Assembly: GCF_024195295.1 (NCBI RefSeq)
Contig: NZ_JAMFTH010000001.1
Location: forward strand, 496,001-560,000
Direction: 5' to 3'
DNA from: Gilvimarinus xylanilyticus
GTDB lineage: Bacteria > Pseudomonadota > Gammaproteobacteria > Pseudomonadales > Cellvibrionaceae
DNA: 64,000 nt
Within the stretch, counting starts at the first letter, position 1. Each line of letters starts with the position of its first letter. The position numbers and the translations under genes are program-made. The notes below the pieces were generated by a model that was not told where the DNA came from, did no database searches, and saw only the letters and a program-made list of their open reading frames with translations. Shown here piece after piece: positions 1-64,000 of the stretch.

Positions 1-157
1 TCTGGAAAACGGCAAGCTGACCCAGGTGCAGCCGGTAGGGGCGGGGCCTCATGGTTTTGACCCGAATAATGCCGCCCCCTTTGCCAGTGGTGCCTTGTTG
101 ATGCTGGCCAGTGAGTTGATGGAACTGTCTGAGACGGACGCTGATTTGCCAATGTAA
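1..157 (+). CDS. C-terminal fragment, probable GH88/GH105-type glycoside hydrolase
   Basis: An open frame enters from the left edge and stops at 155-157. About 51 residues are visible. They include a GPHGFDPNNAAPFASGALLM stretch followed by a helical tail. This resembles the last helix of the six-hairpin GH88/GH105 unsaturated uronyl hydrolases, where a Gly-rich turn leads into an A-x-x-L-L-L-A-x-x-E-L helix. The GH105 gene at 20109-21164 in this window ends in a comparable way. The catalytic part lies outside the window, so the family call is inference from a short tail. Confidence 0.5.
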   Translation, partial: LENGKLTQVQPVGAGPHGFDPNNAAPFASGALLMLASELMELSETDADLPM

Positions 158-200
158 CCCGGCTCGACTAAAGTTCGGCACACAATTAAGGAGAATGTCT

Positions 201-752
201 ATGAAAGGTTTTATCGGATGGCTTGGTTTTGGTTTGTTGGCTCTTTTGGTGGGTTGCTCATCGGGCGCCCCTAAAGAGCTGGCGGGCAGTGAGGGGCAAA
301 CCTTTTACACCCAACTGAATATGTGGGTTTACAAAGACCAGCACCAAACCGTTAACTATGGGGTAGATCGCTTAATTCCCGTTAACACGGCGGTAAAGGT
401 TCGCGATATTGGCGGAGAAGATGTGGAGTTTAGCTTGCTGGAGAACGGGCGCGAGCTAACGCTGGTGAATATTGAAAAATATACCCGCGAAGAGATGGGT
501 GAGATCTTTAAGCGTTACTTCGGTCGCGACACCGTAAGCCTAGATTCTTTCAGTGCCGCTGAGCGCGAAGCCATTGCCGAAGGTAAGGTGGAAGTGGGCA
601 TGAGCAAAGAGGCCGTACTAATGGCGCGAGGCTATCCACCCGCGCATGAAACCTACTCCATTGACGATGATCAGTGGAAGTACTGGACCTCGCGGTTTAA
701 CACTAAAATAGTTTATTTTGAAAACGGTAAAGTCAGCCGGATTAAGGACTGA
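201..752 (+). CDS. Lipoprotein with SmpA/OmlA-like C-terminal region
   Basis: A 183-residue predicted lipoprotein. An N-terminal hydrophobic segment ends in the lipobox LLVGC with the acylated Cys at residue 19. An ATG lies 6 bases upstream at 195, but the AAGGAG ribosome site at 188-193 would touch it, so 201 is the better start. The last third (GMSKEAVLMARGYP, then a W-K-Y-W stretch and VYFENGKVSRI) looks like the small-protein-A/BamE fold, in which a GMs-x-x-x-v-x-x-x-x-G-x-P helix precedes beta strands ending in F-x-x-G-x-v. It is probably anchored in a membrane facing the periplasm. Its partner is unknown. It does not look like BamE itself, which is shorter. Confidence 0.75.
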   Translation: MKGFIGWLGFGLLALLVGCSSGAPKELAGSEGQTFYTQLNMWVYKDQHQTVNYGVDRLIPVNTAVKVRDIGGEDVEFSLLENGRELTLVNIEKYTREEMGEIFKRYFGRDTVSLDSFSAAEREAIAEGKVEVGMSKEAVLMARGYPPAHETYSIDDDQWKYWTSRFNTKIVYFENGKVSRIKD

Positions 753-791
753 CTTTTAACGGCACTGAATTGCTTAGCAATACAGTGCCTA

Positions 792-1898
792 CTAATCTTC
801 CACCGGCCGGTCCGAGTAGCGTACATTGCCGTTTTTATCGGTATAACGGTAAATGGTACCGGCCTCGTCTTCATTTACCGTGGCATCCTCGCCGCTTTCC
901 ATGGTGCGAATCCTGTACTGGCTGTCTTGCTCTAAGGTGGCCAGGTTATCACTGCCTTCCTCAAAAATGATGCCTGCCAATTCGTTAAGTTTGGGGTTGG
1001 TTAACAGGGCCAGTTTGTTGGAAGCGTTTAGCTGCTGTTGAAATTCCGGGTCGTTGATAATTTCCTGCACCCTGGGGTCGTTTTTCATCACTTCAATACG
1101 CTGCCAGCCCAAAGACACTTTGCGTGCCGTCTCGCGGGCGCTGTCTTTATCGTTAATATCCATCCCCGAGGCTTGCATTAAATACTTCATATCAGGGTCG
1201 GCAATCAGACGCTTGAATTCGGGCACCTGCATCAGTTCATCAATCTCGCCACGGCGCAGCAAGCGCTGAGTGCGCCGATCATCCAGCATCTTTTTTAAGT
1301 CGGGGTTTTGCGTTACGCGATTCACCCGGTCCATATTGGCGACCGGGTCAGAGATAAAGGCTTCGCTTAACTGGATGCTGTTGTCACTGACGCCCGACAG
1401 AGCCATTAGCGCGCCGGCGGATTTACTGACGGTCAGCTTGGCGGCCTTGCTTATGGCATTGTTTGCAGGCGGTGGAGGTGTTTCGATGGCGTCGGCTTTA
1501 AGCTCTTTTGCCGAGGTATAAATGTCTAATGTGTAAACCAGCAAAAGGCCTATAAAACCGCCGATAAGTGCGCCAATAAGTAAGCCGCCCACGCGCGATA
1601 CGGTGCCTGGCTTGTCATTGGAGCCGGGCATCATCTGTTTAAGCAGCCAGAAAATCAGACGCAGGCCGAACATGGCGAGCACAAACAGGCCAATACTGCC
1701 CGCCAAATAGGCCACCGCACCCTCCAAAGGGGTGTGAGCTTTTACCAGGGCCGCCGCGTCTTTACTAAAATAGAAGGCCGCGCCGTAGGCCCCGATAAAG
1801 CTGACGCTGCGTGATAGCGACCCCCAAAAGCCGTTAAAGTAGCCGCGAATAGCGAAAAAACCGGTGATAACCAAAAATATAATGGTGGCAGTGGCCAT
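792..1898 (-). CDS. CvpA-family membrane protein with DUF4124-like tail
   Basis: A 368-residue protein. The first 130 residues carry about four hydrophobic helices in the CvpA (colicin V production family) arrangement: an Ile/Phe-rich first helix followed by an RGYFNGFWG-like loop, then further helices with a Gly-rich last one. A long polar middle domain follows (residues 170-330) with repeated NDPEFQ / DPDMKYLM-type segments about 30 residues apart. The C-terminus (IYRYTDKNGNVRYSDRPVED) matches the DUF4124 periplasmic motif. The fusion of a CvpA-type membrane domain to a DUF4124 end suggests an envelope role, but no substrate can be named. It is convergent with the lipoprotein gene to its left. 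Confidence 0.75.
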   Translation of the reverse strand: MATATIIFLVITGFFAIRGYFNGFWGSLSRSVSFIGAYGAAFYFSKDAAALVKAHTPLEGAVAYLAGSIGLFVLAMFGLRLIFWLLKQMMPGSNDKPGTVSRVGGLLIGALIGGFIGLLLVYTLDIYTSAKELKADAIETPPPPANNAISKAAKLTVSKSAGALMALSGVSDNSIQLSEAFISDPVANMDRVNRVTQNPDLKKMLDDRRTQRLLRRGEIDELMQVPEFKRLIADPDMKYLMQASGMDINDKDSARETARKVSLGWQRIEVMKNDPRVQEIINDPEFQQQLNASNKLALLTNPKLNELAGIIFEEGSDNLATLEQDSQYRIRTMESGEDATVNEDEAGTIYRYTDKNGNVRYSDRPVED

Positions 1899-1999
1899 GG
1901 AAGGAAACCTTTTGTACTTTATTGGCGGAAGCCCCGATCATATACTACTGCTGATTTAGCTGCCAATGTGGGCGGCATAGCAAAGCGGGTTGAGACTTT

Positions 2000-2797
2000 A
2001 TGTATGTGTGTCCGGTGTGTAAGGCACCTTTACAGGCGCAACAGGCGCAGTTCGCGTGCCCACAGGGGCACAGTTTTGATATGGCTAAAAAAGGTTATGT
2101 CAATTTGCTGTTGTCGCACAAAATGCGCTCCAAAAATCCCGGTGACAACAAAGCGATGATTGCCGCCCGGCGCGCGTTTTTATCTCAGGGGCACTATCAG
2201 CCGCTGTTGGAGAAAATTACGCAGCTTTGTGTGCAGCATGGTGTTTCCCGGTTGTTAGATGCCGGTTGCGGCGAGGGCTACTATGCCTGTGGACTGGCGC
2301 GGGCGGGCCTGGAGGTAGCGGGTATGGATATCTCAAAGGAGGGGATCATTGCCGCCTGTAAACGGGATAAAAACCTCGACTGGTGTATCGCTAGTGTCAA
2401 TGATTTACCCTATCAAAGTGGGTATTTTGATGCGGTGCTGTCAGTGTTTTGCCGGGTCGACGATGCCGAGTTCTATCGGGTGTTGCGCCCAGGTGGGTTG
2501 GTGATTTTTGTGGGGCCGGGGAATAATCACTTGCCCGCTTTGCGCGCCGGGCTCTATGAACAGGTGCGACCCTACCAAACCGCGAAGCAGGAAGATTATC
2601 TGCCCTCGTTTACCGAAATTGCTTCGACCGGGGTCAAGTTTGCGATTGAGCTAAATTCTGCCGAGCAGATTTACAACTTACTCACCATGACTCCCCACTA
2701 TTGGAGCACCAATCCTCAGCAACAGCAGCGCTTGCTTGATAGGGGTGTCCTGTCGGATACTGCCGACATGCGGATTCGAGTGTTCAAACGCTTTTGA
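2000..2797 (+). CDS. rlmA: 23S rRNA (guanine-N1)-methyltransferase RlmA
   Basis: A 265-residue SAM-dependent methyltransferase that modifies G745 (or G748 in the RlmA-II branch) of 23S rRNA. The N-terminal zinc-binding segment is plain: C4-x2-C7, then C20-x3-H24, followed by FDMAKKGYVNLLL, characteristic of RlmA. The SAM-binding motif LLDAGCGEGYY sits at about residue 86, as expected for a Rossmann methyltransferase. Length is normal for the family. The gene stands alone between the divergent cvpA-like gene and a repeat-containing intergenic stretch. Confidence 0.93.
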   Translation: MYVCPVCKAPLQAQQAQFACPQGHSFDMAKKGYVNLLLSHKMRSKNPGDNKAMIAARRAFLSQGHYQPLLEKITQLCVQHGVSRLLDAGCGEGYYACGLARAGLEVAGMDISKEGIIAACKRDKNLDWCIASVNDLPYQSGYFDAVLSVFCRVDDAEFYRVLRPGGLVIFVGPGNNHLPALRAGLYEQVRPYQTAKQEDYLPSFTEIASTGVKFAIELNSAEQIYNLLTMTPHYWSTNPQQQQRLLDRGVLSDTADMRIRVFKRF

Positions 2798-2834
2798 CGA
2801 TTAGCTTGGCCATAAATTGAGCTGGGTTGGTCGG

Positions 2835-2935
2835 GCGCTGTATGGGTGTGCCGCTGCGACGCGAGGGCCCGCACGCCAGCATTTCAAGGGAGATCGCAAT
2901 CTAGACTGGACGATCTACTCTACTGCCAGGTTGAT
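2835..2935 (+). repeat. Diverged single copy of the 138-bp intergenic repeat
   Basis: The stretch just after rlmA aligns with the tandem unit found at 58250-58939. Shared landmarks in the same order are a CGCCAG-AT element, a TAAGGG/CAAGGG element, a GGACGATCTACT element and a closing GCxAGGTTGAT. Sequence identity is clear in 2872-2935 and weak before that. Only this one copy is visible here, between rlmA and the next gene. It shows that the unit is a dispersed repeat rather than a local feature of the 58-kb array. Confidence 0.6.
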
Positions 2936-3063
2936 AACGCTCAGCCACTAATGCCGTTCGCAAAATACGACCCAACAGGTATTAATGGTGGCAAACTTAG
3001 GTCGGTGGCGCTATGGTTATAGCCCGCGCGTTGTTGCGTATCATACGTTTGGCAGGAGGCGGT

Positions 3064-5283
3064 ATGACTGGCTTGAAAAGGGTAGTGGGGCAATTGGGTA
3101 TGGTGTGTCTGCTGGTGTGGTCGCTGGCGGTACACGCGGTGGAGTGGCCCCAGCAAATTGCGGCCGACGAGGGCACCATTGTGGTGTATCAACCTCAGCC
3201 GGAAAAGCTGGCTGGCAATCTTTTAACCGGTCGCGCGGCCATGTCTCTGGAACTCAAAAACCAAGACGAACCGGTGTTCGGCGCTTTTTGGTTTTCGGCC
3301 AAGCTGGATGTCAACGCCAGCACCGGCAAGGCCATTGTGCGGGATATGAAAGTCACCCAGGTCACCTGGCCCGATTCCACCGACGCCAACGAGTCACGCT
3401 TTACTCAGGTGGTAGAGGCGGCGCTGCCCCAGGCGGGCTTTGTGATTGATACCGCCGCTCTCAGTGCCAGCTTAAAAGGCGCCGAGCTGGAGCGCAAAAG
3501 CCTGAGTAATCTCAAGAACGACGCCCCGGCTATTTTATTTCGCGATCATCTGGCGGTATTGCTGATGTACGACGGCGAGCCGCGTTTCAGCGATGTCGAT
3601 AATAGTGATTACCAGCGCGCGTTAAATACCCCGTTTGCCGTCGCGCGCAAAAAAAATTCGCAAGCCTATTATCTTTCCAGCGGCCAGTTCTGGTACAGCG
3701 CCAGCGACCCCCTTGGCCCCTGGACGCTCACCGGTAATCCTCCCGCTGACTTACAGAAAATGATGCCGGCGCAAGAAGCCGATGAGCAGGCCGCTAACGG
3801 TCAGCCCCCCGAAATTGTGACGGTAACTCAGCCCTCTGAATTGGTGGTGACCGACGGCAAACCCGAGTGGAAAAGCTTACCCGGTGGCGATCTGCTTTAT
3901 GTGGTCAATACCGAAACCCCCTGGTTGCGCGATGTAGCCGGCGGTTCTATGTATGTCCTGCTGTCCGGACGCTGGTTTAAGGCCGCCAAGCAGGACGGGC
4001 CCTGGAGCTTTGTGCGCGCCGACGAGCTGCCCGACAGCTTTGCCCAGATTCCTCCCGACTCGGATATCGGCGGGGTACGCACCTCGGTGGCCGGAACCCC
4101 CGAGGCGGATGACGCTGTGACCGACGCCTATATCCCCGAAACTGCCGCTATTAAACGCAGCGAAGCCACCCTTGAGGTTACCTACGACGGTGCGCCCGAA
4201 TTTAAAAGCATTCCGGGTACCCAGGTCGCCTACGCGGTCAATACCGGTGCCCAGGTATTAAAAATCGATAACCACTACTACGCTGTCGATAACGGGGTGT
4301 GGTTCGAGTCCGATGCCGCAAAAGGCCCTTGGGCCGTGGCTGATTCCATTCCCGATGACAAAATCCAGCAAATTCCACCCAGCTCGCCGGTATACAACAC
4401 CACCTATGTGCATGTGTACGAGTCCACCCCCGAGGTGGTCTACGTGGGCTACACCCCGGGTTATATGTGGTCCTTTCCCTACTATGGTGTGCCCGTGTAC
4501 GGCACCGGCTGGTACTACCCGCCTTATTGGGGTAATTACTATTATCCGCGCCCGCCCACCTGGGGCTTTCATGTGGGTTACAACCCCTGGACTGGCTGGA
4601 ACTTTGGGGTGAGCTGGAGTAATGGCTTTTTCAGCTTTGGTGCCAGCTGGAATGCTGGCTGGCACGGGCCTTATCGGCCCTGGGGCTGCTGCAATGGCTG
4701 GTATGGCGGCGGATATCATCGCCCGCCGGTAGTTATTAATACCGGGAATATCAACATTGGCAATAGCGTGAATATTGGCAACCGCGCGGTGATCAATAAC
4801 CGTATTGGCAAAAATCCGCAGCTGGTTAATCGCAACAAGAGCGTCTACCACCGTCCCGAAAACCGCGCTCGCAACGCCAAGCCTGCGGTGGCCCGCAATC
4901 AGCTGAAAATGGCGCGCCCAGCCCCTCAACGCGCCAACAATGTGTTTGCCGATCGCAATGGCAATGTTGCCCGTCGGGTAGACGACAACTGGCAGGTGCG
5001 CGACAAAGGCCAGTGGAGCGCTAACCACCCCGCGGCGAGCGAGCGTTTGTCCTCCCCCGAGGTCAAGCAGCGCGCGTCGGATTTCAAACAGTCACACCCG
5101 GACTATCAGCGTCCGGACATTGATCGCCAGCAGATAAACAACTATCGCAACAATCGTTCGCCGTCCAATTTTGATCGCTCCGGGCTCAACCGCGATTTTC
5201 AGTCCCGCCAGCGCGGGATGCAGCGCTCGATGCCCAGAGGCGGCGGCTTTCACGGCGGTGGTGGTGGGCGCTTCCAGCGATAA
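3064..5283 (+). CDS. Secreted repeat protein, Tyr/Trp/Pro-rich core (putative carbohydrate-binding V/XII-like annotation family)
   Basis: 739 residues from the ATG at 3064, which has an AGGAGG site directly upstream; a longer frame from 3013 has none. Residues 1-25 form a signal peptide ending WSLAVHA. The body has three copies of a module reading roughly Tyr-Tyr-x-x-x-Gly-x-Trp-Phe, about ten residues, then GPW and a P-x-x-hydrophobic stretch ending IPPxS, at about residues 200-235, 298-335 and 400-440. A very aromatic segment follows (about 450-555, with VYVGYTPGYMW and repeated YYPP/WGNYYYPRP). The last 180 residues are basic, Asn/Arg/Gln-rich and end in a Gly/Phe/His-rich tail. Proteins of this build are often labelled carbohydrate-binding family V/XII, with no proven function that I can cite. 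Confidence 0.65.
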   Translation: MTGLKRVVGQLGMVCLLVWSLAVHAVEWPQQIAADEGTIVVYQPQPEKLAGNLLTGRAAMSLELKNQDEPVFGAFWFSAKLDVNASTGKAIVRDMKVTQVTWPDSTDANESRFTQVVEAALPQAGFVIDTAALSASLKGAELERKSLSNLKNDAPAILFRDHLAVLLMYDGEPRFSDVDNSDYQRALNTPFAVARKKNSQAYYLSSGQFWYSASDPLGPWTLTGNPPADLQKMMPAQEADEQAANGQPPEIVTVTQPSELVVTDGKPEWKSLPGGDLLYVVNTETPWLRDVAGGSMYVLLSGRWFKAAKQDGPWSFVRADELPDSFAQIPPDSDIGGVRTSVAGTPEADDAVTDAYIPETAAIKRSEATLEVTYDGAPEFKSIPGTQVAYAVNTGAQVLKIDNHYYAVDNGVWFESDAAKGPWAVADSIPDDKIQQIPPSSPVYNTTYVHVYESTPEVVYVGYTPGYMWSFPYYGVPVYGTGWYYPPYWGNYYYPRPPTWGFHVGYNPWTGWNFGVSWSNGFFSFGASWNAGWHGPYRPWGCCNGWYGGGYHRPPVVINTGNINIGNSVNIGNRAVINNRIGKNPQLVNRNKSVYHRPENRARNAKPAVARNQLKMARPAPQRANNVFADRNGNVARRVDDNWQVRDKGQWSANHPAASERLSSPEVKQRASDFKQSHPDYQRPDIDRQQINNYRNNRSPSNFDRSGLNRDFQSRQRGMQRSMPRGGGFHGGGGGRFQR

Positions 5284-5306
5284 CCCTTAGTCCGCTCCAA
5301 CAGTGA

Positions 5307-5335
5307 ATAAACCGGCTTAGGCCGGTTTATTTTTT
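5307..5335 (+). terminator. Rho-independent terminator after the repeat protein
   Basis: A perfect 10-bp stem (ATAAACCGGC at 5307-5316 pairing with GCCGGTTTAT at 5321-5330), a 4-nt loop and a T-run to 5335, 24 nt after the stop codon. Confidence 0.9.
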
Positions 5336-5431
5336 GTCCCACGCCAAAAGAATTGTTAATCGCCATTGAGCTTGTCACTCTCAGTGCGTTTAATGGTTTT
5401 TTTTAAGGTTCCCTAAAGTTCAGGAGGCAAA

Positions 5432-6244
5432 ATGTCTGCAGATAAGATTCTACCCCAACCCGGTCTGGGTACCTTTCGCCTGCAAGAAGATGTGGTGATC
5501 GAATCGGTAAGTTCGGCGCTGGAGCTCGGTTACCGTCATATCGATACCGCCAGCTTTTACCAAAACGAGGCGGCCATTGGTAAAGCTCTGGCAAACAGCT
5601 CGGTGCCGCGCTCGGAATTATTTATTACCACCAAGGTGTGGGTTGAGGATCTCGCCGGCGATGGGGTGCAAAAGAGTATTGCCGCGAGCCTGGAAAAACT
5701 CGGCACTGATTATGTCGATTTGCTGCTGATTCACTGGCCATCACCCGGCGATGAGGTGCCTATGGAGCACTATATTGGCGAGCTGAATAAAGTGCGTGAA
5801 CAGGGCTTAACCCGTCACATAGGAATCTCGAACTTTACCAAAGCGCAGGTGGACCAGGCGCTGGCGTGCCCCGGCGGGGAACATATCATCACCAACCAGA
5901 TTGAAGTGCATCCATTTTTGTCTAACAGCGCGCTCGTCGAGCACTGTCAGAACAAGGGCTTGACCGTTACCGGCTATATGCCGTTGGCCGTGGGCAAGGT
6001 GATGGACGAGCCGGTTCTGCAGGAAATAGCCGATCGGCACCAAGCCACTGCCGCGCAGGTGGCGCTGGCCTGGGTGGCCCAGCGCGGTATTATTGTGATT
6101 CCCTCGTCCACTAAAAAGAAGCATCAGCAATCCAACCTAGAGGCGTTAGAGCTCAAATTGAGTGATGCCGATATGCAAGCCATTAATGCCCTCGATCGCA
6201 ATGATCGTATTGCCAATCCCGATTTCGCTCCCGCCTGGGATTGA
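5432..6244 (+). CDS. dkgB: 2,5-diketo-D-gluconate reductase B-type aldo/keto reductase
   Basis: A 270-residue NADPH-dependent aldo/keto reductase. It starts after a CAGGAGG site. Family marks in order: the N-terminal LGTFRL, GYRHIDTASFYQNE with the catalytic Asp and Tyr, TTKVW with the catalytic Lys region, LLLIHWPSP with the catalytic His, GISNFT, and the cofactor-binding IPSSTKKKHQQSN near residue 230. Length and the short N-terminus fit DkgB (YafB) rather than DkgA. Likely substrates are small aldehydes and ketones such as methylglyoxal or keto-gluconates. It is monocistronic, with its own AT-rich leader. Confidence 0.88.
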   Translation: MSADKILPQPGLGTFRLQEDVVIESVSSALELGYRHIDTASFYQNEAAIGKALANSSVPRSELFITTKVWVEDLAGDGVQKSIAASLEKLGTDYVDLLLIHWPSPGDEVPMEHYIGELNKVREQGLTRHIGISNFTKAQVDQALACPGGEHIITNQIEVHPFLSNSALVEHCQNKGLTVTGYMPLAVGKVMDEPVLQEIADRHQATAAQVALAWVAQRGIIVIPSSTKKKHQQSNLEALELKLSDADMQAINALDRNDRIANPDFAPAWD

Positions 6245-6345
6245 TCAAAGCGCGCGTGAGGTCTGAAGCCGGGATTTTTTAGGCCTCACGCTCTACTGTT
6301 TCCATTATTCCTACCTGCTATAGTGTTTTTAAACATCGGCCCGCT

Positions 6346-6374
6346 TGCATCCAATCGGGCGGCTGTCACGTAAC
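6346..6374 (+). promoter_or_regulatory. Putative ECF-sigma-dependent promoter upstream of the sigma gene
   Basis: TGCATCCA at 6346-6353 and CGTAAC at 6369-6374, with 16 nt between TGCATCC and CGTAAC. The spacer contains GCGGCTGTC directly before the second box. The same arrangement, with the same 16-nt spacing and the same GCGGCTGTC, occurs upstream of the DUF4331 gene at 7716-7744. Duplication ahead of an ECF sigma gene and a neighbouring operon is the usual sign of autoregulation. That this sigma factor is the one using it is inference. Confidence 0.7.
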
Positions 6375-6410
6375 CGAGATACCACACAATAAAAGACCTT
6401 AGGGGACTCT

Positions 6411-6950
6411 ATGGAATTGGAATCACAACACGTCAAACTGCTTTGCGCGACCGCAGAAGGGGATAGGCGCGCCTTTGCAAAATTGTATCAAGCGACCTCC
6501 GGTAAGTTGTATGCGGTCTGCCTGCAGCTGCTGCAAAGGCGCGATCTGGCCGAAGAAGCCATGCAAGAGGCCTATGTGAAGGTCTGGCATAACGCGGCGG
6601 ATTATCACAATGATAAAGGCAGCGTACTGGTATGGATGGTGAGCATCGCACGCTACCGGGCGTTGGATATTTTGCGCTCGGCGTCTTATCGGCGCGAAAC
6701 CCGCGAATCCGTGCAAGAGCAGGCGGATTCGAGCGGCCCTCAGGGTGCACTTTTTGAACAGCGCGATAAGGTGCGCATTGACGAGTGCATGGACACTCTG
6801 GAAGACGGCCAGCGGCAGATGATCCAGCTGGCTTATTTTCGTGGGCTTACCCACGCTGAGTTAACCGAACACACCGGCTCGCCGCTGGGTACGATCAAAA
6901 GTTGGATTCGTCGCGGGCTGCAAAAACTTAAGAGGTGTCTGGAGCCATGA
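6411..6950 (+). CDS. ECF RNA polymerase sigma factor
   Basis: A 179-residue sigma-70 family protein of the extracytoplasmic-function class. It begins after an AGGGGA site. Region 2 is at about residues 20-90 (LYAVCLQLLQRRDLAEEAMQ, then VWMVSIARYRALDILR). Region 4 is at about residues 120-177, with the helix-turn-helix LAYFRGLTHAELTEHTGSPL followed by GTIKSWIRRGLQKLK. No region 3 is present. The gene overlaps the anti-sigma gene by ATGA. It resembles the RskA-partnered (SigK-like) branch. Its probable targets are its own promoter and the 7778-12186 unit. Confidence 0.92.
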   Translation: MELESQHVKLLCATAEGDRRAFAKLYQATSGKLYAVCLQLLQRRDLAEEAMQEAYVKVWHNAADYHNDKGSVLVWMVSIARYRALDILRSASYRRETRESVQEQADSSGPQGALFEQRDKVRIDECMDTLEDGQRQMIQLAYFRGLTHAELTEHTGSPLGTIKSWIRRGLQKLKRCLEP

Positions 6951-7645
6951 ATTATTTGACGGAAGAGCGCAAAAACAGTCTGTCCTCCGAGTATGTGCTG
7001 GGCACCTTACACGGCCGGGCGCGGCTGCGTTATCAAAGCTTGCTGGTAGCTCATCGCCCCATGCGCCAAGCGCTGTGGCGGTGGGAGAAACACCTAAATG
7101 CCCTGGGGGCGGCGCTACCCGAACAGACTCCGGACCCGAGTGTGTGGGAGCGTATTCAGCAGCGACTTGGGTTTGTCGCCGAGCCGAATAACGTCACCTC
7201 CCTGGATGCCAAGCGAGCCGCCGCGAATCGCTGGCGCTGGCTGGCAGCCGCTGCCAGTATTGCGGCCATTGCTTTGGCTGTCGTGCTAATGCGGCAACCC
7301 CCCGTAACGCCGCCTGCGCCATCGCAAGTGGCGGTAGTGCAGGGCAGTGCGGCAGAGGCGCTGTGGCTGATTGAGTTAACCGAATCCAATATTCAGATTC
7401 AGGCGACCTCGCAGTTTGCCCCCCTACCGGACAAGGACTACGAGCTGTGGTTGGTGGCCGCCGATGGTCGCGCGCCCGTATCTCTGGGCCTGTTGCCAGA
7501 GTCGGGCCGGGCGAGCCTCGCGCGCGATCCTCTGTTTGACCGGGTCGATGTGGCGGCGCTGGCGGTGAGTCTGGAGCCGCCCGGCGGTTCACCCACAGGT
7601 TCGCCGACCGAAGTGTTGTACACGGCGCAGCTGGTTACCCTGTAG
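6947..7645 (+). CDS. Anti-sigma factor, RskA-like
   Basis: 232 residues from the ATG at 6947, which overlaps the sigma stop codon in the typical ATGA arrangement. A GTG at 6935 is a less likely start. The N-terminal 80 residues are cytoplasmic and bear LSSEYVLGTLHGRARLR, the short conserved segment of RskA-type anti-sigma domains. A single membrane helix lies at about residues 100-118 (WLAAAASIAAIALAVVLM). The outer domain has the RskA C-terminal signature, with Q-A-T and a YELWLVAADGRAPVSLGLLP stretch. It has no zinc-binding HxxxCxxC motif, so release is probably by proteolysis rather than a redox switch. A strong terminator follows. Confidence 0.88.
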   Translation: MNYLTEERKNSLSSEYVLGTLHGRARLRYQSLLVAHRPMRQALWRWEKHLNALGAALPEQTPDPSVWERIQQRLGFVAEPNNVTSLDAKRAAANRWRWLAAAASIAAIALAVVLMRQPPVTPPAPSQVAVVQGSAAEALWLIELTESNIQIQATSQFAPLPDKDYELWLVAADGRAPVSLGLLPESGRASLARDPLFDRVDVAALAVSLEPPGGSPTGSPTEVLYTAQLVTL

Positions 7646-7663
7646 CTGAATTTGCGCCAGCAC

Positions 7664-7698
7664 AAAAAGCCGAATGCCTGGTGCATTCGGCTTTTTTT
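7664..7698 (+). terminator. Rho-independent terminator after the anti-sigma gene
   Basis: A 14-bp stem (AAAAAGCCGAATGC at 7664-7677 with its complement at 7683-7696), a 5-nt loop and a T-run. It separates the sigma/anti-sigma transcript from the DUF4331 unit, which then starts from its own promoter. Confidence 0.92.
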
Positions 7699-7715
7699 AT
7701 GTTTTTTGAAAAAGT

Positions 7716-7744
7716 TGAATCCAGTATCGCGGCTGTCTCGTTAC
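7716..7744 (+). promoter_or_regulatory. Second copy of the putative ECF promoter, ahead of the DUF4331 gene
   Basis: TGAATCCA at 7716-7723 and CGTTAC at 7739-7744, with 16 nt between TGAATCC and CGTTAC. It shares GCGGCTGTC with the copy at 6346-6374. It lies immediately after the preceding terminator and about 35 nt before the start codon at 7778, which suits a promoter for the downstream genes. Confidence 0.7.
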
Positions 7745-7777
7745 GGGTATGAAGTCCCGTTAAAAAGGAGATAAACC

Positions 7778-9367
7778 ATGCGATTTCAAAAACTCACTCT
7801 CGCCATTGCCGTATTGTGCGGCAGCCTATGTTTGCAAACCCAAGCCTCTAGTCATCGCGAGGCGCCCAACCTGACCCGTATGCCCACTGTGGACTCGGCG
7901 GATTTTTACGCGTTTAACAGCTACGAGCCCGGCAGGGGCGATTACGTCACCCTGATTGCCAACTATATCCCTCTGCAAGATGCCTATGGTGGCCCTAACT
8001 ATTTCGCCATGGACCCCGCAGCGGTTTACAGCATTCATATCGATAACGATGGCGATGCGGTAGAAGATATTACCTACCAGTTCCGCTTTAGTCAGCACTT
8101 GCCTGGCGATGGCGAAGGGGTTGCTTTAAATGTGGGGCCCGAGGGCGACACTAAAAGCATTGCCGTGCCGCTGAAAAATGTTGGCGGTATCTCGGCTAAC
8201 GATATGTCGGCGGCCAATTTTTCTGAAAGTTACACCTTGTCCGTTGTGGCCGGAGATCGACGCACAGGTACTAGCATGATGGCTCAGGCCGCCGACGGTT
8301 CGGGTACTGATTTTGCCAAGCCCTTGGACTACATTGGCAACAAAACCTTTGGCTCGATGGAAGGTTACGCCGAATACGCACACAGCTTTGTCCACGAAGT
8401 TTCTATTCCCGAGTGCGACATGAACGGCCGCGTATTTGTGGGTCAGCGCAAAGACCCTTTCACGGTGAATCTGGGCAAAACTTTTGACTTGGTGAACTAT
8501 GTACCGGTTGAAGGCGATAGCGCCCCCGGCGCCGGTGATGGCGGCGGCTTCCCAGGTGGTATTACCCAATCTACCGAGAACGATGATCTGCGCTGGAAGA
8601 ATGTTACCGCGCTGGCCATTGAAGTGCCCAAGTCCTGTGTGACCGGTGACGGAAACGGCGTAATTGGTGCTTGGACTACTGCCAGTCTGCCCCAGGCGCG
8701 CATTCTTAACCCACAGGCTGACTTTGCTAAACCCGAGGTGAACGGCGGTGCGCTGACTCAAGTGTCGCGTCTGGGTAGTCCGCTGGTGAACGAGTTGGTT
8801 ATCGGCTTAAAAGATAAAGATACCTTCTCGGCCAGCGAGCCCAAAGATGATGGTCAGTTTGCCGACTATGTGACTCACCCCAGTCTGCCGGAGTTGTTAA
8901 ACATTCTGTTTAAAGATCCGGTCAATCAAACTCTGGGCACCGACATTGAAACCTTGGCCCCCACCAACTATCCGCGCATGGATTTGGTGACCGCCTTTCT
9001 CACAGGCTTTGAAGGTGTTAACCAGCAGGCCACGGTCACTCCGTCGGAAATGCTGCGCTTAAACACAGGCATACCCGCAACACCCGCCCAAGAGCAATCG
9101 GCCTTTGGTGTGGCTGGTGATGATCTGGCGGGCTTTCCCAACGGCCGTCGCCCCGGCGATGATGTGGTGGATATCGCGCTGCGCGTAGTGATGGGACGTT
9201 TGTGTTATCCCATCCCCGTGGCAGGCACTGATACCGACCTGGGGCTGTGTGCACCGGAAGATGCCGCAGTGGGTAACGTCCCCTTTACCGATGGCGCGCC
9301 GCTCAATGCCAGCATGATGGATATGCACTTTCCCTATCTGGCCAATCCCATTGCCGGATCGGAATAA
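7778..9367 (+). CDS. DUF4331 secreted protein
   Basis: A 529-residue exported protein. The signal peptide covers residues 1-23 (cut after QTQA). The mature end starts SSHREAPNLTRMPTVDSADF, the hallmark start of DUF4331, followed by DFYAFNSYEPG and a DNDGDAVEDITYQF segment in which an Asp-rich loop could hold a metal. Near the C-terminus there is FPNGRRPGDDVVDIALRV, another constant DUF4331 motif. The family's activity is unknown. The gene starts after AAAAAGGAG and is followed at short spacing by a lipoprotein, a TPR protein and a HupE/UreJ protein, so these four are probably one transcript. Confidence 0.9.
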   Translation: MRFQKLTLAIAVLCGSLCLQTQASSHREAPNLTRMPTVDSADFYAFNSYEPGRGDYVTLIANYIPLQDAYGGPNYFAMDPAAVYSIHIDNDGDAVEDITYQFRFSQHLPGDGEGVALNVGPEGDTKSIAVPLKNVGGISANDMSAANFSESYTLSVVAGDRRTGTSMMAQAADGSGTDFAKPLDYIGNKTFGSMEGYAEYAHSFVHEVSIPECDMNGRVFVGQRKDPFTVNLGKTFDLVNYVPVEGDSAPGAGDGGGFPGGITQSTENDDLRWKNVTALAIEVPKSCVTGDGNGVIGAWTTASLPQARILNPQADFAKPEVNGGALTQVSRLGSPLVNELVIGLKDKDTFSASEPKDDGQFADYVTHPSLPELLNILFKDPVNQTLGTDIETLAPTNYPRMDLVTAFLTGFEGVNQQATVTPSEMLRLNTGIPATPAQEQSAFGVAGDDLAGFPNGRRPGDDVVDIALRVVMGRLCYPIPVAGTDTDLGLCAPEDAAVGNVPFTDGAPLNASMMDMHFPYLANPIAGSE

Positions 9368-9377
9368 GGAGGCTGTT

Positions 9378-9902
9378 ATGAAACTCTCTACCCGAAGCGT
9401 GACTCTAGCGGCTGTGATGGGAGCCTTGCTGGTCGGTTGCGGCAGCGATAGCGACGACCACAAACCCATGCCCGAACCCGAGCCGCAAAACACCGCGCCC
9501 CAAGCGACAAGCGCCAACTTTGTCACTCAAGCCGATGTGGCATTAATGGATAACTTGAGCGGTACGGACGCCGATGGCGATTCGCTGACATTCGCGGTGC
9601 AAACCCAACCGGCGACCGGCGAGCTGATGTTAGAAAGTGACGGCAGCTTTACCTACACGCCACCGGCAGCCAGCACCGGAACGGCAAGCTTTAGTTTTGT
9701 GGTTTCCGATGGCATGAAGGACTCGGCCCCCGCCGAGGTACACATTGTCATCGAGGCACAAATGCTGTCATTCAGTGCCTACAGTCGCGACGTGTATAAC
9801 CAGGATGCGACGGCGGAGCCTTTGCCGCTAAATGGTCGGGTGTTGGAGGATGATGTCGAGTCTCCCAACGCCTACGACGATTTGTTGCAAAGCGCCGATT
9901 GA
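9378..9902 (+). CDS. Lipoprotein with cadherin/Ig-like domain
   Basis: 174 residues from the ATG at 9378, placed after an AAGGAGG site. The lipobox LLVGC gives Cys21. A Pro/Glu linker follows (PMPEPEPQNTAP). A single tandem-repeat adhesin-type fold comes next: the DADGDSLTFAV and GSFTYTPPA signatures of the cadherin-like or Big_9 domain, at about residues 45-125. The last 50 residues are unique. It is only 10 nt from the DUF4331 stop. It probably displays or tethers the DUF4331 protein at the outer membrane; that role is inference from position. Confidence 0.78.
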   Translation: MKLSTRSVTLAAVMGALLVGCGSDSDDHKPMPEPEPQNTAPQATSANFVTQADVALMDNLSGTDADGDSLTFAVQTQPATGELMLESDGSFTYTPPAASTGTASFSFVVSDGMKDSAPAEVHIVIEAQMLSFSAYSRDVYNQDATAEPLPLNGRVLEDDVESPNAYDDLLQSAD

Positions 9903-9970
9903 TAGGGAGCCGCTACCGCCCGAAAGATTGGGCGGTAGCGGTGTTAATCAACGCAGCAAAGGTGTATTCC

Positions 9971-11098
9971 ATGAAAGCTATGACGCGAACAGCCAAACAA
10001 TGGCTATTAATTGCATTCAGTTTAATCCTCGGTGTTGCTGCATTACCGGGCAACGCTAAACCCTACACGCCCAGCCACTCCGATTCAGTGGTGGTGGATT
10101 GGGGGGAGCCTGTAAGCACCGCTGCCAGCCTGCCTGCACAGAGCGCCGCTGATACTTTGCGCTGGGCGGCCCGTCAGGTGGTTCAAGCAAAAAAGCCAGG
10201 GCAAAGCTTTCGTTACGCGCTGGCACAGCAGGCGCTGGATGAGCTAACTCTGGCCCAAATCACCGGCGCGGCTGAACGTGTCGAGCTCTGGCGTCTGCGG
10301 GCCTCACTGGCGCAGCACAGCCACCATTTTGATGAGGCGCAAGATAATTTACAACAGGTGCTGGCTTTAGCGCCCGACCATATAGAAGCGCGCTTAATGG
10401 CGGCGCGTATCGCGCTTCTAAGCGGCGAGGTTGAGCCTGCCGAGCAGCATTGTCAGAAGCTGCTAGGTGTCAGTGATTTACTCACCGCGTCGGCTTGTTT
10501 ACTCGAAGTACGCTCGGTGAGCGCGAGCGCTGAGCAGGCCTATCCGGCCCTTAAGCGGCTGGTAGAGCGCAGCGGCTGGCCCGATGATGCCCGGCGCCCC
10601 TGGTTAGAGCAAATGCTGGCATCAATGGCCGAGCGACAGGGAAAATTTGAAGAGGCGGCCCAGTGGTTATCTCTGCCCGTGGGCGAGCAGAGTGTCAGCT
10701 ATCTGTCTCAGTGGGCGGAACTGCAACTGCGTTTAGATAAACCCCGCCGAGTTATGCACGCTATTAGTTCTCTCGAAATAGCACCCGACAATCTTGATGA
10801 TGTGCTGTTACTGCAAATGGCGTTAGCGGAAAACATGCTCGGTGAAGAAAATCAATGGCAGTCGCGTATGGAGCGCCGTGTGGCCCTGCGTGAAGCGCGC
10901 AATGACTGGCAGCACGCGGCCCACCTCAGTCGCTATTACTTAGACATAGACCCCGACGCCCAGCGTGCTCTGTTCTGGGCGCGCCGAAATATAAAAGCTG
11001 CTCGGGAGCCTTATGATAAAGAGCTTTTACGTCGCGCAGAGCAAGCGGCCTTAACGCGCAACCAAAGCATGGATCGTTCAGGGGGTAATCGCTCATGA
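9971..11098 (+). CDS. Exported TPR-repeat protein
   Basis: 375 residues from the ATG at 9971. The frame opens earlier, but the N-terminal signal segment begins here (KQWLLIAFSLILGVAALPGNA). The body is helical, with tetratricopeptide-like pairs. The clearest runs from about residue 110: a W-R-L-R-A-S-L-A-Q helix, FDEAQDNLQQVLALAPDHIE, then a RLMAARIALLSGEVEPAEQH helix. Such proteins act as periplasmic scaffolds. The stop overlaps the next start (ATGA at 11095), which implies translational coupling with the HupE/UreJ-type protein. Confidence 0.8.
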   Translation: MKAMTRTAKQWLLIAFSLILGVAALPGNAKPYTPSHSDSVVVDWGEPVSTAASLPAQSAADTLRWAARQVVQAKKPGQSFRYALAQQALDELTLAQITGAAERVELWRLRASLAQHSHHFDEAQDNLQQVLALAPDHIEARLMAARIALLSGEVEPAEQHCQKLLGVSDLLTASACLLEVRSVSASAEQAYPALKRLVERSGWPDDARRPWLEQMLASMAERQGKFEEAAQWLSLPVGEQSVSYLSQWAELQLRLDKPRRVMHAISSLEIAPDNLDDVLLLQMALAENMLGEENQWQSRMERRVALREARNDWQHAAHLSRYYLDIDPDAQRALFWARRNIKAAREPYDKELLRRAEQAALTRNQSMDRSGGNRS

Positions 11099-12186
11099 AA
11101 TGGGTACTTTGCTTTTTGCTAGCTCTGCCGCTGCTCGCCAGTGGCCATCAATTAAGCACGGCGTATATGTCGTTGGAACGCACCGACTCCAGTGTTTTAG
11201 AGGGGCAATTACAGTGGCGCCTTTACGATCTTGAGCGCAGTCTGCGACTCGATAGTAATCGCGATGGCAAGTTGACTTGGGGCGAAATTAAAGCCCGCGA
11301 AGCGGCGATTGGCCAGTTTCTTGGCGAACGTTTAAGTGTTGCTCAAGGTGGCGTCACCTGCACATTAAATAGCGCTTCGTTGCGGAAGCTGGATCGACAC
11401 TATGCCGAGCCCTACCTGTTATTACCCCTACAGGTGCAGTGTCCAATTAGCGGCGATCTTACGATTCGCTATATGGCATTTTTTAATCAGGACGCCGATC
11501 ACAAACTGCTGCTTAGTGTAGAAGACGGGGATAGTGCCATTTCGCGAGTGATCAGCGCTCAGCAACAAGAGGTTACCATCGCTTCGTCAGACGGTTTCTG
11601 GCAGGGCTTTAGCGATTATGTGTATCAGGGCGTTGTTCATATTCTGATCGGCTGGGATCATATTCTGTTTTTGCTTTGTTTGCTCTTGGTGGCCGTGTTG
11701 AGTCGTCGCGATCACCAGTGGCAGGCGCGCGTCGCAAAACGGGAGATTATTCTTTACACCCTGACCATCGTGACCGCTTTTACGCTGGCCCACTCAATTA
11801 CTTTAACCGCAACCGCCTTGGGCTGGATTGATCTTCCCAGCCGTTGGGTAGAGATCGGCATTGCCGCTACCGTGATCTTTGCAGCAGTGAACAATATTGT
11901 GGTGCTGTTTTGGCGAATAGGGTGGATCACCTTTGGGTTTGGTCTGTTACACGGTATGGGCTTTGCCGGTGTGCTGGGCGAGCTGGGGTTGCCGCAGCAG
12001 GGCAAACTAACCGCTGTGGTCGGGTTTAACCTGGGGGTCGAGCTGGGTCAGTTAGTGATTATTGCGTTGCTCTTGCCCGTCTTAATGTTGTGTCGCAACG
12101 GTCAGTGGTATCGCCGCTGGGCGATGCCAGCAGGATCGGTGCTGATTGCGCTGCTCGGAACCCGCTGGTTGCTCGAACGTTTGTAA
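11095..12186 (+). CDS. HupE/UreJ-family membrane protein with large periplasmic domain
   Basis: 363 residues. A signal-like segment (residues 1-18) precedes a periplasmic domain of about 150 residues. That domain contains an EF-hand-like loop, DSNRDGKLTWGE, at about residue 55. About six to seven membrane helices follow, with the HupE/UreJ_2 marks HILIGWDHILFLL, LAHSITLT and GLLHGMGFAG; their histidines suit a metal-transport path. HupE and UreJ are nickel permease relatives, but this long-form subfamily has no assigned substrate that I can name. It is the last gene of the DUF4331 unit. A metal-handling role for the whole unit is a reasonable guess. Confidence 0.85.
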   Translation: MKWVLCFLLALPLLASGHQLSTAYMSLERTDSSVLEGQLQWRLYDLERSLRLDSNRDGKLTWGEIKAREAAIGQFLGERLSVAQGGVTCTLNSASLRKLDRHYAEPYLLLPLQVQCPISGDLTIRYMAFFNQDADHKLLLSVEDGDSAISRVISAQQQEVTIASSDGFWQGFSDYVYQGVVHILIGWDHILFLLCLLLVAVLSRRDHQWQARVAKREIILYTLTIVTAFTLAHSITLTATALGWIDLPSRWVEIGIAATVIFAAVNNIVVLFWRIGWITFGFGLLHGMGFAGVLGELGLPQQGKLTAVVGFNLGVELGQLVIIALLLPVLMLCRNGQWYRRWAMPAGSVLIALLGTRWLLERL

Positions 12187-12226
12187 TTTATACAGGGCGT
12201 AGTCCCAAACCCGAGCGCTGGTGCCC

Positions 12227-12481
12227 CTAGTGGTGGCGCAGCGCTCGAATAAGGCCGCTTTTGCTCAATCGCGAGCGCCCCTCAATTCCAATCTCTTGCG
12301 CTCGGCGATACAACTGATCGCGAGTCCAATCTTCATAGGATGAAGCTTTGCCGCCGCGTTTGGCGGCCTTTTGGCGCGGGGTGTTCGCTATCCGCGCCGC
12401 TTTTTCTTTGCTGGCTCCTTGCTCTCGCAAAGCCTCGTATTGTTCATCATCTTTGATACTGGGGCCGTAGTTTTTAGCCAT
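12227..12481 (-). CDS. Small Lys/Arg-rich protein with Rho-N/SAP-like C-terminus
   Basis: 84 residues from the ATG at 12481; a GTG six bases earlier is less likely. The N-terminal part (DDEQYEALREQGASKEKAAR, then IANTPRQKAAKRGG) is very polar. The end (YEDWTRDQLYRRAQEIGIEG and SRLSKSGLIRALR) is the helix-extended-helix of the Rho N-terminal/SAP type, which binds nucleic acid. It resembles the stress-associated short proteins often annotated as DUF7218/Rho termination factor. It is monocistronic and convergent with the HupE gene. Confidence 0.8.
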   Translation of the reverse strand: MAKNYGPSIKDDEQYEALREQGASKEKAARIANTPRQKAAKRGGKASSYEDWTRDQLYRRAQEIGIEGRSRLSKSGLIRALRHH

Positions 12482-12630
12482 AATCACTTACCTCTAGCTG
12501 TCCCATTCAAACGTGATTCATGCTGTTTACTCTTATCTAGGCAAAATGCGTTCCTGTAAAGGCCGGTAAGTGCGCTGGTCGCTCGTGCTTATGCACTGCT
12601 AGAATAATAGTTCAGTAGCGGGGGTGATTG

Positions 12631-13506
12631 ATGAAAGAAGATGCTTCTACTCAGGGGTTAATGCTGTTTTGGCTTACCCAAACGCAGCGTTTTGCTCTGG
12701 GTACACTTAAGATTCGCGAGATTGTACCGTTTACCAAATTAACCCCGATGCCAGAATCGCACCCAGCCATTCTGGGGGCGGCTAATATTCGCGGTACCAC
12801 AATGCCGGTTATCGACATGGCCGCCGCCGTGGGGAGTGCGCGGTTAAACTCCGAAGAGGCGCAGGCGGGCTATATTGTCATTACTGATTGTCAGCGTAAA
12901 ACCGTGGGTTTTCTGGTTCGGGCCCTGGACCGTATATCGGAGAAAAGCTGGCGTGATATTGAGGCGCCGCCCAAAAGTTTAGGGCGCAATGCCTGCGTGG
13001 CCGGGGTGACTCGAGTCGACGATAAGCTGGTGCAAGTCATCGATGTAGAGCATATTTTTGCGACTTTGTACGGCCCTGAGAATATCCAGGCAAGTGGCGA
13101 CTTGGACGCTGCCCAAACGGCCTGTTTGCGTGCGCTGAATATTTTGGTGGTGGACGATTCTTCGGTAGCGCGCAAACAACTCTCTGACGCTCTGGATCAT
13201 TTGGGGATTGGTTATCGGATGACGGCCAACGGACAGACGGCACTGGATATCATGCGTGAGCAAGCTCAATCGGGCAGTCCTATTGACTTGCTGGTGAGTG
13301 ATATTGAAATGCCGGGGCTGGACGGGTACGAGCTCGCGTTTGCGGTACGGGATAATCCGGAGTTGGCGCAAGCGTATATTATTCTGCACACCTCTATTTC
13401 CAGCGAAATTAGCGTCAGCCAAGCCCACCAAGTAGGCGCCAACGAAGCCTTAACTAAGTTCGACGTGGACGAATTGGTGCAAGCGATGCTTCGCGGTGCG
13501 CAATAA
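12631..13506 (+). CDS. cheV: Chemotaxis protein CheV (CheW-REC fusion)
   Basis: 291 residues from the ATG at 12631. Residues 10-150 are a CheW coupling domain (FALGTLKIREIVP, HPAILGAANIRGTTMPVIDM). Residues 168-290 are a receiver domain with ILVVDDSSVARKQL and the phospho-acceptor Asp in DLLVSDIEMPGLDGYEL, plus the conserved Thr/Ser and Lys (LHTSIS, LTKFD). It couples chemoreceptors to CheA and can be phosphorylated for adaptation. No other chemotaxis gene is near, so it is an orphan here. Confidence 0.92.
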   Translation: MKEDASTQGLMLFWLTQTQRFALGTLKIREIVPFTKLTPMPESHPAILGAANIRGTTMPVIDMAAAVGSARLNSEEAQAGYIVITDCQRKTVGFLVRALDRISEKSWRDIEAPPKSLGRNACVAGVTRVDDKLVQVIDVEHIFATLYGPENIQASGDLDAAQTACLRALNILVVDDSSVARKQLSDALDHLGIGYRMTANGQTALDIMREQAQSGSPIDLLVSDIEMPGLDGYELAFAVRDNPELAQAYIILHTSISSEISVSQAHQVGANEALTKFDVDELVQAMLRGAQ

Positions 13507-13549
13507 CCAAAACGCCGAGCGACTTAATCCCAGTTGCTCAATCAACGTA

Positions 13550-13577
13550 GGGCGCCCGGTTTGGGAAATGGGCGCCC
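13550..13577. terminator. Hairpin between convergent cheV and catalase genes
   Basis: GGGCGCCC at 13550-13557 and again at 13570-13577. Each is self-complementary, so together they form a stem with a 12-nt loop. There is no clear T-run on either side, so terminator function is uncertain. Confidence 0.35.
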
Positions 13578-13584
13578 GATGACA

Positions 13585-15045
13585 TTAGGCTTCTTTTAGC
13601 TGATCGCGCACTGATTTTTCAATTCGCTCGCCAATTGTCTGGTCAATATTTTTCCAGTATTCAAAGGCGCGTTTAAGTACGGGCTCGGAAACCCCGTCGC
13701 ACAGATGGCCGGTCACGTTATTCACTAAGCGTTCGCGAGCCGGCTCGTCCATTACCTCGTTAATCAAGGCGCGGGGCTGCACATAGTCATCATCATCGCG
13801 ATGCTGGGTGTAGGCTGCGCGCACCATGTTGCCCTCAGCACCAAAGGTTTCCATATTAGGCGCACGCTCGGGGTCGGCGTGGGCACCGCCTTTGCTGTTG
13901 GGCGCATATACAGGGTCGCTGACGTTTTCGGTGCGCATGGCGCCGTCTTTGGTGTAGCTGTGTACCGGGCACTGGGGTTTGTTTACCGGAATTTGTTTGT
14001 AGTTAACCCCCAGGCGCGCGCGGTGTGCATCAGCGTAGGCAAACATCCGGCCCAGCAGCATTTTGTCGGGGCTGACACCGATGCCCGGTGGCATATTGTT
14101 GGGTTCAAAGGCGGCCTGTTCAATTTCTGTGTGATGGTCGGTGGGATTGCGGTTAAGCGTCAGCTTGCCCACTTTAATCAGTGGGTAATCGTCGTGGGGC
14201 CAGACTTTGGTTAAATCGAAAGGGTTAAAGCGGTAAGTCTCGGCATCTTTAAATGGCATAATTTGCATATGCAGTGTCCAGCTGGGGTGGTCACCTTTTT
14301 CGATGGCGCTGAACAGATCGCGGGTATGATAGTCGCCGTCCATACCGGCCAGCTTGTCCGCCTGCTCCTGAGTAATACACTCGACGCCCTGGTCGGATTT
14401 AAAGTGGTACTTCACCCAAAATTTTTCTCCTGCCGCATTCACCCACATATAGGTGTGTGACGAATAGCCGTTCATGTGACGCCAAGTGTGGGGAATACCG
14501 CGATCGCCCATCAACCAAGTTACCTGATGCGCTGACTCAGGCGACAGGGTCCAGAAATCCCACTGCATATCATGGTCGCGCATATTGTTGTCGGCGCGGC
14601 GTTTTTGCGAGCGAATAAAGTGTTGAAATTTCATCGGGTCGCGAATAAAAAACACCGGGGTATTATTGCCCACCATGTCGTAGTTGCCTTCGCTGGTGTA
14701 AAACTTCACCGCAAAGCCGCGTGGGTCACGCCAGGTGTCGGGGCTGCCGCGCTCGCCTGCCACGGTTGAAAAGCGCATTAACACATCGGTTTTCGTGCCG
14801 GGCTGAAACACCGCCGCCTTAGTGTAGGCACTGACATCTTCGGTGACTTCAAAGTGACCAAAGGCCCCGCTGCCCTTAGCGTGGGGCTGACGCTCGGGAA
14901 TACGTTCGCGGTTAAAGGCGGCCATTTGCTCGACCAATTGATGATCGTGCATCACGATGGGGCCGTCCGGCCCAATGGTCAGCGAATGCTCATCGCTATT
15001 GACGGGAATACCGGCGTCGGTGGTGGTGAACTTATCGTTGCTCAT
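13585..15045 (-). CDS. Monofunctional haem catalase
   Basis: 486 residues, the length of small-subunit (clade 3) catalases. The distal His is H55 in [12 protein letters not shown]. The catalytic Asn is in [11 protein letters not shown] near residue 128. The proximal haem Tyr is in [14 protein letters not shown] near residue 340. NADPH-binding-type residues are also present. The enzyme converts hydrogen peroxide to water and oxygen, in the cytoplasm because no signal peptide is present. The start follows a CAGGAGAA site. It is a single gene convergent with cheV. Confidence 0.95.
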
Positions 15046-15193
15046 TCTCTTCTCCTGGAGTGCTGCAAAAGTTACACTAAGGTGTAAATATTTCGCGGCC
15101 TGGTTGCGTAGAAATCCCTAATGGGACGGCTGCTGAGCTAAACGCAAGACCTATTCCAGAGACCGATTAACTTATACTATGTTGTTGATAAGT

Positions 15194-16018
15194 CTAGTCT
15201 ATAGTCAGCCCCAGTTGTTTCTTCGCCAGTTTGACGATCTCCGGGTCGATTGGGGGCGGCTCGATATCCACCTTATGGCTTAATGCCTGCACCAGTATTT
15301 TTAATACTTCAATACGCGCATGACGTTTGTCGTGGCCCGAAATGATATGCCAGGGGCAGGACTCGGTATCGGTATATTTCAGCATGTCGTTAATGGCCTC
15401 TTCGTAGTCGGGCCACCTTTCCCGGTTGCGTACGTCTTCCATGGTGAGCTTCCAGCGTTTGTAGGGATCGTGCAAACGCTGAATAAATCGCTCCAGCTGC
15501 TCGTCTTTGTCGATATGAATAAATAACTTAATAACCCGAGCGCCGTCATCGGTTAGCAGGCGTTCAAATTCATTGATTTCCCGATAGGCCCGTTGCCACT
15601 CGCTCTTGCGGGCAAAGTCTTCCACGCGCTCCACCAACACTCGGCCATAGTAGCTGCGGTCGAATATTGCCAGGCATCCGGCCTCGGGCAGTTTGGTGTA
15701 AAACCGGTAAAGGTAGTGTTTTGCCTGGTTTTCGGGTTTGGGCGCGCCGATGGGATGAACCGTGCAGCCGCGCGGATCGAGCTTTTCCGTCACCCGTCGA
15801 ATAGCGCCCCCTTTACCCGCGGCGTCCCAGCCCTCAAACACAATAATCGCGCGTCTGCCGCTGTGGTAATACGCCTGCTGTACGTGGAGCAGCTTTTTTT
15901 GCCAGTGTTTTAGCTCGGCTTTATAGGTGTCTTTATCAGCTATGCGGGGGCGAATGGCGTCATAGTCGCGAATATCAATCTGGCGCTGACGCAGAACAAT
16001 CTGTGAGGGTTGGTGCAT
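15194..16018 (-). CDS. Polyphosphate kinase 2 family protein
   Basis: 274 residues. The Walker A motif GWDAAGKGG is at residues 63-71. The lid/Walker B segment FDRSYYGRVLVERV is at about residues 120-133, and DPYKRWKLTMEDVRNRERW lies near residue 185. This is the single-domain PPK2 layout, which moves phosphate between polyphosphate and nucleoside di- or monophosphates. Which PPK2 class it belongs to (GDP/ADP or AMP as acceptor) cannot be settled by eye. It stands alone. Confidence 0.92.
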   Translation of the reverse strand: MHQPSQIVLRQRQIDIRDYDAIRPRIADKDTYKAELKHWQKKLLHVQQAYYHSGRRAIIVFEGWDAAGKGGAIRRVTEKLDPRGCTVHPIGAPKPENQAKHYLYRFYTKLPEAGCLAIFDRSYYGRVLVERVEDFARKSEWQRAYREINEFERLLTDDGARVIKLFIHIDKDEQLERFIQRLHDPYKRWKLTMEDVRNRERWPDYEEAINDMLKYTDTESCPWHIISGHDKRHARIEVLKILVQALSHKVDIEPPPIDPEIVKLAKKQLGLTID

Positions 16019-16119
16019 GCGAACTCCCTGCGCTTGGGTAAAATAGAGCTTCAGTGTATAACTATGCCATCCAACTGTGTGAATGTAGACCGATTTATCA
16101 ATAGTGTTTAGGTTAGCCC

Positions 16120-16305
16120 ATGTCCAATGTTGTGCCGTTTAAACGCCCCAGCCCCAAACAAAAACACAAAGGCAAAACCCTGTGCCGCAGTGGTTTCCAC
16201 AAATGGGAGGTGGTAACCAGCCAGCAGTTTGATGTAAAGCAGGGCAGGTTGGTGACGCGCTATAAATGTAAGCGGTGCGGGGAGGAGAAAGTTGAGGCGA
16301 GGTGA
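16120..16305 (+). CDS. Small zinc-ribbon-like protein
   Basis: 61 residues with a basic N-terminus (FKRPSPKQKHKGK). A C-x4-H-x-W stretch (LCRSGFHKWEVV) is followed about 25 residues later by YKCKRCGEEKVEAR. Two Cys/His half-sites flanking a beta-rich middle suggest a zinc ribbon. The pattern is compact and has no internal low-complexity, which supports a real gene although there is no strong ribosome site. The function is unknown; RNA or DNA contact is possible. Confidence 0.65.
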   Translation: MSNVVPFKRPSPKQKHKGKTLCRSGFHKWEVVTSQQFDVKQGRLVTRYKCKRCGEEKVEAR

Positions 16306-16325
16306 GTTAACGTCTGATGCTGGAG

Positions 16326-16362
16326 GTCTGAGGTCTGACGCGTCCGACATCAGACCTCAGAC
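16326..16362. repeat. Inverted intergenic repeat (GTCTGAGGTCTGA family)
   Basis: GTCTGAGGTCTGA at 16326-16338 faces its exact complement TCAGACCTCAGAC at 16350-16362, across 11 nt that include CGTCCGAC. The same 13-mer recurs at 30410-30422, and related TCTGA/CGTCGGAC strings occur at 32484-32630 and 32861-32890. All are intergenic. Confidence 0.8.
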
Positions 16363-16371
16363 TTCAGACAA

Positions 16372-16401
16372 AAAAAGGGAGCGCGGAGGCGCTCCCTTTT
16401 T
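16372..16401. terminator. Bidirectional Rho-independent terminator
   Basis: A 13-bp stem (AAAAAGGGAGCGC at 16372-16384 with GCGCTCCCTTTTT at 16389-16401) and a 4-nt loop. A-run and T-run on the two sides allow use in both directions. It ends the GH43 gene on the minus strand and possibly the small zinc-ribbon gene. Confidence 0.9.
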
Positions 16402-16431
16402 ATTTGGATAATCGCTGCTCAGCGTTATCCC

Positions 16432-19400
16432 TTACTCCGCCGCCAAAGCTTCAATCACCTCAGCGGAAACGGCTTCGTTAAAGATGACTAGCTCATCCAC
16501 CAGTCCCTGGTACGGGGTATCCCAGTAGTTCACGCCGATGCCAAAGGCGGCGTTGTCGCCGGTAAATACATCCGGGAAGCCGGTGCCGCTAAACACCTGT
16601 TCGCCGTCCAGATACAGGGTCAGGGTGCCTGCATCGTTTACGGCAGCAAAGTGAGTCCACTCGCCAGAGGGGATTTGCGTGCCGGTGTCGCCGTCGAACC
16701 AGTTGGTGCCGGACCACAACATGGTGTTACCAGCATCGCCCGGACCGAAGGGCACCACACTGATCCAACTGGCGTCGCTCATGGCCCCAAAGAAGGTGGT
16801 AGTAAACTGATTGAGCGCGGTGGGGTTCAGCCACAGGGCAAAGCTGTAACGACTGCCGCTGATCAGACCGTCGGCCAGACGCACACCGCTGGCGCCATCC
16901 AGGCTTAGTGCCATACCGCTTTTACCACTGGCATAGTTTACGGTGCCGCCGGTGTTGTCCAGGCGATCACCGGTCACGCTGCCCGAGGCGAAGCTGCCGG
17001 CGACATCGTCCAGGTGCTCGTCGAAGCTATAACGCGCCGATGGCTCGGACGGAGCCAGAGAGCGAACAGTAGCATCGAAGGTTTTGGTTGCCGATTCGCC
17101 ATCCAGTGTCAGGGTGGCAGTCAGCGTTACCATACCGTCTACCGACTGTGGCTGAGTCACTACGGCGGTGTTATTGTCGATGCTGATCAGGCCCGTATCC
17201 GAGCTGCTCCACTCGATCGCGGCGGCGTAAGGGCCGGTAGCGGGCAGGGTGAAGTCGGACTGAACACCGTTTAGATCGCCCAGATCTAGCAGTTCGACGG
17301 CCGAATCCAGCAGTTCACTGGCCGGTTGTTGGTCGATATCCAGAGCGGCGATCTCGCCCGCGCTTAGAGAGGCATCGTAGATATTAAGCTCGTCGATCAA
17401 GCCCGTATAGGGCGTATCCCAGTAGTTGACCCCCAGCGCAAAAACACCGTCGTTCCAGGTGAAAAAGTCCGTCAGGTTGGCGCCCGAGAACTTCTGCTCG
17501 CCATTAAGGTAAACCGATACGGTACCGCGATTCACGCTAAAAGCCATGTGGGTCCACTCGTTGGCGGGAATTACCTCGCCCGCGCTGGCGTCCACCCAAG
17601 CTTGGCTTCCGCTCCACAGCATGGTATTGCCGTCCCAGCTTTGCGGTACAAAGCTAATCCACTGGTCTGACGTCAAGGCTCCGCTGTCGTTGGTGTACTC
17701 GTCGATTGCACCGAAGAAAGCGGTCGTGAACTGGTTAAGCACCGTGGGGTTTACCCACATGGATACGGTGTATTCGTAGTTATCAATAAGACCATCGGGC
17801 AGGCGTACCCCGGTAAAGCCGTCCAGCATCACAGCTTGTCCCGTTTTACCGGCGGCAAAGCTTACCGTGCCGGCGTTGTGGATACGATCGCCCGTCGCCA
17901 TGCCGTCGGCTTTGTTACCCAGCTCATCCGCCAGATCATCGTCAAAGCTGTAGTGAGCGGTGCGGTTGTAGCTCATGCGCTCGGGCACGGCCACGGTAAA
18001 GCTACGTTCGCTTTCCATACCCTTGCGGGTAATGGTGGCGGTCAGGTTTACGCTGGCATCGCCTTCGCCCACGTTGGGACGCATAACCTCGCCCTGATCG
18101 TCGATCACGCTTGGGTTGTCGCTGCTCCAGCTAATGGTGGCGCCGCGCGCCCCGGCCGTAGACAGGGTGATTTGGTTGCCTTTAAACATCTCGGGCAGTA
18201 CCAGGTCGTCGGCAATCGCATCCATAATCTCGCCATCGCCTTTGGCAGGCAATTGGATGCCCCACAGTGACGCGCCCTCATCCGACAGCGCGGTGAAGCT
18301 TGGCATCAGCGTTTCCAGGCGCGGGTCCCACTGCCAGGCAGCGTTGCCTTCAAACACAGTGCCGTCTTCCAGGGTAATGGTAATGCGCTCGGGCTGATCG
18401 GCGTACAGCATATAGCTGCCGCTTACCTCACCGCTGATGGTGCCGTCTTCGTGCATTGTTACCGCTTGCGACAGGTGTGCCGTGCGGTTGATGTCTTTAC
18501 CGTGGTTGATAATCTGGTAGTCGCCCACAATGTCCTGATGGTCGACGATATTATCGCCTTCAATGGGCGCATAGCGCTGGGGTGATGCCACCAGCCAGTC
18601 GTCGTTATTAATCCACATCTCGTGCACGCGAATAGCGTGGCCTTCGCCGCGATTGGGGAAGCGAGTGTGAGTGATCAAGAAATGCTTGCCGGTCTCGTCA
18701 TCGTAGTACGCCGAGTTGTGGCCCGGTGCCAGGTAGCCACGCGATTCGGCGTCAGAGCCTGCCAGTGACTGGAAGATAAAGCCGCCCATCATTTTGTTGC
18801 CGTAGGGGGCAATGCTGTCCCAGCCGCCACGAGCATTGGCGACATCGTTACCGACGGCGTCCAGGTAGGGGCCATCGGGGGTGCGCGAACGGGCCACGCG
18901 AATGTTGTAGCCATCGGCCGCTTCATAGCCGCCGAAAGAGGTGAACATGTAGTAATAGTCCGATTCGGGACTGTAAATGACAAAGCTGCCTTCGATAGAG
19001 CTGTGGTCACCACCGATAATGTGTTTGCCATAGCCCTGACCGGGTTCGGGTTTGCCGGTGGTCTCGTCCATTTTTAAAATGAAAATACCGCCGGAGTAGG
19101 AGCCGTAACTCAACCACAGTTGGCCGTCTTTGTCGTAGAATGCTGTGGGGTCAATAACATTGGGGTGAACAAAGGCATCGAAGCTTTCCAAATCACCTAC
19201 GCCGTAGTCGCCTTGCATTTGTTCATCGGTCTGGCCCGAGTAGAGGAAAATACCTTGGTCTTCGTAGGGGCCTTCCACGTTATCGGAAACCGCCACGCCC
19301 AGATAGGAGTGAGGCGCGTTGCAAAGGCCTTCTTCACTTGCCGGGTTCGCGCAGTGGTTGTAATAGAAGTAGTAGCGTCCATCGGCCAAGCGGATAATAT

Positions 19401-19821
19401 CTGAAGCCCAAGAGCCCACATGACCACCGGTCCACTCGATGCCCTCGGCAATTTCGGTAGCATAGGTGTTAAACAGAGGGTTAGCGTCGTTTACGCCATT
19501 GGCCACCAGCTCCCAATTCACCAAATCGGTACTTTTGGCAAAGCCCAGATGTGAGCCCACCACATAGTAAGTGCCGTCCTCAGCGCGAATCACGGAAGGA
19601 TCATGCACAGCTACATCGTTATAGTTGACCAGGGTTGGGTCAATGGTGGGGTTTTCGAACGCCTGTAAAGGCTCCGAGCTGGAAGAAGAGCTAACACTGG
19701 ATGAAGATGAGTTGGCTGTGCTTGAGGATGAGCTGGTAGTAGAACCGCCATCTGAGCCACCGCCGCCGCAACCTGCGAGCGACAATACGCTCACCGCCAG
19801 GGCGAGAGACCGAATATTCAT
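16432..19821 (-). CDS. Multidomain GH43 lipoprotein, probable endo-1,5-alpha-L-arabinanase
   Basis: 1129 residues from the ATG at 19821, with AGAGG upstream. The lipobox LSLAGC gives Cys18, followed by a Ser-rich linker to about residue 50. The GH43 five-blade domain covers about 55-395. The catalytic base Asp is in AVHDPSVIR, the pKa-modulating Asp in VIDPTAFYD, and the acid Glu in SSIEGSFVIY. Next come a GH43 C-terminal domain like that of Bacillus AbnB (about 400-500), an atrophied bacterial Ig domain, a LamG/ConA-like domain (about 625-800), a second Ig and a second LamG. It is probably displayed on the outer membrane to cut arabinan side chains of pectin. It is a close paralogue of the gene at 21349-25008. 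Confidence 0.9.
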   Translation of the reverse strand: MNIRSLALAVSVLSLAGCGGGGSDGGSTTSSSSSTANSSSSSVSSSSSSEPLQAFENPTIDPTLVNYNDVAVHDPSVIRAEDGTYYVVGSHLGFAKSTDLVNWELVANGVNDANPLFNTYATEIAEGIEWTGGHVGSWASDIIRLADGRYYFYYNHCANPASEEGLCNAPHSYLGVAVSDNVEGPYEDQGIFLYSGQTDEQMQGDYGVGDLESFDAFVHPNVIDPTAFYDKDGQLWLSYGSYSGGIFILKMDETTGKPEPGQGYGKHIIGGDHSSIEGSFVIYSPESDYYYMFTSFGGYEAADGYNIRVARSRTPDGPYLDAVGNDVANARGGWDSIAPYGNKMMGGFIFQSLAGSDAESRGYLAPGHNSAYYDDETGKHFLITHTRFPNRGEGHAIRVHEMWINNDDWLVASPQRYAPIEGDNIVDHQDIVGDYQIINHGKDINRTAHLSQAVTMHEDGTISGEVSGSYMLYADQPERITITLEDGTVFEGNAAWQWDPRLETLMPSFTALSDEGASLWGIQLPAKGDGEIMDAIADDLVLPEMFKGNQITLSTAGARGATISWSSDNPSVIDDQGEVMRPNVGEGDASVNLTATITRKGMESERSFTVAVPERMSYNRTAHYSFDDDLADELGNKADGMATGDRIHNAGTVSFAAGKTGQAVMLDGFTGVRLPDGLIDNYEYTVSMWVNPTVLNQFTTAFFGAIDEYTNDSGALTSDQWISFVPQSWDGNTMLWSGSQAWVDASAGEVIPANEWTHMAFSVNRGTVSVYLNGEQKFSGANLTDFFTWNDGVFALGVNYWDTPYTGLIDELNIYDASLSAGEIAALDIDQQPASELLDSAVELLDLGDLNGVQSDFTLPATGPYAAAIEWSSSDTGLISIDNNTAVVTQPQSVDGMVTLTATLTLDGESATKTFDATVRSLAPSEPSARYSFDEHLDDVAGSFASGSVTGDRLDNTGGTVNYASGKSGMALSLDGASGVRLADGLISGSRYSFALWLNPTALNQFTTTFFGAMSDASWISVVPFGPGDAGNTMLWSGTNWFDGDTGTQIPSGEWTHFAAVNDAGTLTLYLDGEQVFSGTGFPDVFTGDNAAFGIGVNYWDTPYQGLVDELVIFNEAVSAEVIEALAAE

Positions 19822-19872
19822 TCTGTATACCTCTGTTATGTTTTTATAGAAACGTCTACATCGAAAACACAT

Positions 19873-19900
19873 CAATAGTAATACAATAATAATATATGGG
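19873..19900 (-). promoter_or_regulatory. AT-rich GH43-associated motif, copy 1
   Basis: On the minus strand this reads TATTATTATTGTATTACT. The core TATTGTATTA (19879-19888 as its complement) is shared with the upstream regions of the other GH43 genes (25055-25064 and 46250-46259). It lies about 60 nt from the start codon. It could be an operator or part of a promoter. Confidence 0.45.
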
Positions 19901-20053
19901 CAATGAGTCCGAGATTCAGGCTCTAAGCGTGATAGCGGAAAAATAATCCTAAAGTAGGTTTTGGCACAATTTTATGCTTGTTTAGGCGGGTTAGAGTGGG
20001 GTTTTGGGTTGAGGGAATTGGTCGAGGGGCGAGTCACAATAGGTTTTCCGATA

Positions 20054-20092
20054 AAAAAGACCACAGTATGTCATACATATTGTGGTCTTTTT
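20054..20092 (-). terminator. Terminator after the GH105 gene
   Basis: AAAAAGACCACA at 20054-20065 pairs with TGTGGTCTTTTT at 20081-20092, giving a 12-bp stem. Read on the minus strand the stem ends in a T-run. It begins 17 nt after the GH105 stop codon. Confidence 0.88.
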
Positions 20093-20108
20093 GACTCTAA
20101 CTGGAGGT

Positions 20109-21164
20109 TTACTTCTCTTTTGTTAGCCGTGTTGCCGCCAGCCACAGCAGCGGCGCTTGGCCGTGCAAGTCTCCGGTAATGCGGGGGCGGTCTAAGTAGT
20201 AATCGGGGTCCTGGCTTTGCCCGGTCCCCACGCACACATCGGTGAGCTGGCCGTCGGCAGTGACTCTTTTTTCCAGCGCCTGCCAGGCTTTATCCACCGC
20301 TGGCTGGTACAGGCTTTTCTCTAGCAGGCCGCGTTCAACGCCCACCGCCATGGCGAAGGCAAACATGGCAGTGCCCGAGGATTCTTTCCAGGCGTCGGGG
20401 TAATCAATCAACTGGCGCCACATGCCGTCATCCGCCTGATACTGCAAAAGGGCCGCCATCATCTTTTGGTAGCCCTGATTAATAGAGTCATAAAGGGGGT
20501 GTTCGGGCGGGAGTTCAGATATCAGCTCAGCCAGGCCTGCGGCCACCCAGCCATTGCCCCGGCCCCAAAAGAAGGGGGCCTCGGGGCCGTGATGAAAGAG
20601 GCCGTTGGGCTGCTGCAGTTTCTCCAGGTAGGCATTAATTTGCACTGCGGCGCGCTGCAGATAAATGGGTTTTTGGGTGGCGCGGAAAGCCTGAACCTGC
20701 AGCGCACCGATCATCCAGACATCGTCAATCCAGTAGCGGGTCTGGCGGGTCAGGCCATCGTCCTGAGGATTCTCCCATTGCTCGTCTGCCAGCACCAAGC
20801 CGGTGTTGAGTGCCTCGGTATCGCCATTGGTAAAGTAACGCTCAATGGGCAAGATGCCGTAGGCATTGGCGTCCACATGATCGTCTTCCAGTAAGTTGTC
20901 GGTACCCGGAACTTCTTGATAGCGCGCTAGCAGCTTCTCGCTCAGAACCAGATTGTCACTAATGCGGGCGTACTTTAACGCGCCATAGGCTGCCGCGGCT
21001 TCGGCATAGTGAAAGCCGGTAAAATGGTCGCTAACGTACATCATATAGTCTGGCCGATTCAGCAAGTCCTTGATCGCGTGGTTGGCGACCGAGCTCGAAT
21101 CCGCTTGGCTCCATACAGAAACCGTAGTGGCGAAGGTAAGTAATAGGGTGTTCAGGATTTTCAT
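20109..21164 (-). CDS. GH105 unsaturated rhamnogalacturonyl hydrolase
   Basis: 351 residues with a short signal peptide (about 1-21). The six-hairpin barrel shows the family marks DDHVDANAYG, YWIDDVWMIGALQVQA (the catalytic Asp of YteR-type enzymes lies here), and FFWGRGNGWVAAGLAEL. KESSGTAMFAFAMA and the C-terminal GQAPLLWLA follow. These enzymes remove the unsaturated galacturonyl residue left by rhamnogalacturonan lyases. The gene lies between two arabinanase-like GH43 genes on the same strand but has its own terminator. The three genes together fit breakdown of rhamnogalacturonan I with arabinan side chains. Confidence 0.9.
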   Translation of the reverse strand: MKILNTLLLTFATTVSVWSQADSSSVANHAIKDLLNRPDYMMYVSDHFTGFHYAEAAAAYGALKYARISDNLVLSEKLLARYQEVPGTDNLLEDDHVDANAYGILPIERYFTNGDTEALNTGLVLADEQWENPQDDGLTRQTRYWIDDVWMIGALQVQAFRATQKPIYLQRAAVQINAYLEKLQQPNGLFHHGPEAPFFWGRGNGWVAAGLAELISELPPEHPLYDSINQGYQKMMAALLQYQADDGMWRQLIDYPDAWKESSGTAMFAFAMAVGVERGLLEKSLYQPAVDKAWQALEKRVTADGQLTDVCVGTGQSQDPDYYLDRPRITGDLHGQAPLLWLAATRLTKEK

Positions 21165-21316
21165 AGGCTACTCGTCCCATTTATTATGGTCGTTGGGACA
21201 GTAACAGTGTGGGGCTGAACGGGGAAGAGGCTGGATAATTATTTAAGGTGCTGGAAAACGGGTAGAGCAAGCCCCTAGCGTAGTGCTTGGGGCTGCTTAT
21301 TACATAAAGCGTGGGT

Positions 21317-21342
21317 TGCTGGCACTAAAATACGTGCCAGCA
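21317..21342. other. Hairpin just after the second GH43 gene
   Basis: TGCTGGCAC at 21317-21325 pairs with GTGCCAGCA at 21334-21342, ending 6 nt from the GH43 stop codon at 21349. No T-run follows on the minus strand. It may be a processing or pausing structure, or a weak terminator. Confidence 0.4.
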
Positions 21343-21348
21343 GTCGGT

Positions 21349-24300
21349 TTAAGGGGTTGCCAAGTCGGTGATGATATCTGCGCCAACCGCTTCGTTGTAT
21401 ATCACAAGTTCGTCGACTAAGCCTTGATAGGGCATATCCCAGTAGTTCACGCCTATCCCAAAGCTGTTGCCGGGCTCGGCAAGAGCGTCGGGGAAACCGG
21501 TATTGTTAAACACCTGAGTACCATTGAGATAAATTGTAATTTCGCCGTTATCCACCACTGCGGCAAAGTGGGTCCATTGGTTGGTGGCAATCTGAGAGCC
21601 TGTATCACCATCGTACCAGGCGGTGCCTGACCATAGCATAGTGTGACCAGCGCCGGGGCCAAAGGGAACCAAGCTTATCCAGCTGTCCCCCGAGCTTGCT
21701 CCGAAAAAGGTAGGTGTAAACTGGCTCAGAGTGGTTGGGTTTAGCCAGATCCCGAACGAGTAGCGATGACCGGTAATCAGGTCGTTGGGGAGTGCAATGC
21801 CGCTGGCACCATCCAAGCTTACAGCCGAACCGCTTTGGCCGCTTACATAGGCTACAGTGCCTCCGGTGTTGTCTAGACGATCACCGGTAACGCTACCGGA
21901 GGTAAAGTTACCTCTCTCGTCATCTAGGTGCTCGTCAAAGCTGTAGTGTGCCACCGGAGTAGGTGGGGCCAGAGAGTCAAGAGTGACCACAAAGGCTTTC
22001 TCGGTAGTATCTCCGTTCAGGCTAATGGTGGCGGTAAGGGTAACGTCTGTGTCGTATAGCTCGGGTCGGGTGACCACGGCGGTGTTACCGTTTACCTGTA
22101 TTAAGCTCGAGTCCGACGAAACCCAGCTTACGCTGGATGCGTAGGGGCCGGACGTTGGCAGGGCAAAATCGTTCTGCACTGCCGAGATATCACCCAGGCT
22201 CAGAATTTCCGCCGCCGAGGTCAGCAACTCTGTGGTGTTGGTGGCTTCAATATCCAGCGTTTGAATTTCAGCGGCGCTCAAAGCTGTGTCGTAGACATTC
22301 AGTTCGTCAACCAAGCCCTGATAGGGGGTATCCCAAAAGTTAACCCCAACGGAGAACTGGCCGGTTTGCGTGCTGAAAAAGTCCGTTAAATTGGCGCCGG
22401 TATACTTGGCCTCGCCATCGATATAAACCGTGACTGTGCCGCGATCCACGGTGAACGCTAGGTGGGTCCAAGTGGCGGCGGGAATCAACTCGCCAGTGGA
22501 TGCATCCACCCACGCCTGGGAGCCACTCCACAACATGGTGTTGCCGTCCCAGCCTTGCGGTTGCAGGCTGATCCATTGGCTGGAAGCGCCGGCCCCATCG
22601 GGTAGACCACCAAAAAACACGGGTGAGAAACCAGTAATGGTCGTGGGGTTAACCCACATAGAAACGGTGTATTCGTGGTTGTCGATCAGCCCATCCGGCA
22701 GCTGCACGCCATTGGTGCCGTCGAGCAAAAGTGCCTGACCTTCCCGGCCAATGTCATAATCGACGCTGCCCGAGGTGTTGGCCCGATCGGCGGTAGGTGA
22801 CCCGGTGGCGAAATGACCGGTGCTGTCGCTCAGGTCGTTTTCGAACTTGAACTCGGCTACACGGTTAAAGGTAACTCGTTCCTCCACGGTGACGTTAAAT
22901 ACTTTTTGGGTTTGCACCCCGTCACGTTCAATGGTGGCTGTCAGAGTTACCGTGCTATCGCCTTCGCCTACATTGGGACGAGAGACTTCACCCGAGGTGT
23001 TAATCACGACAGGATTGTCCGACTCCCAGGAAATGCTTGCCCCGCGCGCGCCCTCGGTAGGAAGGTTGAGCCAGCTTCCTTTGAATGTGGTTGGCAGGGT
23101 TAGATCATCCACAATTGCGGTAATAATCTCGTCATTAAGTTTACTTTGTAGTTGAACGCCCCACAGAGAAACACCTTGATCTGACATGGCGCTGAAGGTT
23201 GGCACCAGTTTGTTAATACGTGGATCCCATTGCCAGGCGGTTACCCCCTCGAAAATTGACCCGTCATCCAGAGCGATAGTGATGCGTTCTGGTTGCTCGG
23301 GGTAAAGAACATAAAGGCCGGTCACATCTCCACTGATGCTGCCGTCTTCGCTCAAAAAGGCGTCTACGGACTGGTGCGCTGTGCGGTTAATATCCTTTTG
23401 GTGGTTGATCAGCTGGTAATCACCCACTATGTCTTGGTAGTCGACAATGTTTTCACCTTCAATCGGTGCGTAGCGTTGGGGCGAGGCTACCAGCCAGCCA
23501 TCATTATTGACCCATAACTCGTGCACGCGGATGGCATGACCTTCACCGCGATTGGGAAAGCGAGTGTGGGTAATCAGGTAATGTTGGCCTGTAGCTTCAT
23601 CATAGTAGGCAGAGTTATGCCCGGGGGCTAAGTAACCGCGGGCCTCGGCGTCAGAACCGGGATAGGAGGCAAAGTTAAAGCCGCCCATCAATTTTGTGCC
23701 GTAAGGGGAGATGCTGTCCCATCCACCGCGGGCATTGGCGACATCGTTACCGGCGGCGTCCAGGTAGGGGCCATCGGGGGTGCGTGAACGGGCCACACGG
23801 ATGTTATAGCCATCGGCCGCCTCGTAGCCGCCGAACGAGGTGAACATATAATAATAATCGGACTCCGGGCTGTAGATCACAAAGCTGCCCTCGATGGAGC
23901 TGTGAGCCCCGCCGATGATATGCTTGCCGTAGCCTTGGTCGGGTTCGGGCATGCCCGTATTTTCATCCATTTTGAGGATGAAAATACCTCCGGAGTAAGA
24001 CCCGTAAGACATCCATAGCTGGCCATCTTTGTCGAAAAAGGCAGTGGGGTCGATCACATTGGGGTGAACCCTGGCATCAAAACTGTCTAGCCCACCGATA
24101 TTGTATTCGCCTTGCATCTGCTCATCGGTTTGGCCGGAGTACAGGAATATGCCTTGATCTTCGTAGGGGCCTTCCACGTTATCGGAAACCGCTAGCCCCA
24201 AATATGAGTGAGGAGCGTTGCAAAGCCCTTCTTCACTTGCCGGGTTGGCGCAGTGGTTGTAGTAAAAGTAATAACGTCCGTCGGCGAGGCGAATAATGTC

Positions 24301-25008
24301 CGAGGCCCACGACCCGACATGACCCCCGGTCCACTCAATGCCTTCGGCAATCTCAGTTTCGTAGGTGTTGAACAGAGGGTTGGCGTCGTCGACACCACTG
24401 GCAACTAGCTGCCAGTTGACTAAGTCGGTACTTTTAGCGAAACCTAAATGCGAGCCCACTACATAAAAAGTTCCATCTTCGGCGCGAATCACTGACGGGT
24501 CGTGCACAGCGATATCATTGTAATTAACAAGCGTTGGATCAATGCTGGGATCTGGGTAAGTGGTTAGGGTCGCCTCAGAGCTGCTGAACGAGGCGGAGGA
24601 CTCGGCATTTGATGAGGCAATACTGGATTCGCTCGAGGCTTGAGAGCTGGATGACAGTGAGCTAGAGGATTCGGCACTTGAAGCCTCGGAGCTCGAAGAT
24701 GCTGAGCTAAGGGTATCAGAGCTGACCGACGAGCTAACCGAGCTTGCGGCTTCAGAGCTTGATGAGGCTATGCTGGATTGCGAAGAGCTTGACACTGAGG
24801 ATGCCGGTGTCGAGCTGACCGAGCTCGATGAATCAATACTTGACGCTACAGAGCTTGAAACTACGCTGCTGGAGGCTTGCGAGCTGGTCGGTTGACTGCT
24901 GGCTGAGCTGAGCGATGAGGATGAATTGTTATCGCTTTCGGTGGATTCACCACCACAACCGGCGATAGATATTACACTCACCGCTAAGGCGAGGGCGCGT
25001 ATAGACAT
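21349..25008 (-). CDS. Multidomain GH43 lipoprotein, paralogue with expanded Ser linker
   Basis: 1219 residues. The lipobox SIAGC gives Cys18. A linker of about 130 residues follows, made almost wholly of Ser with Ala, Val, Glu and Thr. The rest repeats the order of the gene at 16432-19821: GH43 domain (Asp in IAVHDPSVIR, Asp in VIDPTAFFD, Glu in SSIEGSFVIY), AbnB-like C-terminal domain, Ig, LamG, Ig, LamG. The catalytic domains of the two proteins share long identical runs, while the linkers and LamG domains differ. An endo-arabinanase role is likely. The long linker would push the catalytic domain well away from the membrane. Confidence 0.9.
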   Translation of the reverse strand: MSIRALALAVSVISIAGCGGESTESDNNSSSSLSSASSQPTSSQASSSVVSSSVASSIDSSSSVSSTPASSVSSSSQSSIASSSSEAASSVSSSVSSDTLSSASSSSEASSAESSSSLSSSSQASSESSIASSNAESSASFSSSEATLTTYPDPSIDPTLVNYNDIAVHDPSVIRAEDGTFYVVGSHLGFAKSTDLVNWQLVASGVDDANPLFNTYETEIAEGIEWTGGHVGSWASDIIRLADGRYYFYYNHCANPASEEGLCNAPHSYLGLAVSDNVEGPYEDQGIFLYSGQTDEQMQGEYNIGGLDSFDARVHPNVIDPTAFFDKDGQLWMSYGSYSGGIFILKMDENTGMPEPDQGYGKHIIGGAHSSIEGSFVIYSPESDYYYMFTSFGGYEAADGYNIRVARSRTPDGPYLDAAGNDVANARGGWDSISPYGTKLMGGFNFASYPGSDAEARGYLAPGHNSAYYDEATGQHYLITHTRFPNRGEGHAIRVHELWVNNDGWLVASPQRYAPIEGENIVDYQDIVGDYQLINHQKDINRTAHQSVDAFLSEDGSISGDVTGLYVLYPEQPERITIALDDGSIFEGVTAWQWDPRINKLVPTFSAMSDQGVSLWGVQLQSKLNDEIITAIVDDLTLPTTFKGSWLNLPTEGARGASISWESDNPVVINTSGEVSRPNVGEGDSTVTLTATIERDGVQTQKVFNVTVEERVTFNRVAEFKFENDLSDSTGHFATGSPTADRANTSGSVDYDIGREGQALLLDGTNGVQLPDGLIDNHEYTVSMWVNPTTITGFSPVFFGGLPDGAGASSQWISLQPQGWDGNTMLWSGSQAWVDASTGELIPAATWTHLAFTVDRGTVTVYIDGEAKYTGANLTDFFSTQTGQFSVGVNFWDTPYQGLVDELNVYDTALSAAEIQTLDIEATNTTELLTSAAEILSLGDISAVQNDFALPTSGPYASSVSWVSSDSSLIQVNGNTAVVTRPELYDTDVTLTATISLNGDTTEKAFVVTLDSLAPPTPVAHYSFDEHLDDERGNFTSGSVTGDRLDNTGGTVAYVSGQSGSAVSLDGASGIALPNDLITGHRYSFGIWLNPTTLSQFTPTFFGASSGDSWISLVPFGPGAGHTMLWSGTAWYDGDTGSQIATNQWTHFAAVVDNGEITIYLNGTQVFNNTGFPDALAEPGNSFGIGVNYWDMPYQGLVDELVIYNEAVGADIITDLATP

Positions 25009-25040
25009 AGTTTATCCCTTATTATTGTGTGGGGTTAGCG

Positions 25041-25065
25041 TTATTGTTAATAAATAATACAATAA
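25041..25065 (-). promoter_or_regulatory. AT-rich GH43-associated motif, copy 2, within an inverted repeat
   Basis: TTATTGT at 25041-25047 and its complement ACAATAA at 25059-25065 form an inverted repeat with 11 nt between them. The right arm contains the TATTGTATTA core (complement at 25055-25064) shared by the other GH43 upstream regions. It lies about 35-55 nt before the start codon, where a repressor or activator could act. From 25066 to about 25330 I see no gene; that part is non-coding leader. Confidence 0.45.
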
Positions 25066-25335
25066 TAAAATACTACTGATAAGTAAAGTTAACGTCGCTG
25101 GTTGTGAGAAAGCAGAACAGGGGTGAGTTGTTATTTTCGTTGCTGAATCATCGGCGCGAATGCCGAAGCGGCGAAGGCAAGCGAGCCCTGGCGTAGCTGA
25201 GGTCTATGTTGTGTGACTTAATTAGAGGCGCACATAGCCGTGCTTGCTAACCGTGGAGCGAGCTATAAGTTTCCTGGATAGAACTGTGTGAGAGCTTGTT
25301 TGGGTGGGGCTTGAGTGTGCCGCCGAGGGGGCGTT

Positions 25336-25356
25336 CCGGCGCGCGGCGCGCGCCGG
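25336..25356. other. Very GC-rich hairpin after the slyD-like gene
   Basis: CCGGCGCGC at 25336-25344 pairs with GCGCGCCGG at 25348-25356 across a 3-nt loop, 12 nt past the stop of the minus-strand gene. There is no T-run. It could stabilise the mRNA end. Confidence 0.45.
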
Positions 25357-25368
25357 GCAAACGAACAC

Positions 25369-25851
25369 TTAGTGCTCGTGACCGCCAGCGCCGTGGGCGT
25401 GGCCGTGCTGCTGTTCTTCTTCGGTAGCTTCACGAACTTCGGTGATTTCCACGTCGAAGTTCAGGTCGACACCGGCCAGCGGATGGTTGGCGTCTACAGT
25501 AACAGTGTCGCCCTCGACGGCAGCAACGCTAACCACCTGAGTGCCGTTTTCGGTCTGGGCGTGGAACTCCATGCCCGGCTCGATTTTGTCGACGCCGGTG
25601 AACATATTGGCGGGCAGTTCCTGCATCATGGCTTCATTGCGCTCACCATAAGCTTCGGCAGCGGGTACGGCAACTTGCAGTTTGTCGCCAGCTTGCTTAC
25701 CCGCCAGCTCTTTTTCCAGGCCCGGAATAATGTTGCTGGCACCGTGCAGGTAGGCCAGGGGCTCGCGACCCTCAGAGGAGTCCAGCACCTTGCCTTCCTT
25801 GTCGGTCAGGGTGTAGTGAAAACTGGCAATGCAGTTGTCGGAAATAATCAT
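25369..25851 (-). CDS. slyD: SlyD-like FKBP-type peptidyl-prolyl isomerase
   Basis: 160 residues. The FKBP fold is split by an insert-in-flap domain as in SlyD: FHYTLTDKEGKVLDSSEGRE, then LHGASNIIPGLEKELAGKQA. GERNEAMMQELP and a VDANHPLAGVDLNFDVEITE stretch follow. The tail is His-rich (HGHAHGAGGHEH), the metal-binding end of SlyD. It catalyses proline isomerisation and acts as a chaperone, and can carry nickel for hydrogenase or urease maturation. It is cytoplasmic. The next gene on this strand (DUF3108) ends 46 nt upstream. Confidence 0.9.
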   Translation of the reverse strand: MIISDNCIASFHYTLTDKEGKVLDSSEGREPLAYLHGASNIIPGLEKELAGKQAGDKLQVAVPAAEAYGERNEAMMQELPANMFTGVDKIEPGMEFHAQTENGTQVVSVAAVEGDTVTVDANHPLAGVDLNFDVEITEVREATEEEQQHGHAHGAGGHEH

Positions 25852-25896
25852 AGTGAATGCCTTTGGTTGGTGAGTGTATAAATAAACGAGTGAGCG

Positions 25897-26634
25897 TCAC
25901 TCAAAGCTCGAGATCTCTTCACCGTCGATCTCGGATTCGTGAATATAAATGGTGTACTCGTCACCATCTTCGACTTGCTGCATGCGCACCAGCAAATACT
26001 GGTACTCTGGCGCCATCCAGGCGTAGGTAATGCGGTCGTCGTCCTTGCGGGTGCGCTCGACCTTTACCGTGTCCACCTTGCCCAGTGGGGTGTCCAGCGT
26101 TTCGCGGCCCACGATGGCAAAGCGGTATTGCTTAATGCTGCCGCCATCGGCGATGTCATACACCAAGTCTTCGTGCCTGCCCGCAATTAAGTCGCGTTGC
26201 AGTTGCATTTGAAAGCTGGTTTTGTCCATAACCCCGGGGTGAACTTTCATCTTCCAGGGTTTGTTTTCTACATTGTTGGTGACCCGGCCTTTGTCCCAGT
26301 CAAAATCCAACTTCGCGTCGCGATCCCGGCCCAGTCCCCGACGCTTGTAAATGTAGGTCGTGGGGCGAAGTTGCTCGGGTGTGGGGTAATCGAAGTAGCT
26401 AATCTCTTCGATACTCGCGAGCATGGAATCGGCGAAAAAACGCAGCTTTTTGCCCTCGGCCGTATCGCTGAGCTCGTGGGTCGCCGTAATCGTAAAACCA
26501 TAGTATGAGGCTTTGTAGACGTTTTTAAAGGTCTGGGGATAAGAAGGTTCGGTTTTGGGGGGCTCGGCGGCGGCCACGAAGCCGCTAAAAAACAGCATTG
26601 TCAGGGCCGCACAGGGGGCTAGTAATCGATTCAT
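25897..26634 (-). CDS. DUF3108 periplasmic protein
   Basis: 245 residues with a signal peptide to about residue 22 (FFSGFVAAAEPP). The mature part is beta-rich with the DUF3108 marks: YKASYYGFTITATHEL, then a RPTTYIYKRRGLGRDRDAKL stretch. DTVKVERTRKDDDRITYAWM and YLLVRMQQVEDGDEYTIYI follow. It is 8 nt downstream of purN, an order seen in Pseudomonas and relatives. The family has no settled function; it is probably a periplasmic lipid- or wall-related beta-barrel-like fold. Confidence 0.88.
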   Translation of the reverse strand: MNRLLAPCAALTMLFFSGFVAAAEPPKTEPSYPQTFKNVYKASYYGFTITATHELSDTAEGKKLRFFADSMLASIEEISYFDYPTPEQLRPTTYIYKRRGLGRDRDAKLDFDWDKGRVTNNVENKPWKMKVHPGVMDKTSFQMQLQRDLIAGRHEDLVYDIADGGSIKQYRFAIVGRETLDTPLGKVDTVKVERTRKDDDRITYAWMAPEYQYLLVRMQQVEDGDEYTIYIHESEIDGEEISSFE

Positions 26635-26641
26635 AAAATCC

Positions 26642-27304
26642 TTATTGGGCGGTTGATGACCTTACTTGGTAACCGCAGGCGGGCAAAGGTTCACTGTCAA
26701 GCAACGCCTTATTGTCTGTCATGGTCAGGCGCCCCTCGGCAAACCATTGCACCGCCAGTGGGTAGATAACATGCTCTTGTTGCTGCACTCGCGCGGCCAG
26801 GCTGGCGGCGTCGTCACCGGGTATCACAGGCACCACTGCCTGGATGGCCGCGGGGCCGCCGTCCAGCTCGTCCGTGACAAAGTGCACCGTAACCCCGTGT
26901 TCGCTGTCGCCCGCATCCAGCGCGCGCTGGTGGGTGTGCAGCCCCTGGTACTTGGGTAGCAACGAGGGGTGAATATTCAGCATACGACCCTGATAACGCT
27001 GAGTAAACTCGGGGGTCAGAATTCGCATAAAGCCCGCCAGTACCACCAGGTCGGGGCGGTATTGGTCAATCTGCTGGGCCAGCTCGGTATCAAAGTCTTC
27101 GCGGCTGGCAAAGCTTTTGTGATCAAGCGTTAACGCCTCAATGCCCGCCTCGGCGGCGCGCTCTAAGCCGCGCACGCCGGGGCGGTTACTGATCACGCAG
27201 GCGATCTCCACGGGCAGGCTGCCCGCTTTTTGGCCGTCTATTAAAGCTTGCAGGTTGCTGCCGCTGCCCGAAATCAGCACGACAACACGGGTGGTCTCGC
27301 TCAT
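26642..27304 (-). CDS. purN: Phosphoribosylglycinamide formyltransferase 1
   Basis: 220 residues. It transfers the formyl group of 10-formyl-tetrahydrofolate to GAR in purine synthesis. Seen in the sequence: [16 protein letters not shown] (phosphate loop), [28 protein letters not shown] and [20 protein letters not shown] with the catalytic Asn-His pair. The catalytic Asp region reads [19 protein letters not shown]. The start overlaps the purM stop by ATGA, as in other gammaproteobacteria. Confidence 0.96.
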
Positions 27305-28356
27305 GCAGACAGACCTGTCAGTTCCACTTGTTCTTCGCCTTCGGCGGCATCGCTAATATGCCCCACTTTAAAGGCGGTTTCGCCGGCGTTATTCAGCAGC
27401 TTAATCGCTTCGTCGGCGCGTTCGGCGGGCACGGCGATGATCATGCCCACGCCGCAGTTAAAGGTGCGGTACATTTCGCGCGGCTCAACATTGCCCGCCT
27501 GCTGCAACCAATTGAATACTTCGGGCATCTGCCAGCTGTTAATGTCGATAACCGCTTTGGCGCTAGCGGGCAGCACGCGCGGAATGTTTTCCCACAGTCC
27601 GCCCCCGGTAATGTGCGACAGCGCGTGAACCGGCAGGGTTTTAATCAGCTCAAGCAAGGGCTTAACGTAGATTTTGGTGGGGGCCATTAAAGCATCCGCT
27701 AGGCTCTGACCGCCGCAGTCCTGCTGTAAGTCGGCGCCCGAGACTTCAATAATTTTACGGATTAGCGAGTAGCCGTTGGAGTGGGGGCCGGTAGAGGCAA
27801 GACCAATCAGCGCGTCGCCCGCCGCTACTTTGCTGCCGTCAATCAGTTCGCTCTTTTCCGCCACACCCACGCAAAAGCCCGCCAGGTCGTAGTCTTCGCC
27901 CTCGTACATGCCAGGCATCTCAGCGGTCTCACCGCCCACCAGGGCGCAGCCGGACTGGGCGCAGCCCTCGCCAATGCCGGTTACCACGGCCGAGGCGACA
28001 TCCACATTAAGTTTGCCGGTGGCGTAGTAATCCAGGAAAAACAGGGGCTCAGCGCCGGCAACCACCAGGTCGTTAACGCACATGCCCACCAGATCGATAC
28101 CAATGGTGTCGTGCTTGCCCAAATCCATCGCCAGGCGCAATTTGGTGCCCACGCCGTCGGTGCCCGACACCAGTACCGGTTCGCGGTAGCCGGTGGGCAG
28201 CTCGCACAGTGCGCCAAAGCCACCCAGGCCCGCCATCACTTCGGGGCGGCGGGTGCGTTTGGCAACACCCTTAATGCGTTCTACCAGGGCGTTGCCCGCA
28301 TCGATGTCGACACCGGCGTCTTTATAGCTTAACGAGGTGGGGGTGTTTTCGCTCAT
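27301..28356 (-). CDS. purM: Phosphoribosylformylglycinamidine cyclo-ligase
   Basis: 351 residues, the normal length of AIR synthetase. Signatures are [20 protein letters not shown] at the N-terminus, [47 protein letters not shown] and [16 protein letters not shown]. It performs the fifth step of IMP synthesis and heads the purM-purN-DUF3108 transcript. The divergent neighbour at 28540 leaves about 180 nt for both promoters. Confidence 0.96.
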
Positions 28357-28539
28357 AGCGCTTGCTGATTCCGTATTGTGTCCGGGAACCGGACAGGTTG
28401 ATCGTTAAAGGCGCGTATTCTACCGGAAAATTTCACGAAATGCCTTGGCCGGGGGCGAATAAACCCTTTGCCGCGCACAGCTCGACCGGCGGGGTAAGCA
28501 AAGCGTAAATTTGCCTGCTACAATGCGCCCTTTGAATCA

Positions 28540-29688
28540 GTGAAAGCTGCTGTGTTTCAGCCATTCGGAGACAGAACCCTGATTAAGCCGTTGCGATTTT
28601 TCTTCGTACTTTTGCTGCTGTTCGGCGGCGCCGTTCAGGCCGAGCAGAAAGTGGACCTATACAGCGCCAACGAGCTGGTGAAAAGCCAGTCGCTGGCTCA
28701 GCGCGAAGCCGCCGCCAAGCACGCCCTGGAGCGTGTGTTGGTCAGAGTCTCGGGCAGTCAGCAGGCCGCCACCAAACCCCAGGTGCGCGACGCTCTGGTG
28801 CGCGCGCAAGACTATGTGTACGAATACAGCTACAGCGGCACCGACGAAACCTTGGAAGGCATTGAGGGCGAGCCGGTGCCAGCCTCGCGTTTACACCTCA
28901 AATTCTCGGCGGCGCTGGTTGAGCAACTGCTGCGCGAAGCCGGGTTGACGTTTTGGCCCGCCAACCGTCCCGAAGTCTTGGTATGGATTGTCGAAAACAG
29001 CGGGGCCGAGTCGCAGATCGTGAGCGACTCCGAGCGCTGGCAAACACTGCGCGAGCAAGCGGCGCTTCGCGGTGTGCCTATCAGCGCCCCCTTGTTTGAT
29101 TTGGAAGACCACCTGGCCATGCCCGCGCAAACACTTTGGCAGCTGGATGCTCCCACCATCCGCGAAGCCTCCGAGCGCTACCGCGCCGATGCTATATTGG
29201 TGGTGCGCTACAGTCAGTTATCCGACGGCCGTTTTCGCGGCGACTGGCAGCTAATGCACAGCGAAGGCGAGGCGAGCTTTGAGGGCCAGGGTGAGACCCT
29301 GGCGCCGCTGTTGCAAGCGGCCGTAAACGATACCGCCGACCGTTTTGCCTCACTGTATGCCATTAATCCCAGCGAAACCGGCTCGGCGAGCATTGCGATG
29401 CGCGTCGACAATGTCACAAGCTTTGCCACCTACAAGCAGATTGAACGCTACCTGTCCTCTCTGGCACTGGTTCGGCGGGTGCAAATGCACAGTCTGTCCG
29501 AGCAGGGGCTTATACTTCAGCTATTCACCGAGGGCGACATTACCCGGCTTGAGAACACTCTGCAGTTGGCGCAAGTGCTAACCCCTGCATCCGATAGCGT
29601 CAGCCTGTCCGCCAACCGTTATCAGCGCCGCGGCTCGCTCGAGCGCCCCCTTCGCTACCGGGCATTGGGTCAGGAGGCTTCTCCGTGA
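28540..29688 (+). CDS. DUF2066 domain protein, exported
   Basis: Up to 382 residues from a GTG at 28540. The hydrophobic export segment (LRFFFVLLLLFGGAVQA) begins only around residue 18, so the true start may be a later non-ATG codon near 28590. The mature part has the DUF2066 start (VDLYSANELVKSQSLAQREA, then ALERVLVRVSGS) and a YSGTDETLEG loop. It sits between purM and hda, the conserved place of DUF2066 in Pseudomonas and relatives. Function is unknown. It overlaps hda by GTGA. Confidence 0.85.
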   Translation: MKAAVFQPFGDRTLIKPLRFFFVLLLLFGGAVQAEQKVDLYSANELVKSQSLAQREAAAKHALERVLVRVSGSQQAATKPQVRDALVRAQDYVYEYSYSGTDETLEGIEGEPVPASRLHLKFSAALVEQLLREAGLTFWPANRPEVLVWIVENSGAESQIVSDSERWQTLREQAALRGVPISAPLFDLEDHLAMPAQTLWQLDAPTIREASERYRADAILVVRYSQLSDGRFRGDWQLMHSEGEASFEGQGETLAPLLQAAVNDTADRFASLYAINPSETGSASIAMRVDNVTSFATYKQIERYLSSLALVRRVQMHSLSEQGLILQLFTEGDITRLENTLQLAQVLTPASDSVSLSANRYQRRGSLERPLRYRALGQEASP

Positions 29689-30398
29689 GTAGTGCGCCCG
29701 AGCAGTTATCCCTGGGGGTAAGCCTTAAGGACGACGCCACCTTTGATAATTTTTACGCCCCCGAGGGATCGGCCAACGGCCAGATTATTCAGGCGTTAAA
29801 TCGCCAGGTAGAGGGTACTGGCGAGCAGTTTATTTACCTGTGGGGCAGCGCTGGGGCAGGGTTGACCCACCTGTTACAAGCCAGCAGCCACTACGCCGAA
29901 TCGCGCGGTTTGGCGGTGCAGTACTTACCCCTGCAAGACGTGATGGGCTTTGCCCCCGATGCCTTACTGGACGGTATGGAGCAGCTGGACATGGTGTGCC
30001 TGGATGGGCTGGACGCTGTGGCCGGCAAACCAGAATGGGAGCGCGCTCTGTTTAGTCTTTACAACGCCCTGCGTGACACCGGCCGTTTGCTGCTAGTGGC
30101 GGCCACGGGCAACGCCCGCTCGCTGGGCATTGAACTGCCCGACCTGCGCTCGCGCTTGATGTGGGGCGCCATGTACCAGGTGCAGGGCCTGTCAGATGAG
30201 GACAAAATTCGCGCCCTCAGCGCCCGCGCCCGCGAACGCGGCATGGAGCTCGGCGAAGACGTCGCCACCTTTATCGTCCAGCGCGTCCCCCGCGATATGA
30301 ACCAACTGTTCTGCTACCTGCACCGCCTAGACCACGCCTCACTCGCCGAGCAGCGCAAACTGACTATTCCGTTTGTGAAAAAAGTGTTGGGGTTGTAG
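29685..30398 (+). CDS. hda: DnaA regulatory inactivator Hda
   Basis: 237 residues from the GTG overlapping the previous stop. A DnaA-like AAA+ fold is visible: QLSLGVSLKDDATFDNFYAP at the N-terminus, including the clamp-binding QLSLG motif. The nucleotide loop is degenerate (LWGSAGAGLTHLLQA), followed by the Walker B region MVCLDGLDAVAG and DLRSRLMWGAMYQV. With the DNA-loaded clamp, Hda triggers ATP hydrolysis on DnaA and limits re-initiation. The length is normal. Confidence 0.94.
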   Translation: MSSAPEQLSLGVSLKDDATFDNFYAPEGSANGQIIQALNRQVEGTGEQFIYLWGSAGAGLTHLLQASSHYAESRGLAVQYLPLQDVMGFAPDALLDGMEQLDMVCLDGLDAVAGKPEWERALFSLYNALRDTGRLLLVAATGNARSLGIELPDLRSRLMWGAMYQVQGLSDEDKIRALSARARERGMELGEDVATFIVQRVPRDMNQLFCYLHRLDHASLAEQRKLTIPFVKKVLGL

Positions 30399-30409
30399 GG
30401 TGGTCGGAC

Positions 30410-30528
30410 GTCTGAGGTCTGAAGCGAAAATACGCTCGGAATCGCCATTGTTTGTTGTTCGGCAATGGCGGCGCCGGATGCTCGTTTCCAATTCGCATCT
30501 GACCTCAGACATCCGTCATCAGACCTCC
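30410..30528. repeat. Mini-element-like intergenic repeat with inverted GTCTGAGGTCTGA ends
   Basis: GTCTGAGGTCTGA at 30410-30422 and TCTGACCTCAGAC at 30498-30510 face each other, with a further CATCAGACC at 30517-30525. Between them is an inner palindrome, CGCCATTG at 30443-30450 against CAATGGCG at 30463-30470. The whole lies between hda and the GH9 gene and has no coding capacity. The layout is like a small non-autonomous element or a nested REP. Confidence 0.6.
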
Positions 30529-30638
30529 TCCCCATTAACCATTCTTTGCTCTCCCTGATACAGCTCTTCACTCAATCGCGCTACACTCGATGGCTGCACC
30601 ATTAAGTCAATATAACTATATAAAGATAGGAAGAGCCC

Positions 30639-32483
30639 ATGAAACCTTTCAGCTTAAAAGCCGCTGTGGCTTTTTGCAGTGCCTGTGTATTAACCGCCTG
30701 TGGTAGCAGCGGTGGTGGCAGTACATCCAACCCGCCCAGTAATCAGTCCAGCGAGCAGTCCAGTAGCCAGAGTAGCGAGGCCCAAAGTTCCAGCGCGGTA
30801 AGCAGCGCCAGCAGCTCGGTGGTAACCAGCGCCGGGCGCATTAAGCTAAACCAGCTGGGCTATGCGCCCCAGGCCAGCAAAGTGGCCGTGGTGCCCGAGG
30901 TGGTCGCCAGCGAGTTCAGCGTGATAGATACCGCCGATAACAGCGTGGTTTACACCGGCGACTTAAGCGCCGCCGCGCGCTGGGCACCGGCCAATCAAAC
31001 CGTGGCCCTGGCCGATTTTAGCGAGTTGCAAACCCCTGGCACCTACCGTTTGCAGGTCGAGGGCGCGGATTTATCCGACCCCTTTAAAGTGGGCGGCTCG
31101 CCCTACGCCGAGCTTAACGCCGCCGCGATTAAAGCCTACTACTACAACCGCGCCAGTACCGAGCTTTTGCCCGAGCACGCCGGCACCTGGGCCCGCGCCG
31201 CTGGCCACCCCGACACCAATGTGCTGGTGCACGAATCCGCCGCTAGCACCGAGCGCCCGGCGGGCACCGCCATTAGCGCCCCCAAAGGTTGGTACGACGC
31301 CGGCGATTTTGGCAAATACATTGTGAATTCAGGTATTTCTACCTACACCTTGCTGGCGGCCCTGGAGCATAACGGCGATTACTACGCCGATCAGGATCTG
31401 AACATCCCCGAAAGCGGCAATGCCATTCCCGACCTGTTAGACGAGGCCATGTGGAATCTGGAGTGGATGCTGGATATGCAAGACCCCAACGACGGCGGCG
31501 TGTATCACAAGCTGACCACCAAAGGTTTTGCCGGCGCGGTAATGCCCGCCGAGGGCACCGCCCAGCGCTATGTGGTGCAAAAGGGCACATCCGCCGCGCT
31601 TAACTTTGCGGCGGTTATGGCAACCGCTAGCCGGGTTGTGGCCGATTATGAAGAAGTCTACTCGGGCCTGTCCGATGAAATGCTGGCGGCCGCCGAGTCC
31701 GCCTGGCAGTGGGCCCAGGCTAACCCCAATGTCGCCTACGACCAGCCCAGCGACATCAGCACCGGCGCCTATGGCGATGGCAGCTTTGGCGATGAATTCG
31801 CCTGGGCCGCGGCCGAGCTGTACATCACCACCGGCAATGACGACTACTATGAGGCATTGGATTTGCCCTCACAGGGAATCGGCAACCCCGGCTGGTCGTA
31901 CACCGCTGCCCTGGCGTGGATGTCGCTGGCCCACCACCGCAATCATTTAACCGACGCGGCGGATGTATCGCTGATTGAATCGGGTATTAAAAACTTTGCC
32001 GACCAGCTGGCCGGTGAAAGCGAGGCCTCGGCTTACGGTGTCGCTCTTTCCGAAGGCGATATGTACTGGGGCAGCAACGGCGGCGCTCTTAACAAAGCCA
32101 TGATGCTACTACAAGGCTACCGCTTAAACGGCGATGCTCGCTATGTTCAAGCCGCACAAGCCTTGCTGGACTACGCCTTGGGTCGCAACCCCACCGATTA
32201 CAGCTATGTAACCGGCTTTGGTGAACGTCCGCCCATGCACATTCACCACCGTCAGTCCGAAGCCGACGGCATTGTTGATCCGGTACCCGGCTTTTTAGCC
32301 GGCGGCCCCAACACCGATGCCCCCAACGACTGCGGCGCCGATCAGTATCCCGCCGGCAACGAAGCCAAAGCCCGCGCCTATTTGGACCACTGGTGCAGCT
32401 ATTCCACCAACGAAGTTACCATTAATTGGAACGCGCCTTTGGTGTATGTGAGTGGGGCTCTGGATGAGTATTATGGGGAGTGA
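30639..32483 (+). CDS. GH9 cellulase, lipoprotein
   Basis: 614 residues. The lipobox LTAC gives Cys21, and a Ser/Gln-rich linker runs to about residue 65. An N-terminal CelD-type Ig domain covers about 68-150 (IKLNQLGYAPQASKVAVV). The (alpha/alpha)6 barrel runs from about 160 to the end. The catalytic base Asp is in GWYDAGDFGKYI, the conserved His motif is GFGERPPMHIHHR after GRNPTDYSYVT, and the acid Glu is in NEVTINWNAPLVYVSGALDE. It hydrolyses beta-1,4-glucans and is probably anchored at the outer membrane. It follows a clear AGGAAGAG site. It is GC-richer than the accessory DNA near 40 kb. Confidence 0.94.
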   Translation: MKPFSLKAAVAFCSACVLTACGSSGGGSTSNPPSNQSSEQSSSQSSEAQSSSAVSSASSSVVTSAGRIKLNQLGYAPQASKVAVVPEVVASEFSVIDTADNSVVYTGDLSAAARWAPANQTVALADFSELQTPGTYRLQVEGADLSDPFKVGGSPYAELNAAAIKAYYYNRASTELLPEHAGTWARAAGHPDTNVLVHESAASTERPAGTAISAPKGWYDAGDFGKYIVNSGISTYTLLAALEHNGDYYADQDLNIPESGNAIPDLLDEAMWNLEWMLDMQDPNDGGVYHKLTTKGFAGAVMPAEGTAQRYVVQKGTSAALNFAAVMATASRVVADYEEVYSGLSDEMLAAAESAWQWAQANPNVAYDQPSDISTGAYGDGSFGDEFAWAAAELYITTGNDDYYEALDLPSQGIGNPGWSYTAALAWMSLAHHRNHLTDAADVSLIESGIKNFADQLAGESEASAYGVALSEGDMYWGSNGGALNKAMMLLQGYRLNGDARYVQAAQALLDYALGRNPTDYSYVTGFGERPPMHIHHRQSEADGIVDPVPGFLAGGPNTDAPNDCGADQYPAGNEAKARAYLDHWCSYSTNEVTINWNAPLVYVSGALDEYYGE

Positions 32484-32660
32484 GGAAAGTCTGACGTCGG
32501 AGGTCTGATGTTAGACGCTTAATGAAAGTCGCAGAACGCAAATAAAAGCGCGGAACGCTGAATGCGGAATGCAAAAAAAACGCAGAATGCGGAATGTAAT
32601 AGCGTCAGACGTCGGATGTCTGATGCTGTGGAAAAATGCGGTACGTGGAATGCTTAACGC
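32484..32660. repeat. Degenerate intergenic repeats after the GH9 gene
   Basis: The stretch contains AGTCTGACGTCGGAGGTCTGA near 32489-32509 and the related GCGTCAGACGTCGGATGTCTGA near 32602-32623. Between and after these lie several copies of GCGGAACGC/GCGGAATGC-like strings. The latter look like decayed complements of the GTTCAGC heptad found at 32784. No gene is visible in 32484-32893. Confidence 0.55.
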
Positions 32661-32783
32661 GGAACGCAAAAGAAGGGGCAGGCCTAGTGGTTTGCCCCTT
32701 TTTATTGTGAGATTTATGTGGAGAAGTTTAGACCTAGTCTGACAAAAACTTGACAGCGACTGTGCCAAAACCGCGATAATTTT

Positions 32784-32860
32784 GTTCAGCGTTCAGCGTT
32801 CAGCGTTCAGCGTTCAGCGTTCAGCGTTCAGCGTTCAGCGTTCAGCGTTCAGCGTTCAGC
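32784..32860. repeat. Eleven exact tandem copies of the heptamer GTTCAGC
   Basis: The 77 bases from 32784 to 32860 are eleven perfect head-to-tail units of GTTCAGC. They run straight into GTCGGACATCCGACC (32861-32875), part of the inverted TCTGA/CGTCGGAC family, which ends 4 nt before the stop of the persulfide dioxygenase gene. Seven-base perfect units are prone to slippage, so copy number may vary between isolates. Confidence 0.95.
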
Positions 32861-32893
32861 GTCGGACATCCGACCTCAGACGTCCGACATTCT

Positions 32894-33583
32894 TTAAACC
32901 TCCCCACAAGCCTGATTCGCCGGCACGGCCACGTCCATCATTTTGGGGTTGGGTAAATCCAGCGAGTTCATTAAGTTCACATACTCTTCCACGTCTTTCA
33001 CTTGCAGGCGCGGGTTGTGGGCGCTTTCTTCGCCAATGGTGCTGACCATCCAGCCTTTGTAATCGTGGCCGGGGTAAACCCAGGTATGGGCGGGCAGCTT
33101 GAGTAAATTGCTGAACAAACTCTGGTACTGATCCCGCGCATTGCCGTTTTGAAAATCCGTGCGTCCGGTGCCGCGAATCAATAAAGTATCGCCGGTAAAC
33201 ACCGAGGTGTCGCCGTCGTGCTCCAGCATAAACGTATAAGAGTCGTCGGTATGGCCCGGGGTGAACAGTGTGGTAAGTGTCAGTCCGCCCACGTTTAAGG
33301 TATCGCCATCGCGGTAGGTGCCGTTGGCGCAGTCGGCTTTGGACTGCTCGCCCACGCGAGTTTCGCAGCCGGTCAGCTCGCGCAGTTTTCCCAGCGCGGT
33401 AATATGGTCGGCGTGAGTGTGGGTGTCAATGGCCAGTACCAATGTTAAGTCCAGCTCTTTTAACAAGGTGATGTAGCTGTCGGTATTGTCTATCACCGGA
33501 TCAATCAACACCGCCTGGCCTTGGTCGGCGAGCAAGTAAGTGTAGGTGCTGGATGTTTGGTCGAACAATTGTCTAAAAATCAT
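32894..33583 (-). CDS. Persulfide dioxygenase-like MBL-fold hydrolase
   Basis: 229 residues of the ETHE1/Blh branch of the metallo-beta-lactamase fold. The iron-binding motif THTHADHITALG is near residue 55, GHTDDSYTF lies further on, and FTGDTLLIRGTGRTDFQ carries the conserved Asp and the ETHE1-type GRTDFQ. VYPGHDYKG supplies the last His. It oxidises glutathione persulfide to sulfite using oxygen. It is the last gene of a four-gene operon and starts after a GAGGA site. Rhodanese and exporter partners upstream support the sulfide role. Confidence 0.9.
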   Translation of the reverse strand: MIFRQLFDQTSSTYTYLLADQGQAVLIDPVIDNTDSYITLLKELDLTLVLAIDTHTHADHITALGKLRELTGCETRVGEQSKADCANGTYRDGDTLNVGGLTLTTLFTPGHTDDSYTFMLEHDGDTSVFTGDTLLIRGTGRTDFQNGNARDQYQSLFSNLLKLPAHTWVYPGHDYKGWMVSTIGEESAHNPRLQVKDVEEYVNLMNSLDLPNPKMMDVAVPANQACGEV

Positions 33584-33593
33584 CGTTAAATCC

Positions 33594-34412
33594 TCACGAA
33601 AACAAACTTACAATGGAAACGGCCACCAGCGATACGGCAAACACTTTTTGTTTAACTACATGGTTAATCTTGCCGCTGACCCATTGGCCCAGCATCATCC
33701 CCGCGATACCACCGGCGGCAATTTGCCCGAGCATACTCACGTCTAACGCGCCGCCCATTTGCCAGTAGCTGATAAACCCGGCGCTGCTGATGACCGCAAT
33801 AATCACCAGCGAGGTCGCCACTGCCTGGGCCATACCAATGCGGCTTAAAAACAGCAGCAGGGGGACAATCAAAAAGCCGCCGCCCACGCCGAATAACCCC
33901 GACAGTAAACCCACTAACAATCCGCCCAGCGCCAGCCCGGCCATGCAGTGCGGGCGCAGTTGAAACTGGCCACTGGGGCTTAAGCGGCAAAGCGGGCCTT
34001 GCAACGAATAGTCGCCCGGGTTGGCGCGGGTCACTTTGGTCTGGTCAGGCGAGTGCAGGGCACTGAGATACATACGCGCGGCGATCACTAACGCCAGCAC
34101 ATTAAACCCAATCAACAGCGCGGTTTCGGGTAAGCGCTGCGCCAGCCATTGCCCCAGCGGGGCGCTGATGACCCCGCCTGCGCCCAGCACTAAGGCGGGC
34201 ACCCACAAAATGCGCCGGTTTCCCCGGTGGCGCAGGCTGCCGTATAAAGCGCTGGCAGCCACGGCCGCCAGGGCAATGCCCGCGGCCTGTTGCATGGGCA
34301 GTTGCAGCAGAATAATCAGCAGGGGCACGGCAAAGACCGAACCGCCCGCACCGGTCAGGCCCAGTACCAGACCGATGACAACGCCAATTGCCGGGGTGAT
34401 GAAAAGCTCCAC
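33594..34412 (-). CDS. TauE/SafE-family sulfite/anion exporter
   Basis: 272 residues with about eight membrane helices in two repeats. Each repeat starts with a Gly-rich motif: GLVLGLTGAGGSVFAVPLLI near the N-terminus and GLLSGLFGVGGGFLIVPLLL near residue 165. This is the TauE/SafE layout. In this operon it would export sulfite or related sulfur oxyanions made by the persulfide dioxygenase. The GTG start follows the rhodanese stop by one base, so translation is probably coupled. Confidence 0.9.
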   Translation of the reverse strand: MELFITPAIGVVIGLVLGLTGAGGSVFAVPLLIILLQLPMQQAAGIALAAVAASALYGSLRHRGNRRILWVPALVLGAGGVISAPLGQWLAQRLPETALLIGFNVLALVIAARMYLSALHSPDQTKVTRANPGDYSLQGPLCRLSPSGQFQLRPHCMAGLALGGLLVGLLSGLFGVGGGFLIVPLLLFLSRIGMAQAVATSLVIIAVISSAGFISYWQMGGALDVSMLGQIAAGGIAGMMLGQWVSGKINHVVKQKVFAVSLVAVSIVSLFS

Positions 34413-34413
34413 A

Positions 34414-34950
34414 TTATCCCCGCTGGTTCCAGCTCATGCGCGCCAGCAACATGCCCATGGCACAAGTGTCGGTCACACCGGCAAACACCAGGCCCGCACC
34501 TACAAAGCCGGACAGGGCGTAAAACATGGGGTTAAGCAGCGCGCCTAAAATAACCCCCACCAGCACCAGGCTACCGGCGGTGATACGTACCTGACGCTCC
34601 AGCGAAATCACATTGCTGTCGCCTTTTTGCAGTGGGGCATTGTCGTGTTGGCTCAGGGCGTTTACCCCGCCGGTGACAATAATCAGCGGCTCGTCCACTT
34701 TCCCCGCCAGATTATTTGCCGCCATTTCGGCGCGTTTGCCGCTCTGGCACATCAAATAAATAGGCTTGCCTTGCTGGCCGCGGGCCGCCATTTCGGCTTT
34801 GACTCGCTCGGCGGTAATCTCCTGCACCGGAATAAAAATACTGCCGGGTACATGGGCGTTAGCGGTTTCGGCCGGGGTGCGTACATCCAGCACGCAGCAG
34901 TCCGGGTGTTGGTTTAAAAACTCTTGCGTGGTTGCGGTTTTATGGCTCAT
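34414..34950 (-). CDS. Rhodanese domain fused to DUF2892 membrane domain
   Basis: 178 residues from the ATG at 34950, with GGGAG upstream. Residues 1-110 are a rhodanese fold with the active loop CQSGKRA (sulfur-carrying Cys near residue 69) and the DVRTPAE start motif. Residues 118-170 hold two hydrophobic helices of the DUF2892 (YgaP-type) domain, with a conserved PMFYALSGFVGAGLVFAGVT stretch. The enzyme moves sulfane sulfur between carriers at the inner membrane. It lies between the repressor and the exporter of the sulfide operon. Confidence 0.9.
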   Translation of the reverse strand: MSHKTATTQEFLNQHPDCCVLDVRTPAETANAHVPGSIFIPVQEITAERVKAEMAARGQQGKPIYLMCQSGKRAEMAANNLAGKVDEPLIIVTGGVNALSQHDNAPLQKGDSNVISLERQVRITAGSLVLVGVILGALLNPMFYALSGFVGAGLVFAGVTDTCAMGMLLARMSWNQRG

Positions 34951-34972
34951 GGCTTTGCTCCCGTTTGATACG

Positions 34973-35278
34973 TTAAGGGCAATAAATACTCTGTAATACT
35001 TCAATAATCCGCACCGCGGCATCGCCGTTTAAGCAGTAGTAAATTTTCTGCGAATCGCGCCGGGTGCTGACCAACTCGGCCTCGCGCAGGGCTGCCAAGT
35101 GTTGCGATAGGGCCGACTGAGACAGTGGCACTTGGGTATTCAAATCGCTTACGCTCATCTCACCGTTAATCAGCGCGCACAGAATCATCAGGCGCTTTTC
35201 ATTGGCGAGCATTTTCAAAAGGCCCGCCGCCTGAGTGGCGTTGGCCTGTAATTGTTCCGGTGTCATGGATTGGTTCAT
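34973..35278 (-). CDS. bigR: ArsR-type persulfide-sensing repressor, BigR/SqrR-like
   Basis: 101 residues with a winged helix (LLKMLANEKRLMILCALING, LSQSALSQHLAALREAELVS, then RDSQKIYYCL). Cys34 lies in the RLMILC helix and Cys100 is the penultimate residue. The 66-residue gap equals that between the sensing cysteines known in SqrR (41 and 107) and BigR (42 and 108). A disulfide or polysulfide link between the two would release DNA. It is the first gene of the sulfide operon, with a palindrome just upstream. The gene name follows this likeness, not proof. Confidence 0.85.
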   Translation of the reverse strand: MNQSMTPEQLQANATQAAGLLKMLANEKRLMILCALINGEMSVSDLNTQVPLSQSALSQHLAALREAELVSTRRDSQKIYYCLNGDAAVRIIEVLQSIYCP

Positions 35279-35302
35279 GTTTGTCCCTCCGTCTAGTTAA
35301 TA

Positions 35303-35322
35303 ATATTAGATATATCTAAAAT
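35303..35322 (-). promoter_or_regulatory. Putative BigR/SqrR operator
   Basis: TTAGATATATCTAA at 35306-35319 is a perfect 14-bp palindrome; the symmetry extends to 20 bp with one mismatch. It lies 25-45 nt before the repressor start, in an AT-rich patch. A looser TTAG/CTAA pair follows at about 35331-35350. The position suits autorepression of the sulfide operon. Confidence 0.75.
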
Positions 35323-35434
35323 AGCAACACCTAAATTAGTTAAGTCTAATGTAGAGATGTAAGTTTTTATCCCATCTCACGAGTCGGCAGCCAGTTAAGG
35401 TACAATGCGCGCAGTTTTCAGTGGTTGGACGGGT

Positions 35435-36478
35435 ATGCGGGTATTAATTGTTAAATTGAGCTCAATGGGGGACTTGGTGCAGACCTTGCCCGCCGTGACC
35501 GATGCCGCCCGCGCCATTCCCGGTATTCGTTTTGATTGGGCCGTGGACGAAGCTTTTGCCGAAGTGCCCACCTGGCATCCATCGGTTGAGCGCACCATTG
35601 TCTCGGCTCACCGGCGCTGGAAGCGCAGCCTTAAAACCGCCTGGCGCTCCGGTGAGTTAACAGCCTATTGGCACACCTTGCGCGAGCAAAAGTACGACTT
35701 GGTGCTGGATGCGCAAACCAGTTTTAAAAGCGCTACCGTAGCCCGTATGGCTCGCGGTTTACGCGCGGGGCCCGATGCCGATTCGGTCCGCGAGAAGGGC
35801 GCGCACCTGTTTTACCAGCGCCGCTTTAAAGTCGCCCAGCATATTCTGGCAGTAGACCGCTGGCGGGATTTGTTTGCCGTCGGGCTGGAATACGAGCGCC
35901 CGCAAACGGCCCCCGAGTTTGGCCTGGCCGAGCGCGAGTGGCCTGTACAAACGATCACCGATAACCCCTATATAGTGGCGGTAACCAACGCTAGCTGGCC
36001 CACCAAATGTTTGCCAGAACAAAGCTGGCAGGCGCTGATCGATTTGGCCGCGGAAAAGGGGTTGGACGTTCTTTTACCCTGGGGCTCGCCCGCCGAGCGC
36101 GAAACAGCCGAGCAAATTGCCGCCGGGCGCCGCAACGCCAAGGTGCTGGAGCGCATGACGCTCACCCAGTTGGCGGGGCTGCTGCACGCAAGCCAGGGCG
36201 CCGTGTGTAACGATACCGGCCTGGCTCATATTTCCGCCGCACTAGGTAAACCCACGGTGACGGCTTACGGCCCGACCGATCCAAAATTAATTGGCGCCAC
36301 CGGCCCGCACTCTACCCATATCGTCGCTCCCGGCTATATTTGTGACGAGTGCGGCAAACGCCTGTGCCGCCACGAAGACGCCACCGCCGCTAACGGCCAG
36401 CCGGGCCAGCGCCCGCGCACGCTTGATGTGATAACCGGCGAGCAGCTGTGGCACGCACTTAATCAACTTCAGAACTGA
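35435..36478 (+). CDS. waaC: Lipopolysaccharide heptosyltransferase I
   Basis: 347 residues from the ATG at 35435 (the frame opens 30 bases earlier, but [20 protein letters not shown] is the typical family start). GT9 glycosyltransferase marks: [28 protein letters not shown] and [20 protein letters not shown] for nucleotide-sugar binding. It adds the first heptose to Kdo2-lipid A on the cytoplasmic face. It is followed after 14 nt by gltX. The C-terminal segment with [13 protein letters not shown] is a cysteine-rich end seen in several WaaC proteins. Confidence 0.92.
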
Positions 36479-36492
36479 CACAAGAGACACTT

Positions 36493-37989
36493 ATGACCGT
36501 TCGCACCCGTATCGCCCCGTCGCCCACCGGCGACCCCCACGTAGGCACCGCTTACATTGCGCTGTTTAACCTGGCCTTTGCCCGCCAGCACGGCGGCCAG
36601 TTTTTACTGCGCATTGAAGACACCGACCAGACCCGCAGCACCGCCGAATCCGAGCAGGCCATTTTAGACAGCCTGCGCTGGTTGGGCCTGGAGTGGGACG
36701 AGGGGCCAGACGTGGGCGGCGACCACGGCCCCTACCGCCAGAGCGAGCGGATGGATATTTACAAACAATACGCCGACCAGCTGATCGAAAAAGGCCATGC
36801 CTTTTACTGTTTTGCTACCAGTGAAGAGCTGGACGAAATGCGCCGCGAACAGCAGGCGCGCGGCGAAACCCCCAAATACGACGGCCGTGGTTTAAAACTG
36901 ACCGAGGCCGAAGTTCAGGCCAAACTGGCGGCCGGCGAGCCCTATGTAGTGCGCATGAAAATTCCGGAAGAGGGCGTGTGCCAGGTAGACGACATGCTGC
37001 GCGGGCAAATCGACATCGACTGGGCGCAAGTGGATATGCAGGTGCTGTTAAAAGCCGACGGCATGCCCACCTACCATCTGGCGAACGTGGTGGACGACCA
37101 TCTGATGGGCATCACCCACGTGATTCGCGGCGAGGAGTGGATTAACTCCGCCCCCAAACACTTAAAGCTGTACGAATACTTCGGCTGGGAAGCACCCGTG
37201 CTGTGTCACCTGCCGCTGCTTCGCAACCCGGATAAATCCAAGCTCAGCAAGCGCAAAAACCCCACCAGTATTCTCTACTACCAAAAGGCCGGCTACCTGC
37301 CCGAGGCGGTGCTTAACTACCTGGGCCGCATGGGTTGGTCCATGCCCGACGAGCGCGAAAAGTTCACCCTGGCGGAAATGCAAGAGCACTTCGACATCAA
37401 TCGCGTGAGCCTGGGCGGCCCCATCTTCGATGTGGAAAAGCTCAGCTGGCTAAACGGCCTGTGGATTCGCGAAAACCTGGACACCGAAGCACTGGCCGAT
37501 CGCCTTGGCGAGTGGATGCTGAACCGCGACAACCTGTTAAAAGTATTGCCCCACGCGCAACAGCGCATGGAAACCCTGGGCGATTTTATCCCCCTGGTGG
37601 CCTTTCTGGCCTCGGGCCAGCTGCCACTGACCGAAGCGGATTTTGCGGCCAATAAGCTGGAGCTGGACGAGCAAAAGCAGTTGCTGCAATTTGCCCTGTG
37701 GCGCCTTGAGGCGCTGCGCAGCTGGGAGCGCGATGAAATCTTTAACGCGCTCAAAGAGTTGTCGGGCCAAATGGGCATTAAGCTCAAAGACTTTCTGGCG
37801 CCGATTTTTGTCGCTATTGCCGGCACCACGGCGTCTTTCTCGGTAATGGATTCCATGACCCTGCTGGGCCCTGATATGAGCCGTACGCGTTTGCGTCAGG
37901 CGATTAATGTGTTGGGCGAGCCTGGGAAGAAGCAGCTTAAGAAGTTGGAGAAAGCCTATGCGGCTTTGGGGAGTAATCCTGCGGATTAA
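36493..37989 (+). CDS. gltX: Glutamyl-tRNA synthetase
   Basis: 498 residues, the normal length of bacterial GluRS. The HIGH-type motif is in [14 protein letters not shown] (residues 8-21). The KMSKS-type motif is KSKLSKRKN near residue 250. Other marks are [30 protein letters not shown], and a helical anticodon-binding end. It charges tRNA-Glu. It begins 14 nt after waaC, so the two may share a transcript. The accessory repeat region starts at once after its stop. Confidence 0.97.
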
Positions 37990-38016
37990 TGGTTTTTGCC
38001 GGGAGCGTAGCTCCCT

Positions 38017-38107
38017 GGCGATACTTGCGTGAGCGTCTTGCTCACTTACCCCCTAAAATCGGTCTGCGTTCGGCTCGTTCTCAGGGGCCCCTGGGGGGGG
38101 GGGGGGG
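38017..38107. repeat. Intergenic repeat, copy A (ends in a 15-base G run)
   Basis: This stretch begins GGCGATACTTGCGTGAGCGT, carries CTGCGTTCGGCTCGTTCTCA and ends AGGGGCCCCTGG plus Gs. It matches 38316-38398 over about 85 bases. The inner stems differ by compensating changes: GTGAGC/GCTCAC here and CACGC/GCGTG there. That pattern points to a conserved RNA or DNA hairpin. Only non-coding sequence is involved. Confidence 0.75.
38093..38107. repeat. Run of 15 G
   Basis: Fifteen consecutive G bases as written, at the end of repeat copy A. The matching end of copy B has only five. Runs this long slip in replication and are also error-prone in sequencing, so the exact length is not to be trusted. 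Confidence 0.85.
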
Positions 38108-38315
38108 CAGGGTCGGATTTGTGGGTGAGCCCGAGCCTCAGGGAGTTCTTAATTCAGCTTTTTCCGTACTTCTCGCCCTCTGTCGCCGGGCGGGCGAAGC
38201 ACTTTTCTGCTTGTCCAGCAAAGTACTCAAAAGAGGACACCCCGGCGTCTGGCCCTTCGGGTTCCCTCGCTCCGGCCGATTTTTGTAGGCCGTATCGACG
38301 CGCCGTCCCAGGCGC

Positions 38316-38398
38316 GGCGATACTTGCGCACGCGTCCATGCGTGCTTACCCACAAAAATAGGCCTGCGCTCGGCTCAGTCGCAGGGGCCCCCTGGGGG
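38316..38398. repeat. Intergenic repeat, copy B
   Basis: It starts GGCGATACTTGCGCACGCGT, then CTGCGCTCGGCTCAGTCGCA, and ends AGGGGCCCCCTGGGGG. It is the second member of the pair described at 38017-38107, in the same orientation, about 300 bp further on. It ends about 37 bases before the disrupted tRNA copy. Confidence 0.75.
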
Positions 38399-38434
38399 TG
38401 CCGGATTCAGAAATCGGTGCCTAGTGTGTGCTTT

Positions 38435-38574
38435 TGGGCCTTAGCTCAGCTGGGAGAGCGCAACGCTGGCAGTGTTGAGGTTAGTGGGTCACAAATTCGC
38501 CGGGAGCGAATTTGCACGGCGGATGCCGCCCGGAGTGTGGGGCACATGGATGTGCCCCATGCATCCCGCTAGGC
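38435..38574 (+). pseudogene. tRNA-Ala(GGC) copy split in the T-loop by a 72-nt element
   Basis: Bases 38435-38490 align one to one with the first 56 bases of the intact tRNA-Ala at 38807, with few changes; the D arm and the GGC anticodon arm are kept. The match stops exactly after the T-loop TTC (here GTC). Then 72 foreign bases follow (38491-38562). The tRNA resumes with ATCCCGCTAGGC at 38563-38574 and then decays, with no CCA. The insert thus takes the place of G57 in standard numbering. The insert has three hairpins and recurs three more times downstream. Bases 38575-38764 hold nothing I recognise. Confidence 0.85.
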
Positions 38575-38764
38575 GGGGGTTCTATCAGTGCCTAGCGTGT
38601 TTCGACGTCCAATCTCGTGATTTATAGGTATGGGCTCAACAGTCTCAATACGGGCTAGATAAAGCTGATTCGCTTCCGAGGCCTTCGTGCTGCTGAAAAA
38701 TCAGGCAGATTGGGTAATGCCTGCTCGCTAAGACAAAAATCTATAAATTTCTGTATTCGAAGTG

Positions 38765-38793
38765 TTGACAGCTCCCCGTCTCGCGCCTATTAT
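38765..38793 (+). promoter_or_regulatory. Sigma-70 promoter of tRNA-Ala
   Basis: TTGACA at 38765-38770 and TATTAT at 38788-38793 with 17 nt between. A GC-rich discriminator (GCGCACC) follows, typical of stable-RNA promoters under stringent control. The tRNA begins 13 nt after the -10 box. The split copy at 38435 lacks such boxes. Confidence 0.85.
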
Positions 38794-38806
38794 GCGCACC
38801 TCTTTC

Positions 38807-38882
38807 GGGGCCTTAGCTCAGCTGGGAGAGCGCAACACTGGCAGTGTTGAGGTCAGCGGTTCGATCCCGCTAGGCTCCACCA
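38807..38882 (+). tRNA. alaW: tRNA-Ala(GGC)
   Basis: 76 nt with an encoded CCA end. The acceptor stem GGGGCCT/AGGCTCC has one G-T pair. The D arm is GCTCAGCTGGGAGAGC. The anticodon arm is CAACA-CTGGCAG-TGTTG with anticodon GGC at 38840-38842. The T arm is GCGGTTCGATCCCGC. All standard pairs are present. It has its own promoter and terminator. The gene symbol is the usual one for this isoacceptor in E. coli. Confidence 0.97.
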
Positions 38883-38891
38883 AACACAAAA

Positions 38892-38922
38892 CCCTCTGTC
38901 CGACAGGACAGGGGGTTTTTTT
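38892..38922 (+). terminator. Terminator of tRNA-Ala
   Basis: CCCTCTGTCC at 38892-38901 pairs with GGACAGGGGG at 38906-38915 (one G-T pair), followed by seven Ts. Related GGACAGGGGG-plus-T strings recur near 39270-39285, suggesting that tRNA-plus-terminator units were duplicated here. Confidence 0.92.
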
Positions 38923-38957
38923 GTTTGTGGGGCTTGTGGGTGAGACCGCTGACGCGC

Positions 38958-39046
38958 GGTTCACAAAATCGCCGGGAGCGAATTTGCACGGCGAACGCCG
39001 CCCGCAGGGTGGGGCACATGGACGTGCCCCATGCATCCCGCTAGGC
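38958..39046 (+). repeat. T-loop element, copy 2
   Basis: GGTTC at 38958-38962, then 72 bases (38963-39034) nearly identical to the insert in the split tRNA, then ATCCCGCTAGGC at 39035-39046. Stems are visible: TCGCCGGGAGCGA, CGGCGAACGCCG and TGGGGCAC-ATGGA-C-GTGCCCCA. The flanks are the tRNA-Ala T-arm halves, although the rest of a tRNA is not recognisable here. Confidence 0.8.
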
Positions 39047-39144
39047 GGACAGCCGAAGTCCCACACCTACTTACGAGGCTCCCACAAGTACGGGGGTTTT
39101 TTGTTTGTTCCGCTGAAAGATCAGCGGGAGGGAGGCTTAGCTCC

Positions 39145-39229
39145 GGTTCAGAAAATGGCAGGATAGCCATTTTGCACAGCGCATGCTGCCCGTAGGGCGA
39201 GGGCCTAGGATGGCCCGAGTGCATCCCGC
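39145..39229 (+). repeat. T-loop element, copy 3 (diverged, structure kept)
   Basis: GGTTC at 39145-39149, 73 bases, then ATCCCGC at 39223-39229. The stems have changed on both sides: AAAATGGC against GCCATTTT, CAGCGCATGCTG, and GGGCC-TAGGAT-GGCCC. Keeping the pairs while changing the bases shows selection on the folded form. A TTAGCTCC string just before it recalls the tRNA D arm. Confidence 0.75.
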
Positions 39230-39383
39230 GAATCGTCGAAGTCCCGCCGCTATGTGCGATAGCCTCTTCAGGACAGGGGGTTTTTGTTTGTGGGCTTTGT
39301 CGGGTGAGACCGCTGACGCCAGCGTGTTTGATGTGCATGGATGCGCAAATGTCGCGGGCGCAGGAAGCGCAGGAGCGACCTCT

Positions 39384-39507
39384 AATTCGCCGGGAGCGGA
39401 TTTGCACGGCAAACGCCGCCCGCAGGGTGGGGCGCAGGGACAAGGTGAATGCCTCTGAGAGGCAGAGAGGGCGGCCTGGGCCGAGTGCCCCGTGCATCCC
39501 GCTAGGC
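39384..39507 (+). repeat. T-loop element, copy 4 (extended third hairpin)
   Basis: The segment AATTCGCCGGGAGCGGATTT, a CACGGCAAACGCCGCC arm, then a third stem enlarged by about 40 bases (between GTGGGGC and GTGCCCC), closing with ATCCCGCTAGGC at 39496-39507. The GGTTC flank is lost. As in copies 2 and 3, a GTCGAAGTCC-like tail follows. Confidence 0.7.
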
Positions 39508-39654
39508 GGGCAGTCGAAGTCCTACGCATCTCAGTCTCTCGTATACTCCTGCACCGTCAGAGTGGGTCGGTCAGAAAACCGCGCCAGCCAACATTGCCTT
39601 CTCAGCCTTCGGCCGGCGGTTATGGGAGCTTCGAATTTAAGGTTTGCTCGGCCC

Positions 39655-39679
39655 GTGTTCAGGGGAAACCCTTGAACAC
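39655..39679. repeat. Short inverted repeat
   Basis: GTGTTCAGGGG, a 3-nt loop AAA, then CCCTTGAACAC. It is close to the start of the AT-rich cassette region. It may be a remnant end of a mobile element; no gene is attached. Confidence 0.5.
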
Positions 39680-39786
39680 TAGAGGTCAGGTGTCATTTAT
39701 CCAAAACATTTTTCTCTATAAATCAGAGTGATAGCCTCGCCTTGCGCCAAACGGTAAAAACAATTACATTGAAATCCAAATTAATT

Positions 39787-39912
39787 CAGTCGCACTTTCC
39801 TCAGACAAGGAGTTGTCAAAATATGCTCTCTTTTCTTTTAATATCAAACGCTTGCGTTTCGCACTTAAGGCAGTTCCTACAGGAGATAGGATGCGAGAGA
39901 AAAGTGCGACTG
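39787..39912. repeat. Inverted repeat before the gene cassette
   Basis: CAGTCGCACTTT at 39787-39798 and its exact complement AAAGTGCGACTG at 39901-39912 enclose about 100 bases, with an inner AAACGC-TT-GCGTTT hairpin at 39846-39859. The cassette boundary at 39930 lies 18 nt further on. It may be an enlarged attC-like site of a lost upstream cassette, but the outer core site is not convincing. Confidence 0.5.
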
Positions 39913-39930
39913 AGTCGCATGAACTAGCTG

Positions 39931-40596
39931 TTATGCCTCTAGGTAAGACGAACTATGGAAAAGAGACCGAATAAATCTGAAGAGCTGTTTCTATCTCTTG
40001 GATACAACAGATTCTATGACTTGTTCGATGAAATCATGGAAGATGAATTCTGGGAAAAAGAAGATTGGTATAGGTTTAGCAAAGTATCGAATATATTCGC
40101 CGTATATTCTGAGCTGTTGATGTACGAACCATTCAAGTATGTACTTGAATCTATAAAGAAGCAGCGTCCACCCATGGAATCTGAAATAGGTGGCCCCTTG
40201 TTCAAGTTCGTACGAAATATCCTTGCGCATTTCCCCGTCTTTGAAACATGGAATGATGTTTGGGTAAGCAAAGAATTAGTAAATTGGCAGAGAGAAGGTC
40301 TTACTATTGATCGATTTCTAAAAAAGTACTCTGGCCATGACGAGGTTAAATATCGGTTCTGGGAGGCTGAGAAAAAACGGATGACCTACATGAGCATAAG
40401 CTTTCCGAAAAAATATGATGAAAACAAGATATATCTTAAAGATATAATCGCAGAAAAAGACGGGGTTAAATTTTCACTTTTTATGATGCGTCAAATTATA
40501 AATACACAGGTGGAGTCCGTCGGTGAAAAGGCATAACAAAGCAAGCAAATGGGACAATTGTTACGCTGCGCTTCACAATTGCCCCTTCTTGCGGCG
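39931..40596 (+). mobile_element. Integron-type gene cassette
   Basis: The cassette begins after the G of GTTATGC (39930-39936) and ends at the G of GTTAGGT (40596-40602). Its first bases TTATGC are complementary to GCATAA at the start of its attC (40531), as required for a cassette that was once a circle. It carries a single gene in the forward direction whose stop codon overlaps the attC. Base composition is clearly more AT-rich than the flanking chromosome. No integron integrase is visible within this window. Confidence 0.85.
39955..40536 (+). CDS. Unknown cassette-borne protein
   Basis: 193 residues, rich in Glu, Lys, Phe and Trp, with no signal peptide or membrane helix. Segments such as RNILAHFPVFETWNDVWVSK and FWEAEKKRMTYM suggest a helical soluble protein. 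The RNILAHFPVF segment recalls an R-x4-H arrangement, but it is not enough to call a HEPN fold. The start lies 24 nt into the cassette, and the TAA stop is within the attC core GCATAAC. I recognise no family. The low GC, cassette setting and isolated gene point to horizontal transfer. Confidence 0.8.
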   Translation: MEKRPNKSEELFLSLGYNRFYDLFDEIMEDEFWEKEDWYRFSKVSNIFAVYSELLMYEPFKYVLESIKKQRPPMESEIGGPLFKFVRNILAHFPVFETWNDVWVSKELVNWQREGLTIDRFLKKYSGHDEVKYRFWEAEKKRMTYMSISFPKKYDENKIYLKDIIAEKDGVKFSLFMMRQIINTQVESVGEKA

Positions 40597-40602
40597 TTAG
40601 GT
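40531..40602 (+). mobile_element. attC: attC recombination site
   Basis: 72 bp bounded by GCATAAC (40531-40537) and GTTAGGT (40596-40602). Inner arms GCAAG/CTTGC and GGGACAATTGT/ACAATTGCCCC form an imperfect hairpin with unpaired bases. The loop TTACGCTGCGCTTC is of a kind common in chromosomal integron attC sites. It marks the end of the first cassette. Confidence 0.88.
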
Positions 40603-40609
40603 AATATTC

Positions 40610-40834
40610 ATGATTCGAGCCGCAATATTCTTAACTTGCATGACCTATTCGGCGTTGATATTCGCGTGCTCCTACCCTTCTAGAGGGGCACAATTCGACA
40701 ATTTAATTAATATCGAAAAAATTGGTCACAACGAATGGAATCTAATAGTCCCGAAGGACGTAGGCCTTCTCAAATATACGAGGGTCAGGTTGTGTAGCAC
40801 TGACGATTTGAAAGTCATTGTTTTAATAGGGTAA
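40610..40834 (+). CDS. Small putative secreted protein in second cassette
   Basis: 74 residues beginning 13 nt after the attC crossover point. The first 20 residues are hydrophobic (AIFLTCMTYSALIFACS), with a possible lipobox LIFAC. The mature part includes NEWNLIVPKDVGLLKYTRVR and a single further Cys. No family is recognised. Six bases separate it from the next frame, so the two are probably translated together. Confidence 0.65.
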   Translation: MIRAAIFLTCMTYSALIFACSYPSRGAQFDNLINIEKIGHNEWNLIVPKDVGLLKYTRVRLCSTDDLKVIVLIG

Positions 40835-40840
40835 ATACTA

Positions 40841-41455
40841 GTGGATTTTAGCGAGCCCAATCCTTACCGGCGTAATCTTCTAATAATGTCAATTGGGTAC
40901 ATCATACTGGCTCTGACAGATGCGAAAGTGGTTCCTGATCAGAGCGGCGCCTTCAGTATTGGGCTAATGAAGTTGCAAGTTGAAAAGCCAGAGCTATTAC
41001 CCATCATATCTATAGTTCTTTTGATCTGGTTTGCCTTCAGATTTCGAGCTAATGATCGCGTTGGCTATTCTGGCTGGCTGGCTGACATACAACGATCATT
41101 ATACTATTCATTTCTAGCACAGGAATATGCAAAATCACTTGCCCTTTCTCAAGGGTTTGATTGGGAGGAGGAAGCTGTACTGAGATATAAAGGAGGTCTA
41201 ACCACGGTGCTCTTTTCGATACTTTTCGCTAGGCCAGGGCTGAACAGAGTTACCAGTATAGAGCCTTGGAAGTGCAGTCGAATCAATCATGTAAATGATC
41301 CCCTACCGCGCATTTCAAAATTACATAGGCTTGCGATCGCTTTGGACGTCATTGGGATACTGCTCAGCAGGCAAAATTCATTTGCTGACTTTATTCTTCC
41401 TTGGTGCCTTTTCCTAGTTGCATTATTGATTGCCGTTTTGAAGTTAGCTATATAG
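40841..41455 (+). CDS. Unknown membrane protein in second cassette
   Basis: Up to 204 residues from a GTG at 40841; an ATG at 40889 would give a shorter form. Hydrophobic helices lie near residues 12-28, 50-64 and at the C-terminus (ILPWCLFLVALLIAVLKLAI). A polar middle contains LYYSFLAQEYAKSLALSQGF. I recognise no family. Codon use is AT-rich, like the cassette before it. No second attC is found after it, so the cassette appears truncated. Confidence 0.7.
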   Translation: MDFSEPNPYRRNLLIMSIGYIILALTDAKVVPDQSGAFSIGLMKLQVEKPELLPIISIVLLIWFAFRFRANDRVGYSGWLADIQRSLYYSFLAQEYAKSLALSQGFDWEEEAVLRYKGGLTTVLFSILFARPGLNRVTSIEPWKCSRINHVNDPLPRISKLHRLAIALDVIGILLSRQNSFADFILPWCLFLVALLIAVLKLAI

Positions 41456-41465
41456 AGGGAGCACG

Positions 41466-41525
41466 GGGGCAGGTCTTGAATCGTGAATTCCAGAGTCAGC
41501 TTGTCGAGCTCGAAGACCTCGCCCC
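41466..41525. repeat. Long imperfect hairpin closing the accessory region
   Basis: GGGGCAGGTCTT at 41466-41477 pairs with AAGACCTCGCCCC at 41513-41525 with one bulged base. From memory the GGGGGCAGGTCTTGAAT wording resembles sequence near REP-associated transposase elements; this is an impression, not a match I could verify. It sits between the cassette genes and the AEC transporter and may mark the end of the inserted block. Confidence 0.5.
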
Positions 41526-41630
41526 TGTTACCCTTGGGCAGTTAACTCTTTAAACCCCCGCCTTAACCTTGACAAAACCTCGGCAAAAAGCGGAAGCTAA
41601 CACACCACACATATCTTCGTACGAGCCGCC

Positions 41631-42590
41631 GTGAATAACAGCGATTTACTATCCACCTTCATCTTTTCGGTATCGGTAAGCACACCTATTTTCTTGATGA
41701 TTGCCCTGGGCGCGGTATTGCGTCGTGTGGGCCTGATCGATGAAGCGTTTATCAACACCGCTTCACGCTTGGTTTTTTCCGTCGGGCTGCCGGTGTTGTT
41801 GTTTTTCAGTAACGCCAGTGCAGATTTTGGCTCGGCTACCGATGGTCGCATTATGATCGCCGTGGTTACCGGTGCTCTGCTTGTTTTTATACTGAGCTTT
41901 GTAACCGCCGGCTGGTTTGTGCGCGATAAAAAAGACCGAGGGGTTCTTACCCAGGCGGCCTTTCGCGGCAACCTGATTATTATCGGTCTGGCGTACTGTG
42001 CGAATGCCTATGGCGAGAAAGGTATCGCTATGGCGGCTTTGCCCTTGGCCGTTACCATCGTGCTGTACAACGTATTATCCGTTGTCGCCCTCAACCGTGA
42101 TCTAGACGGAGGGCGTGGTTTTCGCGGTGTATTCGCGGCTATTGCGCGTAACCCTTTGATTATCGGCATTGTCGCTGGGCTGATTTACGGTGCTTGGGGG
42201 CCATCTATTGCCGAGCCCATTCGCCGGGCGGGGGGCTATCTGGGAGATATGTCTTTGCCACTAGCGCTGTTGTGCGTCGGCGGGACGCTTAGCCTGAAAT
42301 CGCTGGGTCAAATGGGCGGAGGCGTACTGGCCGCTAGCTGCTGGAAACTGTTAGTCTCACCAGTAATAACGGTGACGCTGGCGCTGTTGTTGGGGCTTAA
42401 GGGCGATGCGGTTTCGGTGGTCTTTTTATTGGCGGCCGCACCCACCGCCACAGTAAGCTTTGTTATGGTGCGCGGCATGGGCGGAAATGCTGCCCTTGCG
42501 GCGACTATGATTGTGCAGACAACGCTATTCGGCTTGGTGAGCCTTACCATCGGGTTGTGGCTCGTCGAGGCGTTTGCTCCGACGCTGTAA
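41631..42590 (+). CDS. AEC-family (auxin efflux carrier-like) transporter
   Basis: 319 residues from a GTG, with about ten membrane helices in two five-helix halves. Family marks are TPIFLMIALGAVLRRVGLID, ASRLVFSVGLPVLLF and a second-half GDMSLPLALLCVGGTLSL segment. Bacterial AEC proteins move organic anions such as malate or malonate; the substrate is not evident here. GC content returns to the chromosomal level at this gene. Confidence 0.88.
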   Translation: MNNSDLLSTFIFSVSVSTPIFLMIALGAVLRRVGLIDEAFINTASRLVFSVGLPVLLFFSNASADFGSATDGRIMIAVVTGALLVFILSFVTAGWFVRDKKDRGVLTQAAFRGNLIIIGLAYCANAYGEKGIAMAALPLAVTIVLYNVLSVVALNRDLDGGRGFRGVFAAIARNPLIIGIVAGLIYGAWGPSIAEPIRRAGGYLGDMSLPLALLCVGGTLSLKSLGQMGGGVLAASCWKLLVSPVITVTLALLLGLKGDAVSVVFLLAAAPTATVSFVMVRGMGGNAALAATMIVQTTLFGLVSLTIGLWLVEAFAPTL

Positions 42591-42762
42591 GCCTTAGGGT
42601 TAAAAGCTTCGGGGACAATTTTAAACCGTAAGCCGAAACGGGACAGATTTATTTTTACGGCTGTTTGAACCATTTGAACGGAAAGCTCGTGGTATCGTTA
42701 AAAGGTTTTAAATAAGAAACGGCGGTTGATTTACGCATTGGAATTCTATAAAGGGAATATTA

Positions 42763-43632
42763 ATGAACGGACTACTGGAAAAGTTTGTACAGGGCGTGAT
42801 GTTTGGAGTAGGGGTTGTAGTTGTCCTTGTGCTGGCGTTTCTATTCTTCGGGCAATTCATTTTTGGTGGACTTACCCCTTCTTTTACTGAAGACTCTGGT
42901 GCCGAGCATTCGCAGGAGTATTTAGGTGTACCCGCAATTGAGCAGGGGTATTTAGGCGTACATTCAATCCGGCGAGGCCACTGGCCCAACAAGCTGGTCG
43001 TGATCGGCGCCGGGCCTGGGGAAATCGTCGGTAAAGTCGTGGCGGAGGGAGAGCCTCGGGCGGGGGTAAGGCTACGTCTGTATTTAAATGGTGCCGCACA
43101 AAGTCAGTGGGCTGTATCGGACGAACTGGGTGTTTATCGTATTCCTGTGCCCGAGGGCGAGTATCGTATAGATGGGCTTGAATTGGATATGTCGGTAGCC
43201 CACGCTACGCTTTCTGGTTTAATTCTGAGCCCTAATATTGATATCGATAGAGACAACTTCTATGCACGTAAGGCCGAGCCTGCCAGAGGTCTACAGGTAT
43301 CTTTTGTAAAGCCTGTCATCAAGAACGCTACTGCAAAGCGTTATGGGGCTGAAGAGCCTATTGTACTTTCCTGGCGCGCGTACGAAGGTGCAAAAAGCTA
43401 TCGTATTCAGCTGTGGGAAATGTCCTCACCCGGCGGTGGCCATGCAAAAGGTCTTTTCAGTTGGCGGGATACTCCTGAGGTTGAAACTACAGAAATTAAT
43501 ATGCGTGACTATGCTACTGATCTTAAGTCCGGTTTGTATTATTATTTTTCCGTAACAGCCTTTGATGGCCAGGGGCGCGAGATTTCCGAGTCGACCGGTG
43601 CTCTACAAAGTTACGACTTTAAGCTCAATTAA
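42763..43632 (+). CDS. Membrane-anchored protein with carboxypeptidase-regulatory-like domain
   Basis: 289 residues, starting after AAAGGGA. One N-terminal membrane helix (about residues 10-35, GVVVVLVLAFLFFGQFIFGG). Residues 85-150 look like a transthyretin/CarboxypepD_reg fold: GEIVGKVVAEGEPRAGVRLR, SDELGVYRIPVPEGEYRI. Residues 190-285 look like a fibronectin-type-III strand set (WRAYEGAKSYRIQLW, GLYYYFSVTAFDGQGREI). It is probably exposed to the periplasm. Two near-identical short segments, QEYLGVPAIE and QGYLGVHSIR, lie side by side at about residues 50-68. Function is unknown. Confidence 0.65.
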   Translation: MNGLLEKFVQGVMFGVGVVVVLVLAFLFFGQFIFGGLTPSFTEDSGAEHSQEYLGVPAIEQGYLGVHSIRRGHWPNKLVVIGAGPGEIVGKVVAEGEPRAGVRLRLYLNGAAQSQWAVSDELGVYRIPVPEGEYRIDGLELDMSVAHATLSGLILSPNIDIDRDNFYARKAEPARGLQVSFVKPVIKNATAKRYGAEEPIVLSWRAYEGAKSYRIQLWEMSSPGGGHAKGLFSWRDTPEVETTEINMRDYATDLKSGLYYYFSVTAFDGQGREISESTGALQSYDFKLN

Positions 43633-43778
43633 GTTTGTGAGCCACGTTATTTTTCAAAGCGGCAGTCGGGCCTTCATGCTTAATTTTCGATAATCTTCTT
43701 AGCCTGACTTCAGGCTTAGGCGCGCTTGACGACGGGATACGCCAAACCGAAAACACAACAAACCACAAAAAACTCTTT

Positions 43779-44312
43779 ATGCGCAAAGTAAACGTCATTG
43801 GCACCAGTGGTACGGGAAAAACCACGTTTGCTATCGCGCTTGCCGAGCGGCTTGGTTATCCTGTCATTCATATGGATGCGCTGTTCTGGAAGGCGGGATG
43901 GACGGAAAGTGCGGATGAGGAGTTTTTTGCCAAGCTTGAGCAGGTTCTTTCCTGCGATCGCTGGGTGTTGGATGGCAATTACAGTCGCAGCCAGTCGGTG
44001 AAATGGAAAGACGTGGACACGATTATCTGGTTGGATTTCAGCTTTACCCGAACATTTATGCAAGCATTAAAGCGCGCTATTGGGCGAATATGGAGCCGGG
44101 AAGAGCTTTGGCCGGGTACGGGCAACCGCGAGAGCCTTCGCCTGCTTTTCTCGCGGCACTCCATCATACTGTGGACGCTGCGTATGTACCCGAAAAATAA
44201 AAAACGCTACGCGAACATAATGACCGACCCGCAATACGAGCATATTAAATTCGTTCGTCTAAAGAGTCCGAGCGAATGCCGTATCTTTATTGATTCGGTG
44301 AGAGCGGGTTAA
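43779..44312 (+). CDS. P-loop kinase, FlaR/adenylate-kinase-like (topology modulation family)
   Basis: 177 residues. Walker A GTSGTGKTT is at residues 8-16. PVIHMDALFWKAGW is the family's second motif, followed by WVLDGNYSR, DTIIWLDFSFTRTFMQALKR and a basic helix pair near the end. These short proteins are annotated as DNA topology modulation protein FlaR or as adenylate kinase-like; the physiological substrate is unknown. The gene stands alone. Confidence 0.8.
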   Translation: MRKVNVIGTSGTGKTTFAIALAERLGYPVIHMDALFWKAGWTESADEEFFAKLEQVLSCDRWVLDGNYSRSQSVKWKDVDTIIWLDFSFTRTFMQALKRAIGRIWSREELWPGTGNRESLRLLFSRHSIILWTLRMYPKNKKRYANIMTDPQYEHIKFVRLKSPSECRIFIDSVRAG

Positions 44313-44397
44313 GGGCTCGGCTTGTGTAGGGCCGGACTTGTGCCGTATTTGTATCATGCCTTGCCTTTCAAAAAACTGAAGCCGCAAGCTCTGCATT

Positions 44398-44430
44398 AAA
44401 AACCCTTTGCCGCCAGTAAGGCGGCAAAGG
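44398..44430 (-). terminator. Terminator after the minus-strand GH43 gene
   Basis: CCTTTGCCGCC at 44404-44414 pairs with GGCGGCAAAGG at 44420-44430 across a 5-nt loop. On the minus strand five Ts follow (44398-44402). It lies 19 nt past the stop at 44450. Confidence 0.88.
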
Positions 44431-44449
44431 TAAGGTATCGCGACTGCTT

Positions 44450-46180
44450 TTACTCAGCGCAGTAAGGCCCAATCAAAGTCCCCACAAACCCACCAGCTAC
44501 ATTCGTGCTGAGGTTGGTGGCATCCACGCTTTCGGCGAGGGTGTGTTTGGTGCCGTCTACCTCGTAGCTTGCCTGCATTTGTCCGGCGTTGAATGCCAGG
44601 GTCAGCTCTACGGGCGCTGAGCTTTCGAGCGGTTGGGCGCTGATCAATTCACCTTCGGTAGAGCCCTCGCGGCGGTACAGGGCAACCTGTTTTTGGCCAT
44701 CGAGTTGAGTGACGCCCAAAAACATCAGGTGGGTATCACTTTGTACCGCGGCCAGGCCTGCCATGTCGCCTTCGGCGGTCGGGTCAAAGGTGACGGTGGT
44801 GGAGACGTCGGCAATGTGGTGTTGCTGACGGCGCCCGATAAAGGACGGAACCACATCTAGGTTGCCCAGTCCACCGCGACACGCCAGGTTGAGCGCTCCG
44901 TTGTCCACTTGGTAAAAGTCTTCGCTCGGGTTGCGCAGGCCCATCCACGATAACGACAGGCTGTCGCCATCAAAGCTGTCGGTGTAGCCAAAGTTGCCGG
45001 CGGTGGGCAGCTCGGCGGGCGGCTGTTCGGGCAGGGCGGGTTTTTCCATGGCAAACGGAATGCGCTCGCCCTGGGGAAGAATGTAGGGCCAGTCGTCTTT
45101 CCAGGTAACCGGCAGCAGAAAGGTCTCGCGGCCGATGTTGAACATGTCGTTGTTGTAAGGGCGAATAGCGAGGAAAGTGGCCCACCAGTCGCCGTTGGGC
45201 AGTTGCACAAACTTGGCGTGTCCGGCGGCGATAATTGGGTCTTCGCGCTCCCACTCTAAATCGCGTTGGGTGAGTATGGGGTTGTGGTCCGCAGGCGTGT
45301 AGGGGCCCCAAACATTATCAGCGCGAAAGATAGTTTGCGAGTGGTGAACGCTGGTGCCGCCTTCGGCGGCGGTAATGTAGTAGTAGCCGTTGCGCTTGAT
45401 AATGTGCGGCCCTTCAATCCATACAGGTTCTTGGGTGATATCCACACCGCCGTTAATCAGCTGCTTGCGCTCGCCCACCATCTTCAGGTTCTGCCAGTCA
45501 AATTCCTGAATCCAGATGGCGCGGTGGCCGTCGTAGCGGGGTTCTTCATTGGGGGCGTCGTTGTTGACGATATAGGCCTTGCCGTCATCAGCCCAGTAAA
45601 TGGAGGGGTCGATACCGCCAAAGCCCAGCCAGTGCGGGTCCGACCAGGGGCCGGTGGGGTCCTCGGCGGTCATGACAAAATTGCCGTCACAATCCACGCA
45701 AGTGGTTACCAGGTAGTAGGTGCCGTCGTGGTAGGACAAATCCGGCGCGAATATCCCGCGCGAGGCTCGCAGGCCCGAAAAGTCCACTTGGTCGGGGCGA
45801 TCAATGGCGTTGGCCACTTGCGTCCAGTTAACCAGATCTTTGGAGTGGTAGATCGGCAAACCCGGATAGTGGGTAAATGAGGATGTCACCACATAGTAGT
45901 CGTCGCCTACGCGAGCCACGGTGGGGTCGGGGGCATAGCCCGAGATAATCGGGTTGCGAAATTCGCCTTCGCCCACGGTGACGTCTTCTTGCGATTCGCC
46001 CCGATAAGAAAATTGGCTGAATTCGGCGGTTTTTTCCGCAGCGGGCTTAGCAGGGGCCGATGATGTCGGTGCATTTTGAGCGGTGGCTTGCTCACTGGGC
46101 GGGGCTGTTTCGGGGCTATTGTCGCAGCCGGTAAGGGCGGCAAAGAACGCCAGAGCGGCGAGTGAGGTCATTCTTCTCAT
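44450..46180 (-). CDS. GH43 lipoprotein, beta-xylosidase/alpha-L-arabinofuranosidase type
   Basis: 576 residues. The lipobox ALTGC gives Cys19, followed by a Pro/Ala/Ser linker. The GH43 propeller covers about 70-380: catalytic base Asp in GYAPDPTVARVGDDYYVV, modulator Asp in GGIDPSIYWADDG, acid Glu in VWIEGPHIIKRNGYYYI. The FTHYPGLPIYHSKDLVNW motif is typical of the GH43_12-like group. Residues 395-575 form a beta-sandwich of the DUF1349/ConA type found at the end of such xylosidases. It would trim xylo- or arabino-oligosaccharides outside the cytoplasm. It is divergent from a second GH43 gene, with a shared control region. Confidence 0.9.
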   Translation of the reverse strand: MRRMTSLAALAFFAALTGCDNSPETAPPSEQATAQNAPTSSAPAKPAAEKTAEFSQFSYRGESQEDVTVGEGEFRNPIISGYAPDPTVARVGDDYYVVTSSFTHYPGLPIYHSKDLVNWTQVANAIDRPDQVDFSGLRASRGIFAPDLSYHDGTYYLVTTCVDCDGNFVMTAEDPTGPWSDPHWLGFGGIDPSIYWADDGKAYIVNNDAPNEEPRYDGHRAIWIQEFDWQNLKMVGERKQLINGGVDITQEPVWIEGPHIIKRNGYYYITAAEGGTSVHHSQTIFRADNVWGPYTPADHNPILTQRDLEWEREDPIIAAGHAKFVQLPNGDWWATFLAIRPYNNDMFNIGRETFLLPVTWKDDWPYILPQGERIPFAMEKPALPEQPPAELPTAGNFGYTDSFDGDSLSLSWMGLRNPSEDFYQVDNGALNLACRGGLGNLDVVPSFIGRRQQHHIADVSTTVTFDPTAEGDMAGLAAVQSDTHLMFLGVTQLDGQKQVALYRREGSTEGELISAQPLESSAPVELTLAFNAGQMQASYEVDGTKHTLAESVDATNLSTNVAGGFVGTLIGPYCAE

Positions 46181-46221
46181 GTGATCAATCCTCGATGCTG
46201 TCGTTAGAGTTGTTTTAAGTG

Positions 46222-46270
46222 GAATTAAAAATATATTATGATTATTTCATATTGTATTATTAACTATAAG
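46222..46270. promoter_or_regulatory. Divergent GH43 control region with motif copy 3
   Basis: The AT-rich spacer between the two GH43 genes contains TATTGTATTA at 46250-46259, in the orientation of the plus-strand gene. The same ten bases occur, in gene-wise orientation, before the GH43 genes at 16432-19821 and 21349-25008. The surroundings (TTTCATATTGTATTATTAAC) keep the AT-rich context. It could serve both genes. Confidence 0.45.
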
Positions 46271-46373
46271 TCTTTTGAGTGATTCACTCAAACCCTTAGC
46301 GAGGTTAATTCGCCGCTCGTGTTTCAGAGCCTGGGGTCGACTTCACGATAAAAACCAAAAGCGAAGGATGGTT

Positions 46374-47966
46374 ATGATTCTGCGAATGGGATTAGTGGCG
46401 GCGTTATGGGCACTGCTGGCATGTAGCAGCCAAACTGAGTCGCCCGCACACGCTGTGAGCCAAACCACGGCCCGCAATCCGCTGATTTGGGCCGATGTGC
46501 CCGATCCGGCGGTGATTCGTGTGGGGGACACCTACTATATGAGCAGCACCACCATGCACATGAACCCCGGGGTGCCGCTGATGAAATCGACCAATCTGGT
46601 GGATTGGGAGCTTATTGGCTACGCCTACGATACGCTGGCCGATGGCGATGCGTCGACTCTGAGCAATGGTGAGCAGTCCTACGGCCGGGGGTCTTGGGCG
46701 AGCAGTCTGCGTTACCACAATGGCCGTTTTTACGTGAGCACTTTTGCCAATCACACGGGTAAAACCTACATCTTTTCCAGCGATGATATTGAAAGTGGCG
46801 AATGGCAGCGCGCGGAAATTGACGAGTTGTTTCACGACGCCTCGCTGGTGTTTGACCAGGGACGGGCTTTTCTACTTTACGGCAATAACGATATTAATTT
46901 AGTAGAGTTGACCGCTGACGCTTCTGCGGTTAAGCCGGGCGGCCTGCGTACCACAGTGATTGAGAATGCCTCGTCTATTGCCGGAGAAAATTTCTGGGTG
47001 CCGGCGGAGGGAGCCCAGGTGAGTAAGCGCAATGGCTACTACTACATTAACTTAATCAGCTGGCCTGCTAATGGCATGCGCACCCAGTTGGTCTATCGCG
47101 CTAAACAGCTAACGGGGCCTTACGAGGGCAGGGTGGTGTTGCAGGACCGGGGCATTGCCCAGGGCGGTTTGATCGATACACCCGAGGGCGACTGGTATGC
47201 CTTTTTGTTTCGCGATTTCGGCGCCGTGGGGCGCATTCCTTACCTGGTGCCGGTGCGCTGGCAAAACGATTGGCCGGTATACGGGGTGGACGGCAAAGTA
47301 CCCGAGACGCTGAGTATTACCTCGCAACAGTCGGGGCTGGGTAATCTTGTGGCTTCAGACGATTTTGACTATTCGGAAATCGGTTCTGAGGCCGTAGCAC
47401 TCAAGCCCGCCTGGCAGTGGAATCATAACCCCGATGCGAGTGGCTGGTCGGTGACGGAACGGCCCGGCTACCTGAGCTTAACGAACCAGCGCATCGATCA
47501 GGGATTGCTGGATACCCGCAATACTCTGACTCAGCGCATGTTTGGCCCCGAGGCTCGGGCCACGGTTGCCCTTGATACCACTCACTTAAAACCCGGAGAT
47601 GTCGCGGGGCTTGCCGCTCTGCAGGCCCAATACGGTTTTGTCGGAGTTGAAAAAACAGAAACCGGAGCCTCCTTGATTATGGTGTCCGGGCAATCAAAAG
47701 ACGACAAGGTGACACAAAGCGAGCAAGCGCGAGTTGCTTTGCCTCAGACGAAAGTTTATTTACAGATTCGGGCCGACTTTAAAGACCAACGCGATCTGGC
47801 CAGCTTCTGGTACAGCCTGGATGGGATGCATTGGAACACGCTTGGTACTGAACTTAAAATGGAATACACACTGCCTCATTTTATGGGCTACCGGTTCGCG
47901 CTGTTTAGCTACGCAACCCAAACACCGGGTGGGCGCGCGGATTTCGACTTTTACCGATTGGAATAA
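46374..47966 (+). CDS. GH43 lipoprotein, probable alpha-L-arabinofuranosidase/xylosidase
   Basis: 530 residues from the ATG at 46374; AAGGA directly before it excludes the ATG at 46368 and the earlier frame opening. The lipobox ALLAC gives Cys17. GH43 domain at about 40-320: base Asp in WADVPDPAVIRVGDTYYM, modulator Asp in FHDASLVFDQGRAF, acid Glu in VPAEGAQVSKRNGYYYI. GVPLMKSTNLVDWELIGYAY is the family motif. The C-terminal ConA-like sandwich (about 340-530) has VAGLAALQAQYGFVGVEKTE. It lies back to back with the 44450-46180 enzyme and probably works on the same oligosaccharides. Confidence 0.9.
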   Translation: MILRMGLVAALWALLACSSQTESPAHAVSQTTARNPLIWADVPDPAVIRVGDTYYMSSTTMHMNPGVPLMKSTNLVDWELIGYAYDTLADGDASTLSNGEQSYGRGSWASSLRYHNGRFYVSTFANHTGKTYIFSSDDIESGEWQRAEIDELFHDASLVFDQGRAFLLYGNNDINLVELTADASAVKPGGLRTTVIENASSIAGENFWVPAEGAQVSKRNGYYYINLISWPANGMRTQLVYRAKQLTGPYEGRVVLQDRGIAQGGLIDTPEGDWYAFLFRDFGAVGRIPYLVPVRWQNDWPVYGVDGKVPETLSITSQQSGLGNLVASDDFDYSEIGSEAVALKPAWQWNHNPDASGWSVTERPGYLSLTNQRIDQGLLDTRNTLTQRMFGPEARATVALDTTHLKPGDVAGLAALQAQYGFVGVEKTETGASLIMVSGQSKDDKVTQSEQARVALPQTKVYLQIRADFKDQRDLASFWYSLDGMHWNTLGTELKMEYTLPHFMGYRFALFSYATQTPGGRADFDFYRLE

Positions 47967-47982
47967 AACGGCAACGGGTTTT

Positions 47983-48006
47983 GGGCGCTGAAACATGGCG
48001 CCCTTT
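47983..48006 (+). terminator. Weak terminator after the plus-strand GH43 gene
   Basis: GGGCGC at 47983-47988 pairs with GCGCCC at 47998-48003 across nine bases, followed by only three Ts. It lies 16 nt after the stop. Confidence 0.55.
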
Positions 48007-48110
48007 CAACTGCCAATGCCCCGGTGGTTTTTAGTGAATAGGTTTCGGGCCTTGACACTTATCCCTTCATCCTCGACCCTAGCGCCCGCTAACACTCAAC
48101 CCTAGGCGCT

Positions 48111-48749
48111 ATGAACCCAGTACTTCCAACCCTCTATTCCTTCCGCCGTTGTCCCTACGCCATACGTGCCCGCTTGGGGCTGCTATTTGCCGGTATCTCG
48201 GTCGAGCTGCGTGAGGTGGTGTTAAAACATAAACCGCCGCAGATGTTACAGATAAGCCCCAAGGGGACGGTGCCGGTGTTGCAATTGCCCAATGGTTCGG
48301 TGATTGAAGAGAGCCGGGATATTATGATCTGGGCGTTGGAGCAGGGCGATCCGCAGGGGTTGCTATATGGCGGCGCCAGGGCCGAGGCACTGATTGAGCG
48401 CAACGACAGTGAATTTAAACATTGGCTGGACCGCTATAAGTATTTTGACCGCCACCCGGCTATGAGCCAAACCGAATATCGCAAACGCGGTGAAGCGTTT
48501 TTGCAGACGCTGGAGCAGCTGCTGGACAAAAACAGCTACCTGCTAGGCGACAGGCCCAGCACTCCCGATATCGGCGTAATGCCGTTTGTGCGCCAGTTTG
48601 CCCATGTGGACCGCGATGTATTCTACAGCCTGCCTTACCCACACTTGCAGGCGTGGCTTAAACAGTGGCTGGAGCATTCGCTGTTTGTTCGGGCAATGGT
48701 GAAATATCAGCCTTGGCAAGAGGGTGAGCCTAAGGTTCTATTTCCGTAA
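48111..48749 (+). CDS. Glutathione S-transferase family protein
   Basis: 212 residues. An N-terminal thioredoxin-like domain starts LYSFRRCPYAIRARLGLL, with the CPYA pair at Cys14, and continues to PKGTVPVLQLPNG and IEESRDIMIWAL, the glutathione-binding region. The C-terminal helical domain (about 90-210) has DRPSTPDIGVMPFVRQFAHV. The CPYA motif is closest to the omega or beta classes, so thiol transfer is likely. The role here is not known. Confidence 0.88.
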   Translation: MNPVLPTLYSFRRCPYAIRARLGLLFAGISVELREVVLKHKPPQMLQISPKGTVPVLQLPNGSVIEESRDIMIWALEQGDPQGLLYGGARAEALIERNDSEFKHWLDRYKYFDRHPAMSQTEYRKRGEAFLQTLEQLLDKNSYLLGDRPSTPDIGVMPFVRQFAHVDRDVFYSLPYPHLQAWLKQWLEHSLFVRAMVKYQPWQEGEPKVLFP

Positions 48750-48812
48750 ATACTCGAGACGCCTCTGTCGTTTAAGAATCCACAGCCAAACTTGTGCACC
48801 TGCAATCTTAGA

Positions 48813-48831
48813 AATAAGAATCACTATCATT
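48813..48831 (+). promoter_or_regulatory. Putative Fur box
   Basis: The 19 bases AATAAGAATCACTATCATT match a Fur-type AATGATAAT-C-ATTATCATT arrangement at 16 positions by eye. They lie about 75 nt before a TonB siderophore receptor, as expected for iron repression. Confidence 0.7.
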
Positions 48832-48905
48832 GACATTTTTGTTAATAAATGTATATTGCACGCCTTACTTTAATGCTAGCTAGTTATGGAATGTAGGGGG
48901 TGTAC

Positions 48906-50981
48906 ATGTCTGAATCATTGAGAACTCGACAGTGGCTTTTGGCGGCTTTGATCGCCGGTTTTAGCAGCCAGGGCGCGCTGGCGCAGGAAGGTGCCTCTAA
49001 GCAAATCGAAGATGTGTTGGTCTACGGCGAGGCGGGAGAAACCGACTCTGCGACTAAACTGAATATGACCATTTACGAAACCCCCCAGACGGTTACCGCA
49101 ATCTCGCGCACGCAAATGGATGACTTCTCTCTGGACTCGGTCAATGAGGTGCTTGATTACACCCCAGGGGTTACCGTAGAAGAAGTGGAAACCAGCCGCA
49201 CTTATTACACGGCCCGTGGTTTTGATATCGTCAACTTTCAGTACGACGGTGTCGGTACGCCGTTTGTGTATGGCAATGTATCGGGTCAGCTGGACACGGC
49301 ATTTTACGACAAGGTTGAAGTCGTGAAAGGCGCGGCCGGTTTGGTGACTGGCTTGGCGAACCCATCGGCGACGGTTAACTTTGTTCGCAAGCGTCCTACC
49401 CAGCAGTTGCAAGCCAGTGCCCGCGCTTCGGTAAACGAGTGGCAGGGGTATCGTTTAGATGGCGATGTTTCTGGCTCTTTAAGTGACTCGGTTCGCGGGC
49501 GCCTGGTGGTGGCTACGGAAGATACCGAGTCCTACTTAGATCGCTACGAGGAAAGCACCGACCTGTTTTACGGCGTGTTAGAGGCCGATTTAACCGATAC
49601 CACATTGCTGACGCTAGGCCATAGTTACGATGACAATCGCGGCGAGGGCATTCTGTGGGGCGCACTGCCTTTGGTTTACGCCGACGGTACACCCACCGAT
49701 TACGATGTCTCTACCAATACGGCACCCGATTGGACTTACCGCGATATGCAGCAATCGCAATCGTTTGTGGAACTGAAACAGCAGTTAAGTGATAGCTGGA
49801 CGGTTAATGCGATTTATACGAAAACCTCCACCGATAACGAGTCGGAGCTGTTTTACGTTTTTGGTACACCGCAGCAGGACGAAACTGGTTTGGGCGCCTC
49901 AACCGGCCGGTACCTGAATGAGGTGGATCAGGATATGGTCGACCTTTCGGCCTCGGGCGATGTGCATTTGTTTGGTCGCGATCATCAGCTGGTGTTCGGG
50001 TATAACTATGCCGACGTAAACTACACGGCAAATTCTTACAATGACCTGAGCGCTGTGGGGTCGCCGGTGCTGGGTAGCGATTGGGCCGAGGGGAATTCGC
50101 CGCGGCCAAACTTTAACGCTCATGACCCTGTATACGGGGTTAGCGATGTGGAGCAAGAGCACGAATCGTTTTACGCTGCCGCCCGTATTAACGTGACCGA
50201 TGCTTTATCCGCATTGGTGGGCGCGCGCCAAGCAGAAATTGTTCAGCGGGGTATCAACTATGGTAATGCTGCCAATACCGATGCTGACGATACCGTGCCT
50301 TATTATGGTTTGACTTACCAGATAACCAACTCGCTGATGGCTTACGGTAGTTACTCCGAGGTGTTCTCGCAACAACTTTTTGTGAATGACCAATTTGAGC
50401 CCTTGGGAGCGACTCAGGGTGAAAGTACCGAGTTTGGTTTAAAAGCTTCGTTTAATAATGATTTGGCGGTAGTGACTCTGGCCGCGTTTGAGTCTGATTT
50501 GAGCAATTTGGGTGAGTTTACGGGCCGCGATCCCGAAACTAATACGGCATTTTATGCTCCTAGGCAATACACTAGCGATGGTTACGAATTGGAGTTTTCC
50601 GGTGAGTTGGTCAAAGGCTTGAATGTTAGTGCGGGTTACACTTGGATTAATATCGACGGTGAAGCCGGCGAAGCCAAGCCCTATATTCCCGAGCAGATGC
50701 TGAAGGTCTCAGCGTCCTACCGTGTGGCCGCCATTCCCGCCTTAAAAGTGGGCGGCTCGCTGAAATGGCAGGATGATATAAATACCGTAGGCGGTGCGGT
50801 TACTCAAGAAAGCTATACGCTGGTCGACCTAGTGTTGCAGTACGAGTTGACCCAACAGCTGACGGCTGCCATTAACCTGAAAAATATCACCGATGAGAAA
50901 TACTTAAACAGCCTGTATTGGGATCAGGCCTATTACGGCGCACCGCGCAATGTGAGCGCATCTATTAGCTGGAAATATTAA
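48906..50981 (+). CDS. TonB-dependent siderophore receptor
   Basis: 691 residues from the ATG at 48906, after a GGGGG site. Signal peptide to about residue 27 (GFSSQGALAQ). TonB box region EDVLVYGEAG. The plug domain (about 45-155) has YETPQTVTAISRTQMDDFSL, NEVLDYTPGVTVEEVETSRT and YDKVEVVKGAAGLVTGLANP, the FhuE/FpvA-type siderophore marks. A 22-strand barrel follows, ending in aromatic residues (YGAPRNVSASISWKY). It imports ferric siderophores across the outer membrane. The Fur box supports the iron role; a sugar substrate is less likely. Confidence 0.93.
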   Translation: MSESLRTRQWLLAALIAGFSSQGALAQEGASKQIEDVLVYGEAGETDSATKLNMTIYETPQTVTAISRTQMDDFSLDSVNEVLDYTPGVTVEEVETSRTYYTARGFDIVNFQYDGVGTPFVYGNVSGQLDTAFYDKVEVVKGAAGLVTGLANPSATVNFVRKRPTQQLQASARASVNEWQGYRLDGDVSGSLSDSVRGRLVVATEDTESYLDRYEESTDLFYGVLEADLTDTTLLTLGHSYDDNRGEGILWGALPLVYADGTPTDYDVSTNTAPDWTYRDMQQSQSFVELKQQLSDSWTVNAIYTKTSTDNESELFYVFGTPQQDETGLGASTGRYLNEVDQDMVDLSASGDVHLFGRDHQLVFGYNYADVNYTANSYNDLSAVGSPVLGSDWAEGNSPRPNFNAHDPVYGVSDVEQEHESFYAAARINVTDALSALVGARQAEIVQRGINYGNAANTDADDTVPYYGLTYQITNSLMAYGSYSEVFSQQLFVNDQFEPLGATQGESTEFGLKASFNNDLAVVTLAAFESDLSNLGEFTGRDPETNTAFYAPRQYTSDGYELEFSGELVKGLNVSAGYTWINIDGEAGEAKPYIPEQMLKVSASYRVAAIPALKVGGSLKWQDDINTVGGAVTQESYTLVDLVLQYELTQQLTAAINLKNITDEKYLNSLYWDQAYYGAPRNVSASISWKY

Positions 50982-51028
50982 TATTGCACTAGTATTCCTT
51001 TGGTTTTGTGAGCTCTTGCAAAACATTT

Positions 51029-51063
51029 GGCAGGTCCGATGAAAGTCGTGCCTGCCTTTTTTT
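51029..51063 (+). terminator. Terminator after the TonB receptor
   Basis: GGCAGG at 51029-51034 pairs with CCTGCC at 51051-51056, with further inner pairing, followed by seven Ts. Confidence 0.85.
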
Positions 51064-51173
51064 AGTCACCATGCAGCCAGCTTGTGAATACGGGTTGCAG
51101 GTAGTCGCCAGCGGCTGAAGTTTCGAATATGATGTTTGCCTTGTAATAATTCGAATCATTTAAAGGTCAATTT

Positions 51174-52067
51174 ATGTTGGTGAAGGTAAAGGTTTGCTTG
51201 GCGGGGTTGGGCTTGTTGGTGTCGGCGGGGTTATCACCTTTGGCACAGGCCGAGAAGTGGCAGCCGTTGCTGGATTCTGAGCTAAGCCAATGGCGAACCT
51301 ACTTGGGGTTTCCCAATCCACAAACGTCCGTGTCTGGGCTGAAACGAGCCGAAAGCGGAGAGTACCAGGAGCCTGTGGGTTATGATCGTGATGAATGGAA
51401 TGTATTCAGTATAAGTACTGAAAGCGGAGAGCCTGTGTTGCGTATCTCAGGCGAGATATACGGCGGAATCTTTACCGAACGCGAGTTCGAAAATTATCAC
51501 CTGCGCTTGCAGGTAAAGTGGGGCGAGAAAAAGTGGCCGCCCCGCGAGAATTTACCCTTGGATACGGGAATCTTGTATCACGGTACCGGTGAGCATGGTG
51601 TGGATTATTGGCGCGCATGGCCCCTATCGCAGGAGTTTCAGATCGTCGAGCAGGGGGTGGATGGCCTTACCGGTGACTGGTGGAAAATTGCCTACTCACA
51701 AATTGACATTCGCTGCGCTTACGATGATGAGGACGACATCCATCGCTACAGTCCAGAGGTTCCGTTAAAAACTTTCGGGGGTAACGACGGCCCTATTACT
51801 TGCCGCGCTAGTCATAACAACGAAAAACCCACCGGCGAGTGGAATACCCTGGAGTTGATTAGCTATCAGGGTGACAGTTTGCATATAGTCAATGGCGAGG
51901 TGGTGATGGCACTGAGCGGATCAGCTTATCCAACCGACTCAGGCACCAAACCCCTAACCCGTGGTCAGATTGTGTTGCAGAGTGAAGCTGGCGAGGTCTA
52001 CTTCCGCCGAATAGAGCTTAAATCTATTGACTCGCTTGACGAGTCTTATCGTCACTACTTTCATTAA
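51174..52067 (+). CDS. DUF1080 (3-keto-disaccharide hydrolase-like) secreted protein
   Basis: 297 residues with a signal peptide to about residue 26 (SAGLSPLAQAEKW). The mature part is the ConA-like beta-sandwich of DUF1080: PLLDSELSQWRTYLGFPNPQ, LRISGEIYGGIFTEREFENY, TGILYHGTGEHGVDYWRAWP and EFQIVEQG, which carries the family's acidic residue. RGQIVLQSEAGEVYFRRIEL closes the fold. DUF1080 proteins include 3-keto-glycoside hydrolases, but the substrate here is unknown. It has its own leader, so a link to the GH43 genes is by closeness only. Confidence 0.87.
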   Translation: MLVKVKVCLAGLGLLVSAGLSPLAQAEKWQPLLDSELSQWRTYLGFPNPQTSVSGLKRAESGEYQEPVGYDRDEWNVFSISTESGEPVLRISGEIYGGIFTEREFENYHLRLQVKWGEKKWPPRENLPLDTGILYHGTGEHGVDYWRAWPLSQEFQIVEQGVDGLTGDWWKIAYSQIDIRCAYDDEDDIHRYSPEVPLKTFGGNDGPITCRASHNNEKPTGEWNTLELISYQGDSLHIVNGEVVMALSGSAYPTDSGTKPLTRGQIVLQSEAGEVYFRRIELKSIDSLDESYRHYFH

Positions 52068-52088
52068 ACGTTTTAGCGTTGTGGCACT

Positions 52089-52310
52089 TTAAGTGCTGGA
52101 CTTAGATGCGGCTTCTATCTCGGTTCTGATTTTCTCGGCTTTTTCAGTGAGCAAAGAACAAGTTTTTATATCGCCATTGCGTTGGGCGTGCATGGCTTTT
52201 TCGGGGACTTTTCCACCTGGGGCCGATTTAATCAAAGCCGCCGAGGGGCGTTGTATCAAGCGAAAGACCGGCGGCGCAACACCGCGGTGGTGGTCACCGC
52301 ACTTGATGCT
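52089..52310 (-). other. Possible small protein end, uncertain
   Basis: A minus-strand frame ending at 52089 reads, over its last 45 residues, like a plausible soluble helix (GDIKTCSLLTEKAEKIRTEI). It runs back without a convincing start into the end of the next gene. It may be the remnant of a small gene after the glutaredoxin-like gene, or chance. I do not claim a function. Confidence 0.25.
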
Positions 52311-52368
52311 TGGGGCTGGCTGCGGAGATTTCCTCCGGTCTTGCCGCGTATAGTGGGTTCTGGCGGCT

Positions 52369-52746
52369 TCAGGCTGCGCCGAAGCGCCGCTCAAGATACT
52401 GAATAATATCGCCGGATTCATACATCCAGGTGGTCGTGCCGTTTTCGTCGATACGCAGGCAGGGCACTTTTACGCGGCCTCCGCCTTGCTGCAACTCGGT
52501 GCGGTGGTGATTACCGGCCTGGGCGTTGCGAGTTTCCATAGGCAAGTTTAAGCGGTGCAACGCACGGCGGGTTTTAATGCAAAACGGACAGGCAAAAAAC
52601 TGATACAAGGCAAAATTTTGTAACTCGTTTTCTACCGCCGTTTGGGACTCGGGGGTGCGTTTAAGTTTGCGGGGTCGCGTGATCCAGCTGATAAAGGCGA
52701 TAATGCCGCCCAGGCCTTCGCGTAACAGTTTTACTAAAAATTTCAT
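52369..52746 (-). CDS. Glutaredoxin/GST-N-like protein with N-terminal hydrophobic segment
   Basis: 125 residues from the ATG at 52746; the frame runs six residues further up. The first 30 residues contain a hydrophobic stretch followed by RPRKLKR, perhaps a membrane-lying helix. The thioredoxin-like domain begins at FALYQFFACPFCIKTRRALH with the redox pair Cys53-Pro-Phe-Cys56. It continues to VPCLRIDENG and WMYESGDIIQYLERRF, where the cis-Pro and glutathione-binding Glu-Ser lie. It probably acts as a monothiol/dithiol exchange protein. It lies just downstream of the MFS gene on the same strand. Confidence 0.85.
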   Translation of the reverse strand: MKFLVKLLREGLGGIIAFISWITRPRKLKRTPESQTAVENELQNFALYQFFACPFCIKTRRALHRLNLPMETRNAQAGNHHRTELQQGGGRVKVPCLRIDENGTTTWMYESGDIIQYLERRFGAA

Positions 52747-52789
52747 AAACCTTTCCGTTTCCAAATTGTGTTATTGCGCTGGGCTGAGG

Positions 52790-53962
52790 TTAATGCTCCA
52801 GCACATGACGTCTGCGCCCGGCGCCCAACCCGGCCAGAATGGCGACTGCGCCCACCACCCCGAGAAATACACCGGTAACCTCCCAGCCGTGAAAAACGTC
52901 GTGCAGTATACCGGTTATTAACGGGCCAAAGGCGGCCAGAGTGTAACCCACCCCCTGGGCCATACCCGACAGGCGCGCGGCGGTCGCCGGGTCACGCGAG
53001 CGCAACGCCAGCAGGGTAAGAGCCATGGCAAAGGTACCCCCTTGCCCCAGGCCTAAAATCACCACCCACAGCCACAGGGTGTTGGCCGGAGCATAAATAC
53101 AGCCGCCAATACCGATTAACGTCAGGCTCATCACCAAAGTCACCATAAAGCGTTCGTCTCGCATCCGCGTGGCCAGCCAGGGCGCGGTAATGGCCGTGAC
53201 GATCTGGCTCATAATTGAGGTAGACAGCGCGAGACCGGCTTCTACCGGTGTGAGGCCCCGATCCTGCAAAATAGTGGGTAACCAGCCAAACACGGCATAG
53301 GCCAGCGATGACTGCAGGCCCATGTACAAAGTTACCTGCCAGGCCAGGGGGTCGGTAAGCAAAGAGCGAGGAGTGTGAGGGCGCGCGGCGGGTTTATGTG
53401 TCTCGCCCGACTGATGCCACCACACCAGGCCCGCGGTTAAGGCAGGAAGGCACCAAAAGGCCAGAGCGGGCGACCAATTTTCATTAAACGCAAGGCGCAG
53501 AGGCTCCGTGGCCCCGGCGGCCAGGGCCGCTCCCAGGCACATAATGGCGGTGTACAAACCGGTGGTTAAGCTGGTCGCTTGAGGAAAGTCGCGCTTGACG
53601 ATTCCGGGCAGTAAAACCCCCATCACCCCGATGCAGGCGCCGGCTAAGGCGGTGCCAATAAACAAACCCGCGGTGCCGCTAAAGGGCCGAATGGCCAATG
53701 ATGCAGCCAACAGCAGCACCGCCAGTAAAACGGTACGCTCCATTCCCATACGGCGAGCACTTAACGGCGCCAGGGGTGCGCTTAAGCCTAAAAACAATAC
53801 AGGTAAGGTCGTCAAAATACCCTGTTGAGCCGCCGATAGCTGCATGACTTCACCGATGTTACGCAGAACCGGGGAAATACTGGTCAGGGCGGGGCGCAGG
53901 TTCATCGCGACCAGCAGTATCCCGATTAAGGTTAGAAGGTTGCGGCGTAAGGATGGTGACAT
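52790..53962 (-). CDS. MFS transporter, CynX/NimT type
   Basis: 390 residues from the ATG at 53962; the frame opens 20 residues earlier, but the earlier residues are polar and lack a ribosome site. Twelve hydrophobic helices. Marks of the CynX/NimT branch are NLRPALTSISPVLRNIGEVM near the N-terminus, then LSAAQQGILTTLPVLFLGLS and GVLLPGIVKRDFP. Relatives export or import small weak acids such as cyanate or nitroimidazole. The substrate here is unknown. Confidence 0.87.
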   Translation of the reverse strand: MSPSLRRNLLTLIGILLVAMNLRPALTSISPVLRNIGEVMQLSAAQQGILTTLPVLFLGLSAPLAPLSARRMGMERTVLLAVLLLAASLAIRPFSGTAGLFIGTALAGACIGVMGVLLPGIVKRDFPQATSLTTGLYTAIMCLGAALAAGATEPLRLAFNENWSPALAFWCLPALTAGLVWWHQSGETHKPAARPHTPRSLLTDPLAWQVTLYMGLQSSLAYAVFGWLPTILQDRGLTPVEAGLALSTSIMSQIVTAITAPWLATRMRDERFMVTLVMSLTLIGIGGCIYAPANTLWLWVVILGLGQGGTFAMALTLLALRSRDPATAARLSGMAQGVGYTLAAFGPLITGILHDVFHGWEVTGVFLGVVGAVAILAGLGAGRRRHVLEH

Positions 53963-54215
53963 AGTCGGTAAGCGCCAGGTTGAGGTAATCAAAGGCTGTG
54001 CCGGGTAAGCCGACGCGGGCATTATATCCCCCGACTGTTATGGAGCAACCGCCTTTGCGCTTCTTATTAACTAGGCCATTAAGATGCTCGCCCTGTAAAG
54101 TCGGCGGAACCTGCGAAATCCCTTGATTTTACAGGGCCTGCGCTCGCCTTCGGCGGCGCATCCTGCACCGCTATCCACCCATGACGACTTAGAACAAAGT
54201 TGCTGCTAAGTGAAC

Positions 54216-54947
54216 TCAGCGTCGCATGGCTTGAAAGATCGACAGCTCCCAGGGTCGCATGGCCATTAACAGGCCCATGTGAGTGCGTTGGTCTAAGGGG
54301 AGGCGGGCGTCGGCGGCGTTGAGCTCTTCGGCCTCGCGGGTTAGCTGTTCCAGGCGCCTTTGCAGGTGGTGAATAGACGCGGCTGAGTATGAGCCGCGCA
54401 GATAAAAGCGAAAGCTTTCGGGTTCGGCGAAGCTGCCCTGTAAAAAACCGCTTATCACATCCCGGGCAATAAACTGCTCCAGCGGACCATCGGGGCTCCA
54501 GCGAACATTCTGCGAAATTAGCACCTTAAATTTATTGCCCGGCAGTAGCTGCAAAAGCTTTAACCGATCCAGGCGCGCCAGTAATTGAATGCATTCGTGC
54601 TCGTCTATTTGGTAATGGGTGATGATGTCCTCATAGCTCCAGCCATCGCGAATACATACCGCCGCCAGGCAAAGTTTGGGGTCGTCCACCAGCTGTTGCT
54701 CTTGCTCTAAAGTCAGCTGGGTCACGCTGCGCTCATCGGGGTCGGCCAGACTGAAAAACTCGGCCAGGGATAACTCCAGTTGTTGGCATACCGCTTCCAG
54801 GCGGTGTAGGGATAAGCTTTGCTGAGAAAACATACGTTTGACGTTGGCTTCGCTCATTTGCAGCGAATCGGCCAGTTGCCGGTAGGTGATGCCACGCTCG
54901 CGCAGCAGGCGTTTTAAGGTCTGGCAAAGGTGGGGAATCTGGCTCAA
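54216..54947 (-). CDS. XRE-family transcriptional regulator with C-terminal sensor-like domain
   Basis: 243 residues. The N-terminal helix-turn-helix covers residues 8-65 (TYRQLADSLQMSEANVKRMF is the recognition part). The remaining 170 residues are helical, with a second winged-helix-like block (WSYEDIITHYQIDEHECIQL) and a long coiled segment near residue 200 (LQRRLEQLTREAEELNAADA). This two-part form is known in Cellvibrio and Pseudomonas relatives but without a studied ligand. It is divergent from the 55077-56229 pair and may control it. Confidence 0.82.
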   Translation of the reverse strand: MSQIPHLCQTLKRLLRERGITYRQLADSLQMSEANVKRMFSQQSLSLHRLEAVCQQLELSLAEFFSLADPDERSVTQLTLEQEQQLVDDPKLCLAAVCIRDGWSYEDIITHYQIDEHECIQLLARLDRLKLLQLLPGNKFKVLISQNVRWSPDGPLEQFIARDVISGFLQGSFAEPESFRFYLRGSYSAASIHHLQRRLEQLTREAEELNAADARLPLDQRTHMGLLMAMRPWELSIFQAMRR

Positions 54948-55076
54948 GTCTATTATTCCTATACGTAGGGTTGACTTAAAAGCGACATTAACAGTTTTGG
55001 TTTACATAATCTATCCCTTATCCATAATCGCACTTGCTGGTTTCAGCAACATAAGCATCAACAAAGGAATTTGATT

Positions 55077-55415
55077 ATGAACAAGCAAAGTATGCAAATC
55101 GGTGTTTTGATCTTGAGTGCGGCTATGGCTTTACCGGCCTGTGCGGCCTCCAACAATGCCAGTCAGGCGAGTAAGCATTCAACTTTGGCTGCCGGGCATT
55201 CGGTGGTGGCGGGCACAAAGGTCGTCAGTGGGGCGGTAGCGGCGCCCTTGGTGATAACCGGAAAAATTGGCGAGGCCGCCGGTAAGGCCGGTGATGCGAT
55301 GATGGATTACGCCTTGACCGATGAGCCTTTGGAGGTCTCCGAAGAAACCATTGTGGCGCAACCCGACCCCGCGCCTCGGCAAATGAAAAGCGTACGCGAG
55401 CAGGGAGGTATTTAA
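55077..55415 (+). CDS. Small secreted Ala-rich protein
   Basis: 112 residues from the ATG at 55077 (AAAGGA upstream). The signal peptide ends near residue 22 (MALPACAAS), with a possible lipobox LPAC. The mature part is Ala/Gly/Ser/Val-rich, with a VVAGTKVVSGAVAAPLVITG amphipathic segment, and ends in an acidic stretch. The stop at 55415 is one base before the DUF2145 start, so the two genes are surely co-expressed. I recognise no family. Confidence 0.75.
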   Translation: MNKQSMQIGVLILSAAMALPACAASNNASQASKHSTLAAGHSVVAGTKVVSGAVAAPLVITGKIGEAAGKAGDAMMDYALTDEPLEVSEETIVAQPDPAPRQMKSVREQGGI

Positions 55416-55416
55416 T

Positions 55417-56229
55417 ATGAAGCAGTTAGCCGCAACCGTGCTGGTTATGTGCCTTGCGGCTCTGCCTACCCGCCTGTGGGCGGGTAGTGCCAGCGCCGAA
55501 GACAATGTATTCGCCCCCGAGCAAATTACTCAGTTCGCTAAAAGCGTAGAAAAGTACGCTGCGCAGAAAGGTGCTCGCGCCTTTATTATCGGCCGGGTAG
55601 GGCGCCCCGAGGATCAGTTACCCGAGGGCATCGCTTTTACCCACACAGCGGTGGCTGTTTACTCTAAGGTGACCAGTGATAACGGCGATACCTTAAAAGG
55701 CTATGCCATTTACAATTTGTATCAAAAAGAGGATCAGGTCGAGCGCAGTGAAGTGGTGCAGGATTATCCGGTGGATTTCTTCTGGTCCGCCAAGGCGCTG
55801 AAAGCGGGGGTCATTATTCCCACCCCGAAAATGCAGCGCGCATTGATTGAGCTAATTGCCCGGGGGGACCATCTGCCGCTGCACAATCCGAATTATTCGG
55901 CTATTGCCAACCCGTTCAACAGTCGCTATCAAAATTGCACTGAATACACTCTGGATATAGTGAACGCGGCGATCTACGGTACTGTGGACAGCGCGCGTTT
56001 AAAGGCTAACGCCCGGGCTCATTTTACCCCCACACCCGTTAAAGAAAGTCCCGCTAAAATTCTGCTGGGTAGTGTGTTGATGAAAGACGTTTCGAGGGAC
56101 GATCACAAAGGCCCCATTGCAACCACAACTTTCACATCGATTGCTCAGTACTTGCAGGAGAATCACTTGCTGGTAGAAGCCAGTGTGCTTAAAGCCGGTG
56201 CTCGCCAAGCGTCACCACTGTTGCTCTAA
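55417..56229 (+). CDS. DUF2145 secreted protein
   Basis: 270 residues with a signal peptide ending near LPTRLWA (about residue 22). The DUF2145 core is visible: a Gly-Arg-x-Gly-Arg motif (IIGRVGRPEDQLPEGIAFTH) with the conserved His, then GYAIYNLYQKEDQVERSEVV, DYPVDFF and NPFNSRYQNCTEYTLDIVNA with the conserved Asn-Cys-Thr-Glu. The Cys-His pair recalls NlpC/P60-like peptidases, but this is not proven. It is coupled to the small secreted protein upstream. The region after it, to 56480, holds nothing I recognise. Confidence 0.85.
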   Translation: MKQLAATVLVMCLAALPTRLWAGSASAEDNVFAPEQITQFAKSVEKYAAQKGARAFIIGRVGRPEDQLPEGIAFTHTAVAVYSKVTSDNGDTLKGYAIYNLYQKEDQVERSEVVQDYPVDFFWSAKALKAGVIIPTPKMQRALIELIARGDHLPLHNPNYSAIANPFNSRYQNCTEYTLDIVNAAIYGTVDSARLKANARAHFTPTPVKESPAKILLGSVLMKDVSRDDHKGPIATTTFTSIAQYLQENHLLVEASVLKAGARQASPLLL

Positions 56230-56479
56230 TAGACATGAATTACCCTGGGCGGGCTAGTCTCCCGTCCATTCTTAATAGCACAGACACAACTCGAGAGCCT
56301 GCAAATCGAGTTCTTAGCTCCTCAAGATGCATAGATTTTATTGCGTGTTACCTCTATACAGGCTGCACAAAAAATATTCACTTTTCAGCGGGTGAAATTA
56401 TCCGTTTAGTCATGCGCTGTTTTTTGCCGCTAATATTTTGTAGTATTTGCGGGTGACTGTAACTTGAGAGCTTAACCCC

Positions 56480-56938
56480 ATGCATCCACTGTTTATTCGC
56501 ACGGTTTCTACCATTCATCGGCCTCTGGTGGATGACGCTCAGGAAGTGGGGACCCGTTACGCACTTTGTCCACGGGCTGATATCGCCTTGTTAATCAATG
56601 GAAAGTCTAATTTTCGAGTCTGTTCCTTTGATGGGATTAACGGCCATGTGGAGTTTTCTGGTGACTGGGCTGAATTTCGGGCAAGCTTTGGCGACGAATT
56701 TATCGACATCAATATTGTGTCGGATGAGGGGGATCCCCCAGGTGTTGAGGCGGCGGTACGGATTGATACCATTTGCAAGGTTGTTTTTATCGAGAATGAC
56801 CGTTTTGCAACTCTGCATTTATCCGATGAGCTAGCCTGCTCGGGTATGTACGGTATTTTACCCGGTCGCCCCAGTCAGGTACGTATTGATTTGGGCTCGT
56901 ATAAAGTGCTGGAGGAGGTGTTGGCGGGTTGGCACTGA
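56480..56938 (+). CDS. Hypothetical protein
   Basis: 152 residues, no signal peptide or membrane helix. The composition is ordinary and the reading frame is clean. Beta-rich segments such as ADIALLINGKSNFRVCSFDG and VRIDTICKVVFIENDRFATL alternate with short helices. I recognise no family. It lies 124 nt before the cupin-like gene on the same strand and may share a transcript with it. A weak GAGAG site precedes the start. Confidence 0.6.
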   Translation: MHPLFIRTVSTIHRPLVDDAQEVGTRYALCPRADIALLINGKSNFRVCSFDGINGHVEFSGDWAEFRASFGDEFIDINIVSDEGDPPGVEAAVRIDTICKVVFIENDRFATLHLSDELACSGMYGILPGRPSQVRIDLGSYKVLEEVLAGWH

Positions 56939-57061
56939 TCGCTATTGCGCCTGTTCGTAACCGGTTCGAGCCTCTGGCTGACAATGCAGAGCCTTTTCGA
57001 GTCTGATGGCGGCCGGAGCGATTAAACAAAACCTTACAGTGCTCTTCACCGCTTCGCTTGG

Positions 57062-58147
57062 ATGACTGAGGTTAAAGGCCTACACTCCGGGTTGATTTCT
57101 CTGAATAATACAACGCTTATGTCGTCTGCCCCACCTGTTCGCGAGTTCTATAATATTAGTCGTCGCGATTTTGAAACGGAGATAGCCCCCTCGTATCAGC
57201 CTGCAGTGCTGCGCGGTTTGGTGCGACAGTGGCCCGCGGTGAAGGCCGCCGAGCAATCGCGGGATGCACTGCTGCAGTACTTGCAGCGCTATGCGAGTAA
57301 TAACCCCGTCAGTTTGTTTGTAGGTGCGCCCGACATTAAGCGCCGATATTTTTATCGCGACGATATGCAAGGCTTTAACTTTGAGCAATTGCAGGGCCCG
57401 TTTGGCGCGGCCATGGGCAAGCTGATTAGCACTATCGGTCATGCAGGTGCGCCTTCAATGTACATGGGGGCCACCCCTATTCCGAATGTCTTGCCCGGAT
57501 TTGAGCGGGAGAATAGTCTCGATATTGTCAGCCCCAGTGTCGTACCCAATATTTGGATTGGCAGTGCGGCTACCATTAGCACTCATTTCGATACTTCAGA
57601 GAATATCGCCTGTGCGGTGACGGGGAAACGGCGGTTTACCCTTTTCCCGCCCGAGCAAGTGCGCAACTTGTATATCGGGCCTTTGGATAATACTCCCGCT
57701 GGACAGCCGGTGAGTATGGTGGATTTGAACGATCCTGACTTAGAACGTTACCCGCGTTTTGCAGAGGCATTACAGCATGCTGTGGTGGCCGAGCTGGAGC
57801 CTGGGGATGCGCTTTATATCCCGCCTCTGTGGTGGCATAACGTAGATTCTTTTGGCGAATTTAATATCTTAGTGAATTACTGGTGGGAGGATCTAACTCC
57901 CCTTACAGGCTCGCCGTTTGATAGCTTGGTTCACGCGATTCTCGGGGTGTCACACTTACCGCTTGCGCAAAGACGGGCCTGGCGCGCGTTTTTCGATCAC
58001 TATGTGTTCGGTGAGGATCATCCAGCCGAGCACCTTGCCCCCGAGCATCGCGGTATTCTGGGGGAGCTTACCCCGTCAATGAGTCAAGAGATAAAAACCT
58101 ACCTTAAGCACGCCTTGCCATCGGATGATAAGCCCCGAGATCCCTAA
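57062..58147 (+). CDS. Cupin-like (JmjC-type, cupin_8) protein
   Basis: 361 residues from 57062, or 342 from an ATG at 57119, which fits the usual family start (PPVREFYNISRRDFETEI). The double-stranded beta-helix shows NIWIGSAATISTHFDTSENI with the His-x-Asp iron ligands, GKRRFTLFPPEQ, and LEPGDALYIPPLWWHNV with the distal His. This is the layout of Fe(II)/2-oxoglutarate dioxygenases. In Cellvibrionaceae such genes often sit near TonB receptors and tryptophan halogenases; neither is adjacent here. The substrate is unknown. Confidence 0.85.
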   Translation: MTEVKGLHSGLISLNNTTLMSSAPPVREFYNISRRDFETEIAPSYQPAVLRGLVRQWPAVKAAEQSRDALLQYLQRYASNNPVSLFVGAPDIKRRYFYRDDMQGFNFEQLQGPFGAAMGKLISTIGHAGAPSMYMGATPIPNVLPGFERENSLDIVSPSVVPNIWIGSAATISTHFDTSENIACAVTGKRRFTLFPPEQVRNLYIGPLDNTPAGQPVSMVDLNDPDLERYPRFAEALQHAVVAELEPGDALYIPPLWWHNVDSFGEFNILVNYWWEDLTPLTGSPFDSLVHAILGVSHLPLAQRRAWRAFFDHYVFGEDHPAEHLAPEHRGILGELTPSMSQEIKTYLKHALPSDDKPRDP

Positions 58148-58249
58148 CGCACACGCTTTTGCCAGTATTTAGCTGGCTTAGCGTTGTTTAGCTTTCCCCT
58201 GTATGCTGTAACGGAATTTATTCACTCGGCCATTTATATCGTCGGGTCC

Positions 58250-58939
58250 ATTGCGGTGCATGGATTTACCGCCGCCGTCGCTCAGACGGTCGCGAGCCGT
58301 TTAAATACCAGCCAGTCCGCGCACTTGCGCCAGTATTAAAGGGCGACAATAAAGTCGATTGGGACGATCTACTTTATTGCTAGGTTGATGCGGTGCATGG
58401 AAGCACCGCCGCCGGCGTTCAGTCGGTCGCGAGCCGTTGAAATACCAGCCAGTCCGCGTACTTGCGCCAGTATTTTAAGGGCGACAATAAAGTTGATCAG
58501 GACGATCTGCTTTATTGCTAGGTTGATGCGGTGCATGGAAGCACCGCCGCCGGCGTTCAGCCGGTCGCGAGCCGTTGAAATACCAGCCAGTCCGCGTACT
58601 TGCGCCAGTATTTTAAGGGCGACAATAAAGTCGATTGGGACGGTCTACTTTATTGCTAGGTTGATGCGGTGCATGGAAGCACCGCCGCCGGCGTTCAGCC
58701 GGTCGCGAGCCGTTGAAATACCAGCCAGTCCGCGTACTTGCGCCAGTATTTTAAGGGCGACAATAAAGTCGATTGGGACGGTCTACTTTATTGCTAGGTT
58801 GATGCGGTGCATGGAAGCACCGCCGCCGGCGTTCAGCCGGTCGCGAGCCGTTGAAATACCAGCCAGTCCGCGCACTTGCGCCAGTATTTTAAGGGCGACA
58901 ATAAAGTCGATCAGGACGATCTACTTTATTGCTAGGTTA
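58250..58939 (+). repeat. Tandem array of a 138-bp unit (one degenerate plus four near-identical copies)
   Basis: Units start at 58388, 58526, 58664 and 58802, exactly 138 bp apart, differing at only a few bases. A diverged unit precedes them (about 58250-58387). Each unit holds a perfect 7-bp stem GCGGTGC/GCACCGC and a 9-bp stem CAATAAAGT/ACTTTATTG. The array ends 12 nt before the transglutaminase start. Because 138 is a multiple of three, it opens a false frame across the array. A diverged copy lies at 2835-2935. Bases 58148-58249 are unremarkable. Confidence 0.92.
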
Positions 58940-58950
58940 AAGGAGCTGCT

Positions 58951-59748
58951 ATGTGGTTACGCGCCAGTTGTGAGTTGCAATTCGAAATTACCGTACCAAC
59001 CCCGCTTATTTTGATGCTGCGCCCGCGCAGTGGGGCCCAGCAGTGGATCGCTCGGGAGGAATACGCCTTTTCGCCGCGCTTGCATGTCGAGGAGTTCAGT
59101 GACCTGTATGGAAATTTGTGTCAGCGCCTGGTCGCCCCGGTGGGGGCGTTTTCCATTCGCACCCAGGTGGAGGTGCTAACCGCCGATTACGTGGATCGCT
59201 GTCCGGGGGCGGAGTTTATTGAAATTCAGAACCTGCCTCAGGGGGTGCTTAATTTTCTGCTGCCCAGTCGCTACTGTGAATCGGAGCAGTTTAATCACAT
59301 GGCGTTAGAGATAACCGCCGGGCAAAAACTGGGTTACGATCAGGTGGCGTGTATTGAAAACTGGTTGCGTAACAATATTCTTTATCAGCCCGGCAGCGGG
59401 GATTTACCGGTGTCCGCCGTGGGGGTGAATGCGCGTCAAGTAGGCGTGTGTCGCGATCTGGCGCATTTAGGGATTGCCCTGTGCCGAGCGCTAAGCATTC
59501 CTGCGCGCTTGGTCGTGGGGTATTTAGAAGGGCTGGAACCCATGGATATGCACGCCTGGTTTGAAGCCTATGTGGGTGGGCGGTGGTACACTTTTGATGC
59601 CACACCGACCGCATCGCCCGGCGCTTACATTGCCATTGGTTACGGTCGCGATGCCGCCGATGTGGCGGTATGCAATCAGTTTGGTCCGCCTGCTTCACCT
59701 TTAAAGCAAGTCGTGAAAGTCGAGCAGTTTTTCCCTAAAGACGCTTAA
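58951..59748 (+). CDS. Transglutaminase-like protein
   Basis: 265 residues. The N-terminal beta domain (about 1-100) matches the bacterial transglutaminase N region. The core has the full triad: Cys167 in VGVCRDLAHLG, His201 in MDMHAWFEAYV and Asp216 in WYTFDATPT. It is cytoplasmic, with no signal peptide. Proteins of this form act as peptidases or cross-linkers and often lie beside alpha-E/ATP-grasp genes, which are absent here. The start has an AAAGGAG site immediately after the tandem repeat array. Confidence 0.9.
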   Translation: MWLRASCELQFEITVPTPLILMLRPRSGAQQWIAREEYAFSPRLHVEEFSDLYGNLCQRLVAPVGAFSIRTQVEVLTADYVDRCPGAEFIEIQNLPQGVLNFLLPSRYCESEQFNHMALEITAGQKLGYDQVACIENWLRNNILYQPGSGDLPVSAVGVNARQVGVCRDLAHLGIALCRALSIPARLVVGYLEGLEPMDMHAWFEAYVGGRWYTFDATPTASPGAYIAIGYGRDAADVAVCNQFGPPASPLKQVVKVEQFFPKDA

Positions 59749-59768
59749 TCGCCTGTTAGACTCAAAGC

Positions 59769-59812
59769 ACGGGCCGCGACAGTCAGATGATTGTCACCGG
59801 CCCGCTGTTTTG
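59769..59812 (+). terminator. Terminator after the transglutaminase gene
   Basis: CGGGCCG near 59770-59776 pairs with CCGGCCCG at 59797-59804, with an inner GACA/TGTC pair, followed by GC and TTTT. It lies between convergent genes, so it may serve both. Confidence 0.75.
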
Positions 59813-59826
59813 ATCCTTGAAGATTT

Positions 59827-61101
59827 CTAGCCGACCTTTTCCAGAGCCTGATCAATATCGGCGAGAATATCATCGATATGCTCAATTCCCACCGACAGAC
59901 GCACCAGATCCTCCGATACCCCAGCGGATTTTAGTTCTGCTTCGTTTAACTGCCTGTGTGTCGTGGTGGCTGGATGGCAGGCGAGGGATTTGGCATCGCC
60001 TATATTCACCAGGCGTAATATCATTTGCAGCGCGTCGATAAATTGTGCCCCTGCGTCTTTACCCCCTTCAATGCCAAAGCTGAGAATCCCCGAGGCTTTA
60101 CCCTGGGTGATTTTCTGGCTCAGGGCCCGATAGGGGCTGTCGGGTAAGGCGGCATAGTTAACCCAGGTAACTTTAGGGTGATTTTGTAAATGCTGTGCCA
60201 CGGCCAATGCATTTTCGCAGTGTCTTTCCATACGAAGGCCCAGAGTCTCCAAGCCCTGCATAATCAAAAACGCGCTGTGAGGCGCCAGTGCCGAACCCGT
60301 ATTGCGCAGTGGGACCACCCGGCAGCGACCGATATAGGCGGCCTCACCCAGCGCTTCCGTGTAAATCACGTTATGGTAAGAGGGGTCGGGTTCATTAAGC
60401 ATGCGGTAGCGCGCTTTGTGTTTTACCCAATCAAATTTCCCTGAATCTACGATAGCGCCCCCCACGGTGGTGCCGTGGCCGCCAATGTATTTAGTGAGTG
60501 AGTGCACCACAATGTCGGCGCCATATTCGAAAGGTTTGCACAAAAACGGAGTGGCTACCGTGTTGTCGACAATTAAGACAATGCCATGTTTGTGAGCGAT
60601 ATCGGCCAGCGCTTGCAAATCCACAATATTACCCGCCGGGTTGCCGATGGATTCGCAAAAAAGTGCTTTGGTCTTGTCGTCAATCAGGCTTTCCAACTTT
60701 TCCAGATCGTCAAACGATGCCATACGCACATCAATACCCTGGCGCGGAAAGCTGTGGGCAAACAAATTATACGTGCCGCCATACAATTGGCTGGTGCTGA
60801 CGATATTGTCGCCTGCTTCGGCAATGCACTGAATAGAGTAGGTAATAGCGGCCATGCCCGAGGCCAGTGTCAGGGCGCCAATACCGCCTTCCATGGCCGC
60901 GATGCGCTCTTCTAAAACGGCGTTAGTCGGGTTCATAATGCGGGTATAGATATTACCCGCCACTTTTAAATCAAATAAGTCCGCACCGTGTTGGGTGTCG
61001 TCAAAAGTGTAAGAGGTGGTTTGGTAAATTGGAGCGGTAGCAGCTTTAGTGGTAGGCTCAGATTCGTAACCACAGTGCAAAGCGAGGGATTCTAGTTTCA
61101 T
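59827..61101 (-). CDS. metY: O-acetylhomoserine aminocarboxypropyltransferase / sulfhydrylase
   Basis: 424 residues, the length of MetY rather than of the shorter MetB/MetC. PLP-enzyme marks: TAPIYQTTSYTFDDTQHGAD, YTRIMNPTNAVLEERIAAME, ALTLASGMAAI and the Lys in VVHSLTKYIGGHGTTVGG near residue 206. It makes homocysteine from O-acetylhomoserine and sulfide. It is a single gene, convergent with the transglutaminase. Cystathionine synthase activity cannot be excluded by eye. Confidence 0.93.
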   Translation of the reverse strand: MKLESLALHCGYESEPTTKAATAPIYQTTSYTFDDTQHGADLFDLKVAGNIYTRIMNPTNAVLEERIAAMEGGIGALTLASGMAAITYSIQCIAEAGDNIVSTSQLYGGTYNLFAHSFPRQGIDVRMASFDDLEKLESLIDDKTKALFCESIGNPAGNIVDLQALADIAHKHGIVLIVDNTVATPFLCKPFEYGADIVVHSLTKYIGGHGTTVGGAIVDSGKFDWVKHKARYRMLNEPDPSYHNVIYTEALGEAAYIGRCRVVPLRNTGSALAPHSAFLIMQGLETLGLRMERHCENALAVAQHLQNHPKVTWVNYAALPDSPYRALSQKITQGKASGILSFGIEGGKDAGAQFIDALQMILRLVNIGDAKSLACHPATTTHRQLNEAELKSAGVSEDLVRLSVGIEHIDDILADIDQALEKVG

Positions 61102-61217
61102 GGGAATCTCCGTTATTAGTGAGGGCGTTCAAGAATGTAGCACATATCGCGCTTAATACTTACTAAACCGCTGATTCAATAATAATGAGTGTTTCGATAA
61201 TCGTGTGAAGGATGACA

Positions 61218-62255
61218 ATGCGTTTGAGCCATAAGCTGTTGTTAGGTGGGGCAGTTATAATACTGCTGCTTTACGGTGTGTACGAGGTAGTGCTCACCCC
61301 CGCCGATCAGAATTTCTCGACATCGACACCCGCAAACGTTGAGGTAGAGACCTCAAGCGAAAGAAAACGGGTAAAAGCTTCCTCGAGCGCTCCAGAGCCC
61401 GCGACTGAGCAGAGCAGGGCGCATCGTCAGTCTCGCGGGCATGATATCGCGGTGGAGAAGGATGAGCTTATTCAATATCTGCAAGATTCCGCCAACCCAG
61501 ATGAAGAGTTGTTGTTGCTGGCTATGACCGGGCAAGGCAGTGCTAACGATGAGGCCCGCTTGCGTGATCTTGTGCACTACACCTCGGAAAAAGCCATGGC
61601 GATGTTTTTATTGGCTCAGTTTCGGGTAGATGGAGAGCGTGTGGCGACCACCGAAGATTTGGAGGGGTTAAAGACGCTAGCACCTGACAATGCCGTGGTG
61701 GATGATCTCTTGGCCGAGCACGCCTATCGCGAGGGTAATACCGCCAAGGCGCTGGAGCATTTTCAAAACGCTGGGCAGGCCACGCAAAACAATGCCTACC
61801 AAGCTAAATACTTGGATTTAATTGGCGACGTTTATTTGAGGCGCAATGGTTATCTGACGGTGACGGAGTACGTGGATATAGTTGGGTTTCGTGCGGCGCA
61901 GCCTGTGCCCAACTTGGGGTTTGTTGGTGAGGTGTGTCGCGAAAACGTCGATAACAACGCTTGGCAAAGCGCCTGTAGCGCCCGTGGGAATGTTATGTTC
62001 AACCACGGCGAAACTCTGTTAGATCGCGCCGTGGGCGCTCGGTTAGTCACAAGTTACGGGCAGGGAAAAACCGACCGTTACCGCGATAATATCAAACAAA
62101 ACGAGACGACGCTTTCGGCGTTAAGCGAACAGCTGGAAAGCAAAATCACCACATCAGGTACGATGATTGACCGAGCCGTCTGGCAAGAATACATCTCGAT
62201 CTACGAGCGAGAGGGGGAGCTGGCGGCACTGCAATATTTAGTGAATGCGCTCTAG
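61218..62255 (+). CDS. Membrane-anchored TPR-like hypothetical protein
   Basis: 345 residues from the ATG at 61218, which is better spaced from GAAGGA than the ATG at 61212. One N-terminal membrane helix (LLLGGAVIILLLYGVYEVVL), then a Ser/Glu/Pro linker. A helical part follows with repeat-like segments (DEARLRDLVHYTSEKAMAMF; VDDLLAEHAYREGNTAKALE, close to a TPR). Three Cys lie in the C-terminal third. I recognise no family. Its end overlaps the end of the convergent DUF1501 gene by four bases. Confidence 0.65.
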   Translation: MRLSHKLLLGGAVIILLLYGVYEVVLTPADQNFSTSTPANVEVETSSERKRVKASSSAPEPATEQSRAHRQSRGHDIAVEKDELIQYLQDSANPDEELLLLAMTGQGSANDEARLRDLVHYTSEKAMAMFLLAQFRVDGERVATTEDLEGLKTLAPDNAVVDDLLAEHAYREGNTAKALEHFQNAGQATQNNAYQAKYLDLIGDVYLRRNGYLTVTEYVDIVGFRAAQPVPNLGFVGEVCRENVDNNAWQSACSARGNVMFNHGETLLDRAVGARLVTSYGQGKTDRYRDNIKQNETTLSALSEQLESKITTSGTMIDRAVWQEYISIYEREGELAALQYLVNAL

Positions 62256-63613
62256 TTGTCAATGAACCCCAGATCGACAGTGCTAAAATTTTTCAGATTG
62301 GGAAAGGTACTGGCAAAGTCGGCTGTCGGCAAGCCAAACCAGCTTGCCAGAGTTGCACCGTATTGGTCCACGCTGGTAGTTGGGATAATACGCCCCTCGC
62401 CAATATCGTCGCTGCTGTCCAGTGCCAGTGAGGGTAGCTGGCCGTAGATGTTTCCGCCTTTTACCGCGCCGCCCATAATAAGCTGGTGTCCACCCCATGC
62501 GTGATCGGTGCCATCGCCATTGCTGGTCAGGGTGCGCCCAAAATCCGATAAGGTGAAGGTGGTGATTTTATCGGCCAAACCCAATTCATGGGTGGCCTGG
62601 TTAAACGCCGACAGAGCCTGGGAGAGTTGCGCGAAAAGCGCGGGCTGGCGGTTATTCTGGTCGCCGTGAGTGTCAAAGTCCCCCATGCCCACAAAATATA
62701 TTTGCCGCTTTACGTTCAGGGCTTCGCGTGCCGAGATAAGACGCGCGACCATCGATAGATCCGTGCCCAGCTTGTCGCCGGGAAAAACCGTTTGCAGGGG
62801 CGGTTGTTCATCAAGGGCGGCTTTAACCTCACCGGAAAGCGCCCAGGCCCGCTCCTGCACGGCCGCGTATTCGCGTTGCAAGACATGCTGATCTGCACTT
62901 TGCATAAGCGCCCGAAAAACCTGAGCGCGGGTGGCGTCGGCTGTGTCTCCCGAACTATCAAAGTGTTTTAACCGTTCAACCCCATAACCGCTTACCGAGT
63001 AGGGAACCACCTTAGTCCCGGTTTGAAAAATATTGCTGCCGCTAAGAGAGATATTCATTGACAGCTGCTGGTTAATGTTCAGCGAACCCATAATATCCGC
63101 AGCCCGCCCGGCCCACCCAGTGGTGGCGGTGTCGCGGTTGAGCGCCTGCACAAAGTTTTGTTGATCATTGTGCGAAAACAGCTGCGGTGGTAAGCGCGAG
63201 CGATTGTTTTGATAATCTGGTTTGCTCACAGGTTCGATTAACGCACCAGTGTTTGCTAAAACGGCGAGCTTCCCCGTGTTATAAAGGGTACTCACATCAG
63301 TCATTGCGGGATGAAAACCATAGGCGTGGCCGCCACGGTTCATGGGTAATAAGTCCGACTTTGCGACGGCCAGGTTTTGACGTACGTCTTGATAGGTGCT
63401 GTACCCCGAGCCATCAGCGGGAATAATCATATTGTAGGAATCGTTACCCCCGTATAGGAACACACACACCAGTGCTCTGTAATCATCGGTAGGGGTAGTT
63501 TGCGCTATGGCCAGTTGCATGCGCGCGCTAAGAGCGGCAAAGCTGGCACTGCCCAGACAGGCGGCGAGACTGTTGCGTAGGAAGCGTCGGCGGTTGTGGT
63601 TAAAGCTTTTCAT
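62252..63613 (-). CDS. DUF1501 protein with Tat signal
   Basis: 453 residues from the ATG at 63613; an upstream TTG would overlap the preceding gene. The N-terminus NRRRFLRNSLAACLGSASFA carries a twin-arginine export motif. The DUF1501 body is a sulfatase/phosphatase-like fold: ALVCVFLYGGNDSYNMIIP with the metal-binding Gly-Gly-Asn-Asp, GMGDFDTHGDQ, and TLSDFGRTLTSNGDGTDHAW. It is paired with a DUF1800 gene directly upstream, the usual order. The joint role of the pair is unknown. Confidence 0.92.
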   Translation of the reverse strand: MKSFNHNRRRFLRNSLAACLGSASFAALSARMQLAIAQTTPTDDYRALVCVFLYGGNDSYNMIIPADGSGYSTYQDVRQNLAVAKSDLLPMNRGGHAYGFHPAMTDVSTLYNTGKLAVLANTGALIEPVSKPDYQNNRSRLPPQLFSHNDQQNFVQALNRDTATTGWAGRAADIMGSLNINQQLSMNISLSGSNIFQTGTKVVPYSVSGYGVERLKHFDSSGDTADATRAQVFRALMQSADQHVLQREYAAVQERAWALSGEVKAALDEQPPLQTVFPGDKLGTDLSMVARLISAREALNVKRQIYFVGMGDFDTHGDQNNRQPALFAQLSQALSAFNQATHELGLADKITTFTLSDFGRTLTSNGDGTDHAWGGHQLIMGGAVKGGNIYGQLPSLALDSSDDIGEGRIIPTTSVDQYGATLASWFGLPTADFASTFPNLKNFSTVDLGFIDN

Positions 63614-63626
63614 AGGCGGAATCGAA

Positions 63627-64000
63627 TTAACGTTGAACAGCAAAGTAGGGCGAGGCGGAAATTAAGCTAGCTGCCTCAAACACACGCACGCGTTTACTGT
63701 GCTCGCTGTTAACGCTGTAGTCTAACGAGTCTATATGATTAACGAGCAATTGCCGGGCGTCGTCACTCAGTTGTCCGGCGGTTAACAGTAAATCCAGTCG
63801 GTCGATTAGCGCGGTGGAATCGCCGGCAATGGTTTTTTCTTTGGTCATGTCGACAGCGGGTGGGTAAATATCCCAGTCGAAATTCGCGGTTTGCTCTTGC
63901 ACGTAATCGGCATCGGCGTCGCGCCAAAAAATGGCGTCGGTCAGGGCATTGGTTTTGGCAATCATCACGCTTTCGGTGTGTAATTGGAGTTCGGGCGAGG
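63627..64000 (-). CDS. DUF1800 protein, C-terminal part
   Basis: The frame enters from the right edge and continues without a stop through SPELQLHTESVMIAKTNAL, the conserved DUF1800 C-terminal motif (usually FAPELQIHTES-x-x-x-x-x-TN). It ends at 63627, 13 nt before the DUF1501 start. The remaining domain lies outside the window. About 124 residues are visible. Confidence 0.88.
   Translation of the reverse strand, partial: SPELQLHTESVMIAKTNALTDAIFWRDADADYVQEQTANFDWDIYPPAVDMTKEKTIAGDSTALIDRLDLLLTAGQLSDDARQLLVNHIDSLDYSVNSEHSKRVRVFEAASLISASPYFAVQR

Follow-up and report, generated by a model that had tools for sequence, protein, structure and literature searches.

tRNA-linked repeats (TLRs) were first described in 1978 and named in Escherichia coli, and they are stated in PMC8144298 to have no known function. 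According to that paper, strain K-12 carries 22 TLRs at ten loci, and the 3' end of a TLR equals the end of the upstream gene over 18 to 19 bp. Three of them, RrA, RrB and RrF, lie between the two terminators of the rRNA operons rrnA, rrnB and rrnD, are produced by read-through, and in vitro they bind both CsrA and Hfq; the complex of RrB with CsrA has a KD of about 100 nM, and binding is lost on mutating three GGA. The 19 TLRs of tRNA operons score below 0.01 as CsrA binders there, and solely the three rRNA-operon TLRs look like binders; deleting or overexpressing these three alters CsrA phenotypes modestly. A GGA in a hairpin loop is described as the known CsrA/RsmA site in both PMC8144298 and PMC4333381.

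We analyzed a window of 64,000 nucleotides from Gilvimarinus xylanilyticus, to which all plain positions below refer, and report a feature that we read, with moderate confidence, as an RrB-type TLR joined to an additional, degenerate tRNA-Ala copy, TLRs of this kind most likely working as CsrA-sequestering read-through RNAs. On the plus strand, positions 38435–38490 hold a partial copy of the 5' part (nt 1–56) of tRNA-Ala, standing 372 nt before the intact tRNA-Ala(GGC) gene at 38807–38882 (plus strand; ARAGORN and Rfam). An earlier note on this DNA had described a one-to-one match over the first 56 bases; the partial copy exists, but 51 of the 56 bases are identical, with mismatches at 1, 31, 48, 51 and 54, so T54 itself is altered. 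The acceptor-end remainder TCCACCA is missing. From the T-loop of the copy a hairpin-rich stretch begins, as had been claimed, and the fold of 38484–38569 beats 199 of 200 dinucleotide shuffles (z −3.43).

The tRNA at 38807 is the sole call of ARAGORN and Rfam (gathering cut-off) here, and the partial copy is left uncalled. A search of the window found no promoter-like site before 38435–38490; before the intact gene it found TTGACA-17-TATTAT at 38765–38793 (plus strand; one site versus 0.5 expected in shuffles). Given the lack of a recognizable promoter and of a complete tRNA, we regard the copy as probably a pseudogene or relic. Together with its TLR it is present in five of eight genomes of the genus and absent in three, one of which has merely 464 nt of contig upstream; being common to five of the eight, it is therefore older than this strain. 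It would probably have arisen when the promoter, the tRNA 5' part and the TLR were duplicated in a forebear of those genus members in which it is found. The earlier note had suggested comparing relatives with and without the insert; a state without the 5' pseudo-copy does exist, in three of eight genomes. The arrangement of the focal tRNA-Ala copy is seen again in another genome, where the T-loop of a tRNA-Glu-like stretch (L314:1501–1589, minus strand) contains a TLR.

What had been taken for an insert followed by a resumed tRNA 3' end (ATCCCGCTAGGC) is one repeat unit. The 91 nt at 38486–38576 recur with 92% identity 472 nt downstream, at 38958–39048, with no 5' tRNA part in front. Because the repeat recurs in this form, what looked like an exact return to the tRNA at A58 is the tail of the repeat itself: the 12-nt ATCCCGCTAGGC is there, but as a part of the 91-nt repeat and not as an orphaned piece of tRNA. 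The idea of a lone element inserted site-specifically into one tRNA is not supported, since the unit has its own tRNA-like tail and further copies of it follow the intact tRNA-Ala as well as other tRNAs. The 72 nt do belong to a larger repeat, which the earlier note had considered as a way to be proved wrong, but the repeat is tRNA-related. The same note had set the sharp junction against decay, and this holds: the T-loop junction recurs at T-loops elsewhere, in some relatives in the opposite orientation, and simple decay of a tRNA was rejected because the repeat is found elsewhere. The feature is thus real and ordered, and the insertion reading is replaced by membership of the TLR family.

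All units of the window lie on the plus strand. The focal unit, copy 0, spans 38484–38569 in the fold and in our covariance model (94 bits, with this sequence in the training set). An outer helix P1 (38484–38488 with 38565–38569, from the fold) encloses hairpin 1 with the loop CGGGA (38492–38514), hairpin 2 (38518–38530) and hairpin 3 with a GGA in its loop (38535–38562), and the tRNA-Ala-like tail that contains ATCCCGCTAGGC occupies 38564–38576. Behind the intact tRNA-Ala come a terminator-like hairpin (38888–38919) and copy 1 (38956–39041; covariance model and repeat comparison), which comes after GAGACCGCTGACGCGCGGTTC, where the tRNA-Ala T-arm is copied once inverted and once directly, followed by TAGGCGG. 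After a second terminator-like hairpin (39075–39100) follow two further, diverged units that begin at 39143 and 39375. Copy 2 (39143–39229; covariance model) has the loops AGGATA in hairpin 1 and TAGGAT in hairpin 3 and is followed by a third terminator-like hairpin (39261–39282), and copy 3 (39375–39502; 54.2 bits) has an enlarged hairpin 3; the tail GCATCCCGCTAGGCGG is found again at 39485–39525. The window holds seven terminator-like sites versus 1.1 in shuffles, and the hairpins separate the tRNA from the units and the units from one another. Hairpin 1 as drawn is absent from the best fold of copy 1 with its flanks, and the fold of copy 2 is no better than 10 of 200 shuffles. Copies 1 to 3 lie 74 to 493 nt behind tRNA-Ala, the operon position of a TLR, and the focal copy lies inside the degenerate tRNA-Ala copy instead. 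The cognate tail in the window is 12 nt long, under the 18 to 19 bp given for E. coli.

Other GGA hairpins lie close by. A second module of two such hairpins (GATGTGCATGGATGCAC...GCGCATGGAGCGCAGGAGCGACC) is nested at T-loop junctions of the GGTTGA type, in the window at 39330–39381 (plus strand, seen in the sequence) at the left edge of copy 3, and in relatives at loci L165, L136, L122 and L181; GGA hairpins appear to have been inserted beside or within one another. On the minus strand at 38267–38371 there is a match to the TwoAYGGAY RNA (RF01731; 45 bits). The whole genome has 24 TwoAYGGAY matches at E ≤ 0.001, one of them 110 nt before the pseudo-copy; they form a dispersed GGA-hairpin repeat, and 14 control genomes have none. 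Near the TwoAYGGAY-like repeats, 38086–38110 contains over 12 consecutive G bases.

To place the units among the known families we used R1, a covariance model built from nine units of this genome. R1 recognizes the E. coli RrB, the TLR between T1 and T2 of rrnB, with 43.1 bits (E 1.4e-13 in 2452 bases), and the three E. coli tyrT TLRs weakly, with 11.7 to 14.3 bits (E 0.001–0.007), so that both sequence and structure resemble E. coli TLRs. Among 12 chance loci of the pattern search described below, 11 of them named as non-gammaproteobacterial or uncertain and one as Pseudomonas, the best R1 score was 19.1 bits. Our units share with RrA, RrB and RrF the order of hairpins and the two terminators (PMC8144298), the loops CGGGA in hairpin 1 and AGGA in hairpin 3 with CCCGNAGGG between them, and the placement of the hairpins inside the copied 3' end of the resident RNA; in our own reading of the RrB sequence, the copied 5S 3' end is also split, as GAGTAGG, hairpins and AACTGCCAGGCAT. 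They differ in that RrA, RrB and RrF follow 5S rRNA and are reported in PMC8144298 from Enterobacteriales only, whereas the present units stand behind tRNAs and tmRNA of other gammaproteobacteria, in the T-loop and with cognate tRNA tails.

The tyrT TLRs, or RtT RNA (RF00391), also stand behind a tRNA, with an inverted T-arm, a split T-arm and a tRNA-Tyr tail, but unlike our units they have no visible GGA loops. RtT had no match in the window at the gathering cut-off, and its two matches elsewhere in the genome scored 23.9 and 23.7 bits against a cut-off of 45; it exceeded the cut-off in five of 38 genomes of our relatives search, and its occurrence in Pasteurellaceae is already in print (PMC4986893). 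TwoAYGGAY RNAs, proposed CsrA binders (PMC4333381), have GGA-loop hairpins too but differ in sequence and spacing, and Rfam does not assign the TLR units there. With no Rfam call for the focal unit and RtT under its cut-off, both were dropped as its family. The CsrB/RsmZ-type sponge RNAs likewise have several GGA loops and a proposed role in sequestering CsrA/RsmA, but our units are tied to stable-RNA operons and form no stand-alone sRNA gene, and Rfam made no call to those families here. What is new is the occurrence, in many gammaproteobacteria that do not belong to the Enterobacteriales, of tRNA- and tmRNA-linked TLRs whose CsrA-type loops come in pairs. In the open-access papers searched, where PMC8144298 and the editorial PMC9245011 are what we found on tRNA-linked repeats, no GGA-type TLR from outside the Enterobacteriales was found in print.

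The units follow a common plan, in which a 3' end copied from the resident tRNA or tmRNA has the hairpins in its T-loop. Each has the 5' strand of the T-arm, ending in GGTTCA or GGTTCGA; hairpin 1 (loops such as CGGGA, CTGGA, CAGGA and AGGATA), hairpin 2, a short CCC-GNA-GGG and hairpin 3 (loops such as AGGAC, ATGGAC and AAGGAC) follow, and then come the 3' strand of the T-arm and a further part of the resident tRNA. Directly before the unit, the T-arm of the resident is often present in inverted form (for example, tRNA-Phe in L143 and tRNA-Asp in L123), and a terminator often comes after it. Among the 40 tRNA genes of this genome, units of this plan stand behind Ala, both Asp, Ser-GCT (two), Ser-GGA and Phe, and units turned round stand behind Leu-GAG (two) and Phe (one). 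At E below 1e-5, R1 has 18 matches in the genome, others lying behind a tmRNA-like end (C1:1884958), beside an rRNA operon (three, at the start of contig C7) and alone (C7:346542). Units behind tRNA-Met (two) and tRNA-Asn (two) have cognate pieces but other hairpins, without GGA loops. At L051:6678–7010, behind tRNA-Asn, two units with a cognate end carry a single different hairpin (CTGAATCAACGATTCAG) in place of the TLR core.

R1 found matches at E ≤ 0.01 in 28 of the 38 genomes of the relatives search (own genome included), with all eight of the genus among them. For the class, with the threshold at E ≤ 1e-6, 136 of 369 genomes had matches, representing 109 of 272 genera. A draw from the phylum gave 70 of 398 genomes, 39 of them outside the class and 33 of these in one family. 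A scan of named genomes for a sequence pattern returned at least 120 stretches; the pattern demands hairpin 1 together with GGTTC on one strand, so that antisense T-loop placements are invisible to it. The matches listed come, among others, from Dyella, Rhodanobacter, Dokdonella, Stenotrophomonas, Arsukibacterium, Alishewanella, Alteromonas, Thioalkalivibrio, Nitrococcus, Marinimicrobium, Gilvimarinus and one Serratia, and include chance matches, for example in Streptomyces and Verrucomicrobia. The pattern tables also took in loci from the model searches and hold at least one contig twice (L202 and L326).

Taking the best locus from each of 47 other genomes, 31 follow a same-strand tRNA or tmRNA at a distance of at most 600 nt, none is antisense, five are at contig edges and 11 have no tRNA or tmRNA found; these being the best-scoring loci, linkage may be higher among them than among weaker hits. 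Among the pattern matches listed, 86 of 135 (124 loci) are linked, and 83 linked and 48 unlinked matches of those listed have the 140 nt of following sequence needed to compare tails. When the tail was compared with the last 18 nt before CCA, the longest string shared by the 83 complete linked matches of those listed averaged 12.0 nt for the resident tRNA versus 5.6 for tRNAs of different amino acid specificity; the resident beat every other tRNA in 62 of them, and at distant loci in the list the cognate tail reached 16 of 18 nt. Other units of the present genome share 16 (Ser-GCT), 15 (Ser-GGA), 13 (Phe) and 8 to 10 (Asp) of the 18 nt compared with their residents. The 48 unlinked matches of those listed include some clear chance matches, yet 32 of them have a GGA-loop hairpin.

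Several observations would also fit a DNA element that is mainly mobile or copied, lodges at the 3' ends of tRNAs and has its flanks rebuilt from the resident gene, its hairpins serving movement as folded single-stranded DNA and CsrA binding being secondary; we consider this rather unlikely as the main explanation. The same insert core stands beside different resident tRNAs with cognate flanks, and the inverted T-arm copy upstream is cognate as well (string of 7.0 versus 4.7 nt, the resident being best in 28 of 83 among the matches listed). The 92 hits in the window's genome and its relatives give a less clear-cut picture than the 47 best loci and occur in both orientations: 43 are sense behind a tRNA or tmRNA, 15 of the 58 tRNA-proximal ones are antisense, and 34, some of which adjoin rRNA, have no tRNA or tmRNA within 600 nt upstream. 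The variable presence of the tRNA-Ala 5' copy in the genus agrees with movement, too. Reversed TLR cores stand behind tRNA-Leu, Gly, Phe and Cys (L068, L118, L132 and L155), with the junctions in or near the copied T-arm.

The conservation of the units speaks against such an element, as GGA loops and covarying stems outlast the borders of genus and family, beyond what a parasite needs unless the same features drive its movement. Also against it, neither an enzyme gene nor an event with donor and recipient came to light in the loci compared. In 52 sequences outside the training set, the model structure is paired in 90.9% of cells versus 68.4% in column shuffles, the alignment having been fitted to the model and favoring its structure; with the structure slid by one to three columns, at most 47.5% are paired. 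Cells changed on both sides number 220 versus 71.5 in shuffles, with none of 500 as high. Pairing reaches 99.0% in hairpin 1 and 97.3% in hairpin 3 and is weaker in the middle helices (79.9% of cells for model helix 3 and 73.7% for helix 4). Of the 52 sequences, 44 have a GGA in the hairpin 1 loop, 48 have one in the hairpin 3 loop and two have one in the hairpin 2 loop; both outer loops have it in 41 of 52 model hits and in 74 of the 92 hits in the window's genome and relatives; these counts are biased, as the model was trained on GGA units. The pattern scan allows a partly independent check because hairpin 3 is outside its definition, in which hairpin 1 alone is fixed: a GGA-loop hairpin follows in 58 of the 83 complete linked matches listed, versus a mean of 8.1 and a maximum of 15 in 100 shuffles, and among the matches listed GGA is the commonest of the 64 triplets there. 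The units thus have two or more sites with GGA in loops, as CsrA/RsmA-binding RNAs do; the fuller CsrA/RsmA consensus is ACANGGANGU.

Ordinary tandem duplication with gene conversion of tRNA 3' ends and terminators, functionless like slippage-prone repeats, would explain the cognate tails, the units without GGA loops and the tandem units with terminator-like hairpins about 185 nt apart behind tRNA-Ala. We hold it improbable in view of the strong covariation and the retained loops, and its pure form was rejected, since local duplication alone cannot put the same hairpin core behind different tRNAs. Insertion into the T-loop by a mini-element related to tyrosine integrases, or an island remnant, as the earlier note had proposed, is very improbable: the T-loop junction and a tyrosine-integrase-like island beside tRNA-Ala in the relative G003 (judged by eye from its sequence) agree with it, but it was rejected because the resumed 3' part is repeat sequence that occurs without a tRNA 5' part, the repeat at 38958–39048 largely refuting it, and because the island in the relative G002 ends in a 45-nt copy of tRNA nt 32–76. 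Longer elements at tRNA-Ala, which the note had suggested looking for, do exist as islands in both relatives, but the far end in G002 is no T-loop junction. Judged from the sequence beside the tRNA, these islands (L171 and L179 in G002; L168 in G003) lie between tRNA-Ala and its expected TLR site, and in G002 the copy of tRNA-Ala at the far end is followed by a terminator and a TLR.

For a TLR that acts as RNA, we favor as the most likely mechanism a read-through transcript that would sequester CsrA in step with stable-RNA transcription, since GGA loops are a known CsrA site and csrA is present in this genome. RNA polymerase would at times read through the terminator behind the tRNA, and the TLR RNA would be cut free, perhaps aided by its tRNA-like tail; its two GGA-loop hairpins may then bind a CsrA/RsmA dimer, and free CsrA would fall while stable-RNA transcription is high. 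The single csrA gene of the genome (C1:756287–756442) lies directly before tRNA-Ser-GCT and its two TLRs. A csrA-like ORF occurs in 16 of the 232 fetched loci L117–L348, the order with tRNA and TLR having been checked in this genome. At L048:588–780, 968–1057, 1141–1225 and 1372–1456, csrA, tRNA-Ser(GCT) and two TLRs follow one another, so that a repeat which may bind CsrA lies next to csrA.

Against this reading stand the units without GGA loops behind tRNA-Met and tRNA-Asn and, in PMC8144298, the modest effects in E. coli and the low scores of the 19 tRNA-operon TLRs. The antisense units count against CsrA sequestration as the sole role because their GGA loops would not be on the tRNA transcript. 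A broader proposal, which we put forward as possible but doubtful, is that TLRs are ancient, gammaproteobacteria-wide CsrA-binding RNAs that spread among tRNA, tmRNA and rRNA operons by a form of copying that rebuilds direct and inverted flanks from the resident gene, rewiring a global regulator to stable-RNA output.

In E. coli, the rRNA-operon TLRs alone look CsrA binding in the account of PMC8144298, and the tRNA- and tmRNA-linked TLRs of many other genera keep two GGA-loop hairpins and covarying stems. The cognate direct and inverted tRNA copies raise the question of how a unit is made. If the units bind CsrA, stable-RNA transcription would directly titrate a global post-transcriptional regulator and so act as a sensor of growth rate; if true, this would give a testable answer to the TLR puzzle known from E. 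coli since its first description.
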